Of a DNA stretch of 64,000 nt, positions 1 to 64,000 are shown piece by piece (within the stretch, counting starts at the first letter, position 1; each line of letters begins with the position of its first letter). This stretch comes from Norana najaformis (Eukaryota > Annelida > Clitellata > Crassiclitellata > Hormogastridae), in assembly GCA_964023275.1 (NCBI GenBank), contig OZ029915.1, positions 16,818,275 through 16,882,274 of the forward strand, read 5' to 3'. Below the pieces are notes generated by a model. The model saw only the letters and a program-made list of their open reading frames with translations. It was not told the origin of the DNA and did not search any database. The position numbers and the translations under genes are program-made.

Positions 1-696
1 TGAAGAATGATTGCAGCCAAATTAATGGTTCAATTCACACCGACTGGCATTCCATGGAATGATGTTAAAATTGTCCGCGTTCCGCATAGTCCGTGTCGTC
101 GGTTCTATGCAGAACAAGCATTCGTCATTTGCCCACATGGACGTTAGATGCCACTCCAAGGACCCTAGTGAGCCATTGCTTCATCTAATCCATGATTTTT
201 TGTCGCAAACGACATATGCAAGTTTAGGCTGGACATTGTTCAAATAGTAACAGTAAAACCCCTAATTTAAAACCACCTAAAGGGCGGTCAGGCTGGCTTC
301 TTAATCCCGCCCCAAAATGCACAAAACTCGAAGCATGCTTAAGGAAACGCTCCGAAATCCTGACTCGGACACAGAAGTATTCCAAATGTACAAGAATTCT
401 GAAGCAACTTCCTCAGATGAAGTACCTAGATGTCAAAATAAAAAATCCATGCATGCTAAATAATCAAGATGGTCCTCTGCATTTAGCGAATATGATGGTC
501 AAGTCAATTCAGCGACAGATTAGGCACACAAACCGACTGATGGAGTCCCATCTAGAGTTGAAAGTTGACTGGCACTCACGTCACAAGGCCTCTAGAGTGC
601 GAAGACTTTAATGGTACAAAAAATGTCGTCCAAAACCGCGTAAAATCCAAGCTGAGTTGCAGAATGACTCAGTAATGTCTTTTTGTACACAAATTA
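1..696. other. No recognised gene, left flank of copy 1
   Basis: Short open frames occur (for example 7-153 and 417-611 on the + strand), but none matches a family I recognise and none has convincing splice partners. Earlier receptor exons would be expected here or upstream of the window; none was found. Confidence 0.5.
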
Positions 697-1127
697 CACT
701 GGCCAACAGAAAAAAATTTTTTTCTTGTTGCCTTCGGTTTTAGACCTGTTCTTGGGGTAATTTTGGGCGCTGATTCAGAAAATGTCATTGGATTGAGTGC
801 ATCAGGTCTAGTTTCTGAGATATCGTCGATTTTGTAAAGAAAACCCAGTCCACTCTTTAAACGATGTCTTTTGCAAAACTAAAATGTCATAATAAGCTTT
901 ATTTATGGCTAATTATAATTCTTGCTGATTCATATAATGCCTACATCCTTATAATGTAAAATCAGCATATCTTGCCGCGTGCTGAGATATTGCTGATTCA
1001 ACGAAATAACTATTCCGTAGCCTACAGCTTACTCAGCACTAAATTCATGGCCTCATTTAGAATTTATTTGTGCTTATACAGCGTTTCATGGTTTCGAACT
1101 ATGTAAATAGATTATGCTGAAGTCAGC

Positions 1128-1150
1128 ATTTATAGCCTATATAAACCGCC
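1128..1150 (+). promoter_or_regulatory. TATA-like box of transposon copy 1
   Basis: TTTATAGCCTATATAAACC lies about 160 bases before the copy 1 ATG and is followed by a GC-richer, purine-rich leader. No heat-shock array precedes it; only a weak TTTCGAA occurs upstream near 1091. Function is inferred from position alone. Confidence 0.45.
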
Positions 1151-1301
1151 TCCTGAAAGCTAGAGCAGCCGCAGTCGTCTTAGGGCATATTAAGAGTTGG
1201 TCGCAAGAACAATCTGTGAATGTGAGCATTAAATAACTACATGTTCTTACTATTTTTTAGGTTAGTCATTTAATTCCTCAGATGCGAACATCCTTAAGGT
1301 T

Positions 1302-3005
1302 ATGGCTACTTCCAGACGGAGCTGCATTAACCATCCAGACATATTCTGCTACATTTGTGGGGAATACACACTAAAAGCAAACAGGAAACAGATTTCTGAG
1401 TTTGTAAAAAGAGCATATGTAGGTTATTTTGGTGTCAAACTTGGAGATCAAGATAAGCAATGGGCTCCTCATACAGTATGCAAAACTTGTATTGAACAAT
1501 TGCGCCACTGGACAATTGGAAAGAGAAGCTGCCTGAAATTTGGTGTACCGATGGTTTGGAGGGAACAGATAAACGACTTCGACGACTGTTACTTTTGTAT
1601 GGTTAATATCATAGGCATCAATCGAAATAATCGTCACAAGTTGTCTTACCCTGATATACCTTCAGCCAGGAGACCTGTTCCGCATTCGGATATTGTACCA
1701 GTTCCACCTTTTCGCGAACTACCTCAGCTCTCAGACGATGAGACTTGCATGTCCAATATCGGACAAGATGACGAAAGTGAAGAAAGTGGGGGCAGTGACA
1801 GTGATTTCCAATCAACTTCACACAGTGAACGTTTTGACCAAAATGAGTTGAGTGATCTGATAAGGGACTTAAATCTTTCCAAAGAGTCCTCTGAATTGCT
1901 TGCGTCCAGACTAAAGGAAAAGAATGCACTTCAGCCTGGAACGAAAATTACAATTTATAGAAACAGAGAAAAGGATTTGCTGCCATTCTTTACCGAAGAC
2001 AACAACCTAGTATTCTGTAATGACATCAGCAACTTATTGAAGAAAATTGGTCTGTCGGATTACAGCCCAGATGAGTGGCGTCTTTTTATCGACAGTTCAA
2101 AACGTAGTCTGAAATGTGTGCTTTTAAATAACGGCAACAAATTTGGTTCTATTCCAATCGGTCACTCCACCAGGATGAAAGAAGAGTACAATGCCATCTC
2201 TTTAGTACTGGAAAAGATAAAATACAAAGAACATCAATGGGTAATTTGTGTAGACTTGAAGATGGTAAATTTCCTCCTTGGTCAACAAAGTGGCTACACA
2301 AAGTATCCCTGCTTTTTGTGTCTTTGGGACAGTAGAGCCAAGCATGAACATTGGACAAGAAAAGATTGGCCTTCGAGGAAAGACATGGTGGTTGGAGCTC
2401 AAAATGTAATCAAGGAATCTTTGGTGGCACGAGATAGGATCATACTGCCACCACTACATATAAAGCTAGGCCTGATGAAACAATTTGTCAGGGCTTTGAA
2501 TAAAGAAGGTTCATGCTTCGAATACATAGTACACAAGTTACCAGGAATTACAATGGAAAAATTGAAGGCTGGAATCTTCGATGGTCCACAGATCAGGCAA
2601 CTTATGAATGACCCACTTTTCATACCATCAATGAATGAAATCGAATCTTGTGCCTGGTCTTCCTTTGTTCTTGTAACTAAAAATTTTCTTGGCAACAAGA
2701 AGGCAGACAATTATGCACAACTAGTAGAGGATATGCTTCTTCATTTCAACAAGCTTGGCTGCAACATGAGCATTAAAGTCCATTATCTCCACAGTCACTT
2801 AGATGGCTTTCCAGAGAATCTTGGTGACTTCAGCGAAGAGTAAAGTGAAAGATTTCACCAAGACATCAAAACAATGGAAAATCGATATCAAGGAAGATGG
2901 GATGCACACATGATGGCAGACTATTGCTGGAATATTATGCGCGATTGTTCCGGCAGATGCCACACTCGGAAATCGTACAAAAGGAGCTTCTTCGGTGTCG
3001 AATGA
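1302..3005 (+). pseudogene. Transposase-like protein of TIR transposon copy 1, one in-frame stop
   Basis: ATG at 1302 opens 513 codons to a TAA at 2841-2843; the same frame then continues 53 codons to TGA at 3003. Homologous text in copies 2, 4 and 5 runs on through ERFHQ and DYCW/DYIW, so the TAA is a break, not the natural end. Visible parts: cysteine pairs CYIC (about residue 16), CKTC (about 60) and CYFC (about 97); an acidic Ser/Asp-rich linker (about 145-175); EWRLFIDSSKRSLK; CVDLKM; YTKYPCFLCLWDSR; LPPLHIKLGLMKQFV; HYLHSHLDGFPENLG. I know this as a widespread uncharacterised family and do not know a published name. The transposase role is inferred from the TIRs and target duplications. 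Asp in VDLK and Glu in GERFHQ are candidate catalytic residues. Confidence 0.8.
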
Positions 3006-3324
3006 CTTGAAATTTTTATAACAAACTTGTTCTGTTTGGTATCATATAAGTACAGTTTCAGGTACTACCATTTTCTTTTAAGTATTTGTATTATTATGTT
3101 TATTTAGTGTATCACATAATAAATTGAGCACTACATAATTACAGCTATAGCCTTATGTTTTATGGGCGAGCAGAGGCAAGGACTGGTATATGGCATAATG
3201 TTCTATATCTCGAAAACTAGACCTGCTGGGAGAAAACTGGTGCCTTTTCTGGAATCAGCAGGTCAAATATACCCAGAAACAGTTCTAACATTTGAGGCAA
3301 CAAATTATGTGTTGGACAGTGTTA

Positions 3325-3763
3325 TTCTTACCACAAAATAATTATCCAGCAAACTCCCCAGTCATGAACTGAAAGTAGCTAAAATGGCGTTTTGTAAGGA
3401 TATGCAAGCAAAGTTAGGAAACCACTCACAAAATATTATCAACTCATCAACTGAACAAGTCGTGGACCTGCATACGAGTCTCTTTCCGTGTGACTGAAAC
3501 TTTGACGATATATACCAACTGAAACAATCCAAGTGTTTCTTCTGATATCTAGGACTGTTCGTGTAAAAAAGGGCCTATTCGCATAGGCTTAATTGCATGC
3601 AAATAAGATGGTACCCATAAGCTAGTTTTTGAGCGCCGAAGAAACATGGTGTTTGTGATTATGCTCTGCGATTTTTATTTCTACTTTTTTTCGAAAGAAG
3701 GTTTAATTTAAAAGGATTGGTATATTATTTTCCGTTAATGCAGTTTGTTATTACCTGTCTTAG
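3325..3763. other. Intron sequence before receptor exon A
   Basis: AT-rich sequence with no family match. It ends with the T-rich tract and TAG acceptor of exon A. Confidence 0.5.
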
Positions 3764-3964
3764 TACGAGTTGGCACTAGTCATGGACGCAGTTCAAGTTT
3801 TGTTAATCGCTGTCAACAAAATTGTCCAACACAAGCCGAACGTCTTCCATTCGACTATGAGAGATGGAAGCTTCTCTAACAACGGAACCGAGGTAATCGA
3901 CTGTGATGCTGAACCTCTACAGCCGTGGAAACATGGATACGACATCATGAAAACCATGCGAGAA
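3764..3964 (+). CDS. AMPA receptor exon A: amino-terminal domain, late part
   Basis: The exon follows a TAG acceptor at 3761-3763 and ends at a GAA/GTAAGG donor, giving 67 codons in phase 0. The segment ALVMDAVQVL matches the ALTYDAVQVM helix of the AMPA receptor amino-terminal domain. It is followed by a spaced Asp-Cys and a Trp-x-x-Gly before an amphipathic helix, in the family's order. Its phase-0 end joins cleanly to exon B, giving MRE-IHIPGFFSGNIQFD across the junction. The frame stays open past the donor into transposon copy 2, only 43 bases downstream, so the raw ORF is longer than the exon. The assignment is inferred from motif, phase and order. Confidence 0.75.
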
Positions 3965-4007
3965 GTAAGGATCTGCCGTATAATAGAAACTTGTAACTAT
4001 AGGCTAA

Positions 4008-4569
4008 CATTGGATCACAACGATTTTGCTACTGAAAATAATGCATGTGCCTTGAGCGATGAGCATGGAGAGAGATTCCATCAAGACATCTCCACCTTTG
4101 AAGCAAGATATCAGGGCCACTGCAATTCCAACATGATGGGCGATTACTGCTGGTTTCTGCAGCGGGCAACAGCTGCCACTCACAAGCGCAAGAGCAAGTG
4201 TCTAAAGCACTTTTGAACTCGTATAGAGTTAAGATAGAGACAAAATTTCGAAATGTATGCTTTCATCTGAGTAACATACATATATTTATATTACATCTTA
4301 AAACATATTTTAATTTCAAGTTATAAAAGAATAACATTTTGTTTCTTGTTATGAATACTCTGACTTTGCATAATTACACAGTTATAAGGAAATACTAGTT
4401 CTGTAAAGAGTTTGCATACTGTAAGTATTAGCATGTATGCTGCATATCTTAAGATCCTGACTTGCTACACAAAATCTGACTTCAGATTTGGAATCAGCAG
4501 ATTCGATTTAGTGTAGTACACATAACATATGCCTAGTAGCAGGCGAAAATGTTTTTGTGTGATCCAGTG
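4008..4569 (+). mobile_element. TIR DNA transposon, copy 2 (internally deleted, 562 bp)
   Basis: The left end reads CATTGGATCACAACG and the right end in reverse complement reads CACTGGATCACAC, both continuing with T-rich sequence and GCTGATTC-like blocks. It is flanked by TAA at 4005-4007 and 4570-4572. Only the last about 60 codons of the transposase remain (4049-4215, including DEHGERFHQDIS and MMGDYCWFLQ, ending KHF-stop). It is a deletion derivative dependent on another source of transposase. It starts 43 bases after the donor of receptor exon A. Confidence 0.82.
4049..4216 (+). pseudogene. Transposase C-terminal remnant of copy 2
   Basis: The segment encodes LSDEHGERFHQDISTFEARY, then MMGDYCWFLQ and a basic end KHF before TGA. 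It matches the tail of copy 1 after its premature stop (ERFHQDIKTMENRYQG, MMADYCW). Frame and stop are intact, but everything upstream is deleted. It is in the same frame as receptor exon A with no stop between them. Confidence 0.85.
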
Positions 4570-4739
4570 TAATTATAATTAGCAACTTCTACAGCGCTGG
4601 TATCTAATGTACAACTGCACTGACTAGTGACAAGACAGACTGCTAAATGTAGTGTAAATCTGACTATCATTAGCATAAAAATAATACCTTAATGAATGAC
4701 TGTGAAGCAATGTACCTAGTGGTGTGCATATAATGTAAA

Positions 4740-5820
4740 TGAAAGGGGGTTTGACACAGAACCCTGTGGGAGATCACATGTTAACAAATCACCATTCAAA
4801 TATACAGAGTGAGATAAGTAGCAAAGCAATTTAGGGTGGGACAAGAAACCCCAAGCCAGCGCTGCAGACGATGCAAAAGAAAAGAATGGTCCACAGTCTC
4901 AAAAGCAGCATGATATGTCGAGAAGAACATCTCCCTACTATCTATGGAGCACATTACGGAGAGCAAGAAGAGCGGATCGTCTTGAATGAAACTCACGGCA
5001 TGCAGATTGAAAGAGATAAATTAGCAAATTGTAAAAGTTTGCATACTAATTAATAACTACCCAATCAAAAATTGTAGATACAATTCAGATGTGAAAAGGG
5101 TATGTAACTAAACAAGTTTTCAGGGTGTGGAGAATGTCCGTTTAGTAGAGGATGAACTATGGCATGAGCAAAAGAAGACGGAAAGAATTTATCCTACAAT
5201 AAGAAATTGATAACTAAGGTCATAGTTGGACCCATAATATAAAAACACTATTAAAAAAATGCGGGAATGGTGCCTGACACAGCTAATGTTAGGTGACAAA
5301 AAGATAAATTTGCAAAGCTCTACATGAGTTATTATTGGATTAAGATAATCAAAGACAGTAGGTGAAGAATTAGGTTGAAGAATTCATCAAATGCAAAGGA
5401 ACTGACAAATTTCAGCCTTTAACAGAAATTTTATTGGCAAATACGTAAAGAATTTACTGGCAAGCTCACGAGTAGCTGAGTACATAGATGGGGATAAATT
5501 TAACTGCTCTCTGTGTAACCACTTATTCAAGGCCATCCATAAGGGTTTTGATGATGCAGAACTTGTGAGTAATGAAATTAGTTAAATATGCAGATTTGGC
5601 AGCTGAAATAAATCTGAGCACAAGTTTGCCTTATTGCTTAAACCTAGTGTGATACGAGGTAAGATAAGAGTGGTGTCATAAATTCTATGACCTCTGGGAC
5701 ACCTAGCTTCAGGAATGGCAGTGCTAAACCAAGGCTGTGGTATGCACTCTACGACTCCGTTAATTCTAAAAACAATTTCAAGGATCCTATTTAAAGTAGA
5801 CCAGAACTGCAGAGACATTT
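4740..5820 (-). mobile_element. CR1/L2-type LINE fragment, decayed
   Basis: On the minus strand the pre-RT linker PWFSTAIPEARCPRGHR (near 5730) and the RT block AAFETVDHSFLLHRLQRWLG (near 4890) appear in LINE order. A degraded promoter-of-fingers motif follows near 4760. Many stops and frameshifts are present. It lies in the receptor intron between exons A and B. Confidence 0.75.
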
Positions 5821-5867
5821 AATTAGCTGTTTGTGCTGGAGATAAAATGTAATAAATTTGAAGGTGT

Positions 5868-5998
5868 ACGTTTTCCTAAAGCGACTGAATGGCCGCGACC
5901 TTCCTCATTTTACAGTGGATTGATTGGGTAAGATCCTTCACCAACGCTGCACATTTGAATGGGTGTCACGCCATTTGAGGTCCCGTTGACGGATCATA
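5868..5998 (+). repeat. Unclassified dispersed repeat, copy a
   Basis: About 130 bp shared with 8764-8894: both carry ATGGCC.CGACC, ATTGGGT(A/G)AGATCCTTCA, TTTGAATGGG and GAGGTCCC..GCGGATCA-like blocks at the same spacing. No RNA polymerase III boxes or coding are evident. The two copies bracket exon B. Confidence 0.6.
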
Positions 5999-7092
5999 AC
6001 CATAACGGAAATCATGCTTTAGTTTATTTAAATCAATTTTATACCAAGAGCGAAGTCTAACAATTATCTAATTTGGAGACGGTTTAAAATTATGCAATTT
6101 TGAGGCAGTTTAAATGGAAAAATTAACCCATGCAGGAGGTAGATATGACCTAGAAAGAAAAAGAAGTCCCCCACCTTTCTCAATGTTTGAGAAAATGGCA
6201 ATATGATTTGAAAGATATGACTCCATGGGAATAACAGAATGAAGCAACTGCGAAGCTGGATGAGTTATTAAGACAACCTGAGTTAGGTAGGCCTATTGGA
6301 AAGGTAAAGAGCCGTTTCATGTCAAACCCTTCCTACATATCAAGAAATGCTGAAGAACATCATCAGCTATACCAAGATGACTACTAATGCCACCCATGAT
6401 AATTGTTATAGAAAGAGGAAAGAGAGGAAATCAAAGATTCAAGCAGTGACTTAAATTCATTCAAAAATTAAGTCATCGAGAGGGATGGTGTGCGAAAAAT
6501 GCTTACAAGTAAAACCCGTTTGTGGCCAGAAATAAGAGTAGCAGCAAGACTTGGGTACTGAAATAGGTAATCTATGCAGTGGTACATATAAAATCAAGAC
6601 CCCCACCTTTACCACTGCACTGAGGCTGCGGTTGGATATACAGATCATATATGATGTATTAGTTATTGCTTTAGCTAAAAAGGAGTTTTGAACTCTGGAA
6701 TTTCTGTATATTTGACTTTGTGATACCAACAAGAAGCAATCTAAAGTAATCGAGGCAACTAGTGTTTGCCAAATATATCATTGAAGACATGGGGACATAA
6801 TGCCTAATTCTGCATATGTCAAGAATATATGTAGGTCCTAATGCCGTCTATGAAAAGGGACCACATGGTGGGTAATGAGTTATTCATACCACTATGATCA
6901 GGAAAAAAACTGAAAATAATGGTGTATACTGTTGTGTAATAAGAGTATTATGGCTTTAGATGTAGAATTTAGAACATGCTGTACTCTAAAGATGCGATTT
7001 TCGGTAGATAGCATAGACAGCTTAGTGTGTGTACTTAGCAATAGCATTTATTGTCTCCAGGACGATTCGTTACAGCAGAAATGTTTCGTCAA
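5999..7092. other. Intron sequence without recognised feature
   Basis: AT-rich, with only short open frames. It may include more of the LINE at 4740-5820 upstream of its recognised part, but no motif supports that. Confidence 0.4.
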
Positions 7093-8004
7093 TGTCGCAA
7101 CAGCCGCGATACATCTGTTACATTTGTCACGAGTATACGATTAATTCAAGCCTCAAAGACGCAGCATGACTGCATTTATTTAGAAAACATATGAGCTCTA
7201 CTTCGGTTGAAAAATTGGTGATCAAGACAAACCCTGGGCTCCTCACATTTGCTGCGCAACATGATTGTACTGTCGATCTGAGACACTCGGAGGTCAATAC
7301 CCTTCGCAGTTCCGATGATATGCGAGAACAGAAGGACTGTTACTTCTGTCTGACCAATGTTTCTGGCTTCTCTGCTAAAACTAAGAAATCTATTGAATAA
7401 TTAATCCAATCTGCCTTCAGTCATCAAACTATTGCCAAATGACAACAGTCTGCCAGTACCAAAGCCACCAAAGACATGGAGCCTAGATGAGGCAGACGAA
7501 GATGCCACAATGCACGAGCCAGACATGGAAAAACGACATTGTTCTAGATTTTGAACCATTTATGTATGTCCGATGATAACACAGTCAGAATTAAATGACC
7601 TGCTGAGGGACTTAGGTTTGTCAAAAACAAAAGCAGAACTACTTGGTTCAAGACTGTAGTATGGGGTTTGCTATCACCAGGTACGAAAATTTCTGTCTTT
7701 CGGACCCTCCAAGAAGATATGAGAAATTTCTTGGCGCAGGATGACAACCTCTGTTTCTGCACTGACATTGATGAGTTGTTCACGGCTTAAGGTTGTGAGC
7801 ATGACCCACAACAGTAACATCTTTTTATAGATTCGTCACTGGTAAGCCTGAAAGCTGTCTTGTTAGTACCTATTATCTGTGCACATTGCGACCATGAAAG
7901 AACGGTATCAGGGCAACTGGAACTCATCCGACTATTGTTGGACACTGAAACGAGAAGCATCAGATAATGAGTGCAAGAGAAAATCAGCAGCAAAACACTT
8001 TTAG
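7093..8004 (+). pseudogene. TIR transposon copy 3: decayed, internally deleted transposase
   Basis: Family blocks appear in order with several frameshifts and stops. CYICHEYT is at about 7116, REQKDCYFCLTNVSGF at about 7325, LNDLLRDLGLSK at about 7595, LFIDSSL..LKAVLL at about 7824, and RYQGNW with SDYCWTLKRE at about 7898-7960, ending KHF-stop at 8004. The central part containing the VDLK and FLCLWDSR blocks is deleted between about 7880 and 7895. No convincing terminal repeats were found, so element edges are not assigned. Confidence 0.78.
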
Positions 8005-8234
8005 CTCTCTTGAACTAATGCAAAATATCAGCATCCACCTTTGTCCATCGCCACTGAACGCCATTGCATTCAGAGGCAAATTTACAGACGGATGTGGAAA
8101 TTACTGGGACGACGCTTGATTTATTTATAGATCAATCACTTTATATTTCTAATCTCATTTTTTTATTCTAAGGAATCATTTCTGTCGCGGGGAAAGATAT
8201 TAGTAATATATAATAAAATGTATATAAAAATAAA

Positions 8235-8255
8235 ATGATGATGATGATGATGATC

Positions 8256-8323
<68 letters not shown>
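8235..8323. repeat. ATG/AAT trinucleotide microsatellite
   Basis: ATGATG passes into a long AAT run. Poly-Ile and poly-Met open frames on the minus strand here are artefacts of the repeat. Confidence 0.95.
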
Positions 8324-8324
<1 letters not shown>

Positions 8325-8542
8325 TGCAGCAGTAAAGGAAGCAATTTAAGTTTCAGTCGATGAATCGTTCCAGTTAACCCATCAATCTCGACGAGAAACA
8401 GCCTTGAAAGAAGTAGCATTTCTCACCCCTAAATAACAAAAATCTTTGATGGTTTAGAATGAAAAAATTGTAAAACATTACAATGTGCAGCCTGTAAAGG
8501 CATGCTCTACTAAAATAAAAATTTCAAATTTTCTTATTGCAG

Positions 8543-8653
8543 ATTCACATTCCTGGTTTCTTCAGCGGAAATATTCAGTTCGACAAATTCGGCCTGAGAC
8601 AGAACTACAAACTGGAAGTTCTAGAAGTCAGCCTCAACCGAGGATTGGCCGTG
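8543..8653 (+). CDS. AMPA receptor exon B: end of amino-terminal domain
   Basis: The exon follows a TTTCTTATTGCAG acceptor and ends before a GTACAG donor, giving 37 codons, phase 0 at both ends. It encodes GFFSGNIQFDKFGLRQNYKL, which matches the conserved G-L-(S/T)-G-N-(I/V)-x-F-(D/N)-x-x-G-x-R-x-N-Y block that closes this domain in AMPA receptors. This reading frame differs from the longest ATG-started ORF over the same bases. Donors at other GT positions (8624 or 8651) would also leave phase 0, so the 3' edge is uncertain by up to about 10 codons. Confidence 0.82.
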
Positions 8654-8763
8654 GTACAGTCACGAAATAAACTTATTGTCACATGATTAATTCACTTTGG
8701 CGTATTTTTCATTTAAAACGCACTAAATCGACTGATATCGACACGTAAATGTAAATATGCATA

Positions 8764-8894
8764 CGCGTTTTTCTATAACGACCGTATGGCCTCGACCCTG
8801 TTAATTTTTCACTGAATTAATCGGGTGAGATCCTTCACTACCCCTGCCCGTTTGAATAGGCACAACCCATTTAAGGTCCCCGTATGCGGATCAC
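8764..8894 (+). repeat. Unclassified dispersed repeat, copy b
   Basis: Second copy of the repeat at 5868-5998, at roughly 75-80 percent identity by eye, in the same orientation, 110 bases after receptor exon B. Confidence 0.6.
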
Positions 8895-9370
8895 GTACAC
8901 TAGGTCTAATTTATTTAAAATAAATCGCTGTTAAATTCGATTCCGTTTTGCATTGTCTGGCAGTTGCGTTAATTCTCTTTTTCGGGCGTAATCATGATTT
9001 ACACCGGAAGACACTGATACCGAAGCTTTGTTCTCAAAAGTTGCAGCAGATGTGATAATAATAAGAAAACGAGCAAGAACCTAATTGGGAACGTCACCGT
9101 TTTTCATAGTTTTTACTCATTTTCCTTCTCTTCTTTCATTCTTTCAGACATCTACAAAACTCTAATGAGTATACTAGACTAGAGGTCACAAGTCGTCATC
9201 TCAGGTATATAAGAAGCCACCAAGGAGATAAAAGGAGACTCGCTAAGGCAACTGACGCAAACCTATCAAAATTAACTGAAAATTAATTTTTTGCTATCTT
9301 GTTTTGAGATAAAGCGTCACTAAACATTGCAAATATGTTTTCTGAAGCTTTCCTATATCGGCATTTAAAC
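8895..9370. other. Intron sequence without recognised feature
   Basis: No family match or splice-bounded open frame was found. The missing receptor linker exon should lie between 8654 and 14689. Confidence 0.4.
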
Positions 9371-9377
9371 TTTGTAA

Positions 9378-9640
9378 TTGTAATTGTAATTTCAGATTTA
9401 TAAAGCGCCTCTTAGAAGACAAACTCAACAGAGTAGCTTCCGACCCGAATAAGTAAAATCACTGTCAACAGTACAGTCTTCAGGCCCCTGCGGAACAGTG
9501 AGAGGGGGAGAGAAAGGAGCTCAAGTCGCAATTCCCGAGGGAGACGATGCTAGCAAACGGGACCAACGTAGGCAAAACTTCTGGACTGGGCCGCAGATGT
9601 CTGAAAGAATGAAAGAAGAGAACAAAAATGAGTAAACGTT
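9378..9640 (-). mobile_element. CR1/L2-type LINE 3' end
   Basis: On the + strand, repeats of GTAATT abut TTTATAAAGCGCCTCTTAGAA, then the C-terminal coding end in reverse (GGCAAAACTTCTGGACTGGGC). It is the same family as the LINE at 21607-22740, which shares the GTAATT tail, the TATAAAGCGCC block and the CTCCTGGACTGGGC stretch. Confidence 0.75.
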
Positions 9641-10189
9641 CATGGAAGCCCACCCCACAGTGTAAAAACTAAGCTAGGCCTATTTAACTAGCCAAGTTAC
9701 CTACTGTAACTGAAATGACAAAGTAATGTGCTTGGGTCACTCCTTTGTTGCAAGGTTTTTTTCGCATCTATTGAATTGTTGGATACGATGATTCTGCTGA
9801 TTCTAGTTTCATTGTAGATACTTAGGCCTGCGTAGGCCCTATATAGCTTATACTGTATGATGGACAGAAAATATGTCAAAGAGCCAAGACTTTCTAACAT
9901 TCCTTTAAATGTAATTTGCGGCAACAATTGAAGCTCAATAATCATACTGGTTATTAAGCTTTTGCAACGTATGAATGGCCTACAGAATATGAAATGCTAA
10001 GTCAATGCGTATACCTCAGTCCAGTATGAATTTGAATTAGTACTCTATCTGCATTTTAAGATTTGGAGCTGGCTCTGCAGTTAGGCATTGACTTAAAATT
10101 TTATATACGAGTAGGCCTATCTTACATTACAAATGATTAGACCGCAATATAAGGTATTGTGACGACTCAGTGATAGGTAGTTCCCAATA

Positions 10190-10368
<179 letters not shown>

Positions 10369-10369
10369 C

Positions 10370-11120
10370 TGAAAACTTCTAAAGCGCCACTGTAATGCTG
10401 CTTAATGCATCAGGTGATGGCCACTACTAAGCAAAAGCATTGTGCAAGCGAAATTCCAAGGTGAGTGCGGTAGAAATGCCAATAAGGACTTCCGAGAAGA
10501 CACAGGAACAGCCTATGTAGGAAATCAGTCCAGGAAGAGATATATTTGTTGAGATATAAAGGCCAAAACAGACTCTGCAGAGCAAACATTTGCCGGAAGA
10601 GCGCTTCAAAGTCTAGGGCCATCCAAAGAAAAGGCAAGTCTACCAACAGCTGTCCGTGGAATAGTCCGATTTAGACAGCCAGAAGACCTGGTCGATTAGA
10701 GACAAGTCTTGAGAGTCAGCACAGGGTGAAGATACTGAGGTTGGCTGAAATGTTGACTTTGTAGAGTCTTGTATATATTTAGCCCAGTCTTGAACAATAT
10801 TCGTTTTTCTATGGGCAGCCATGCAATGATTTTAGGGTCGGTGATATATGTTCATACTTTGGAGTTTCAATGATGGATGTTGTCAATGTATATTGAACTG
10901 TTAGAAGTTTCATCAAGTTAGCTTTTAAAATTCCAGAAAGAAGCAAGCTACAGTAGTCAAGACAGTTAGAGGCCAAGCATTAACCAAATAAACCAGGGCA
11001 GAAATGATGTTTTCAGCAAAAGGTAGACTACTGCATGATGGAAAGGATCCCTCAGCAAGCAACCGATTGATTAAGTTGATGGTAATACCAAGAACATTAA
11101 AGCCGCTTTTGAGAAGGTGA
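10370..11120 (-). mobile_element. CR1/L2-type LINE 3' fragment
   Basis: Minus-strand text near 10640-10720 (LIDQVFWLSKSDYSTDSCW) resembles the LINE C-terminal region after the RT. The 3' terminus CTAAAGCGCCACTGTAATG sits directly on the microsatellite at 10190-10368. Frames are broken. Confidence 0.6.
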
Positions 11121-11194
11121 GTTGGAATTGCATCTGGAAAGCATTGTTTGTCAGGGAGTGAGAAATGAGTGACCGAATTCGTCGACAGTTGAGG

Positions 11195-11305
11195 AATCTT
11201 GACCTGGAACCGAACCCTTTTGCCTATCGATTTTGTTTTGACTGAGCACCTGCGACGTGGCTTTCGTTGGGCGCTGTAGAGATCTCGGAATTACGATTAC
11301 GATAG
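11195..11305 (+). mobile_element. LINE 3'-UTR end
   Basis: It shares TCTTGACCTGGAACCGAACC, TCGATTTTGTTTTGACTGAG, CTTTCGTTGGGCGCTGTAGA and CTCGGAATTACGATTACGAT with 14478-14605, 17825-17965 and (reversed) 13236-13360. This is the 3' end of one CR1/L2-type LINE family. Confidence 0.75.
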
Positions 11306-12515
11306 GCGACCAGAAGATGAAATGCCAGTTGATAGAGATGGGAGACGGGAGGCGATCAGGAGATGAACTGCCATTTGATAGAGATATACTAGAGAATTTT
11401 AATGTGATGTGGGATAGCTAGTCAACAGAGTATTTAATGAAATCATCAGCGAGAGCGGGTGGCGAGAAGGTCTTAGGTGGCGTACGTGGCATTTTCCTGT
11501 GAATGACTTATTAATGGCCTTCAAAAAAAGATCTCAGCCAAGATGATTTTTCTGAAATTAGGTTTGTGAGATAGGAGGATTTGGCCATGAAATTGGGATT
11601 AGAATTAGGTCGTGAAAATTTTTACACTGTTCTTTGAAACGCAATTGCTAAAAGGGAAGTCTTTAGCGGCGCCAAACGCGTTCAAGTTGCTACGTCAGCG
11701 TCGAACTACAGCGTTATATCAAGGCTTCGGGTCACGAACGACGACCTTTTTTAGATTTAAGAGGAATGTGCTTTCAAGCAGTTCGGTTAGAACAGATTGG
11801 AGTTGGTGTGGAGTTGAAAGAAGCGATGGCAAGGTGATCAAAAGATAAATTTTCTTAATCAAGACATTTTAAATTATTTTACAATCGGATCTTGTCACTA
11901 GGAGATCACGGTTGTGACCTTTAGCGTGGGTAGGAAAAGCTATGTAGTAGTTACTTCGTTGTCAGTTGGAAATCGAGGCAGATGTAAACTCAGACCAATC
12001 TGTATGCATAGATGTAAATTCAGATTCAGATTCAGTTTGGATAGTCATTAACCTAGAATGATGTTTTTCGGCACGTTGCCTATAATTGCATTTTGAAAAA
12101 GACTTATGGTAGTCAACGAAAACAAAATGTAAGGCAGTCCTATAGGCAGGCTACACTGCAGGTTATTGGAGTGAGTGGCAGGTTCAATTTGATGACGTTC
12201 ATTTATACTTCTGTCAGCATTCAATAGTCTTCAAAGAATTGCGGCTGAAAGTTGAAGGATCGTTCGTTCACATGAAGCCCAAAACATTACAACGTGAATT
12301 TACGTTAATCATATAGGGACATAGATTTATTAATTTTTCCTCTAAATCATCTAAAAAGGAAAAATTAATGAATCCCTGTGATTACATAGCTGTTGCTTTT
12401 GAATTTGGTCATTTCAAACAAACAAATATGCAAAAATGCATGCAAAAATGGGAACGTTCCACGATGACTAATGTCGATGTCGCACACTAGATGATACCTA
12501 TATAAACCATATACG

Positions 12516-12518
<3 letters not shown>
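11306..12518. other. Intron sequence without recognised feature
   Basis: No confident exon. A + strand GYWSE at 12161-12175 was considered as the missing receptor linker exon and set aside (see rejected list). The open frame at 11612-11848 matches nothing I recognise. Confidence 0.35.

Positions 12519-12600
<82 letters not shown>
12519..12600. repeat. AAT microsatellite
   Basis: About 26 AAT units, adjoining the 3' end of the minus-strand LINE fragment at 12600-12960. Minus-strand poly-Tyr frames come from the repeat. Confidence 0.95.
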
Positions 12601-12960
12601 TAATAAGATTAATATTAATAATAAGAACAACAACAACAATTGGTAGCTTCTAATGCGCCAGTGTCTAATGCAAAAGGCATCAACCAATGGCGCATCAAAG
12701 CCAAACTGCAATCTGGTCAGTGTCCAGAAGGTCAGTCCACAAGAGGCATACATGCAGATATAAGATAGTGTGGGTCTTGTGAACGTTGACCTTAGAGTTC
12801 GATGTTGTCGAATGTCTGCTTTAGATCGGAACATGGAACGACAGGACGGGGTTGTCGATTCAAGCGCCGGCACTGATTCGCCTGAAAGGAAACACGTCAT
12901 TCCACAACAGAACTCGCATCGTCACTTCAATTGTGGTCAGTCCTCTTGACTTCATTATCA
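12600..12960 (-). mobile_element. LINE 3' fragment
   Basis: The 3' terminus GGTAGCTTCTAATGCGCCAGTG next to the AAT tract matches the hairpin-like terminus of the other LINEs here. Minus-strand frames resemble LINE C-terminal text only weakly. Confidence 0.5.
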
Positions 12961-13235
12961 TCTAACTTATGTATGGTCTACTCCAGGGATGGGATTAGCC
13001 TAAGATCAAACCAAATAGCCTACTGTTTGTTCATAACTAGTTTAAATGATTGATTATTTACGTGCAGATGTGTATTGTAAAGGCCTATGAAAGGCTGCAG
13101 AGGGCCAAACAGAATGTGACCATTCAGCTTATGAAAACAAAGTCGTCGTGATGGTAGGCCTACTTCTTACCCCCACCCTTGTAACTTCGCTCCAATATCA
13201 TCTCTTGCGTTCGGTCTCTGTTCATGCTATGTAAT

Positions 13236-13680
13236 CGTAATCGTAAACTCAAGATTACTACAGCGCCCAACGAAAGCTAAGTCGCAGGAACCAGCTTATT
13301 CACAGGCGCTCAGTCAAAAACAAAATTGATAGGCAAGAAGGATTCGGTTCCAGGTCAAGAGCCAAGAATCAGGCAGACAGACAGTCAGACTGCTATGGTG
13401 AGTGGTGTTTGGAATTGGATCTGCAGGATAGATAAGGGGAAGAAGAGGAATCAGGATAGGATCTGCAGAAGAGGAGTGATTTCAATTTTGAGTTGAAGGC
13501 CTGCGCAGAGACTGCAAGGGGTGAAGTGATTGTGAGTTCGTATGATGAAGGCGGTTTGTCTGGGTTATGTCTATGTTCAGAAAAAGTGAATTGCAAGTGA
13601 GAGGGCATGATTGCGAAGTTTCCGATGTTCTAACGCACAAGGAGCGGGAGGAGAGCAATGTCAGTAAAACCAAACCAGGT
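13236..13680 (-). mobile_element. CR1/L2-type LINE 3' end
   Basis: On the minus strand, LTITSPLAVSAQAFNSKLKS and LLFCRSYPDSSSSPY are the end of the LINE ORF2 protein. They are followed by the 3'-UTR seen at 14478-14605 in reverse and a TCGTAATCGTAA tail. Confidence 0.75.
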
Positions 13681-14099
13681 TGACAGTCTTTGGGAGTAAG
13701 ATATTGTCATCGAAGAATATGTGGCCTGCGCTTTTCAACCAAGCCGCAGATTCACCTTTTTCTTGTTATAACTCTGCACAAGACGTAACACATTGAAGAT
13801 TTCAGAGACCTTCTGCTAGACAAACCCAATAATTTAGTCAAACACACTGGTCGGCTCCGTTTAAAATTTATATATTTTAGGGAGCGTGTTTAACGGATAA
13901 TTGCTAGAATTATGCAGCATACAAGAATCAGATATACAATTGGTGATCTGAGAATATTCTAATTTAATGTGCTAAATAGTTCAACTGAATCTATTCTCTT
14001 CAGTCTGTCCAGTGTGAACAATGCCTCTCGTTGACTACGCAACGAAAGGCTATCGGCAACCAGCAAATATAGTTAGTTCAGGTATAATCTAAAACGTTT
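13681..14099. other. Intron sequence without recognised feature
   Basis: AT-rich, with no coding or repeat match seen. Confidence 0.4.
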
Positions 14100-14605
14100 T
14101 GTGACTGCACTACAGATCGCTCGAAGTAAATGGCGATAACGAAAAGCAGAGCTGTATTAACCCGCTCCTCTTCTGCCCTAACACTTCTGCGCCCTCTCGT
14201 CACCTCATCCTTAAAATTTGGTAATCGGTTCTTAGCCATAGCTGCCCCACCACTCTGAAATAAACTCCCTCCCAGAACTGCGACAGTTTTCTGACCCATC
14301 ATACAAACTCACCGATGCTCCTCTGCTTGCAATTTCTGCTTCGGCCTTTCACTCAAAAATGAAAACATACCTCTTTCACAGATCCTATCCTGACACCCCT
14401 TTTTCCTCTTATCTCTCCTCTCCAACCCCAAACACCACCCCCGTAGCTGCCACGCTGTCTCTCCGTCTGACTTTTGGATCTTGACCTGGAACCGAACCCA
14501 TTTGCCTATCGATTTTGTTTTGACTGAGCGCTTGTGAATGAGCTGGTCCCCCACGGCGCGGCTTTCGTTGGGCGCTGTAGAAATCTCGGGATTACGATAT
14601 TATAA
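14100..14605 (+). mobile_element. CR1/L2-type LINE 3' end
   Basis: + strand text RPLVTSSLKFGNRFLAIAAP, then MKTYLFHRSYPD after frame changes, is the LINE ORF2 C-terminus. It is followed by the shared 3'-UTR ending GGGCGCTGTAGAAATCTCGG and ATTACGATATTATAAT. It ends about 85 bases before receptor exon C. Confidence 0.78.
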
Positions 14606-14689
14606 TATAGGCCGTAGTAGTATGATATTTGGCTGTGCTGTAGGCCTACTATCCTGTACAATATTAGTTTTATTTACTTGCATAGGCAG

Positions 14690-14886
14690 CTCCGTTTCTG
14701 ATGTTTCCGGGACCGGGTTCTCCAGAATCCAACAACGACCAGTATGAAGGATATTGTGCTGACCTTGCTCGAGAGATCGCCAATATCATACATTTCGACT
14801 ACGAGATACGCCCAGTTAAGGACGGAAAGTACGGCAGCAACGAAACAGGAACATGGGACGGCATGGTCGGAGAGCTCCTAAGGGGG
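14690..14886 (+). CDS. AMPA receptor exon C: start of ligand-binding domain S1
   Basis: The exon begins after the acceptor CATAGGCAG with two bases of a split codon, then reads PFLM, equal to the PFVM/PYVM that opens S1. It continues through the glutamate-binding YEGYC motif, DLAREIA, VKDGKYG and WDGMVGELLRG. It ends in phase 0 at a GGG/GTTAGT donor. The junction to exon D gives [18 protein letters not shown], as expected. A CR1/L2-type LINE 3' end finishes about 85 bases before the acceptor. The preceding exon, which must end in phase 1, was not found. Confidence 0.94.
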
Positions 14887-15024
14887 GTTAGTCCATGAGC
14901 TGTTCAGGATAAGCAATAGAACTCAATGCAGAGAGAAACAAAAAACCTATCATCAATTTCTCAGAACTCTGGCCCGCCAAGAAACTCTTGAGCGCCTCTG
15001 ATATGTTCCATAAGTGTTCTGCTA

Positions 15025-15111
15025 CTATTACTACTACTAATACTACTACTACCACTACCACCACCACTATTACCACTACTACTACTACTACACCACTAAT
15101 ATTATTATTAA
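15025..15111. repeat. ACT/ATT trinucleotide repeat
   Basis: TACTACTAC, CCACCACTA and ATTATTATT runs into which transposon copy 4 inserted. Part lies between the end of exon C and the transposon. Confidence 0.85.
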
Positions 15112-15114
15112 TTA

Positions 15115-17368
15115 CACTGGTCACCATGATTTTTGCTACCTTAATAAATTTTTGTGATTCTAGCAGTGTTCCAGTCATTGATTTTAGAAATGAACACGGA
15201 ATTTCTCTATCACCTGAGGTTTTGGTGAAATTGCCAAAAAGTTTGCATCATAATGGTTTCCATTGATAATCGTAATTAACATATTGCTAGTGCTTCATTG
15301 ATAATTTTGACATACTTACTAATTGTGTAAGTGACGTAATGAATATATCTATTGCGTCACTAACATAATTGGGGCTCACCATTATGGTAGTATTTTCCTG
15401 CTTTTCAAACGTTAAAGTATCGTGGTGAGTTCAAGCACGTAAATGTGACAACAGCTGTGATACGGTTTGTTACATCTGTGGTGAGTTCCTTTTAAATCTC
15501 AAAAAAAGACCATGGCTCCGCTTGTTAACAAAACGTATGAACTGTATTTTCGATGTAAAGTTGGCGATCAGGATAATGGTTGGGCTCCTCATATTCCTTG
15601 TACATATTACGCAGTCAATCTCAGAGCATGGGTTACTGGTTCTCGGCCGTCTATGTCGTTTGCTGTGCCAATGATATGGCGGGAGCAGAAAGATCATGTT
15701 TCAGACTGTTATTTGTGTCTGACAAATGTTTTCGGCCATTCCTCCAAAAGCAAGAAATCATTTGAATATCCTAATCTTCCATCGGCACTGAGACCACTAC
15801 CACATGACAGTCTTTCTGTGCCCAAACCACCGGCTGTTTGGACCATCGACGATGTTGATGATACTGTGACAGAGGAAACAGAAGACTCCATTGATCCTGA
15901 TTTCCAACCACTGTAATGCTGTAAGCATCGTTTGATAACTCAGCCTGAACTAAATGACCTAGTCAGGGACTTAAATTTATCAAACAGTCAAGCGGAATTG
16001 CTGGGCTCTCGGCCTTCAGGGATGGAATCTGCTTTCACAAGGAACTAAAGTTTCTGTATTTCGCAAGCGACATGACGATTTGATCAAGTTTTTTGTTAAA
16101 AACGATACTTTATGTTTCTGCAAAGATGTTGAAGGATTGTTTGGAGCACTAGGTTGTCAATATGATCCTCAAGAATAGCAACTGTTCATCGATTCATCAA
16201 GTTTGAGCCTTAAAGCAGTTTTATTACACAATGGAAATATCTGTCCATCAATAATTGTAGGGCATGCTGTGCACATGAAAGATCATCATCATCGTCATCA
16301 CAAACCATGGGTACAATGCCCGTAGGTGTCCAGTGCCATTTTCGCTATGAAAGAGACGTATGATAATATAAAGCTGTTACTGTCATCTATCCAGTACAGT
16401 AAGCATAACTTGAATTTGTGTGGTGATTTGAAAGTTATAGCACTTCTTGTTGGGCTGCAGCTAGGGTATACAAAGTATTGTTGCTTCATTTGTGAGTGGG
16501 ACAGTCGTGCAAGAGATTCCCATTACATCAAGAAGGACTGGCCACGTCGCAAACGTTTGGTACCAGGCCAAAAAAACGTTCATCACTAACCACTTATTGA
16601 TCCCTGTAACGTTTTCTGGCCATTTCTTCACGTAAAGCTTGGACTAGTGAAGAACTTTGTCAAGGCATTGAAGAAAGAGGGAAAGGGGTTCAAGTACTTA
16701 AGAGACAAGTTTCCTCACATAAGTGAGGCCAAGATACGAGAAGGCATATTTCTTGGTTCACAGATCAGGGAACTGATGAATGACATTCACTTTGACGAAC
16801 TGAGAAGTAAAGTTGAGTTAACTGCATGGCGGTCTTTGAAGGACATTGTCAACAACTTTCTGGGCAATAACAAATCACCAAATTATGTTGAGCTGGTTGA
16901 AAAGATGCTTGAAGCATTTCATCTGATGGAGGTAAAAATGTCACTAAAAATACATTTCTTGCATTCCCATCTGCATTTCTTCCCAGCAAATCTTGGGGAC
17001 GTCAGCGATCAACATGGCGAACGATTTCATCAGAGCATTGCCACAATGGAGAAACGATACCTGGGTGTGTGGAGCACTAGTATGCTGGCTGATTACTGTT
17101 GGACACTGATCAGATAAGCTCTTGACATTGAAAACAAATGCAAATCAGCTGAAGTTTGGTTTCAGAGTGTCCACAAATTAAATTACAAGTACATTGTAAA
17201 TGTATGCACTAAGTACATTTTTAGATGTTTCTTGCATACCATTTTTCTCAAAAACCTTACGTGATACAAAAATTCTGAGAACACCATTGTATTCAGCGTG
17301 CCAAATTCTACATAAAACCACCTGAAGTTTCTTCGGAAGCACAGAAAGTTAAAATTTGTTGACCAGTG
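15115..17368 (+). mobile_element. TIR DNA transposon, copy 4 (decayed)
   Basis: The element is 2,254 bp. The left end reads CACTGGTCACCATG and the right end in reverse complement reads CACTGGTCAACAAA. It is flanked by TTA at 15112-15114 and 17369-17371; the target was a TTA-rich microsatellite, so the exact duplication cannot be distinguished from target sequence. It sits in the receptor intron between exons C and D. Both ends agree with copies 1, 2 and 5 in sequence and target choice. Confidence 0.82.
15430..17117 (+). pseudogene. Transposase pseudogene of TIR transposon copy 4
   Basis: It carries the same ordered blocks as copy 1: CDTVCYICGEF, then (after a frameshift near 15515) VGDQDNGWAPHIPC, FAVPMIWREQ and DCYLCLTNVFG. 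A further shift near 15915 leads to LNDLVRDLNLS, LFIDSSSLSLKAVLL, CGDLKVIALLVGLQ, CCFICEWDSR, HVKLGLVKNFVKAL, FLHSHLHFFPANLG, QHGERFHQ and MLADYCWTLIR-stop. At least two frameshifts and four stops make it inactive. A 64-bp insert flanked by 8-bp repeats (ATGAAAGA at 16275 and 16347) interrupts it. Confidence 0.88.
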
Positions 17369-17389
17369 TTATTATTATTATTATACCTG

Positions 17390-17805
17390 AGGTATATATG
17401 ACCCCTCAGGATTTAAAAAATTCTCCAGAAAATACAAAATTCTGGGACGGCTAGAAATCGTCAAGATCTGGCGGAGCAAAAGTACCATGGAAGGCAACAA
17501 AATTAAAGCGTTGAATTGTGATAGCAATGCTTTGGAGAAGATAACTGGTTTCTCTCGTGTCACCATTTATACAAGAGAGGTTATACGCGCCCTAACTCTG
17601 TTATGAAGAGTAGGCCACTGCTGTTTATTGGGTCGAGAGTCTCTAGCGGTAAAGGGACAGAGTGGTAGTTCTGTGCAAGAGTCTTATATTTTTGGCATTT
17701 CCCATCTGCTGCCAATTCGCCAGTGCCGACAGCTGAGGTTAATGGGAGGTAAGATGCAGCCATATATATGCAGCCAACCCCAAACACCTCCCGTAGCTGC
17801 CACAC
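17390..17805 (-). mobile_element. Retroelement tail with restriction-like-nuclease family text (copy i)
   Basis: Minus strand near 17600-17800: YHSVPLPLETLDPI, then FITELGR. After a frame change come ETSYLLQSIAITIQRFNFVA and FHGTFAPPD. This is the conserved V-P-x-x-x-E-T ... E-T-x-x-L-x-Q-R-x-S-x-A-x-Q-R-x-N-A end also seen at 17985, 19050 and 25945. It is decayed. Confidence 0.65.
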
Positions 17806-17965
17806 TGGCTCTCCTTCTGACTTTTGGATCTTGACCTGGAACCGGACCCTTTTGCCTACCGATTTTGTTTTGACTGAGTGCCTGTGAATAAGCTGGTCCC
17901 CGCGGCGCGGCTTTCGTTGGGCGCTATAGATTTCTCGAAATTACGATTATTATTATTATTATTAA
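17765..17965 (+). mobile_element. CR1/L2-type LINE 3'-UTR end with ATT tail
   Basis: Shares ATCTTGACCTGGAACCGGAC, the TCGATTTTG-like block and GGGCGCTATAGATTTCTCGA with the other copies, then runs into TTATTATTATTATT. It overlaps the edge of the minus-strand retroelement tail, so one inserted next to the other. Confidence 0.75.
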
Positions 17966-17984
17966 CATAATAATAAAGACCTCA

Positions 17985-18230
17985 AAATACAGTGATATTC
18001 TCTCGACACACTGCTTCGTCCCTCTGGCCTTCGAGACTCTAGGCCCCATAAATCAGGATGGCTTTAGCCTCATCAAGAAAATCGGACGCCATTTAACCCA
18101 AGTATCGGGAGACAAGAGGGAAACTTCTTTCCTGTTCCAACGCCTCTCCATTGCCATCCAGCGATCTAACGCGATTGCCTTTAATGGCACATTCTTGGAG
18201 CCAGATTTAAGCGAAGACTGGCAATTCCAG
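17985..18230 (+). mobile_element. Retroelement tail (copy ii), fused to CHCHD2-linked block
   Basis: + strand STHCFVPLAFETLGPINQDG, then FSLIKKIGRHLTQVSGDKRE, then FQRLSIAIQRSNAIAFNGTF. The frame runs without a stop into the chimeric block at 18231-18665, which is shared with the minus strand of 20140-20570. Confidence 0.7.
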
Positions 18231-18665
18231 AGAACAATCACCGAGCCTGAAGCCAAGATTAAAGAAAAGGAAAGAACCTGGAACTGGTCGTCGAGACCCA
18301 GCCGACGGGCCCCAACCGATCCTCTGGGTCAAGGAGCCACACCGCCTGTCGAAGGTCAGCCGGCGGATCGAGGTCGAGGAGACGTCGACGCTCGGGTCAG
18401 TGAAGCCCATGACGCAGGCACCTTCGAAGCAGACGACGACGGCGATGAAGAGGAGGGAGTTGGTGGTGCTGGATGTTTGTCCGATCCACACCGGAAGTTC
18501 TTGCGCCCCATCGAAGAAACGCCCACCGAAAGCTGTACACTTACGCGACCGCTAACTCAGGGTTGCTTCTTCACCACGGCGCTTAAAGACAAGATCACGA
18601 GATTCGGAGGTGCAGCTAGTCGACCTGTTTCCAGTGTGCCAGCCTGGACGCCACAGCAGCTCTAG
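18231..18665 (+). pseudogene. Chimeric block sharing the 5' part of the CHCHD2-like retrocopy
   Basis: The open frame continues from the retroelement tail: an acidic region (VSEAHDAGTFEADDDGDEEE), SDPHRKFLRPIEETP, TLTRPLTQGCFFTTALKDK, then ASRPVSSVPAWTPQQL-stop. The last part equals the N-terminus of the CHCHD2-like frame at 20209-19811, and the rest matches 20570-20210 on the minus strand at about 80 percent by eye. It breaks off into sequence leading to an AAT microsatellite. Confidence 0.65.
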
Positions 18666-18721
18666 TTGCTCCAGCAACAATAGATTTGTTTCACAATTGA
18701 AGTGACATAAATCTATTGTTA

Positions 18722-18725
<4 letters not shown>

Positions 18726-18774
<49 letters not shown>
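18726..18774. repeat. AAT microsatellite
   Basis: About 16 AAT units separating two copies of the same 80-bp CHCHD2-linked segment. Confidence 0.95.
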
Positions 18775-18775
<1 letters not shown>

Positions 18776-18776
<1 letters not shown>

Positions 18777-18870
18777 GCTCTGCACTTACGCGACCGCTAA
18801 CTCAGGGTTGCTTCTTCACCACGGCGCTTACAGACAAGATCACGAGATTCGGAGGTCAGTCTAGACGCCC
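18776..18870 (+). repeat. Second copy of the CHCHD2 5' leader segment
   Basis: Repeats 18535-18615 almost exactly (TTACGCGACCGCTAACTCAG, CTTCTTCACCACGGCGCTTA, GATCACGAGATTCGGAGGTC), then diverges at CAGTCTAGACGCCCAAGTGA. It has no open continuation to a CHCHD2 body. Confidence 0.75.
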
Positions 18871-19049
18871 AAGTGAGAGAGACGATCAACCGAAAGATGG
18901 TCGACCCATCGTCACATACATTCGATGAAGAGCAGGTCCAAATATACACACTGATGCAACGGGACAGTTATCCTTATTATTAATTGTTATTATTAATTAT
19001 TATTATTATTATTATGACATTTCTAAGTTATTGGTATTATTGTTATCCT

Positions 19050-19660
19050 AGATGTTCATAGTAGAGTTCCGGAGAAGCAGATGGCGTTCCCACGCTGGAC
19101 AGCCACTGAGGGTCTTTGGAGCAGGTAGCTGGTCTCCAGTGGATCGTGGGTTGCCATTGTCATCCTTCGTCCTAACTCCTACACAAAATCCAATCCTTCC
19201 GTACTCCATGCGCCGCTGGTCTCCAGTGCGGCCGCCACAAAAGAGTGGGTTTGGGCTATAGTGGCGTATTTTAGCCTTTTGGCTGAGAATGCCCGGTTTG
19301 CAGCTTCACTTGGTCCGGTTGAAGTATATCCTAGATGTGACGCTGCAAATGTGTCAGAAACTGTTACATCCCATGTGAGACACCTTCCGTGAGACCACGG
19401 GATAAGTGTCACGCCATACGGTCATTTGCCATCTTCCCTGGTGAGTCCCAACGGTTCTTTCTTAGCAGGAATGTTCGCTCTGGCAAGCGCATAATGTCGT
19501 TGAGCATGTTATGGCGTTGTTGTCTGCCAGCACTCTTTCTGCAGACCAGACCGTGAAGTCCTCTGGCGTCGACTCTTTCGCCACAGTGACACAGTTGTGG
19601 CTCGCACAGTGTGGTTCCCAGTCGCATTCCAACTGCGATCCGTATCACCTCATCCGAAAA
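19050..19660 (-). mobile_element. Retroelement tail with zinc knuckle and nuclease-like motif (copy iii)
   Basis: Minus strand: RIAVGMRLGTTLCEPQLCHC, GERVDARGLHGLVCRKSAGR and RHNMLNDI form a Cys/His knuckle. After one frameshift near 19410 come TLIPWSHGRCLTWDVTVSDT, then FVAAALETSGAWSTEGLDFV-stop and ELGRRMTMATHD, then LQRPSVAVQRGNAICFSGT. WDVTV preceded by a D-G pair resembles the PD-(D/E)XK core of retroelement restriction-like endonucleases; that reading is inference. It is broken by one stop and one frameshift. Confidence 0.75.
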
Positions 19661-19662
19661 TT

Positions 19663-19684
19663 ATTATTATTATTATTACTATTA

Positions 19685-19724
<40 letters not shown>
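19663..19724. repeat. ATT microsatellite
   Basis: ATT units lying between the retroelement tail at 19050-19660 and the CHCHD2-like retrocopy. Confidence 0.95.
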
Positions 19725-19725
<1 letters not shown>

Positions 19726-19810
19726 CCATCCAGCACAGAAGTTATGTCCATCAAAGACGAAAAAGCCTCCTCCTTCCTTAAGTCATGATCTGCAAGGATA
19801 TCCTGGCACG

Positions 19811-20209
19811 TCACATAGGCATGCCGAAATGGAGCTGACAGTTGAAGCCCTGGCAGAGAGTGATATCTTGTGGGTACTGTTCATAGTCCATGAATTGTTT
19901 CAGTTCAGACTGGCAAGGGTTGTTCTGGTTCTGCGTGTTTTGGGGTTGACTGTATGTATGTTCTGTCTGGGCAGCAGAGGCATGTTCTGAATGCCCACCA
20001 CTGCCTGTCATCGCACCACCAATTGTGTGAGCAACTGCTGATCCAACAGCAGCACCTGCGGCGGTTGCGGCCATTTGTGTGAAGGGATCCGGCAGCCTTG
20101 GTTGGCCAAAAGCAGATGGTGCTGGTGATGGTGCAGCTAGAGCAGCTGGTGGCGTCCTGGCTGGCACGCTGGAAACTGGTCGACTAAGTGCATCTCCAAA
20201 TCTCGTGGT
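19811..20209 (-). pseudogene. CHCHD2-like retrocopy (intronless)
   Basis: The minus-strand frame reads SRPVSSVPARTPPAALAAPS, then QMAATAAGAAVGSAVAHTIG, then a Gln/Asn-rich stretch, then PCQSELKQFM and LCQGFN. The Q-M-A-x-T-A-A-G-x-A-V-G-S-A-V-x-H-T-(I/L)-G block is the signature of CHCHD2/CHCHD10, mitochondrial intermembrane-space twin CX9C proteins. One of the four cysteines is replaced (FMDYEQ where FLDC is usual) and the last is shifted out, so the CHCH fold is broken. The normal start codon is also lost. It is uninterrupted by introns, so a processed copy is likely. Confidence 0.8.
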
Positions 20210-20570
20210 CTTGTCTTTAAGAGCAGTGGTGAAGAAGCAACCCAGAGTCAGCGGTCGCGTAAGTGTAGAACGTTCTGCCGGCGTTTCTTCAACGAACCAT
20301 GATATCTTCTGGTGCGGATCGGACGAACATCTAACACATCCAACTCCCTCCTCTTCGACGTAGATGGCGCCTGCGTCATGGGCTTCGCTGATCCGAGCGC
20401 CGACGTCTGGCTGACCGTCGGGCATTGCGGTTCCATGACCTTGAAGGACCGGTTGGGACCAGTCCGCTGGGTCTCGTCGACCAGCTCCAGGCTCTCTCCG
20501 CTTCTTTAATATCGGCTACAAGCACCGCCTTCTCTCCTTCTTTGATTTCGGCTGTAGGCGCAGTCTTCAT
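20210..20570 (-). repeat. Leader block upstream of the CHCHD2-like retrocopy
   Basis: Matches 18231-18600 on the + strand in the same order: EAERAWSWSTRPS, then ISEAHDAG..EEEGVG, SDPHQK, EETPAE, TLTRPLTLGCFFTTALKDK. It is open in one frame with the CHCHD2-like part from 20425. I do not know whether it is the original 5' leader of the mRNA or retroelement sequence. Confidence 0.6.
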
Positions 20571-20795
20571 TGTATTCTTGTTGACGAAGACCAGTGCTTT
20601 TTTTCAGGTGAATGCTCTGGAACGGTGTTCCTGCACCTTTTTTGGCTAAAAAAATAATTTAGTTTTAACAAAAGAATTGTGTTACTGTTATTTTAATTAT
20701 GTAATACAATGTAACTTATTTCAATTCAATTTCAGTGTTTACAACTTTACACTGTTTTCAGTGTTTATTGATTGATAAAAATAATGAAATTTTAG

Positions 20796-20796
<1 letters not shown>

Positions 20797-20848
<52 letters not shown>
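20797..20848. repeat. AT dinucleotide repeat
   Basis: About 26 uninterrupted AT units within AT-rich intron sequence. Confidence 0.95.
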
Positions 20849-20850
<2 letters not shown>

Positions 20851-21606
20851 CTTAATGTCTTTGTTATTGTTGTTATTATAATATTATTTTAATGACAATA
20901 ATAATGTATTTATTATTATTTTTTGCTCAAGGTAAGTGTAATCTCACAGGAACAAAAAATAACTAGGAGCTGTTAAAGGGTATCTCGAAAATCAGGCCTT
21001 CTCCTTACCAACAATAAATACTACTATTATTATTATTATTTATAGAATAACAGCTGTAGGTGCGTGCGTACATGTTTGCGTATCGCGGCTAATTAAGTGA
21101 CACTAATTGGACGATAGCAAGAAATGGCACCGTCTCAGTCAATCACAATCGTGACTGCAGTGCCATCTGTCACTGGTAAATTTTGTCGTTATATGGCGTA
21201 GGCTGTGATTTAATCGAAAATTTCGCTGATTACTGCGTTTGATAAGCTGGTAGCTTGATTGGTCAACATCAATGTTTTCTTTTCCCATAACCATTGTTTC
21301 TGTCGTTGGTATATTTAAATTCAGATTGACATCCTGTGCGCTGTTTAGTAATCAAACACTTCTGTAATGCCTCCTAAGTTCCATCTAAGAGATATCTGTC
21401 ATGCGCAAAAGTTGTTTATTATCTCACTGTACTGATATTCTGCTGTCATTGTTCTGAATGACTTCCATCACTCTTTCTAGGTAGGCTATCCTATAAACTT
21501 ATTTGGTGAGATTGGGTGTCCTTGTGTTTCAACTGTCAATTCGAATGATTTGCTCAATTCTTAGCCCATCTTGCTGCTGCTTTTGAGCTTTTGCCCATGT
21601 CATGGA
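20849..21606. other. Intron sequence without recognised feature
   Basis: AT-rich; short ATT runs near 20900 and 21030. No coding or repeat family recognised. Confidence 0.4.
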
Positions 21607-22740
21607 GGACCTTTACCAATAATATTCCTGTTGTAATTGTAATTGTAAACGAACATTTATAAAGCGCCACTTAGGAAACAGTGGCGCTCCCGACTTGAAC
21701 AAACAAAAAGGATTTCAGGCGTTTGCGGGACTGGGTAGGAGAGAGACTAAGTAACTGAAGCCGCAGGTCAAGAGGAAGGCAGTTCCAGCTGGAAGGGCCA
21801 ACAAAGGCAAAGCTCCTGGACTGGGCAGTTGTAGTGCGGACGCGAGGGACTACCAAAAGACCACGGGTAGCTGAGCGAAGGGAGACATGGGCAGGCAACG
21901 AGGAAACCGGAATACAAAAAGAAGTTAAGTAGGACGGAGCAGAGCCTAGAAGGCAGTTGCGCATAAGGATAAGAATCTTAAAATGGATCCGTTGACTGAC
22001 AGGAAGCCAATGAAGTGAATCACGAATAAAAGTAGATATATGGGCAGACTTTGGAAGACCACCGATAAGGCGTGCAGCAGCATTAAGTATAGACTGAAGC
22101 TTGGAGGTGTTAATTGCAGAAAGTCCAATATAGGCAGCATTGCCAAAGTCAATCATAGTGCAAATCAGGGCATGGACCAAGGTAGTGATCGCATGAAGAG
22201 GAAGCGAGTGACGAATAGAGCGGAGTTGTCGTAGGTGGTAAAGACAAGAGCGGGAGATATTATTTACATGGTCAGTCAGAGAAAGAGTTTGATCCAGGGT
22301 GATTCCGAGGTCACGGACTGAGGAAGAGAAGTGGATATGAGGGAAATTAGAGGAAAGGGAACTAAAGTCAATTTTGCCAAGCTGGACACGGCCACCTAGC
22401 CAGATATATTGAGTCTTATCAGGATTAAGACAGAGGCGGTTAGAAGACATCCAGAGATCTAGAACAGAGGTGGCCTCAAGGATCCGCTCAACCATCAGAG
22501 TGGCTGAGGCAGCCGGGCCATGAGTAAAGGATTGAGTGTCATCAGCATATTGGTGAGACGAAACACCCAAGGGAAGAAGTATACTGGCCAGGTCAGCAGT
22601 ATACAGGATATATAGAAGAGGTGCAAGTACCGAACCCTGTGGAAGACCATAGGGAATGTGAGTCCAGGCAGAGCGAGTGGGCCCAAAAATAACAGAAAGG
22701 GAGCGATCAGAAAGAATGATCGTAAAGGTGCCAGGTGATA
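21607..22740 (-). mobile_element. CR1/L2-type LINE, 5'-truncated, with open RT frame
   Basis: On the minus strand one frame is open for about 355 codons. It includes the RT motif GLPQGSVLAPLLYILYTADL, the catalytic YADDTQ box, LCLNPDKTQ, DLGITLDQTLSLTDHV, LIGGLPKSAHIS, LHWLPVSQRIHFKIL and the C-terminal SFAFVGPSSWNCLPLDLR. The 3'-UTR ends at TTTATAAATG and a TTACAATTACAA tail (minus strand). An uninterrupted 3' half suggests a fairly recent insertion; the 5' half was never copied. Confidence 0.88.
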
Positions 22741-22799
22741 TTTACCGTACAACATTTGCTTTACTGTGCTTCCTTCTGCAACATGCCTGTTCTAACTTA

Positions 22800-23100
22800 A
22801 TATCGTGACTTCTGTAGTGCCATCGTTATTATAATGCACAACACGTCAATGACGATGTTCGCATTAATTGAAACCTTACTCAAAAATCATAATCCGTTGG
22901 AGAATCCGGGCAGAGAATTCCAACACTTCGAATCAGCCAGTGAGAACACTTCAGGGCCCAGCACTCTTCTAGTGGATGGCACAGCAAGAGTCAGTGTCCA
23001 CTGATCGAGTGCAATATCTGTTGGTATGAGAGGTGAGAAAGAAGCAGAGATAAGTTGAATGAGTCAAAGTACTTTGTGAACTATAAAACAGATTTTAAAC
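22800..23100 (-). mobile_element. LINE 3' fragment
   Basis: Shares GACTTCTGTAGTGCC, CCACTGATCGAGTGCAATAT, TGTTGGTATGAG and GTACTTTGTGAACTATAA with 47320-47680, and its 3' terminus with 63165-63300. It is the 3'-UTR and ORF end of a third LINE subfamily. Confidence 0.65.
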
Positions 23101-23488
23101 TAGATTTTTTGCTTGATGGGCAGCCTGTTTAAGGAATGCAGTGTAGAGGTCTTTGTTATGTCTCTGGTCAGAAAATTTTGATTTTTCTCTGTGTGACCTA
23201 TTTCCCTCTATCTGTCCTTTTAGTATACTTAATACTGGTTTCATTAGTACTCTTCTCACGTAGTTCTTTAGGGCAAAGGTTCCATAGTTCTTGCATTCTG
23301 TCAGGTCTCCTTTCTGTGAAATTTGCACCAATATGGACTTTGTCCATTCCTCAGGTATTTTGCCCTCTTTCTGTATACAGCTGCTAAGTTTCTTTTGCAT
23401 GCATGTAAGTATGAACAGAAGAGGATGCATGTGCAGTGTGAGTGTATGTCTATTATCCTGTGCCTTGTCTTGTGCATGGTGTGTGCAG

Positions 23489-23844
23489 GAGGCGGACATG
23501 GCAATTGCGCCACTGACGATAACGTCGAGTCGTGAGAGCGTCATTGACTTTTCAAAGCCATTCATGAGCCTCGGCATCAGCATAATGATCAAAAAGCCAA
23601 CCAAAGACACGCCTGGCGTCTTCTCCTTCATGAATCCTCTGTCCTACGAGGTCTGGATGTGCGTCATCTTCGCCTACATTGGAGTGAGTGTGGTCCTCTT
23701 TCTCGTCAGTCGATTCAGTCCCTTTGAATGGCACATCGAAGACAACCAAGAGGGAGTGGCAGTTGCCAACAACTTCACCATCTTTAACAGTCTCTGGTTC
23801 TCACTTGGAGCTTTTATGCAGCAAGGCGTGGACATCGAACCGAG
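23489..23844 (+). CDS. AMPA receptor exon D: S1, M1 and pore loop
   Basis: The exon follows a GTGTGTGCAG acceptor, with 118 full codons plus two bases. It carries the Pro, Thr and Arg ligand contacts in APLTIT..R, then [16 protein letters not shown], and transmembrane segment M1 (about [19 protein letters not shown]). Next comes SRFSPFEWH and the pore [14 protein letters not shown]. The Q/R position is a genomically encoded Gln, which in this family gives calcium-permeable channels unless edited. It ends at an AG/GTACAC donor in phase 2, and the next exon supplies the third base of an Arg codon. Confidence 0.97.
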
Positions 23845-23914
23845 GTACACAACTTAGCATCACGTGACATAATATGACATAGCTGATGCAGTCTAACCGA
23901 GCATTTTATGTAGT

Positions 23915-24060
23915 TGTATAGATATTTATAAAGTGCCCTTTAGAAACCACTCAAAGACTCTGAAAGCATTACACAACCCTGAATACCATAAGAAAATAGT
24001 TGCATAATGGCATTCCGTTCCACTGTAGGCAGGCCAACTTTCATAAAGACATGCTTACAA
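23915..24060 (-). mobile_element. LINE 3' end in the short receptor intron
   Basis: GATATTTATAAAGTGCCCTTTAGAA resembles the TATAAAGCGC terminus of the LINEs at 9378 and 21607. It fills part of the 333-base intron between exons D and E. Confidence 0.5.
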
Positions 24061-24177
24061 TTTGCCAACAATTAAAACAATGGTGATTATGTAGATGGGC
24101 GTTTTACTGTTCTTCATAGGCTTAGCAAGCTAAATCTGCTATAGACTGATCGAAGTACAGTATATTTGCTTCAACAG

Positions 24178-24376
24178 ATCGATGTCGGGCCGCATTGTTG
24201 GAAGCGTTTGGTGGTTCTTCACTCTGATTCTGATTTCATCTTACACGGCTAATCTGGCAGCTTTCCTGACGGCTGAACGCATGCAGTCACCGATCGAATC
24301 TGCTGAAGACCTTGCTAAACAAACCGAAATAAAGTATGGAACACTGGATGGCGGCTCGACCAAAGATTTCTTTAAG
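24178..24376 (+). CDS. AMPA receptor exon E: M3 and start of S2
   Basis: The exon follows a CTTCAACAG acceptor. Its first base completes the split AGA codon, then it reads [20 protein letters not shown], then the gating motif SYTANLAAF, then [16 protein letters not shown]. It ends with GGSTKDFFK, which holds the Ser-Thr pair that contacts the glutamate gamma-carboxyl in this family. The donor AAG/GTGAAC is phase 0. The intron separating it from exon D is short (333 bases) and contains a LINE 3' end. Confidence 0.97.
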
Positions 24377-24769
24377 GTGAACGAAACTTTTTCAGCTATA
24401 TAACTTGTCAGGTTTCTGTCTAAGTAGAAATTGCACACGTCAAAGCTCAAAAGACAACATCAATTGCCAGTAGGTTTCAAGCTCAACTACTGGTCACTTA
24501 CCAAGATATGCAGTGAGTTTAAAAAGTACTGGGGATTATGCTGTATCTCTAAGCAAAATGGTACAGGTTCATCAAATTTTAGTAATAAATTATTGCAAAA
24601 AGTGCGTTCCTTGTTAGTTAGGTATCTAGACACTTAATGTAGCATCTTTAAGCAGGCCCACCTCACAAAAGTGCTGCCTACACTGAATGATGCTAAATAT
24701 GCTTAAGTGTACTTAACGGTCATGCCATTCCACAGAAACTACCATCCTTTGTGTTCCGACTGACCTATT

Positions 24770-25925
24770 AACGTCTGCTAACAGTGGCCTCTGTACTCCC
24801 GTTAGCCTTCTTGACCTTAGTTCTGCATTTGACATGGTTGATCATAGAATTCTTTTGGAAAGATTACCCACTAGTTACGGACTAACTGGTCAAGTCCATG
24901 CCTGGTTGACCACTTATCTGTCAGGTTGATCATACAATGTTAACTTTTGAGGCTTATCCTTTCCTCCACCATTCATATGTGGTGTTCCTCAGAGTTCTGT
25001 TCTAGGTCCCTTACTGTTTATCCTAAATTCGGCTTCTCTGCTTTCTCTCATACCATCGTTTAATCACCACAGTCATGCATATGCTGATGACCTCCAAATG
25101 TATTCATCTTGTCTAGTCCACTCAGCCACTGAACTGTCTGCAAATAAGTCTAAATGTGTCTCTGTAGTACATGACTGGATGTCTCAGAACTGACTCTGTC
25201 TTAACACAAACAAAACTGAAGTCCTCTGATGTAGTCCTCCCAGATGTAATCTGCCAATTATTCATATTTTCCTACAAAGTGTACAGATTGACACTGGAAT
25301 CTCATGTTTACCAGCATTACATGATCCTGTTAATTTTACCTGAGGCAACTTAGACCAATCTGTCGGTCTCAAACTCTTGATGCTGCCAAAGCTCTTGTCC
25401 GTTTGCTTGTCTTTTCACACTTAGACTTGCATTTCAGTACTCAGTTCTCTTCCTCATCGTCTTTTTAACTCCTTACAATCAATTTTTTGTGCAGCTGCTT
25501 CCCTTTTTCTTCAGATTTCTCCAAGATCTCCAATTACAGACTTAATGCCTTCAAGGTTACACTGACTATCTTTTCCAACTTGGGTCCAGTTTAAAGTTCC
25601 TGTCTTTGTATATATGGGTGATTTATGATCTAGAACTGAGCTACCTTGCTGACTCATGCATTCCGCTCACACTTAATCCCACCAGTACAGACTTAAGATC
25701 AGCCTCCTCTGGCCACCTGTTTGTTCCAACTTACCAGAAAAGACTTGCTTGTTCACGTGCTAGTCCACATCTATGGAATTCACTACCACCAGTTTTGAGG
25801 GACCTTCTCTTTCTCTTATTTCATTTTGCAAACAATTGAAGGCTTACCTTTTTTACAAGCTATCTGTTCTTTTGAGTGCAATATAAGTAACTGAGTAATA
25901 ATAATAGTAATAATAATAATAACGA
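24770..25925 (+). mobile_element. CR1/L2-type LINE fragment with AAT tail
   Basis: The + strand, across frames, carries LINE RT text: FDMVDHRILLERL, a [12 protein letters not shown]-like block, LVFSHLDLHFSTQ and a C-terminal end before an AATAATAGTAATAAT tail at 25893-25925. Many stops; inactive. Confidence 0.7.
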
Positions 25926-25944
25926 TAACAATAATAAGCCCAAG

Positions 25945-26570
25945 GCTTGATGACGAGGCCATTAGAATAGCAGTTGGCCTTCATCTTGGAACTGTATTTT
26001 GTGAACCACACACTTGGGCTTTCAGTGCTCTTGTAACCGCTGATGGTTCCCATATACTTCCTTGTCCTTTTGGCCTTGGTCGGACAACCCAACATGGCGC
26101 GTGAAACGACCTCATCTGCCGCTGTTTAACTCATGCAGATTTCCCTGCCATTAAGGACCCCCCACTGATGGCAAGAGACCGGACGGTCTCACTTTGATTC
26201 CCTGGTGCTCCGGGCATAGCCTCATATGGGATGCCATGGTGACAGACCCCTTGGCTTTTTCATGCTTACCTTCAGCATCAGTTATGGCTGGTGCTGCAGC
26301 AGAGCTGGCAGCTACCAGGAAAGATGCTAAATACTGCCTCCTCCTCGCAACATATGACTTTGTTCCTCTAGCCTTTGAAACCTTTGGCCCCATCAATAGC
26401 ACCTGCCTAGCATTCATTACAGACTTGGGATGCAACCTAACTCACACTTCCACAGATGCGAGAGATAGTAGCCATCTGTTTCAACACCTTTCATTAAAAA
26501 TTCAGCACTTCAGCGCTGTTGCTTGTTGCAGTACCTTCTCCTTGCCAGAAATGGATGACATATAGTGTCA
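25945..26570 (+). mobile_element. Retroelement tail with nuclease-like motif (copy iv)
   Basis: The + strand carries LDDEAIRIAVGLHLGTVFCE, then after frame changes LIPWCSGHSLIWDAMVTDP, AATRKDAKYCLLLATYDFVP, LAFETFGPINSTCLAFITDL and LFQHLSLKIQHFSAVACCS. It lines up with the tails at 17390, 17985 and 19050, but the knuckle cysteines are mostly lost. Confidence 0.7.
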
Positions 26571-26953
26571 TTTTTACTAGTCTCCAGATAACATTTTTCT
26601 TCCGAGAGATCATATGTACCTTTGGGTTAAAATAATAATAATGAAAATAATGACAACGAAAATATACTTACAAATATTGTATAGAATTATGACCACACAA
26701 TAATAACATTAGTATTAATATTGGTTTACGGTACTTTTCACTTTTGCAAATGCCTACAATATCGGTTCGGTATCAGTTAAACTGACTCACCGCCAACATC
26801 TATATCACTGTGTTCACAGATTTATTTTAAAATAGCCAAGTAGTCAAATACTAGCTATCCAAGTTTTCATCTTTTAAGTAAAACCATTGACTACTACTGC
26901 TAGACTGAACTACCTAAGAAAAATTGTCCACATGTGTTTTATATCGCCATTAG

Positions 26954-27201
26954 AAATCCACCTTTCCTGTCTACGAAAGGATGTGGGCATTCATGTCATC
27001 AGCCGAGCCTTCCGTCTTTGTCAATACAACCGACGATGGAGTGAGTCTAGTGAGAAGTAAGAACGGAAAGTATGCATTTCTCACAGAATCAACAACAAAT
27101 GATTATGTCAGTCATCGAAAACCGTGCGATACCATGAAGGTTGGTGGAAACCTGGATGCTAAGGGTTACGGCATTGGCACGCCAATGGGATCGGATCTAA
27201 G
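26954..27201 (+). CDS. AMPA receptor exon F: ligand-binding domain S2
   Basis: Exon start at 26954 is fixed by the ATTAG acceptor and by alignment: [14 protein letters not shown] keeps exactly the residue spacing of FFRRSKIAVFDKMW in the family. It continues through [20 protein letters not shown] (the Glu that binds the ligand amino group), [13 protein letters not shown] and [14 protein letters not shown]. The 248 bases end in phase 2 at an AG/GTGAGT donor. The split codon is the Arg at the position called the R/G editing site in vertebrate AMPA receptors. Confidence 0.97.
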
Positions 27202-27459
27202 GTGAGTTCCAAATCTAAACAACTTAAAACACAGCTAATCAACCTAACGCATAGCCTTTGGAAAGTAGGCATAATATGAATTGCTGTGAAACACATAGTT
27301 TGCTCAGTCCTACTTGATTATTTGGCTAACGTGATCAAACTTAATTTTCTTCAAAGCTTGGAAATAATGCAGCAAGACCAGTTGGTTGTCAAATACCTTA
27401 ACTGATTTGATTTCAGACAGTATTCCACTATCAAATGGCTTTTTATCTTTGATCACCCG

Positions 27460-28710
27460 CACCTACTTTTGATTCTCTTACTCCCGCAACCTTGGATGAA
27501 ATCTGGTCACTCATTTTCTCATCTTCTGACAAACTACACCTCCTAGATGCAAATCCAGCTCAACTTCTCAAAAGCTGCCTTTATGTGTTTGGTGCCTAAA
27601 TTTTTACACTAATCAGTTGGTCGCTTGTCGATGGCTCCTTCACATCATGTTTCTCTCATGCAATAGTCACCCTTTGCTGAAGAAACCATCTTTGGATGCT
27701 GACACTATGTCAAACTACCAACCTATCCCAAATTTGAATTTTATTTATAAACTTGTTGAATGCATTGTTAAAAGTCGACTGGAGGTGCGAGTCGCTGTCT
27801 TTGAACTCTTTGCTTCTCCTTTTCTAGTCAGCACATCGCAAAATTCCACCCCACTGAGACAGCTCTTCTTTCTATCCATAGTGACATTATCTGCGCCATG
27901 GACAATAGCAAACTAAGTGCACTGCTCTTCTTGACCTGTCTGCTGCCTTTGATGCTGTCAACCATGCCATCTTGCTCCATTCCCGTGAGCACTAGTTTGG
28001 TGTATCAGGCCTGGCCCTAAACTGGTTCAAATCATATCTTGCCTTTCGTACTCAGTCTGTCTACATCAGTGGAGTGATGTTGGACTGGGTACCACTCACT
28101 TGCAGGGTCCCTCGAGGCTGTGTTCTCCTAACTTTTCTCCTTGTACACACTCCACTAAGTGTTTTACTGAGTCAAAGTGGTCTGAACATATATCATGGGT
28201 CCTAAATTCATTACACTGATGATACTCGACTCTACATTTCCTTTGATAATTTCTCTTCTTCCAGCTCTCTCACTCTGTTATCTGATATCTTTAACCAAGT
28301 TCAGGTTTGGATGGCAGAAAATGGACTGCTCTTAAACCCATTCAAAACAGATTTTCTCCTTAATGGAACTTCACAGCAAGTGAATAAATTTAACTCTTTG
28401 AATTCAGTTCATCTAGGCATCTTTGTTGTATCATGCTGCTGTTCATCCTGCAATTTGGGTGTTGTGTTTAACTCAACCTGTCATTCACAGTGAACACATT
28501 TATTCTATATGTAGGTCTGCCCACAACCACGTCGATGAGTTCATTTGGATTAGATGCCATGTTCCATTTTCTGCCTTGGTGTGTTTGACTGATACCCTCT
28601 ATACTCGACCAGGTCTTCTGGCCGTCTAAATCAGCAGGGACCATCGACTGATGCTTTAATCATTATTACAGTGGCGCTATAGAAGTTCTTAGATTATTAT
28701 TATTATTAGG
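27460..28710 (+). mobile_element. CR1/L2-type LINE fragment with ATT tail
   Basis: The + strand carries SNYQPIPNLNFIYKLVECIV (the pre-RT R-P-I-S-N-L-x-F-x-S-K block), then frame-shifted DxSAAFD-like, GCVL and HLGIFVVS segments. It ends at CAGTGGCGCTATAGAAGTTC and a TTATTATTATTA tail. Confidence 0.7.
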
Positions 28711-30447
28711 AGCTCCCTGTATGCAGTGGAATTTACATAAATAAACAAGCTGGCAAGGGTAAACAAATAGGTGATAATGAAGGAGGTTTATGCATGTTAG
28801 CAAGTTAGCAAAATTAGTCGGAAAAGATATAGTTTGAAGAAAAATGTGATACATCCTGGATTATAAACTTGACTAACATTAAAATTCATTAGTTTATAAA
28901 TTTAAGCTAATTTAAGAACGTACTTAATAGTAATTTTTATGAGCAGAACATAAAATCAAAACAAGATGCAGCCTACTTCTGGTTAAATTTCTCAAAAATA
29001 CACATGGCTGCACAATTCTAGCTTTTTATGATATAAAAATAATATAAGGACATGTGTTCGCACACTTTCCACAACCACTTGCCAACAATCATCACCTGCA
29101 AGTGAAACAAAGCTGACTAGTTTTTCCAAGTGTTGAGAATCCAGTGTTATGATCTACACAAAGCACCACAGTGTCATACTACCCAGCTGCGACACGAAGT
29201 TTCCAATAATCCGCAGTTTCGTCATCAGTCTTACCATGAAGATTAGTACTCACAAAATGGTAGTGTTTGAACACTCAAACTTGAGATTTTCTATCATGAC
29301 GTTTTGTATACGAGTGTTTGAGAGTTGTGAGAAAGTTAACTATTCTAGTAGAAGCTATGTTGTATCTGCCTCATGCTGGGACCTTACTTTATACGCGGCA
29401 CGCAGCTAGTAGGCCTACTCTGCTTCATTGTCAAGAAAACCTCCACACTACTGTGCAGAAAGACTACACATTAGTGTGTAATAAAGTTTCTCCTCAGTGA
29501 GTGGAATTAAAGTTTCAATTTTAATTCCACACATTGACAATACAGTCGCTATAGAAAGACATGTAAAAACGAACAATTCACATTTGCATTTCAACCATTT
29601 TAAGCATTTAGGTTTAAATTCAAGTTCTAAAGTATTTACACTGAAATCTACAGAGTTCTTAAACATGTGTTCCTTAGTCATGTAAACGCTTTCATTTTCG
29701 GAGTGACTTTTCCGCTTACTGGGTTTAATTTTACTCAGTATGTTTTTGGAGAGGGGTTGAAGTTGCTGAACAGTTGAGTATTCATATTCTAGAGTAAATA
29801 ACGCACCACCAAAAGGACAAGTCACTAATGGTAGATGGGAGAGTACCTAAGATGTTCTGAGTTCTTTCCTGTTTGAGCTCAGCATGGCCTTGCAGAAGAT
29901 GCTTGTAATCGAGATAAAGTCCTGTTGGTCTACGAGTTCTCCTCCAATGCATTGGCTACCGATAATAATAGGCTACAGGCCTGCATTTGCAATGGTGTGT
30001 TGGGAATGTTAAGCCCATTAGGCCTTGATCAAAAACTTCATGCTGGAATTAGCTATTACTCACTTTCACTGCAATCTCAATTGTTTACTCATAAATTACA
30101 ATTTAAAAGTCAAATTTTATAAATGTTCAAAGGATGAACTGTAACCTTGCTGGCTACAGGAGCTTATTCCAAACCCCTTTGGAGGGCATAATGGTTGGTC
30201 AAGTCTTAGTCTTGATTTTAAAAAATCAAGCTGGAGGTGTTGGTTTTGACCAGTGATGTTAGTTAGGATTCAATATCTGGCCTTGGCATGGAGGTCAAAG
30301 TTGGCAGCCTTGACCTTGGCCTCGGTCTTGTGATGTCTGGCCTCATGGTTTATGATCTTGGGCCTAGAGGCTGCAATGTTTGAGTTGTATTTGTGTTTCA
30401 GTGTGTACTTGTATTAAGTTGCATAATGCAAGTATGCTAGACCCTGT
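28711..30447. other. Intron sequence, no recognised gene
   Basis: A minus-strand frame of 125 codons at 29448-29825 is open but matches nothing I recognise, and it has no codon or splice support as a gene. The rest is AT-rich intron. Confidence 0.4.
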
Positions 30448-30620
30448 ACAAAGGATAGAGGCAATTTGTATTCACTTTTGAGATACTTCCTGGAGGCCAC
30501 AGTCCCTCGAGCATAATTTGCTATGCTAAATTATGTAAGGATAGAGGCAGGCTGTATTCATATTTGAGATACTTCCTGAAGGCCACAGACTGGTATAATT
30601 TAGTATGCTAAATTATGTAA
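30448..30620 (+). repeat. Two tandem copies of an 80-90 bp unit
   Basis: AAGGATAGAGGCA, GAGATACTTCCTG.AGGCCACAG and TATGCTAAATTATGTAA occur twice in the same order (about 30450-30537 and 30538-30620). The tandem ends about 230 bases before receptor exon G. Confidence 0.8.
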
Positions 30621-30850
30621 AATATGTGCTGTGGCACATTTTTATCATTACACACAAGTTCAGAAATTTATCAGATTTTGAACTTCTTAAGATTTGGCAC
30701 TTATTATTACTGTTCTAATGCAATTACCCTGAAATTTACAAAATACTCAAAAATTCTTAACTACGTAAATGCTTTCCATTTCAAGGACTTCTGTCTGAAC
30801 ATCTTGTTTGCTATTATTTTTATAATTTATAATTTCAATGTCGTGTGCAG

Positions 30851-30971
30851 GGATCGTATTACGTTAGCTGTGCTTGAGCTGACTGAAAAGGGTGAACTCA
30901 CTAAGCTGGAAAAGACATGGTGGTATGACAAGGGAGACAAGGAATGCGTTGAGGAAGGCACTCCAAAAAAG
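30851..30971 (+). CDS. AMPA receptor exon G: flip/flop-equivalent exon
   Basis: The exon follows a TCGTGTGCAG acceptor. Its first G completes the Arg codon from exon F, then come 40 codons: DRITLAVLEL, then LEKTWWYDKGD, ending in KK at a GTTTGA donor in phase 0. This corresponds to the alternatively spliced flip/flop segment of vertebrate AMPA receptors (NLAVLKL to WWYDKG). Only one version is visible between exons F and H, so no mutually exclusive partner is annotated. It lies just downstream of two tandem 80-90 bp repeats at 30448-30620. Confidence 0.96.
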
Positions 30972-31285
30972 GTTTGAACAGCACAACACTGCTTTTGAGC
31001 TATCCTGTCGTGTGTTCTCGTGTCATTTGTTAAGCCTGTTATATGCCATAGGATTTGAAGCCGAGTTCTGAAGAAGATAGCACTCACTGAAGTGTGGATC
31101 TTATTTTTGGTAAAGCATTGCATACCCTACAGAACTGAGTTTTGCTGTGCACCATGGTTAGTTTTTTGCAGGGCTTCCATGCCTGGTGTAAATAGAAGCA
31201 GCTACTAGACTAGCATCTTTGGATCCTTGATGTTGGTACTCATATGAGAAAGATTACATAATTTGTAATTATTGCGCTGTTTCAG

Positions 31286-31423
31286 CAAGAGGCCACCAGT
31301 TCCCTGAAGCTTCCAAATGTTGCTGGAATCTTCTACATTTTGATAAGTGGACTGGCTTTGTCACTGATGATTGCAGCGATCGAGTTCCTGCACAAGACAA
31401 GACTTGAAGCAAGGCGCAGGAAG
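31286..31423 (+). CDS. AMPA receptor exon H: M4
   Basis: The exon follows a GCTGTTTCAG acceptor and has 46 codons in phase 0. It reads QEATSSLKLPNVAGIFYILI and continues through the M4 membrane helix (about residues 12-33 of the exon) to a basic stretch FLHKTRLEARRRK on the cytoplasmic side. The NVAGIFYIL block is diagnostic of AMPA-type M4. It ends at an AAG/GTCAGT donor. The intron to the next exon is about 4.1 kb. Confidence 0.96.
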
Positions 31424-32689
31424 GTCAGTATCATAAAGAGGTGTCATTCTATGACTGATTTTGGAGAATTACAGTGAACAATGACCATGACTTGAATGAG
31501 CACACGTTATTATGTCATTCTGATGACTGTATAAATCTTCACGTACCCATGCTACATTGTTTTCTAACTTACAAAAGAGGACGTCACGAAAATCACACAT
31601 AAAAAGCGCCAATAGCTATCAATTTTAACAAGAGCGTCTTCTTCAGTAGGATGGTAAAGAATCAGCTAAAAGTATGAGCATCAGCGCTTTGGGGCAAGAA
31701 GGGCACTTCCTCTGGAGTTTAAATCTTAATATATAAGATTAAAAATATTATTAATTTAAATAATAAAAACAGGTTATGCCAACATGACATAAAAATGTTA
31801 ATAATTTTAAATAATCAAAATAAGTTATGCCAACATCTAGTTTGCTTGCTTACTAACTTTAGAAAGAATATTTCATCAAACTTATGATCCATCAGATCCT
31901 TGGCACAAAAGGGCACTTGCACCTTTGGCCTCCATCAGCTCTAACTTATTAACTCGCTAGGTTTGAACTGCAACAGTACTTTTTGCTTTCATGAAATATG
32001 CTGTTAATAAGCCCAAAGAAACGCCCATCATCGGTTTAGCAGCAAGATGTTGCTGATGGATGTGGAGTTGAGTGACAGCAGAGTTGTATGGCACAGCAGA
32101 TCAGATGCACTGGTCTGCTGAAGGAAGGAGAAAGCACTGTAAAACCAATGCCGTGGTTTTCACCCTAGACCTGTAAACAGCACTCCCTTTGTGAAACTAA
32201 TGGTACTAATAAGAGATGTTAAGTTGTCTGTCTGAAATTTGATGGCCAATGGGGAAATGGGCCTATTAGAAAAGTTACAATATTAAACAGAGCCTTTCAA
32301 AACACAAAGTGCAGTTGTTTGGTGTAACAGTATGCGCCTTGCTAATGACATGAAAAAATTATCCTAATATATCTAGGTTTTATCCCCAGTACCACAAATT
32401 CAATTGTTACTTTTAACTCAAAAGTATTATTTGACAGTGATATTGTTGATCATGCATAAGCATCAGCAGAAATTTAGGTCTTCTAGCTTCATGCTATTAC
32501 TGCGTTATTTCAACTACCAGTGATAGGAAAATTGTAGCGGTGAGTTATAATTTTGAATGATTCACTTTTCTACATCTTTTTTGTCTTTCTAGTAGCAATT
32601 CGAAGCGAGTTATTTTGATGCAATTTGAAAACAAATCTGGGCAGTGTAAAGCGTCATATTATTTCGATGTGATTTAGATTTAGACTGTT
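31424..32689. other. Receptor intron between exons H and I, first part
   Basis: AT-rich sequence with no recognised element. Confidence 0.4.
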
Positions 32690-33030
32690 GTATTGTATTG
32701 TATTGTATTTGATAATTATATAGCGCTTCTTACAGAACAAACTACTCAGAGGCGCTTCCAGTGTGAGAGCCCCTGGGAAATAAGAACGTCTTTAAACAAC
32801 GAGCTGACTGAGCTCTATTAACAACAGTGACCCTAGCATGAAGCGATAGCAGAAGTTCATTCCAGAGAGATGGGCCAACAGCAGCAAAAGCTCTCTGCTG
32901 AGCAAGAGAGGACTTGACACAAGGAACAAATAGATCCATATGATCTAAAGAACGTAAAGGGTGGGATGAGGTACTAGAGTGTGGAGGCCGAATAAGATCA
33001 CAAAGATATTTTGGAGCCCTGCCCATGCGA
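32690..33030 (-). mobile_element. CR1/L2-type LINE 3' end
   Basis: Minus strand: GRAPKYLCDLI, SLAQQRAFAAVGPSLWNELL and CLKTFLFPRG are the LINE ORF2 C-terminus. The 3' terminus ATATAGCGCTTCTTACAGAA (on the + strand) adjoins TATTG repeats at 32692-32710. Confidence 0.8.
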
Positions 33031-33979
33031 GCTCTTATTACCAGTGATAATAGTTTAAACTGAATAAACTATTATGGAATGACGTTGACAGTTTAGAGTG
33101 AAGAGTCTGATTTCATTTTAGTGCTAAATCAATCACATTGCTTTATTTATCAGAATCTCATATGTTCAAAATTGGGGCCTTTTTCGACATTTCTTATTCT
33201 TTTTTGATAATAATTATTTTGTTTTACATTTTTCTCTTTTTTAATGATTATATATCGGATAACAACTTCATTTATGGGGTCATGTGTCTTGTGTCTTGCC
33301 TAAAAGATAGCACACAAATGAACACTATATGAACCAATGTATAAAGTGCAAAACACATATAGAAAAGTATGAATGCAAGTATAGGATAGTCTGTGAAAAA
33401 CTTTAACATATACAAGCTGATTCACAATCCACTTCCTAGAAGAAATTATTACAAGCCAATTAAGGAAGTAGGCCTAGGTAGTAAATTAGTTAGTAATTCA
33501 GAAAATAAGTGTTAATGTTATGTCGTCACAGATTTTAAAAAAGCCCATAGAATAGATGTTGTTCCAAGGTAGGAGTTTTAAAAATTAATTTTAAAAAGAA
33601 GGGAGCATGCTTATTTTGAATTAGTTTTGCTTTGTTAGTTTTGCAAGACTCGTTGAATCTCACTGATTAGTTGTTTGGTGGTGATTATGGCTTGGGAGAT
33701 CTCAACAAATGTGAGAGGGATGACTGAAACTTCTTGATGCAGTGGCTGAAGCAGAAGTTGCCATGGAGAAAACCACTGGCTGCCTCTGTTGCTGAGACAA
33801 ATATGTCTGAAAGTCCTATAGTGCTGTGTCAGTTAACTGTAAGAAGAATTTTGTGTATCAGAAAGTCACAGTTGCTGCGAATATAGGGCAAAAGACTAAA
33901 GAATGAAATACTTGTATAGCTTTGCATGTACATAGTGGACATAGTCCCATTTGCTGGAATCGTCTTTCTCTTGAGAACT
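33031..33979. other. Receptor intron sequence without recognised feature
   Basis: AT-rich; no coding or repeat match. Confidence 0.4.
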
Positions 33980-34140
33980 GTGACTTGAGCTCCCCTACCT
34001 CCCCTTTCAGTGTTCCACAGGCACCTGAAGACTGCTGTTTAACATTGATTCTACTTGTGCAGGTCGGGAGTGCCTCTGATGATTTTATCCTCTAAGAGGT
34101 GCTTTATAAATCTCAAATTAGAATTACAATTACAAAATTA
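33980..34140 (+). mobile_element. LINE 3' end
   Basis: GGTGCTTTATAAATCTCAAA followed by AATTACAATTACAA matches, in the opposite orientation, the 3' ends at 9378 and 21607. Confidence 0.6.
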
Positions 34141-34748
34141 CAACTTAGGTGCAGAGTAGAAAAAGAAACATGTAAAGTAAATACAGGAAAAACATATGGT
34201 TAAGAAGTAAGATAACTGATTAAAAATTACTCTCTTTCAACGTCCATGTGTCTGTTTTACGGCGATTCCTGCTTGGCCGGAATAAATATTATTATTGACC
34301 AATGTGATACAGATTTCAGATTTTAAAGAAACACTTTTATTTTCACCTTTAAAATGTTATGAATTTGATATTTAAAGTAACCCATATCATAGCACAATTA
34401 TTTTGTTTTAGCTTTTGTGCCAGAAAGAATAAAATCCGAGAGCTCATTTATAGTCCTGCTCTTGCTGAAGTTTTTGTGTTGTCTTCAAAAATTCAACTTC
34501 TTTGGGAGGCTTTAAAATGCTTAATGATACACTGAAATCACCCAGTAGAAGTATTTTACTAGTTTACCTCGTACATGTAACTAACCTTTTACACTAGTTC
34601 ATTGTGCTCATGAGACTGGAAGGGAGGGATCAGGTAATATACGGAACCCATTCCAATTCTCGTTTATGATCAGCTGTCTGAATGTATTGGCCAGCCATGT
34701 CAAAATGCTACTGGACAGTTTGCATATGGGCTCCACCATATGTGAAGT

Positions 34749-34801
34749 CTAGCATTCAGCTAATAGACAAACAACATGCGAGATCTGAATAACTTAATGG
34801 G

Positions 34802-34851
<50 letters not shown>

Positions 34852-34892
34852 CCCATTAAGTTATATATATATATATATACATCCCCATTAAG

Positions 34893-34937
<45 letters not shown>

Positions 34938-35009
34938 CCCATTAAGTTATTCAGATCTCGCATGTTGTTTGTCTATTAGCTGAATGCTAGATCTGAATAA
35001 CTTAATGGG

Positions 35010-35069
<60 letters not shown>

Positions 35070-35100
35070 CCCATTAAGTTATTCAGATCTCGCATGTTGT
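34749..35100. repeat. Nested palindromes around AT repeats
   Basis: The sequence from CTAGCATTCAGCTAATAGAC to AATGGGGATGTA (34749-34807) is repeated as its exact reverse complement at 34933-34990, with AT tracts and two further ACATCCCCATTAAG units between them. A second palindrome follows: GATCTGAATAACTTAATGGG (34990-35010) against its reverse complement (about 35070-35090), around a 50-bp AT tract. Such arms could form cruciforms or long hairpins. An assembly artefact is possible. Confidence 0.85.
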
Positions 35101-35259
35101 TATATATATATATATATATATACAAACAAAATGTGAGATCTGAATAACTTAATGGGGATATATATATATATATATATATACAAAAAATGTGAGATCTGAA
35201 TAATTTAATGGGAATATATATATATAGACAAATAAAATGTGAAATCTTAATAACTTAAT

Positions 35260-35313
<54 letters not shown>

Positions 35314-35450
35314 TATTAATATATGTAGACATATATAGACAAACAAAATGTGAAATCTGAATAACTTAATGAGAATATATATATATATATATATCTATAT
35401 CTAGACAAACAAAATGTGAGATCTGAATAACTTAATGGGGATATATATAT
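35101..35450 (+). repeat. Five direct repeats with AT-tract spacers
   Basis: The unit ACAAACAAAATGTGAGATCT followed by GAATAACTTAATGGGGATAT occurs at about 35123, 35181, 35229, 35340 and 35405 with small changes, each followed by an AT run of different length. It is the same unit as in the palindromes at 34749-35100. The array ends 45 bases before receptor exon I. Confidence 0.85.
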
Positions 35451-35495
35451 TGTCAGTGCATAATGGTTATAAGTTTCTCGCTTTCATTCCTCCAG

Positions 35496-35639
35496 ACATC
35501 GTTCTCGAGTGCGGCCAGGACAGGAGCAAGACTTTCAATTACTGGTCAGCGAGACACAACAGAAGAGGCAGTGGACATTCAACCAGACATTCCGCCGAAT
35601 ATGTCTATGTCAACGGTAGGCTTGTTGAAGTTGTCCTGA
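35496..35639 (+). CDS. AMPA receptor exon I: cytoplasmic tail
   Basis: The exon follows a CATTCCTCCAG acceptor. Phase 0 is dictated by exon H, and this frame differs from the longest ORF in the interval. It reads TSFSSAARTGARLSITGQRD and continues with an acidic, proline-containing stretch. ARLSITG matches the conserved tail motif of AMPA receptors just after M4. Reading through gives a stop at 35637-35639; alternatively a donor ACG/GTAGGC at 35616 would splice to an exon not identified here. A LINE fragment starts about 60 bases further on. Confidence 0.78.
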   Translation, partial: TSFSSAARTGARLSITGQRDTTEEAVDIQPDIPPNMSMSTVGLLKLS

Positions 35640-35696
35640 TGGTAGATCTGTCTTACTTACAGTCGCACGACTCGTACTCCATCTGCCAAGTTCAGC

Positions 35697-36185
35697 CAGT
35701 GTGTCAGATCTGATGAGGCAGCAATTACATTGGCTGCCTTTTGCACAAAGAGTTGACTACAAACTAGCTATAATTGCCTACAAATGCCAGCATGGACTGG
35801 CTCCATCTTATCTATTCAGGATATGCATTCTGGTTGCGACAGTTCCTGGTTGATCCTGTTTACCAGTGCTTACCTGTGACTAATGGAAATCTTATAATTC
35901 CAGAGATTTACACTACGTTTGGCTCTCATGGGTTTTGTTACTCTTGGTCCACAGTGTGGAATGCCTTACTGACTAGTTTCAAAGATAACACTCTTCCAAT
36001 AAGTTCTAAAAAGAAGCTTAAAATTTATATGTTTAATAGGTCCGCCTAGATGTCTGTGCATTCCTATTGATCTACAAACCATGATATTACTCAATATTAC
36101 TCGGCAGGACTTTTTTACGGTTGTTGCATGCTTTGAGGCTGTTGTTAATTGCGCAAGTTATAAATGTCTGTTTAATAATAATTAA
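35697..36185 (+). mobile_element. CR1/L2-type LINE 3' fragment
   Basis: The + strand carries DYKLAIIAYKCQHGLAPSYL (one frame), then TFGSHGFCYSWSTVWNALLT and SKKKLKIYMFNRSA, the LINE ORF2 C-terminus with frameshifts. A short AATAATTAATAAT tail follows. It begins right after the last recognised receptor exon. Confidence 0.7.
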
Positions 36186-36429
36186 TAATAATAGATCTAT
36201 ATCAGCCCTAAGTGTGTTAAGCTTAAAGGCCTGTAATCGATTCACGTAATACCAGAGTTGTTGAGCTTTGACGTGTGAAGATTGGGGTCTGGCACATGGT
36301 GAGCACGAGCCTATGATTGGAGTCTGGGTGCAAGGTTCCTTGCCAATAGCCCCTGGCCAATAACCATAAAATTCATATATTCATGTGTGTGTATGCATGT
36401 ATTCGTGCGTGCGTGTCAATTTTGGGGTT

Positions 36430-37379
36430 ATTGGCCCAAGGGCAGTATGGGATCCGGACAAATCCCCACTTGACATTTCCCCCTGGACTTTTCCCCCAGT
36501 CATCTCCCCCTGGATTTCATCCCCTGGGCATTTCAAATAGGATAAAAACCCCTGGATATTCCCCCCCAGATGTCCACAAAATGTAAACAATTTCTATCTG
36601 TACAGACTTTTTTAGTGCTTTGATGTTTGGGGGTGGAAGTACAAACAATTTTTAGAAAAGACTTTTAATATAGCAACAAATTGAGTAAACAGTTTTTTAG
36701 AAAGGCTATTAATGCATTGATGCTAATATAGCAACAGATTGGGTAAACATCCCAATTTTATTAGACACTTACTTTATTTAACTGTTGAAATTTAATTGTT
36801 GAACAACCAAGCTTTTAATGCTTTGAGTCTTAATTAATTAATGTTTACTCACTTTGATGCTTAAAGTAAATGTTTGATAAAGTTTTGATATTTACTCAAT
36901 CTGTTGCTATATAATCTGCCATGAATTAAAGTAAATGTTTAATAAAGTTTTGATATTTACTTAATCTCTTGCTATATAATCTGCCATGAATTTGTTAAAA
37001 AAGCAGTTGAAAAAACCATAGAGATGGAGTTGGAAACTGTAGCTAGTATACGTTGAAAAAACAAAGTTATTTTAAACGGTTTTGTTTATGCTAAACAAAA
37101 GAAATTAGCAAATAACATAATTAGTTATGAGTGCGAACGTTGTAGAGGTGCAGGGACAAATTTAAGTGAGTGTAAAGCAAAGGTCAAATTAAATGAAGAT
37201 CTATCAGTTTTTAGTTACCCGCATGAACGCACTCATGCTGCTGATGTAATGTTTGTTGATATAAAATAAATGACTTGGAGGGGAAATGTCCAGGCGGTCT
37301 TTGCCCGGGAGAAAATCCATGGGAGATGGCGGGGGAATGTCCGGGGGAAATTACCCGGGGGATATCTCCGAGACTTGGG

Positions 37380-37383
<4 letters not shown>
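36430..37383 (+). mobile_element. MULE-like element with pyrimidine-rich inverted repeats and FLYWCH remnant
   Basis: The left end ATTGGCCCAAG and the right end in reverse complement ATTGCCCAAG open inverted repeats of about 110-150 bp. Both arms are built of spaced ATTTCCCCC(T)GGA-type blocks (36455-36575 and 37275-37376). Between them lies a FLYWCH-type zinc-finger remnant. FLYWCH domains are known companions of Mutator-like transposases. No target duplication is clear because the right flank is an AT repeat. Confidence 0.55.
37057..37269 (+). pseudogene. FLYWCH-type zinc-finger remnant
   Basis: Open frame from after TGA at 37054 to TAA at 37267, with no ATG at its start. It encodes KVILNGFVYAKQKK, then YECERC, then ECKAKVKL and HERTHAADV. 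This fits the FLYWCH layout: aromatic-rich start, Tyr-x-Cys-x-x-x-x, Cys-x-A-(R/K), then His-x-x-x-His. It has an 8-residue insert after YECERC. The first Leu-Tyr is replaced and the rest of any transposase is absent. Confidence 0.6.
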
Positions 37384-37413
<30 letters not shown>

Positions 37414-37461
37414 ATATATATAATATATATATATATAATATATATATAATATATATATATA
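37381..37461. repeat. AT repeat
   Basis: About 80 bp of AT with a few interruptions, abutting the right end of the MULE-like element. Confidence 0.9.
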
Positions 37462-40370
37462 TACATAGTGTATTTAAAACATCAAAGAAAGTACTGATGA
37501 AATTACTCCTAAAACATGAAATCAAGAATGTTCCTATATGGAAAAGTAACAAGTGCACACTAAAAGTGGGATTAGCGAAAATGAGTGAATTTACATAAAA
37601 AGGTATATACTTCGATGGTCACAATTAATGCATGGTTGTCCCTATACCGGCAATAATGTTTCATGCGGCCGTACTAAATACTCGGGGTTATTTGCCATAA
37701 ATCTGCCATATTTATACTTCAGTAACTTATGTTTTGTGTGGCAATTTGATCTTGTTTATGTAGTGGAGAGGACTGAAAATGTTAAATATAGAATTTTATT
37801 TGAACCCTGGATTGAATTAGAGAGATAAAATTTGTCAGTTCATAAAGTAGGGAATTGCATAACAGTAGATCTCAGCACTTAAAGAAATGAACCTCACATT
37901 AGTGCAAGCCCCACTGATAGGATATTTTTGAGGTGTGTGAATTGGTTGATGCATTGTGCATAAAAAAGCAACACCAAAATTAACATGATCAATTTGTATT
38001 TGCTTCTTTGTAGTATTCATATGCACCGGCTGCTCAACTTGTTGGAATTGATGGCTGTGGGGACAACAATATGCAAACACAAGTTTGACAATTATTTTGA
38101 AATTATCCTACAGAATTTTAGTCTATCTCTAATAGTATAAGATGTTGTCGTCTCAACCATCTCTAAGATGGCAACTTTGTTCAATTTGTCAACCTTCAAC
38201 GACTCGGTGATAAACTTTGTTATAATGGAAAATAACGCGTTGATCTCGGGTTTTCGCTCAAAGTTGTCGCCCTAAAAGTATTGGTCTACAACAGGAAAGG
38301 GTGATGGTAAATAATTAGTACACAGAGCACTGCACCATTAGGTCATTTTGTCAGTATAGGGAAACACAATTCTTGTCCATTCTCTACCAAGAACAGAGTA
38401 AGCCAAATTTGAAAGCCAGAAATGTTACGAGAAATGACGCAGAATGAAAGATAAACGATTTGAAACATGTGTAATGCACACTTAGCTGTGAGTCAAAGCA
38501 GCAAACAGCAACTTTGCTTCAAACAGTTAATGATTTAAGTTGATGGACTAAATGGTGACTGCACAAAATCATTGTCTTGAGATTTTTTGAAGCTTGAACA
38601 TAATGGGCAATGCTTTGACTAGCTTGCCTCAGAAAACTAAAAAACAAATCATCTTAGGCCTACTTGCAAAAGACCATTATTCACCAGTAGTTTGAAATAA
38701 ATTATATCATTAGGTAAATTTACATTGGCTCCTGAAATTGCATGAAGAAATTGTTTAAGCCTATCAAGAGGCAGTCTTAGGGTGACTTCCACAAATGGAA
38801 AAACGAGTTATTTGCAACAGCAACTGAACAACATTAAACACGTCTAAAGTAGGTTAATTGGTCTAAAATAGGCTAATTGATATAAAATAGGCTAATTCAT
38901 CGTCATGGTGAAAACTCTTAGCTGTTTGCATATTAACTTTCATGCTAGGAAAGTTCTGAACAAACACTGCCACAAACTTGCACTTGTAGGAATGAAATTT
39001 TGAAAATCAATTTAACCTTATTATTACATATAGTTGCTTTACTGTTTTCATTGTGTCTGGCAGAAAATGCTACAGGAATCTAATAAGGGAACTTTGATGC
39101 TATAATTAACATTACAGTTCTGCCCAACAAGAAATTATGTCTAGAAATTAAACAGTAGGTTTGAAATAAAAAGAAGTTCCGTGAAAATTCTCAATTCTTA
39201 ATTCACAAGACCTTCTGGAAAAGTTCATAGGACACGGATATAAAACTCTAAAAGAGCCTCGCGCTAATCTGTGAGAGCTTGAGGATGACGGCAAGGATTT
39301 TACTTAGACAAATTCTACACCTAAGATGTCTGTTTCTGTAGGTAGCATATCTAATTCAAAAGAGATCCTGTGCAAACTTCCTTCCTAATGGAAATAATTC
39401 ATTTCCTTTAAGAAGACATTATTTCCATTAAGAAGAAAGTTTGCACAAGAGCTTTATTTAATTATATAAGCTACTTACACAAAGAGACGTCATAAAAGCT
39501 GCACAATAGGTGATTTGAAACAATGCACCCTTTTATCGTTGTGTATCAGGGTTTGATGTACTGTGCATTAATCTCACCCATCCGAATAATTTCTTCATTT
39601 TATCGATTTGCATTTTGGATTGCAGAAAATTTGATGTAGGCTGACATCTAATCCTGAAAGCATAGAGGTGGCATCCAAACACAATTGCATATTGTAGGTC
39701 TATCAGAAGTTACATTACTGGATCATTCAGCATGCATATCGCAATTCAGATATCCCCAGTAAATTGCTGGAGAATTTCAAAATTATTATCAACATAACAC
39801 ATGTATTTAAATATGCTTCTACTTTGCATATTCATTCCGTGACTGTTTTTAGTTTAAGCATTAGTTATCGCTTTGCAGTTGATACCTTGACATGAAATTG
39901 TTGTTATGTTAATATAATAAAATAATTACTGTTAACTGTAAACAGCATGATGAATGTGAATGTGAATCAGCCAGTTTGATGTGCTGATTATCAAAGTATA
40001 ATTTTCATTCTGCTGTTTGTTTAAATAATCACCATTTCCATACCATTCAAGACTTGCTCAATAACTGTTTATTCTTGCTTCATGATGTCGTTTTATAGGA
40101 AATAATCTTTAAAATAATCTTAACATTGTGTGCATGTACTCAATTATTGTGTGTATATTTAGGAACTTCTTTCTATGAAAAACAGGCCTATATGCGCATC
40201 ATTACTTAATGCAGCAATATTCTTTTCTGTAACATTTTTTTCTTAATAAAATTTGACTCATTTTCTCAGCCTTACTGTATAAATCTATCGTAAATTTCAT
40301 TAATGCGTTGCATTTGCTTTTCGTTTAACAGACTTTGAGTGAAGAAAACGGCAAATTGTCTGCCACCACG
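37462..40370. other. AT-rich stretch with no recognised feature
   Basis: Almost 3 kb with only short open frames, no repeat family that I recognise, and no splice-bounded coding. It lies downstream of the last recognised receptor exon and could be 3' UTR, intron or intergenic. Confidence 0.45.
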
Positions 40371-40377
40371 CACACCC

Positions 40378-40460
40378 ATTATGGGTATGCATGGTGGTAG
40401 ACAGCTAATGTATTTGCTGCTCATGTCTAAGTCCTGGGTTCAAATTCCAATGTCAAATTG
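40378..40460 (+). repeat. tRNA-derived SINE-like sequence
   Basis: GTGGTAGACAGCTAATG resembles an A box and CTGGGTTCAAATTCC a B box, spaced as in tRNA-derived SINEs. The fold is too diverged for a functional tRNA. Confidence 0.4.
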
Positions 40461-40770
40461 ACACGGTCATTGAGCCATGTAAGGAAAGTATGTCTGGTTG
40501 TTAGATTGCAACTGTTTTAGCCAGAAGTTTCTTTGTCCATTGCTGAAATACAACTCTGACAACTACTGTTGAAAAAATCATGTAATATTATTTTATATTT
40601 ATATTAGCCAGTTTATTGAACACAGTACTAAACTGGCTAAGAAAAATATACAAATGATATTCTATTTACTCGTTTATTAAATACTTTTCCAACAGTAGTG
40701 GTGAGAGTTGTAGTTTGACAACGGACAAAGGCTCTTTTAGGAGCAGGGGCATCCGGGTGCATGTAGTGGG

Positions 40771-41460
40771 TTGGAGCAGTTCACTGATCTAGACTATGCT
40801 CATGACATGGGTCTTGCCGAAATACTGGAAGTCCTGGTTCTGTCTGTGGAGGTAATGGAATACGTACAGCTGGCAGGTAACCAGAAGGAGCTGGTTCATG
40901 GGTTCCCCTATCTCGGTTCTCACACTGAGGCCAGCGGTGGTAGCGGACCTGAGATACGGTGGCATGTGGACATTGACAGGAACCTACAATGAAAGAGATC
41001 TGAAGTAATAGCAACCGGCTGATTAGCAAATTTAGCCTTTTCAGGGCAAACATACTGCTTGTCCTCCTGCATGGAGACGAGACCTGGACACTAACCAAGG
41101 AAGTGGGCCGAAGCTCGAAGCCTTTTAACAGTGGTACCTTAGGAGAATGCTGTACAGTCATGTCACCAGTGCAGAGGTCTATCAACACATGATGCACACT
41201 GAATGTTGGAGATGATCCAAACAGTAAGACTCCAGCTATTTGGACACATCGCAAGTTGTGACAGCAACCAGGACCTTGCCAAAAGTCTATGAGATATGAT
41301 ATCCAGCCTCCCAAGAGGTTGGAAGAGACCAGCTGGACACCCTCGCCCCACAATGGACACAAGAGTGGTGGATCTGACATGCACCCTCTGTGTTTTGAAC
41401 TACATACGGCCTGGAGATGAGCCAAGACTAGAGACGGCTGGCAACATGTTGGGGAAACAG
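40771..41460 (+). mobile_element. RTE/CR1-like LINE reverse transcriptase fragment
   Basis: The + strand carries FTDLDYAHDMGLAEI (a decayed Y-A-D-D box), then GFPYLGSHTEASGGSGPEIR. After frame changes come LQLFGHIASCDSNQDLAKSL and PRGWKRPAGHPRPTMDTRVV, the known end of these RTs (GH-x-x-R ... R-x-x-G-R-P). It is decayed. Confidence 0.75.
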
Positions 41461-41696
41461 CAGTGCTTCAGAAAGGGGCATGCCACAGATGATGACAATG
41501 ATGAATTAACATTACAAGATTACAGTAATTGTCAGATCATTAAATTTGGCAATAAAGGGTGAACCTAAATAAACAAACTGTTAACCTTTCTGGGCGTGAT
41601 CCTTACGCAATTTTCCTAACATCCTAGTGAAATGTTCATATATACCAGAATCAAAGTTGAAATAACTGCTAAAAACAACTGGTAACAGGTTGTGTT

Positions 41697-42079
41697 CTTC
41701 TTCTTCCTTCTGGCTGGAATTAATCCCTCCTAGGAGAGGAGTCAGCCACACAAATCCTTCTTTTCCATTTGTTTCTGTCTTCAGTATCTTCTTTCTTCAA
41801 TCTGAGGAGCTTTAGGTTTTGCTGAATCATGTCTCCCCATCTCTTCTTTTGTCGTCCATGACTGCAGCGTCTGTAAACCTCTGCTGTCATAATTCTTTTA
41901 ATGCAGTTCTCCTCCCTCCTCATCACATGACCATACCATCTCAACCTGGCTTCTTGTACCTTGTCAGATATGCATGTACATGCTACTTCCAATTTCTGTC
42001 TGATATACTCATTCCTTTTCCTGTCTTTCAGTGAGATTCCAAGTCTCCATCGCAGCATTCTATATACTGCTATCAACAC
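41697..42079 (-). mobile_element. RTE-like LINE 3' end with 13-bp target duplication and inverted flank
   Basis: The minus strand carries MLRWRLGISLKDRKRNEYIR, KVQEARLRWYGHVMRREENC and GRQKKRWGDMIQQ, an RTE-type C-terminus. AACAGGTTGTGTT occurs at 41684-41696 and 42080-42092 as a target-site duplication. Between the LINE 5' end and the right duplication lie 19 bases (42061-42079) that are the reverse complement of the right flank. Confidence 0.88.
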
Positions 42080-42106
42080 AACAGGTTGTGTTGATAGCAG
42101 TATATA
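42061..42106. repeat. Perfect 22-bp-arm palindrome
   Basis: Arms of 22 bp (42061-42082 and 42085-42106) are exact reverse complements around a 2-base centre (AG). It arises where the LINE insertion carries an inverted copy of its own target flank. Confidence 0.95.
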
Positions 42107-42373
42107 ATTAACAGACTTAGCTGTAGTTTATTGCAACATTAAAATGCAAAATATTCAGGCTGTGGAACATTTGCTTTTGCTACTACAAGATGGCAATTTA
42201 CAAGTGATTCAAATGGCTCGTGTTGCAATATATTAGTTGCTTTAAAACATGAACAATAATTAATTTGACGCTGTAGCATTGCTGCAATATGAGATATGTG
42301 GTTTCCAAGACTCGTAGGATTTTGACCCAGCTTCTCCAACTGATTACTCTGTTTTGCTACTGCCTAACTTGAA

Positions 42374-42540
42374 ATGACCATCAACTGATGCCTTGTGTGT
42401 CACGTGTCATGATTACATCGCTATAGCAGTCATCAGATTAGATTAGATTAGACTGTAATTGTAATAGCACATTTGTTTAACACCTCTTCAAAAGAAACTC
42501 CTCATTAAATGAGCTATACAGTCTAATTAGTATATGCTGC
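42374..42540. mobile_element. Two LINE 3' ends tail to tail
   Basis: ACCATCAACTGATGCC to ATCGCTATAGCAGTCATC with a GATTAGATTAGATTAG tail is a + strand LINE end (compare 28640-28700). It is followed by TGTAATTGTAATAGCACATT, the start of a minus-strand LINE end. Confidence 0.55.
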
Positions 42541-43009
42541 ACTAGAGTGACAAACAGCACATCATACCCATAATTTTCTAAATGTTTAATATGATTTATA
42601 TGGTTCTTCCGGGTAAGATCCTGATCAACAGAAATTTAGAACATGCCTATTTCATTACAGGTTTACCATCTGAACCAAGTTCCAAGTTATAACTGGGAAT
42701 TGTTTTTCAATGGAATTGGTACAACATGAAACTATATGTATTCAAATTAAGGAATAATTTATTGGATTTGAACCAGTATGAGACTATTATCGGCTCTCCA
42801 ATCACTAATAAAGTCTTGTGACAGAGAAGATCAGCAGTCTGAAGTTGAGAATGAACCAACTGCTGCTCAAAAAGGAAAGAGCAATAAAAAATTGTGGGCA
42901 CTTGAAGTTGGAAGCTAAATCATAATTGTAAACTTGATAAAATGCATGAAGGTATTAACTTAAATGAACTTAAGAAAAATGCTGATGGAAAGTGTGCTAA
43001 GAAGAAATA
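42541..43009. other. No recognised feature
   Basis: AT-rich; possible continuation of flanking LINE fragments, but no motif supports it. Confidence 0.35.
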
Positions 43010-43480
43010 GAACCTATGTCAAATTGGGAAATGTAAGGTATGCAATAAACATTACAGAGAGAACTCTGCAACCTTAACAATGCCCTATTCAGTCCCAAAA
43101 GGATCAGAGTGCGTGACATATGCTGCAAGTACAAAACAGCAATCTTGATGACGATGATGAATATAAGACACACGGCTAGTTCCAAGAATTTGCTGGAATT
43201 GATAAAACAATGGATAATGACAATATGGATCATGTGCACATTATGCATTTTTCGGGAATATTGCACGTGCTCCTGAAGACCAACACCACCAGAAAGCCAT
43301 GTGGACTGCAATGAACAAGCCCCTGAAAGATTGGAAAATTCCACGCAGTCGACCAAAGACCTCATGCACTAGAGTCGTGAAGAAGGATTTGACGTACTGC
43401 TCTGAATATTGGCCTTCAAACAGCATGGAAGAAGGTGCAAGACATAACAGCATGGCATCGCATCAGTGACAGGGCTAACT
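43010..43480 (+). mobile_element. RTE-like LINE C-terminal fragment
   Basis: Across frames the + strand carries the late LINE blocks APEDQHHQKAMWTAMNKPLK, RSRPKTSCTRVV, then LNIGLQTAWKKVQDITAWHR and ISDRA. It is the same type as 40771-41460, with several frameshifts. Confidence 0.55.
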
Positions 43481-44071
43481 GAGCTAATTTTGCCACCACA
43501 GAAAGAGAAAATCATGCATGCGCTGAGTACCAAAATTCGTCAGAATCATTTTTCATCTAAACTGACTGCATATTTTAATGGATTGTCGAAGCAGTTGTAT
43601 TTTCTAAGATCAGTGCTGATAACTTAATCAATCACAATGATGTGAAGATCCCTGTTGCAGGCGGCCTATCTGGAGTTTCAAATTTTCAGTCTTTATCACA
43701 CATCTTTGTAGATAGAAACAAAATCTGAAAACAAAACAACAACATAACAAACTACTAATTGGCTCATTAAAATGAATAATGATGTTTTACCAGCCATACT
43801 CCAGTGATAAAAGCTGGCATCACACCATATCACTATTGTAGTTTATATGAGATGTGCCTACGTTTAACAGTCTTTCTGAATGATTTATCAACCCAGATAG
43901 TTTCACTAAACACATATACCCGCTAACTGGCTGGCATTTTCTGTTAAGTTCGGATCTGGTGTATAATAACTTTATATTGCGGTTTTAGTTCAAATTATTC
44001 CAATATTTTTGTGTTTTCAGTCACTCTAAGTTTCCAGAGTTACCGTAGGTCAAGAGTTTCCTGCAGTATTT
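43481..44071. other. No recognised feature
   Basis: Short open frames only; no match recognised. Confidence 0.35.
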
Positions 44072-44640
44072 ATGCAGTTTTGGATGATTTTAAGAGCTAT
44101 ACCATTGTCTTCGGCCACGATGGTCCATGGGCTAGACTATTGTAAGGAACTGTCCATGTATTGTACATGTGAAACATATAGGCATGGCTGTTTAGACAAC
44201 GCTAAATCTGATGACACATGCTGCTTGCAACCGCACAATAACAGATTCGGTTCTGCTATGGTAATCGAGTCTTCAAGTCGGTTGCTTGTTGTGGAAAGGT
44301 TCTTGTTGGTCGGTGCTCTACGAATTCGTCAAACAGCATGAGGGAGTGTTGGAACCTCTGGATGTGCAAAGCACAGTGTTCTTGGAATGATCATTCACTG
44401 AGCAAAACCTTATGTTACGAGCGCTACAGATCAAGTTGCCCAGAAGGATCAGAAAGATCAGGAGTTGACACAGTTGATACTGACTCAATATTTGTTTGTC
44501 ACAAAGCATACAACCCAGAGAACTGCCTGACGTGCAAGGATGGTTACTCTTGTTGTGTAAGTCAAAAGGAAAGGTTGTGTGCAAACAGTGGTTTTAGAGG
44601 GATGACTGGTATCTTTCAAAGCAGAAGTAACTGTGTTTGA
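44072..44640 (+). pseudogene. Unrecognised cysteine-rich open frames
   Basis: Two overlapping + strand frames (44072-44341 and 44338-44640) are unusually Cys-rich. The first has YCKELSMYCTCETYRHGC and DDTCCLQ. The second has CWNLWMCKAQCSW, LCYERYRSSCPEGSE and ENCLTCKDGYSCCVSQKERL. They could be one reading frame broken by a frameshift, or two exons. I do not recognise the family and give no function. Confidence 0.3.
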
Positions 44641-46589
44641 AGAGAATGGTCAAGTTACTCCATAAGTTGTTTGCATGGCAATAGTCCTATGCACACAGAA
44701 ATGTAGTGAGATACCCACGTTAATAAAAAGACGTGGCAGCTGATATAGACATGTGTCTAGTAGAGTGGAAAGAATTAAGAAGATGACTGTTGTTTCAGAC
44801 AAATGGCAGAAGTTCCAAAAGTACGATATGTAGAAAAGTAGTTAACAGAAAGTTTATGGTACAGAGGGCACACAAAACAGAAAGACTATTGCCAGTAAAG
44901 GAACGAACCCTGTTCCAAGAAAAGGCCATCATCAGGATGTTGCACATCTGGCAACCACAGAAGACATGAAGTAGGCTCCTGAGACAGAAAACGGATCAGT
45001 TAAGCCATTTTCAGAATCAGACATTGATTGGTTCGACTATGACTTTTCTAGGAAAGCACTGACCAGTGTGGCTTTTACCAGCGATTAAACAGACTTGTTT
45101 CTTGAATGGCATCAGTGGAGTAAGCTTTATCCCTCGTTTTACCAGTTTTTTCTTACTTATTTTGAATGTGTCATTCCCCATGTTTTGCACAACCTCTAAT
45201 CTTTGTGCTTTCAGGAATCAATCATCTTGTGACCTTGCAGAAGGGTGGACACAAACCCTGAAATCGGACCTGAGCCGGTCTGTGAAATAGACAGTGGATG
45301 TTTTGACTGTGAATCACTCGAAAGCACGCTGCCAGTTTCTCTTGCGCAACTGTTGGGATTTAATGAGCCATCTTGCCAACCACACCCTTTGGGGCTGACT
45401 CAATCCCGGATGGCATCAGTTTATTGGGTCCACAAGTCCAACAATGGTTTTCCGGGCACCCTTTCACCCATACACAAACACACACAAACACGCACGCACA
45501 TATATGTACATACATATTGTGAATCGCCCTAGCTCGGACTTTGATTTTGTATGCATGTGTTTGCCCAGGACGTAAATGTACTGTATATGTGACTAAACAA
45601 ACGATACCAAGTATCTGTAGAATGCAGTCACACCACACTACAGTTCTGTCTGGCAGCACCTAAAGCAGTATTGCAATATTTTCAACTTGTCACAAACATC
45701 GAGTCTCTTTTTGAGCTCTGGACTTTTCAAGAAACCACAGCAAGACCGAGATGAGGACCGAGATATCCTGCCTCAAGATCAAGACAAGACCAAGACAGTG
45801 GCCAATCTGTACAAGACAAACCTGAGACAAGATATGTGACCAATTCCGTTAACTTGTCTCTTCTGTATTTACCAGGTGCAGCAACTCAGTTGTTTTACGA
45901 TCTGCTAGTGTTCTTTATATTCACATTTCAAATGCCTCCAGGATCATTCCTGCAGCTTATGTGAGCCCAGATAAATAAACCAGAGGGCTATCCAAATGGG
46001 ACCCATATTAAGCCCATGCATGCTTACCTCAGGGTTGCCCAGATGAGGCCCATAAAACATACATGTAAACCAGAGGGCTGCCCAAATGGGACCATATCAG
46101 GTAAAATAGACTGTTGCTTGCATAGGATCCATTTGGGGCTTGCTGTCAAAATTTCATAAGGCCCTTATGGGCTGCCTCTATCAGACCCACTACGCTGTCC
46201 TTATTAGACCAACTTGAGACCCACTTGGGCATGATGCCTGGGCTTTCATGTTTATTACTGTTTGACTTTCGTGTTTCTGACGTCTGACTTTAGTGTGGAA
46301 TTGCGACTTTCTTGTAATTTTCCTGATTTTCCAACCACTAGATATGCGCAGGACAGGCATTCAGTAGGTAGCTGAGTCATTCCATTGTTGATGGTTGATA
46401 CTGCTCCAAGGACTTTCTTCATCCTTCCTCCATCAAATACAAGCTATCGCACCTTACCTTAAAGTCTGTGATGGCTGTACGAACGGCTTCCATATTCAGC
46501 CCACATGGGCATCGAAATTGGGCCACTCTTGCCTTAATAAATAGTAACACTAATTTAATCAGTTCAACATAGATTGCACAGAGACAGAA
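44641..46589. other. No recognised gene; two short direct repeats
   Basis: AACCAGAGGGCT.(T/C)CCAAATGGGACC occurs at about 45978 and 46070. Otherwise AT-rich sequence with short open frames, including a CA/CG-rich tract near 45470-45520. Confidence 0.4.
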
Positions 46590-46845
46590 TTTCATGCTGA
46601 TGAACACCAACACTTGGCTGCCAGTGCACCACAGAATCACAAGCAAACTCTGTGTGCTTGTGCACTCTGTACGTGTTGGACAGAGCCCGCCATATCTCTC
46701 GGCTCTCGTTACATTAGTGGTGAGTCTTCCATCTCACAGTCAGTTACACTCAGCAGACGGCCATCACAGTAAGTTGCCGTTACTTAGACTGAAGTTTGGC
46801 TTCTATTTAGGCCCATTCACCTGGAAATCTTGTTGACCTTCAGGA
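46590..46845 (+). mobile_element. CR1/L2-type LINE C-terminal fragment
   Basis: The + strand frame WLPVHHRITSKLCVLVHSVR, then VGQSPPYLSALVTL, then SLPSHSQLHSAD matches the LINE block L-H-W-L-P-V-x-x-R-I-x-x-K-L-x-x-L-x-x and P-x-Y-L-x-x-L. It is open for about 80 codons. Confidence 0.75.
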
Positions 46846-47319
46846 AACAACTGACACCAGACTGTTCAATCTTGAGCTTAAACTGCAATTGTTCGGACTG
46901 GCTTACTGACTGACTGTGTAATGCACAGTTGGTCTCTCTAGAGGTATAAATGCCCCAATGTGATGTTGTATTGTACTGCATCTGTCACAAAAGTTAGCAA
47001 CATAAGGCTGAATAATTATTATGGCCAAGAGTGAAACAACTCTGAGTGAAAAGTACTTCAGATGTTCAGCTGTTAATGTACCTAGACTCAGAGCTTTACT
47101 ATCTTTACTTCAGACATGACTTTGTCTAAAACTTCAACAGAAACCAAATTTTCTTATGTAAATTTGTCACAATTGTCCAGTAGTGCTTCAGCATAGTTTC
47201 ACAAAATGCATCTCTTTCACAAAATGCATCTCATTTGAGTTATTGGAGCATATATCTGAGTAGAAAAGTGCAAATTCATTTGTAATATCACCATGGTTTT
47301 TTCTAATCTAATCTAAATC
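46846..47319. other. No recognised feature
   Basis: AT-rich; nothing recognised. Confidence 0.35.
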
Positions 47320-47680
47320 TAATGTAATGACTTCTATAGTGCCTTTACCACTGGAGAAGCTGGGTCAAATTCTGATGGGTCAAAGAAACCAGAAGCCAGG
47401 CTATGGTGGGTAAGCAAGTTGAAAAAGATGTGTTTTTAACTTAGACCTGAATGACATCACCGAACTGAACGAACGAATAGAACTTGGCAAAGCATTTCCA
47501 AGGCCTTGGACCAGCAACCGAGAACGTATCTGTCGGTATGAGGGACAAGAGCTGCAGTGTCCTCTGATCGAGTGGAATATTTGTTGGTATGGTTGAGCAT
47601 GAAACAGAGATAGGTCGGCTCATTCAGATGTAGTACTTTGTGAACTATAACACAGATTTTAAACTGGATTCTTGGTCATG
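47320..47680 (-). mobile_element. LINE 3' fragment with TCTAA tail
   Basis: CTAATCTAATCTAAATCTAA precedes GACTTCTATAGTGCCTTTACC. Downstream blocks (GATCGAGTGGAATATTTGTT, GTACTTTGTGAACTATAACA) match 22800-23100. Minus-strand VAGPRPWKCF is the decayed C-terminal W block. Confidence 0.65.
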
Positions 47681-47889
47681 GTTATAAGATCCATTAACAC
47701 AGGCATGGGAATTGCAGTAGAAAATATACTCTTCCAAACTTTCCAAGAAGTGTTTTGTCTTTTATGAAGCAGTGCTCCGTGTAAGTCATATTAATTTTAA
47801 GTTCTGAGTAATTTTCTTCATTGCCATTATCGATTTTTGAATTAACAGTCAGGCTGTTGTCTTATTGAAGACATAAATTGTAAAGATAT

Positions 47890-47980
47890 GGCTTAGTGCA
47901 GTGTGCACATATGATGCTTGAAGCACAGTGAAGTTAAACAAACCTGACCACGGTTATACTTGGATGCGTGACCATCCACA
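47890..47980 (+). repeat. 5S-rRNA-like sequence (SINE3-type remnant)
   Basis: GCTTGAAGCACAGTGAAGTT, then AAACAAACCTGACCACGGTT, then ATACTTGGATGCGTGACCAT follows the 3' half of 5S rRNA (GAAG.TAAGCA...GGTTAGTACTTGGATGGG.GACC). It is too diverged for a functional gene, so a 5S-derived SINE or pseudogene is likely. Confidence 0.6.
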
Positions 47981-48149
47981 ACATAAATAAGCAATCTGGG
48001 CTAACTCAGCTCAAGCACCTATCAGCATTAGTTTCAGGAGTTTCTAAAGAGATGTGTAAAAGGCTTGACATTGTTACCATTACCAGCACTTTTACTTGGT
48101 TTATCTACAAGTGCATGATAAAATGTTAGAACTTGATAACTCTTATTAC

Positions 48150-48392
48150 CTGCATAAGTGATTGCATCCTCTTCTAGCAGATCAGCTGAGGCCATCATTT
48201 CTCTGAGCTCTTCTCTGTTGATAGTCTGGCCTAATTTGAAAAACAGTTTTTCAATGTCATCCACGGTTATTTGACCACTGCAATCGACATCAAAGACTTT
48301 GAAAGTATCAATCAACTCTTCATCAGCTGTCATTTTCTTGATCTTGCCCGAAGTCATCGAGATGAACTCATCTAGAGTAATCTTGCTACTGC
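48150..48392 (-). CDS. Centrin-like EF-hand protein, exon 3
   Basis: The exon follows a GAATTTCAG acceptor; its first two bases complete a Gly codon. It encodes SSKITLDEFISMTSGKIKK, then the third EF-hand FKVFDVDCSGQITVDDIEKL (loop DVDCSGQITVDD). It ends with the start of a fourth hand, ASADLLEEDAITYA, whose loop looks degenerate. The second loop, completed across the exon junction, is DTEGSSKITLDE. It ends in phase 1 at a G/GTAATA donor. The final exon should finish the fourth hand and was not found in 44-48 kb. Centrins act in centrioles, basal bodies and nuclear pores; which role applies here cannot be told. Confidence 0.85.
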
Positions 48393-49094
48393 CTGAAATT
48401 CACAACTAGGTTGATAAGCTTCCATTATTTATGCACAAGACATGCAGAACACACAAAATATGATTCAGCCTACTGAATCACTCCCTTTATAACTGGCTAG
48501 AAGCCAGTTGCTAGGGGTGAGAGGCTGGTTGACTTAGTTCTTGTGGGAAAGAGGCCAAAGTCTAGAAGCTTGTTGTTAGGGATAAGAAGCCTGTTGCTAG
48601 GGACTAAAGGTCAAAGTTGAAATGTCAACAGCTGGAGGGAGGTATACTGTCACAGTAAGTTTACCGAAGTAATGATAATTCAGCATGAGTGATGAAAAAA
48701 GAAGAACATGAGACTATCATGTATCTGTAATAATTAAAGTAAAAAATTGAAGTTCAAGAATGAGTGTTATCAGCCATACAACTGAAATGATGCATTAAAG
48801 ACAGGAAATATTATGTGCCGTTACTTTCAAATCTGCCCAAATCTTCATGTATACAAATAATTTAAATTTTGTACTATTAAAATTTCAACCATCAGTTTTG
48901 AATTGATGGTTAGCACGCTAAATATTAGCTAATTATGGTATGCATGATGCTCTGCAGTTTGTTAAGAAACATAAAATATAGTAAACACCTGTGTGTAGCA
49001 TCGTGTAGGCCTAATAAGTCTCATATTCCTTGGAACTTAAAATAACTGGTGACTTCAAAACGCACATATTCTTTGTATGCTAAAATGACTTATA
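48393..49094. other. Intron of centrin-like gene
   Basis: AT-rich intron between exons 2 and 3. A short tandem (GAAG(C)CTGTTGCTAGGGA-like) occurs at 48490-48610. Confidence 0.5.
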
Positions 49095-49260
49095 TGCAAT
49101 TGACTGGTGTAGTGAAGATTCTAAATAATAGCGGATCAAGGACAGATTCCTGTGGGATATCAGCAGAGGTAAGAAGCTAGCCAGTTTAAGGCAGTAACTT
49201 GAATCTCATTTGTCTCAATCCTGCTAGAACTTTAATTCACCATCCTAGAACTTTTGTGCA
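49095..49260 (-). mobile_element. LINE RT fragment in centrin-like intron
   Basis: Shares GGACAGATTCCTGTGGGA.ATCAGCAGA and AAGCTAGCCAGTTTAAGGC with 55600-55720. On the minus strand this is the decayed G-(V/I)-P-Q-G-S-V-L-G-P motif (DIPQESVLDPLLFRIF). Confidence 0.7.
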
Positions 49261-49355
49261 GAACAGAGGTGTAACATATAAACAACTGAAAGAAATGGTA
49301 AAAATAATGGTAAGAAAAGCACCAAACAATCATCATTCTGTGTGCTTATACTGAC

Positions 49356-49499
49356 CTTCAGTATCAATGGCTGAAATGAGGTCAAGAACTTCAGCTTCTG
49401 TAGGATTGTACCCAAATGCCCTCATGGCACTGAAGAGCTTTCTTGCATTGATGAATCCTTCATTATCTTGATCTAACAGGTGGAAGGCTTCACATATTT
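49356..49499 (-). CDS. Centrin-like EF-hand protein, exon 2
   Basis: The exon follows a TTTTCCAG acceptor on the minus strand. It encodes EICEAFHLLDQDNEGFINAR, then KLFSAMRAFGYNPTEAEVLD, then LISAIDTEG. The first EF-hand loop is DQDNEGFINARK. It has the Asp, Asp and Gly of a calcium loop, but position 12 is Lys instead of Glu, so calcium binding there is doubtful. AMRAFGYNPTEAEV matches the inter-loop helix AMRALGFEPKKEEI of centrins closely. It ends in phase 1 at a GTCAGT donor. Confidence 0.85.
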
Positions 49500-51287
49500 C
49501 TGGAAAAGTAAAATTCAATATTATACAACACTTGAATCAGATACCTACCTTATTGAACAGTAAATCCATTTTATCTATTTAAAATAGTTTTAGGTGAAAC
49601 AGCCACATCATAAACTGCTGTCTTATACTTTGGTCTGCTACAGATATCTTCACAGGCATGCCTAGGCTGTATATTTTGTCCCTTTGAACAGGTGAACTCA
49701 GTTTTTGTGAAAATTAATTTACTCTAAGGCAGAAATGTCTGGCATAAGTATTTTTCTGAAATTTATATGCTTCAAAGTGATCGGTGCTGGCAGATGTGTC
49801 GGCATGGTTTACGGAATGGGTGCCATTGGCAGATTCAGGAGTTTGAAGTGGCCAAGTAAGTAAGGAAGTATATGCTTTATGTCGGCAAAAATTTTGATGA
49901 GTTTTTTCTTCAACACCAATTAGATGGCTATTTCCAAATCTCTACATTTATGACCTTCTTTGCTAGTCTTAGTTTTCATGGTGCATTCGATCTTTCCTTC
50001 CACACATTCCACTGCATGATTTATTTTTTGCACACTGTTGCATAAATTAATTACCTTTCTCCCCATCAGACCACCCAGGCTTTTAGATCTTCTGGAAAAG
50101 TTGTGCTCTAAAAATTTTACCTTTAAGCCTTATACATACAGAAGTGGCAGGGCATTAGCATATTTGCTCCACCACTTTTGAGTGGGTGCCTGGCCTACTG
50201 GCACCTTCGTGCCGACAACGTTTGGTGCTAGCAAAAGATAAGTTCAGCATTTTAATTTGATTGTTTATGCCATGTTCTCTTATAACTAATGTGCATTGTT
50301 TGCTCTCAACTTTTAAATATAGGTTTCAAATTCCGGACAAAGCTAACCAAAGCATTTCAACATGTGTCTATTTTTAAATGCAAGCAATATCATCCAAAGC
50401 CAGATTGCCAATCTGGCACAAAGGCCTAGCATCAGATGTGCATTCAGTTAAATTGTCAGGCCGTTTGCTCATTAAAGATGCCAGTTTTATTTGTTCTTAA
50501 AATTGTGAAATTTTAGAGTGTTTCATCCCTAATAAGTAAGTTTTCCATGGTTTTAATAACTTATGGGGTGCCAGACAGTCTAAGAGTTAGCATGCTGGAC
50601 TGTCGAGTTTAAATCCTAGCCCAGGCTAGAAAGGTATTTCAAGATTCCTGTTCCACTAGTGTCCACTGTAAAATGAGTATTGATTGTGCACAAGCAGTGG
50701 AAAGATCAAGTGACAAGAGAGAGGACTGGCCACCCGCCCGCTGAGGTTAAGAAAATGAAGTAGCTAATACTGGATACCTGTCAAAATTGGTTTTAGGAAC
50801 TGCTCTTTGTCTACTTTGACACTTTACGAATCCTCTGCTATTGCTTGGCCATTGAAATTGCTAACAGTGTGGTTAACATTGATGACACCCAGTGTCAGTT
50901 TTTTAAACTGCTTCAGAGGAAGGTCACCAAGTATTAAATCAGGAAACCATCTCATGAAGTACATCATGATCATAACAGACATACCGGTATACATTTGCTA
51001 CAGTTGTGATAACGGCATATTCAGTGAGGAGTTGCAGAAACTGACACTAGGTGTCACCCACACATACAGATGTCCAAACTACAGAGATCATACAAGGTTT
51101 TTTACTTCTACTGAGACCCCACTGATATACTATATACCAGGTCAAAGATCACACCAGTTTTGTCACATCCACAGAGTCCACCGAAAATAATATAATACAT
51201 GCATCAACTTATGTCCAGTTGGGTTGGATGTGTCCTGTTAAGGAATCTGGCCAGTGGAAGACTGCATTTGTTATGCACCATAGATTA
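49500..51287. other. Intron 1 of the centrin-like gene, part left of transposon copy 5
   Basis: No host exon recognised. A + strand open frame at 50807-51190 (127 codons) matches nothing I know. A tRNA-SINE-like remnant lies at 50560-50640. Confidence 0.4.
50560..50640 (+). repeat. tRNA-derived SINE-like sequence
   Basis: AGTCTAAGAGTTAGCATGCTGG and GTCGAGTTTAAATCCTAG approximate the A and B boxes of a tRNA promoter at the usual spacing. Not a foldable tRNA. Confidence 0.35.
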
Positions 51288-51486
51288 CACGGTGCAACAA
51301 ATCTTTATTTTTTTGTTCCTGGGTAGTAAGTGTTATTTCCTAATTGCTTATGCCTCAAAGGCATAGAAAATAGCTATTATTCCCCATAAACTTTGAGATT
51401 GTGACCAGGACAGTGATATTCTGAAATTTGCCTACTTTACAGAACATTCAAGATGAATTCAGGCTGAGTAAAGTTGGAGTAGCTGC

Positions 51487-51565
51487 TAGAACGTTCTAGA
51501 CTTTTGAGAATATTCTAGGACGTCCAAGAACCTTCTGGAACTTTCCAGAAATATAAATATAAATA
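51487..51565 (+). promoter_or_regulatory. Heat-shock-element array and TATA box of transposon copy 5
   Basis: From 51508 to 51550, GAA and TTC alternate every 5 bases: GAA 51508, TTC 51513, GGA 51518, TCC 51523, GAA 51528, TTC 51533, GAA 51538, TTC 51543, GAA 51548. That is nine pentamers in register, seven of them perfect. A further GAA/TTC pair is at 51489 and 51494. HSF trimers are known to bind at least three such units. A TATA-type box (ATATAAATATAAATA) follows directly at 51551-51565, and the transposase ATG is 64 bases downstream. Confidence 0.8.
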
Positions 51566-51628
51566 CAGCAGCCTTAAAGCCCACCAGTTCGGTTTAATTC
51601 TAGCTGCCTAAGTGGATACATATCTGAG

Positions 51629-53455
51629 ATGGCATCAAGAGGCTGCAAGCATCTGGCAGATGCATTTTGCTATGTCTGAGGCCAATTTATCAAGACAAGA
51701 GCGAAAAAGTACTCCTTGGAAGTATCTGCTAAGATGTATGAAGGCTACATGGCATATTTCAGCATTTCTGTTGGGATCAAGACAAACCATGGGCACCTCA
51801 TTTCACTTATGAGCACTGCAAAAAATGCTGGAGGGTAACATGGACAATTGATACTCACATAGATGGTGACATCTTATGTTATAAAAGTTTTAAAAGTTTG
51901 AAATGTTGTAATTTCACAATTTTTTAAAATTCCTTTAAATTTATTGAACAAATATATGATATGTGAAATATGTTGCAAGAATGTCTTACACATTAGTCAT
52001 GGGTGAAAAACATTTATTTGGTTATGATAACAATTTCATTTTGTTCTTTTGCAGGTTGGTACAGAGGGGAAAAGAGAGTCATGAAGTTTGCTATCCCAAG
52101 AATTTGGCAAGAAACCACTGACCACTCAAGCAATTGGCAAGAATGCACCTGCTATCACATATACAGACCTTCCTTCATCCATCGCCCTTATGCCACACTG
52201 CCCTGAGCTTCTTGTACCCACTCCTCTGGAGAGAAAGCAGTCGTCTTCAGAAGAGAGCAGTAAGTCAGAAAGCGAGGAACATGTTGGAGATCCAGATTAC
52301 AATTTCTGAGGTGAGAAGAGAAACCCATACTATCCCAACCAAAAAGACCTCAACGACTTGATCAGAATCTTGGTCTCACCAAGTCCAATGCCAAGTTTTT
52401 GACGTCTAGGCTCAAGCAGTGGAATTTGTTGGATGAAAGTGTGCAAGTCACAGATCAGAGGACACATCACCAAGCTTTTTCTAGTTTCTTCACCAGTCAA
52501 GATGGGCTCTGCTTCTGCCACAATGTGACCGGTCTGTTCGAGGCAATTGGAATCGACTGTAACCCAAACGAGTGGCGTCTCTTCATTGACAGTTCATCCA
52601 GGAGCCTCAAAGCTGTGCTGCTCCACAACATTAACAAGTACCTGTCTCTTCCTCTGGCTCACTCGGTGCACCTCAACGAGGATTACAACAGCATCAAGAA
52701 CTTACTGGATGCCTTGATGTATGATGAGTACGGCTGGGAGGTCATTGGAGACTTCAAAATGATGGGTCTCCGAGGCAGTTTTACCAAGTTTCCTGGCTAC
52801 CTTTGCCTTTGGGACAGCATGAACAACAAGATGCACTACCACAGGCAGGACTGGCCACAGTGGACCAAGTTCTCTGGGGGAAGGAACAACTTCAAGTGGC
52901 AGCCACTGGTGGACCCCAGAAGGTGCTGATGCCACCACTGCACATCAAATTGGGCCTTATGAAACAATTTATCACAGCTCTAGATAAGGAGTCAGCAGCC
53001 TTCAAGTACCTTCAAGACTTCTTCCCTAAGCTGTCTGAGGCAAACGTCAAAGCCATTGTCTTCATCAGACCACAGATAAAGAAGATCCTGGAGGGCAAAG
53101 AATTCCCCAAGAAGCTCACTAGGAAGGAGAAAGCGACTTGGAACAGGTTTGTCACAGTGGTTAGGGGCTTCCTGGTCAATCACAAGGCTGAAAACTGTGG
53201 AGCTGGTTGATACTCTGGTAAAGAATTATGGCAAAATGGGCTGCAGAATATCCCTCAAAGCTCATATCCTTGATGCTCATCTTGATAACTTTGAGGAGAA
53301 CATGGGAACATACTGGGAGGAGCACTTCCCCCAGGATATACTGGGCTTTGAACGTCGCTACCAAGGAGAAAATGATGGGAGACTACATTTGGGGGCTGAT
53401 TCATGAGAGTGATTTACAGTATAATCATATATCTAAAAAAATTACTCACTTCTAA
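51629..53455 (+). pseudogene. Transposase pseudogene of TIR transposon copy 5, two exons
   Basis: ATG at 51629 opens MASRGCKHLADAFCYV, matching the start of copy 1. A stop where copy 1 has the second Cys, and a frameshift before DQDKPWAPHFTYEHC, break it. A likely 189-bp intron (donor GATG/GTGACA at 51866, acceptor TTTTGCAG ending 52054) precedes RGEKRVMKFAIPRIWQE. Then follow TSRLKQWNLLDESV, EWRLFIDSSSRSLKAVLL, IGDFKMMGLRGSFTKFPGYL, CLWDSM, MPPLHIKLGLMKQF, HILDAHLDNFEEN and MMGDYIWGLIHE. The end KKITHF-stop is at 53455. Several frameshifts separate these. Copy 1 shows no matching intron. Confidence 0.85.
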
Positions 53456-54235
53456 ATCTTTTGTGGTCATTTTGTATAGCTGTATTGTAAATACACGTTA
53501 ATATTGATTCATATGTTGTAGATCTTTTGTGGTGTTCAATAAATGGTCCAATTCAATCCAAAATGGTTCAATTCAATTCAATTCAAATTTTGTGACTTTA
53601 TTTGCACGAAAACACACAAATTCTTCTGTTTCTTCATTGGAAATAGGTAAATTTTGAAATATCATTGTCCTGGTCACAAAAGCAAAGTCTGAAGGGAATA
53701 ACAGCCATATTCCATACTTTTGAGGCATAAGCAAGTAAGAAATAACACTTATTAATTACCCAGGCACAAAACTTGTGTTACTTAGTGTTATTTGAGTTCA
53801 TGCGAGTACTGTTTGGAATGATTAACCAGGATGAACTTTTGCTAAAGCAATAAATATGGTGTTATATAATCAAATAAATAAGTCATTCCAGGACTGCACT
53901 TTCTCTTGCATAGAATAGTTTCTACTTCTGCTGGATTTATCATTTGGGTTAAAAATAATAAAAATATTAGAACTTCCCAGAAGACCATGTGATTCTAAAT
54001 TTTGAGATTATGGTTACCATCTGTGGCCATCCAGTGCTTCAGTGCAATTGCTTTGCACACCAGTGATAACGCTTTCATTGAGCAGGACGTTAGTGAAGAT
54101 TAGCCATTAAAAATTACAGTTTCTGATTATAATTACCAAACCAATCGCCACATCACTTTGATATCATATTAATGGATGAGCCTTGGAATTGTGCAAATTC
54201 TTTCCAATTTTGTCTAGCGTGTATGTATAGTATAC

Positions 54236-54335
54236 CTTCAAGTTCCTCGGTAGACACTTCATTGCAGCTTTCTTCATCCTTGAAACAAACATGAACTGCC
54301 TCAAACTTCTTGTTGAGGTTTGATTTTCTAGGCAT
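54236..54335 (-). CDS. Centrin-like EF-hand protein, exon 1
   Basis: Read on the minus strand from ATG at 54335: MPRKSNLNKKF, then VSTEELE, then a donor G/GTATAC in phase 1. The split codon completes as Glu with the AA that opens the next exon, giving STEELE-EICEAF. This parallels the TEEQ..EIREAF entry into the first EF-hand of centrins. The short basic N-terminus also resembles centrins. An in-frame TTG codon lies upstream, but no upstream ATG was preferred. Confidence 0.72.
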
Positions 54336-54669
54336 ATTTGATCGGACTTGGCTAACACCTGCACCGTTCAAGTTCTATAAATCACCATACATGTATTTAT
54401 TTCGCATATTTAATGTTCTCTGATCACTGCAGATATCTAATAAAATGTGAACTAGTGATGACAGCATCCATAAAATCTTCAAAACAAAATATACTTCATC
54501 ATGGTAGACTTCAAGAACTTGATTCACAACCAAATCTATAAGCTTCATCTTGTAAGGACCTGCAGAAACAGATGCTGATCAACAAAAGCTCATCCTTTGT
54601 ATGAGTTGATATTTATACATTATAGTCTCTGATCTTAAATTGACAAATTTATTCCAAACTACTTGTTGA

Positions 54670-56350
54670 ACCAACAACAATTATTATTATTACTGTTATT
54701 ATTATGAAGAGTTTTATGAAGCGCAATGTCACACAGAAATGCGAATCTGAAATGCGGATAGTCAGTTGCCAGGTGAAAAGCAGTCAGATATGCAATAAGC
54801 CAGTCAGAAATAGTAAGATTTCAGGCATTTATTGAAGGAAGAAAAACAGTATAAGCTTCGACTAAATATATATTGGTACTCAGTTCCAATCCTTGGGGCA
54901 GTGGCGTGAAGTGACATGACAGACCTGCACTTTGGCTCAGCCAAGAGACCTCCATCCAAAGATCACACAGGCTATCGTGAGGGATGTAAGAAGAGATACG
55001 TGATTGAAAGTAGGTTGGACTGCTCTTGGTAAAGATTTTATAGGTCAGAAAGGCTAGTTTAAATCTTATCTAAAATTCAACAGGAAGCAAATGCTGCTGA
55101 CTTAGTTGGGTTAAGGAATTTGTACAGCACTACATGAGCCAGAGAATCTTGGATGTGCTGAAGCTAGTTGAGTTCAAGATCTGAGATACCTGTAAAAACC
55201 ATGTTGACATAATCAAAACGAGATCAAGCTATGGTTTGTAAACATATCTTGGTGAGAGCTGACCAGGTGTGGTGTAGGGTCCTGATATGACAGAAATAAG
55301 ATTTGCACAGGTTTGTCATGTGGGGTCAAAATTTGAGATTGCTGTTCAGAATTACCCCAAGTGTTTTGACAGTGTCTGATAGCAGAACTGCAGTGCCAGC
55401 AAAGTCAATGCTTGAATGAGTAGAGTGAGAACACAGACCTCGGTGTGAGCCAGACATGACTGCCTCAGATTTATCTGGGTTAATGGCCAAACCACTGAAG
55501 CAGAACCAATGTAAAGCTGAGTGTCATCAGCATATTGCTGTAGATGGACTCCAAAGTGGTTGGCTATGCGGCTAACTGGTGAAGCGAAGACTGTAAATAA
55601 TAAGGGGCCAAGGACAGATTCCTGTGGGACATCAGCAGAGCAGAAACTATGATCAGACCAATACCAATGCCCACCTGCTGTGACCAGTTACAGAGGTATG
55701 AAGCTAGCCAGTTTAAGGCTGTCCCAAATGCACCGTAGCTTTCACTGATTCTAGAAGGAAGTACTGGGTAATTGGTGGTCAACAGTGTCAAAAGTAGCAC
55801 CAAGGCTGAGGCAAACTGAAAGACATGCCTTTCCTGTATTGATAGATTAGAAGATGTTGTCTATTGTGAAGGCAAAGGCAGTTTCAGTGGAGTAGCCTTC
55901 ACAGTAAGCTGATTGGTGAGCACTCAAGTTAGGAGATGAAGTAACATGATTCTTAATCTGGCAAAGAAGAATCTTAGGAAGTTTATTGAGGTTGGAGATT
56001 GGTCTAAAATTTGAGGTTGTTGGTGTCCAGGTCAGATTTTTAAAGTAAAGGTGTGACTGATGCAGATTTAAAACATGATGGAAAACACCCTTTGACACTG
56101 CTGACCACCAACTACTCCTTTCCAGGATCAGACAACTTTGCCAAATGTGCAATCAGGTGGGAGAAAACATTGGAACAAAAGGCAATGAGTGATGTAGGTA
56201 TGAAGTCCATTGGACAGGATTTAGGGACAATGTGATCAAGAAGAGATAGGATTTCAAAGTACATGAGAGTTGGTAATGACCAGAGAAGTCACAGTCAAGC
56301 AACATGTCATTCCAACTTAGGTGAACAGTACACTGAACAATGAAACTACT
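54670..56350 (-). mobile_element. CR1/L2-type LINE fragment
   Basis: Minus strand: TTSNFRPISNLNKLPKILLC, SPNLSAHQSAYCEGYSTETA and FAFTIDNIF are the start of the RT domain. Next comes SYGAFGTALNWLASYLCNW, then a decayed PQG-x-V-x-x-P block near 55630. The 3' end TTATGAAGCGCAATG adjoins ATTATTATT at 54680-54705. Frames are broken throughout. Confidence 0.8.
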
Positions 56351-56489
56351 CAGTAACACTTAGTGGCATAGCCAGGTATTTTGGTACCTGAGGCAAATAA
56401 TGGTAATTGCTTGTACCTGAATAGAAATTTGAATTTCAACAAACAGCAATTTAGAGAAATGCCAATTGTTGAACATTAATCAATGATAT

Positions 56490-56712
56490 ATTGTGATGCT
56501 TACCAAACCTCGAAACAAAACTTTTCTAGCACTGATAGCCGCAAAGTCTTTGAGAACTTCGACAATATTAATGGAACCGATTACTTCATTGTCAATGTTT
56601 GAAAGAAAACCAATGTTTTTAATCTCTCTTGTGATATTGTAAACATAAACAGGATTTTTCAAGTTTCATTTTGCTGAAAGAACATTCACAAGATGCTTTT
56701 GAGACTGACAGC
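56490..56712 (-). mobile_element. hAT-type transposase C-terminal remnant
   Basis: The minus strand carries VSKASCECSFSKMKLEKSCL in one frame and TREIKNIGFLSNIDNEVIGS, then VLKDFAAISARKVLF in another. The S-x-x-S-C-E-R-S-F-S-x-(L/M)-K pattern and the D-F-A-x-x-x-A-R-K end are typical of the hAT dimerisation region (ZMYM-like group). Confidence 0.55.
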
Positions 56713-57044
56713 ATCAACAGAGTCAGAACAGCTATCGCTTAAGTCTTACATGCCTCTACTCCCATTGATGAAATGTGCTTGAGCAGTCCAGTTGGATAAT
56801 AATCCAAACTTTCCCCATTTCATTTTGCTCCTCTGATGGAAGCGATTATGTACGTACATTACACCTTACATATAACTTATAAACCTGCCCTGGCCTTGGG
56901 GAAAGGTCAGCGAAGCAACTGCCTAGGGCATGACGCCCTAGCCTTGAAAACTATAGCAGGTGTAATTTGATAAATGACAAACAGATTTTCTTCTTTATTA
57001 ATTCAGATACAGGGATGAAGTTTTAATCTGACATGCACAATATA
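56713..57044. other. No recognised feature
   Basis: Nothing recognised; it may hold more of the hAT remnant. Confidence 0.35.
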
Positions 57045-57216
57045 TCATCCAGCAAGACAGAGAGTGAGAGACAGGGACATAGAGACAGAGTCAGAGACAG
57101 GGACATAGAGAGACAGTGACAGAGAGTGAGAGACAGGGACAGAGACAGAGACAGAGTGAGAGACAGGGACATAGAGACAGAGACAGAGAGTGAGAGACAG
57201 GGACAGAGACAGAGTG
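57045..57216. repeat. GACAGAGA minisatellite
   Basis: A purine-rich tandem built from AGAGTGAGAGACAGGGACA and GAGACAGA units in variable order. Open frames here on the minus strand (Ser/Leu/Val-rich) are repeat artefacts. Confidence 0.92.
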
Positions 57217-58033
57217 AGACTGGGTTGATTCAACTTCACAGCTGAGTACAGTGAGAAGGTGTATCCAGTGTTTCTCAACTGCTTTCATTGCCCCAAGGTA
57301 ATGTGGAGCAACAAGGAATTCTATATAAATGTAGGAAAGAGCGGGAAGAGGCCAGAAAAGGGGAGGGTAAGTTGAGGGAAGGGATTCTGGGGACAAAAAG
57401 AAGCAGGGGAATGGAATATTGGGAACTTTTATTAACATAATGAAATTCTTGTTCATTATAATTACTTGAACTATATTGCATTAACTACATTTAACCATGT
57501 AAAATAAATCATAAAAATTGAAATCATATTATATAATTTATTAATTACATCCATTAATATGAAATGGTAATGACAATTGTAAATAATATAAATTATATTA
57601 ATTTTATTAAATAGTTTAATTGTAATATGTTCCATAAATCACAATACTTATGTCAATCAATAATTATGATACATGTATAACTTACTGTGCAATATTAAAT
57701 AATTTAATTATGTTATGTTAATGGTGCAATGATTCACTTTGTTTCTTTGTGTAGTTAGACTTACATCCAGTGACACAGCAACTACAAGGCAATCTCGAAA
57801 TTAGGTAAAATTAAATCCAGTAAAACCCAAAACGTGATGAAGCAGTATGGCAATGACGATATGAGTGATTTAAAACCTCACTATTAATCATAAACCTTGC
57901 AATGTTACTCAAAGTTTTCAATAATAAAAATAATAAATACTTTGATTCTTTTAACATAATGACAGGAATATTCAACCACAGCAAGATGATGTCACACACC
58001 CAAATACAGCTGCAATTATGGTCTGACAGTATC
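57217..58033. other. AT-rich stretch without recognised feature
   Basis: Strongly AT-rich, especially 57480-57720; no coding evidence. Confidence 0.4.
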
Positions 58034-58220
58034 TAGGCAGCAGTGCTCTGATCCAATCCGTTTCAATCAAGCTGAGCTGTCTGGGCTGAAAAATTTTTCA
58101 GCACTCAGCTGCCCAATCAGCCAAATGACAAAAGCTAGCAATGTATCCACTGAACTGATCCAATCTAATTGGCCAGTCTGATCGGATCCAATTGGATCTA
58201 ATCAGTGTAAAGCTGCCTGT
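58034..58220. repeat. MITE-like inverted-repeat element
   Basis: The left TAGGCAGCAGTGCTCTGATCC and the right end in reverse complement CAGGCAGCTTTACACTGATTAG are imperfect inverted repeats. An inner palindrome (GCTGAAAAATTTTTCAGC) lies near 58095. No clear target duplication, so the family is unassigned. Confidence 0.45.
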
Positions 58221-59169
58221 AGTGAGGTGAGGATAAGGCTCCAGCTGTCTGCTTGGAGACTTCACAGAATGGCACATTCAGGCATCACAATTTATCATGA
58301 AGGTTTCTGGGGTGGTTTTTCAGAAATCCCACAGGAAAACATGAGGTAGTCATTTGAATCCAGTTACAAAGTCTGCTGATACCACAAATTCTCAATAATT
58401 CTAGACCATACTGTAAATGAGCAGACGGCAATACTGATAGATATAGATATAGGTGCTGTATCTATACTTGTGACATCTAAGTTAAACATATTCATTCATT
58501 CATTTAAAATGTGACTGCTTACCATTTCAGTTGTAGGATAAACAATATGTATACTACTCAACTATACTACTCCAGTTATTTAAGTCTGTTGTATGAATGC
58601 ATATAAATTACAATAGCAACATTTATAATAATGTGAGTATAAGCTAAGATATCAGCATGCCACAAGCACACAGAAACTTGTAACTAATTCTGAAAACAAG
58701 TCAAGGTACTCAAGTAGACTTCTCCAACTTCAGAACGTTCAATGAGTTCAAATACTTGAACCAACTGGATATTTATAAGCCTTTCAGACCTGCTTTAGCC
58801 TCTCTGTATCACAGTATATTTTGCTAGGAAGCAACCATTGTTTTTATGCATTGATACATTGTCTAGACCGTTTGGTCTGGTTGTTGCCAGTTTGTTGTAT
58901 AGCTGTATCTCGTATCCACTCTTCCACTAATTCTGTACATTTTTAATGCATCAAGCACCCATAACATTTAGCAGTCTATAGTAGTCTATAATAGTATAAA
59001 ATTGATCAATTTAATGCTAAGTTTCATTCAAATTTATGGGTAAATAAAGAACCTAATAAACTCGCCTTTCCGACTTCATCTTTTGTACACAACCAGTCGA
59101 AATCTCGGAGACCCAGATACCGGAAGACAGGATAAGGAGGAGAAAGGCGATTGAGATTGTAGCTCATCA
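58221..59169. other. No recognised feature
   Basis: AT-rich; no coding or repeat family recognised. Confidence 0.4.
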
Positions 59170-59380
59170 GTAGCCTACTTCACCAATTCATTCATTCATG
59201 AATCCAGCCATCAATCCTGCGGCAAATATCCATTTATTCGTCCGTCCGTCCATCTATCCGTTCATCCATTCAGTCATCTTTCTGTCCGTTCGTCCACCAA
59301 TCCATCAGTCCAACTAACCAACCTTCCATGCGTCCTTGCATGTATCCATCACAAATACATCCGTCGATCCACCCATATAA
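59170..59380. repeat. Imperfect TCCA/TCCG tetranucleotide array
   Basis: Irregular ATTCATTC, GTCCGTCC, CATCCAT and CCAACTAACC units over about 200 bp; a decayed tetranucleotide satellite. Confidence 0.8.
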
Positions 59381-59839
59381 TTATGTAAATACTCTAGAAT
59401 ATTGGCTAAAATGCAGGCAGCATAATTGAGGACGAACTGAATCAGATGCAATCTAAACTTTGGCAGACTTCCAAGGATGGAATTTTCAAACTACTGCTGG
59501 GACAGATGACCAGTAGTAAGTTTTGGAAATATTTGGTGCTTAACATTTGGTATTTTATACGTGTCGTTTGTATTTTATTGCCATTAACACTCCTTAAACT
59601 GTGAAGTTTTTGCATTAATATTTGCAGTAGGCCTATTTCTTCCATAAACATGTGTGCTCGAAACGTTTCATCCTAGATCATTAGCAAAGCCTTTCTGTTT
59701 AGCTCTACCATCCGTGGTCCCGTAGTTAATTACTTTAAAACTACTTTTGTATCTACTTTTGTTCAAGTTATTAGATGAGAACTGAATTTTGAACTCTATG
59801 ATAGGAATTATAAATTCTTATAGGGCTGCTTCAAGAGAA

Positions 59840-60965
59840 ATAAATCAGAGGCACTCTCTTCTTCCTTCTGGCTGGAATTAATCCCTCCTAGGAGACGGGT
59901 CAGCCACACGAATCCTTCTTTTCCATTTGCTTCTGTCTTCAGTGTCTTCTTTCTTCAATCTGAGGAGCTTGTTGAATCATGTCTCCCCATCTCTTCTTTT
60001 GTCGTCCACGACTGCGGCGTCCGTAAACCTCAGCTGTCATAATTCTTTTAATGCAGTTTTCCTCCTCTCTCCTCATCACATGACCGTACCATCTCAACCT
60101 GGCTTCTCGTACCTTTTCAGATATGCATGCCACTTCCAATTTCTGTCTGATATACTCATTCCTTTTCCTGTCTTTCAGTGAGATTCTAAGCATCCATCAC
60201 AGCATTCTCATTTCTGTTCTCTCCAGCAGCTTCTGCTCTTCTTTCATCAGTGTCCAGGCTTCTGCTCCATATATCATCACTGGTCTTATCATCGTTTTGT
60301 ACAACTTTCCTTTGAGTTGAACCGGCATTTTGACATCGCATAATACGCTCGATAGGTCTTTCCATTTTACGTCTCCTTTTTGTTTATATATTGCTACTAT
60401 TTCACTTTCCTTCAGATCTTGTGGCAACCTTTCTTGTTTAATGAAGTCGTTTAAAATGATGTATAGCCATCATGTCCAAGTGCTTTAAACATTTCGGCGG
60501 TCATTCCCGATGGTCCTGGTGCTTTGTTGTTTTTCATCTTTTCAATCGCTGTCTCAATCTCTTTGCGAGTAATTTCATTTTCCGGTTTTGCTTTTTCTAG
60601 CGGCTCCCTTGGATTAGATTCATAAAGTAATGCAAAATATACAGCAAATCTACATTTGTACGGATTTGGATGGACATTATGTGCTTGTTCACTTTCTGTA
60701 CTACAGCGGCTCCCTTGGATTTTCTTCATTTTCGTCCCGACCTATGCACTTTAAACTCTTGCAGTTCATCCAGTCGACTATAAACTCCATCACAGCCTTT
60801 ATTTGGGTGGTGCCAGTTCGAAGCCTGGATGACCTCGACTATAAACTCATCTCTTCCTTGACTCGTTTCCTCTGTTGGCTGTTTCTCTGTCTTCTCTCCA
60901 ATTCCCTTATCTTTTTGACTGACGGATTTACCATGGAATTTGGTTTGCACAGAGATTCTGACCAT
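59840..60965 (-). mobile_element. RTE-like LINE, internally deleted
   Basis: Minus strand: NKAPGPSGMTAEMFKALG (start of the RT), then LKESEIVAIYKQKGDVKWKD, then a jump straight to VKMPVQLKGKLYKTMIRPVM, IYGAEAWTLMKEEQKLLERT and the end block VREARLRWYGHVMRREEENC, GRQKKRWGDMIQQ. The central RT, including the Y-x-D-D box, is missing. It is the same family as 41697-42079. A 90-bp insert with 16-bp flanking repeats lies within it. Confidence 0.85.
60600..60721. repeat. 90-bp insert with 16-bp direct repeats
   Basis: GCGGCTCCCTTGGATT occurs at 60600-60615 and 60706-60721. The 90 bases between match 61371-61462 (ATTCATAAAGTAATGCAAAA ... TTCACTTTCTGTACTACAG) with a few differences. Confidence 0.9.
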
Positions 60966-61020
60966 CGACTGATATCTTGAGCATTAGCAGAGTGGCGCTA
61001 TAGAAGTTCTCACATAATTA
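60963..61020 (+). mobile_element. LINE 3' end
   Basis: CATCGACTGATATCTTGAGC and GTGGCGCTATAGAAGTTCTC match the LINE terminus at 28640-28700. Confidence 0.55.
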
Positions 61021-61261
61021 TTAATTTCCTTCATTTTCTTCTGGCACTCTCTACATCAGCCTAAATGATGCTAAATGCCATTAAGAACAGAAATTTCATC
61101 AATTAACACACAATGCTAAGATAACTACAAAAGCGACCAATGGGCTTCCACACATAGAGCCCAACCAATGGATTCCCATACACAGTTGAGATGTTCAGAG
61201 TTCCTGGAATGTGTTGCATCCAGTATGAAGAAAGACAATAGGCAATGCAGTCCACCACCCG

Positions 61262-61265
61262 GACA

Positions 61266-61339
<74 letters not shown>

Positions 61340-61340
61340 A
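61262..61340. repeat. CAT microsatellite, about 25 units
   Basis: Uninterrupted ATC/CAT repeat. Poly-Met, poly-Ile and poly-Asp frames over it are artefacts. Confidence 0.97.
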
Positions 61341-61462
61341 TAGTACTGTTATTAGAAGAAGAAATTAGATTCATAAAGTAATGCAAAATATACAGCAAAA
61401 TCTACATTTGTACAGGTCAGGTTTGGATGGACATTATGTGCTTGTTCACTTTCTGTACTACA

Positions 61463-62089
61463 GGTCACTGTTTTCCATTTCACCTTACACAAGACCTTCA
61501 TGGTTTAAACATATACCCTGATTTTAAGTGGACTAAACAAGCTTTCTTACCAAGAATCCTTCTCTTCTTCGGTTCAAGGCATAGTCTGGGCTTTTATATA
61601 CAATTTACTGTCATAAGTTTTATCACAATACATGCACACTGCATCATGACCTTCCAACAGCCGAGCAGCAGTTGAATGGTTCTGGACGGTATCATCAGTA
61701 CCCTTTCTCTCACCCATTGCTTCTCTTTTACTTTGACAGTGTCGTTTAAACTTATATCCGACCTATGACAGCCTTTCTGCTCCTTTCACCTGTCTCTGAA
61801 GAAACTTCATCAGTAACTTGAGACATTCATGAACTGGTTTTTTCTTAATAAGCAGTCATCAAACTGCTTTGCCACACCTTTAGAAGACATGAAAGTTTAC
61901 CCCCAAGTAACTCCCATTATCTCAAAGATTTTATGATTTGAAGGCATCGTACAGACTTCTAACATCAAATCTTTTTGACCTATTGACTTTCTTTATTATC
62001 AACTTCAGCAACTGTCTTGCATAAATTTCTGCCAAAAGCACTTTGTATCCAAACAGATCCTTCACGGTTACAGTGACATTTGAATAATA
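61463..62089. other. No recognised gene
   Basis: Two open frames (61427-61675 + and 61931-62149 -) match nothing I recognise. Confidence 0.35.
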
Positions 62090-62345
62090 ATTACCCGCAG
62101 ACTGAGGATAGCTTGTCACCAGCTTGCTTTCAGTCAAAACTGAAAACACTCCTCTTCCACAAATCCTATCCTAATTCCTCCTCTTCCTCTTATCTATCCA
62201 AACACTATCCACCATAGCTGTCTATCAGCCTGCCTGACCTTTGGATCTTGACCTGGAACCGAATCTGACCCTACCTGCCTATCCATTTTGCTTGCAGTGA
62301 GCATCTGTAAATAAGCTGGTTCCCATGATTTATTGAAAATAGAAA
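62090..62345 (+). mobile_element. CR1/L2-type LINE 3' end
   Basis: Shares CTTTGGATCTTGACCTGGAA and the ATTTTGCTTGCAGTGAGCAT, AAATAAGCTGGTTCCC-like UTR with 14478-14605 and 17825-17945. Confidence 0.7.
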
Positions 62346-63164
62346 TCTAAGCCATCATTTAAAGTTCAACTCTTTCTTGAGGCACTGAAAAACATGCACC
62401 AGCTACCTTTTGCAAAACTAATCTAGAAAGTCCGTCGTGTGACCATACATAAATAGTCCAACACAAATGAATAGGCTACTGAAGCCCCATGGTAAAAATC
62501 CTCTGTCAACACATTTAAAGGGATGGAGTCAGTGAACTACAGACCTCGTGTGCTGACAGGTCGAGTAAAATGGGGAATGATATTGGTAAATGATGTTTTT
62601 TGCTGGATTCTGATCAATCTAGAACCTTTATGAATGATTTAGTAGGTCACCATGTTGAACTTGACCTGTGATGACCATCTATTGGTCTTTTTTCCAAGTT
62701 TATTGCATAACAGTCTGACCTGCCAATACCAAAGCAAGTTTCATACCTGGCTGGCTCTTTTGTCAAATGTTGACCTGGTCTAAATTCTGCTGGATAAGAG
62801 CATTTTGTTTTAATGCGTCAAATAGCTTCTTTGCTTGTTTAACCCCATGACAGTACTCACCAAAAGTCAGCTTAATCAATTTTAAAATATCCAAGTGTTT
62901 TGGATAGTTTGGTGTTCATGGGCAAACATCAGTCCTTTGCTACTATTTCTCAGTTTGAAATCTATCAGTTACTGGCTGATATGAAACTGAATCGTATTTG
63001 TCAATTTATGCAGTGCCTCTAACAGAGCAAACTACACTGGGGTGCTGAATTGAAAATATAAAATGTTACCTATAGATGCAGGTAACTCATGATAAAATTG
63101 CTTCACCTTAGCTTACTTTCGTGCTTTTTCTGTAAGCTTAATAGGATAAGCCAGAGTATCTAAT
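62346..63164. other. No recognised feature
   Basis: Nothing recognised apart from short open frames. Confidence 0.35.
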
Positions 63165-63300
63165 CTAATCTAATCTAATGACTTATAGCGCCGTTATCAT
63201 AATGCTCAAGGCATCGATGGTCACTTCAAGTCAAAATCACAGTCAAAAATCATAAACCGTTTGAAGAAGCCAGGTCGAATTCCGATGGGTATATGTACGA
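63165..63300 (-). mobile_element. LINE 3' end with TCTAA tail
   Basis: CTAATCTAATCTAATCTAAT adjoins GACTTATAGCGCCGTTATCA and AAAAATCATAAACCGTTTGA, matching 22800-22900 and 47320-47380. Confidence 0.65.
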
Positions 63301-63540
63301 GTGTATATAATGACAGTAAGTGTTGTTGTTGTTATTGTTGTTATTACCTCAATAGCAACATCATATGTTGAATAATGATAATATTCCCATATGGCCTCCA
63401 CATGCTCTGTGCATGTTCTACCACAGGCTTGTCCTACATACACACTGTGGGCCACCATTGTGTTCATCTGGCCCGCTGAGCCTTTCTAAAGTCAGGCTTT
63501 TAAATCATACTTAGCCTACTAAAAATTCCCAGTTGTTAAA

Positions 63541-63985
63541 TGACTTGGCATTTTGGTTGACATAACTAAATACCTAGCTGATTTGAACATAAAACTTTAA
63601 GGAAATGATCAGGCAGCTAACAAAAAGATGAAAAATGCATAAAAAGCAAGTAGTTTCAGTCACCAGGAAGTTGCGGATTATTCAGAAACTTATGAATCTG
63701 AAGAGAGTTGTGCTTTGCCAAAACTCTCTGCAATGTCTGATGAAAGAGTAAACAATTCCAACTATAATGAATTACTTGTAAACTTCTTGGCTGAATTCAG
63801 ACAGATATTTTGCATCTGCAATTGCATCTGGAATTCATGGAATTTCAGAATAGCCTTGGCATGAAGAAAGCTTTTGAAGCACACAATCTTTTGACATTTT
63901 ACAAGGAATATATTTTCTTGAAGACTTTTCAAAATTAGTTAAAATATAAACTTGTTTATTGCACAGTTTGGCAGTACATATTGAT
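63541..63985 (+). mobile_element. Possible hAT/ZBED-type transposase remnant
   Basis: Across frames the + strand reads YLADLNIKL, then NYNELLVNFLAEFRQIF, resembling the L-N-x-x-L-Q-G and F-x-x-R-F blocks of ZBED-type hAT proteins. The match is weak and broken by stops. Confidence 0.3.
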
Positions 63986-64000
63986 GCAACAGCTTTTCCC

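Follow-up and report, generated by a model that had tools for sequence, protein, structure and literature searches.

The locus raises the question of whether a run of alternating GAA and TTC triplets, standing just upstream of a transposase reading frame, represents a cluster of heat shock elements (HSEs) and, if so, whether that cluster belonged to the transposon in which it lies. We have analysed the whole surrounding stretch of 64,000 nucleotides, referred to below as the window. The features on which the argument depends are as follows.

51285 to 51287, no strand: left probable target site duplication, TTA, read directly
51288 to 51441, plus strand: 5' terminal inverted repeat, starting CACGGTG, aligned to the 3' end
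51442 to 51507, plus strand: outer HSE-type units, with GAANNTTC at 51442-51449 and a perfect CTNGAANNTTCNAG at 51486-51499
51508 to 51550, plus strand: nine-unit HSE-type array, seven units perfect, with a second perfect CTNGAANNTTCNAG at 51535-51548
51508: unit GAA, perfect
51513: unit TTC, perfect
51518: unit GGA, imperfect
51523: unit TCC, imperfect
51528: unit GAA, perfect
51533: unit TTC, perfect
51538: unit GAA, perfect
51543: unit TTC, perfect
51548: unit GAA, perfect
51552 to 51565, plus strand: two overlapping TATA boxes, TATAAATATAAATA
51584 to 51589, plus strand: possible initiator CCAGTT, about 30 bases past the TATA boxes
51629 to 53455, plus strand: broken transposase gene, located by tblastn with the relatives P0130, P0148, P0134, P0217 and P0121
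53639 to 53787, minus strand: 3' terminal inverted repeat, outer end CACTAAG (minus strand)
53788 to 53790, no strand: right probable target site duplication, TTA

Array geometry and layout of the proposed promoter

The array, GAATATTCTAGGACGTCCAAGAACCTTCTGGAACTTTCCAGAA, is composed of nine GAA/TTC units that alternate at steps of 5 bases, with 25 of the 27 motif bases in place. By definition, an HSE comprises three or more nGAAn units, contiguous and alternating; the array contains such a run, five consecutive units being perfect from 51528 on. Its nine-unit score of 7 is the best in the window, and simulated 64-kb sequences gave 3 to 5 and never more (n = 300; 5 was reached by 4 of 150 second-order and 5 of 150 fourth-order Markov sequences). 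Among 32 triplet/complement classes scored at equal spacing, ATA alone exceeded 7 (a score of 9, from a TA microsatellite) and the next classes reached 4; when the spacing of GAA/TTC itself was varied over twelve values (4 to 15), the runner-up was 5. The classical HSE consensus, CTNGAANNTTCNAG, is matched perfectly at the two sites listed above and nowhere else in the window, against an expectation of 0.11 matches; two matches did not occur together in any of 100 shuffles. The looser pattern GAANNTTCNNGAANNTTC, with up to two mismatches, is in no significant excess across the whole window (9 matches versus 4.6 expected; at least 9 in 7 of 100 shuffles); six of these nine matches lie within 51479-51555, and the sole perfect one is at 51528. 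The cluster extends beyond the interval 51508-51550 first described, with additional perfect units at 51442 and 51447 and, shifted in phase by one base relative to the array, at 51489 and 51494.

The four full decamers of the array agree at 30 of 36 positions in their motif columns and at 7 of 24 in their spacer columns, about the level of unrelated bases. As a yardstick, we used the first match in each of 15 viral-contig stretches bearing three perfect GAANNTTC repeats. Spacer agreement in these stretches ranged from 6 to 12 of 12 and was at least 8 of 12 in 13 of the 15, a rough comparison in that several of them are near-duplicates, three decamers are compared rather than four, and all were chosen for perfect motifs. 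Because the spacers of the viral contigs are mostly repetitive and those of the array are not, the array looks more like a set of sites kept by their motif than like a microsatellite. The yardstick also demonstrates that GAANNTTC arrays can arise in settings where no HSF would be expected; in one or more of these arrays (L012, 6 of 12) the spacers, too, are fairly varied. This counts against an HSF-driven promoter and in favour of a chance or tandem-repeat pattern devoid of HSF function, a reading that we nonetheless regard as very unlikely in view of the repetitive viral-contig spacers and of simulations that never passed five of nine units.

A single base, 51551, separates the last GAA from the TATA tract, so that the TATA-type box which the initial annotation had placed at the very next base is present, one position further on. 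Downstream of it, the CCAGTT hexamer resembles the initiator consensus and is a possible initiator. The transposase ATG at 51629 lies 64 bases beyond the TATA tract, which ends at 51565, and opens MASRGCKHLADAFCYV. In tblastn this sequence aligns over 49 residues, at 80% identity, with P0130, a relative from sturgeon, starting at residue 1, its first Met, so that the ATG is very probably the true transposase start codon. The entire promoter lies downstream of the 5' inverted repeat and upstream of this codon. Unit-by-unit reading and the simulations bear out the nine alternating units, seven of them perfect, of the initial annotation; its distance of 64 bases to the ATG holds when counted from the end of the TATA tract, and the sequence agrees with its description of an HSE-type cluster beside a TATA box, before a real transposase ATG and within a transposon bounded by terminal inverted repeats (TIRs).

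The promoters of hsp70 genes also carry HSE units upstream of a TATA box. The layout of HSEs before TATA is common to both, but here the array nearly abuts the TATA box, and two of its nine units are imperfect. Three details count against a functional promoter: the imperfect units are central, the phase of the outer cluster is off by one base, and the spacing between the last GAA and the TATA box is wider at hsp70.

The transposon that carries the array

The array resides in a transposon of approximately 2.5 kb, extending from about 51288 to 53787, which has CAC...GTG ends, long inverted repeats and TTA flanks. Alignment of the two inverted repeats covers 144 bases, among which there are 19 transitions and 12 transversions (K2P 0.26). 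A second candidate right end, GTG followed by TTA, is found 10 bases further in, and the outer one was chosen for its better alignment with the left end. TTACAC and GTGTTA are frequent in the window (22 and 12 occurrences, respectively), so that the 3-base duplication alone is weak evidence.

Several properties bear on the class of this element. The transposase family has a predicted fold like that of RAG1/Transib, including the catalytic fold of these proteins in the model, and it retains a set of D, D, CxxC, HxxxxH and E motifs that is kept in 51 to 53 of the 53 aligned relatives of copy 1, another family member in the window. Its termini are CAC..GTG, and a 3-bp TTA duplication flanks both the array-bearing element (copy 4) and copy 3. 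The target site duplication of Transib is 5 bp, and no such duplication was found at copies 3 and 4, where the flanking 5-mers differ and TTA alone is common to the two sides. The ends, the motif set and the predicted fold, taken here rather than a phylogenetic tree, place the element with EnSpm/CACTA-like cut-and-paste transposons that possess a RAG1/Transib-type transposase. The likeness to the EnSpm/CACTA (CMC/CMCT) group thus concerns ends, motifs and fold; it differs in that a Pfam scan of the four transposase pieces matched no transposase model, the only match being a weak, below cut-off likeness to the zf-AD zinc finger at the N-terminus of the copy 1 transposase (1347-1511, E 0.0064). 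Searching PDB sequences with a profile of alignment A3 returned nothing credible (best E 0.34).

The array-bearing copy is heavily damaged. Its transposase gene has a TGA at 51677-51679 (codon 17) and several frame changes, and a probable intron within it ends with TTTTGCAG at 52054. Compared with its relatives, the first Cys of the CxxC motif is changed and a deletion spans the segment with the catalytic Glu. The early stop, the frameshifts and the lost Glu segment indicate that this copy is dead and cannot produce an active transposase.

In an EnSpm/CACTA-like element, the position of the array directly interior to the 5' TIR suggests another possible function, since subterminal repeats are known in this class and those of the plant En/Spm element bind its own transposase. 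The repeats might therefore be subterminal binding sites of the element's own transposase that resemble HSEs by coincidence. We consider this unlikely. The 3' subterminal region (53390-53640) lacks the array, its best score being 3 of 9, and has no 9-mer, direct or inverted, in common with 51442-51560, which disfavours transposase sites; two stretches fit the full 14-base HSE consensus, a TATA box follows directly, and the other copies in the window are without an upstream array.

Other copies, relatives and neighbouring genes

Four divergent copies of one transposase family occur within the 64 kb. Copy 1 consists of a long open transposase frame at 1302-2840, 96% identical to the environmental protein P0001, and a separate C-terminal fragment at 3764-4216; its candidate right end at 4569 was no better than shuffles (33 versus a maximum of 42), with TTA on the left flank and TAA on the right. 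For copy 2 (7104-7953) no element ends were detected. Copy 3 (15115-17368) has CACTGG at both ends, with an end alignment score of 49 versus a maximum of 43 in 50 shuffles, and TTA on both sides, the right flank being itself a TTA repeat. No array was found upstream of any of these three copies, the best scores being 2, 3 and 2 of 9 in the 600-700 bases scanned, where the scan for copies 2 and 3 ended at the first recognisable coding sequence rather than at a known ATG. The initial annotation had stated that copies 1 and 4 lack the array; all three other copies in the window do lack it upstream, and the earlier numbering cannot be matched exactly to ours. This absence counts against an element-borne promoter, although the copies are distant from the array-bearing one, a piece of which matches them at 37-42% protein identity (29% with copy 1 as the query).

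The absence of the array from the other copies has a second reading, that the array is real HSF-binding DNA which may be private to this one insertion, having arisen or been captured after insertion or been kept by the host as an enhancer of a neighbouring gene. Besides its being the sole copy seen with an array, the preservation of 25 of 27 motif bases amid an otherwise decayed element speaks for such a history, which we nevertheless judge to be improbable. The placement of the array exactly between the TIR and the TATA box and ATG of the transposase is what an element-borne promoter predicts, and neutral decay of a complete array accounts for the 25 bases equally well. Had the inverted repeats been alike at insertion, each base would have had a chance of change of approximately 13%, which fits a full array followed by neutral decay; this argument is weak because the TIRs may have differed at insertion.

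As to neighbouring genes, EF-hand coding sequence is present on the minus strand at 48037-48399 (Pfam) and near 49.4-49.5 kb, in each case at lower coordinates than the element. The element may lie inside an intron of this centrin-like gene, as the initial annotation had it, or outside the gene; two motif scans, of a kind that a short N-terminal exon could escape, found no EF-hand exon beyond the element. The EF-hand piece returned no homologs when used as a query. Elsewhere, the window contains an ionotropic glutamate receptor exon (Lig_chan, 23288-23857), with similar pieces near 14.7 kb and 30.8 kb spotted by eye, a reverse transcriptase fragment on the minus strand (RVT_1, 21671-22741) that appears by eye to be LINE-like, and a long AT-rich tract with palindromic and tandem repeats (34748-35450).

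The named relatives of the array-bearing copy share 47-80% identity with it in the part that matches, and come from lamprey, sturgeon, characiform and cypriniform fishes, poison frogs, one mantis shrimp and one sea slug. Such a patchy spread may reflect horizontal transfer. Patterns from alignments A1 and A2 matched 22 and 11 times in viral_contigs and 47 and 16 times in genome_contigs, and none of these matches encodes a relative. A 22-mer of the TIR had no match in viral_contigs, tblastn of P0001 against plasmids gave none, and the 15 viral-contig arrays, compared with P0001, P0030, P0148 and P0130, yielded no relative (best E 0.085).

A probable relic promoter and its counterparts

Taken together, the array is probably a genuine HSE cluster from the transposon's own HSF-driven transposase promoter, now a relic, and the element may have been switched on by stress in the past. 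In an active ancestor, heat or proteotoxic stress would have led HSF trimers to bind the alternating GAA/TTC units, about three of them fitting side by side on the array. Bound HSF, together with the adjoining TATA box, would have directed transcription to start about 30 bases downstream, and a stressed cell would have made more transposase. In the present copy, whose transposase is broken, what is left in the host DNA would be no more than a promoter or enhancer responsive to stress. The array's sequence and geometry, its site before the start codon, and the ends, damage and predicted family fold of the element are direct evidence, from which we infer HSF binding, induction, the start site and the activity of the ancestor. 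In the same way, the HSE cluster, TATA box, transposase ATG and TIR-bounded element of the initial interpretation stand, and its acquisition by a subfamily and its heat induction are retained as suggestions from the sequence.

Heat-shock promoters have been described on other mobile elements. PMC2685390 places a heat-shock promoter within the inverted terminal repeats of DIRS-1 of Dictyostelium, a retrotransposon, whereas the element described here is of the cut-and-paste type and has its array just inside the TIR. According to PMC6927752, Caenorhabditis Helitrons bear many HSEs, for which HSF-1 occupancy and heat induction have been demonstrated, and the Helitron-HSE genes of the heat shock response include five autonomous Helitrons of full length. 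Helitrons are DNA transposons with HSEs, as here, but they are rolling-circle elements, and the link to HSF proposed here comes from sequence. The same paper describes ONSEN of Arabidopsis as heat-activated; it is a copia-type retrotransposon of plants, unlike the present element. Two Cryptococcus retrotransposons, TCN3 and TCN12, are also reported to have putative HSEs in their LTRs (PMC12810828). Among the literature matches listed, which included few subscription-journal papers, no HSE array was found before an EnSpm/CACTA transposase. Heat-shock promoters on mobile elements are hence already known, and this search yielded no HSE-type promoter of an animal EnSpm/CACTA-like transposase.

As a tentative and somewhat doubtful extension, an animal EnSpm/CACTA lineage with an hsp70-like promoter might be distributed patchily among lampreys, sturgeons, teleosts, frogs and invertebrates. 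If the array is private to a dead copy, it is a curiosity. If sister copies carry it, an animal cut-and-paste transposon would have been wired directly to HSF, and, besides Helitrons, another class of DNA element would be seeding HSF sites.
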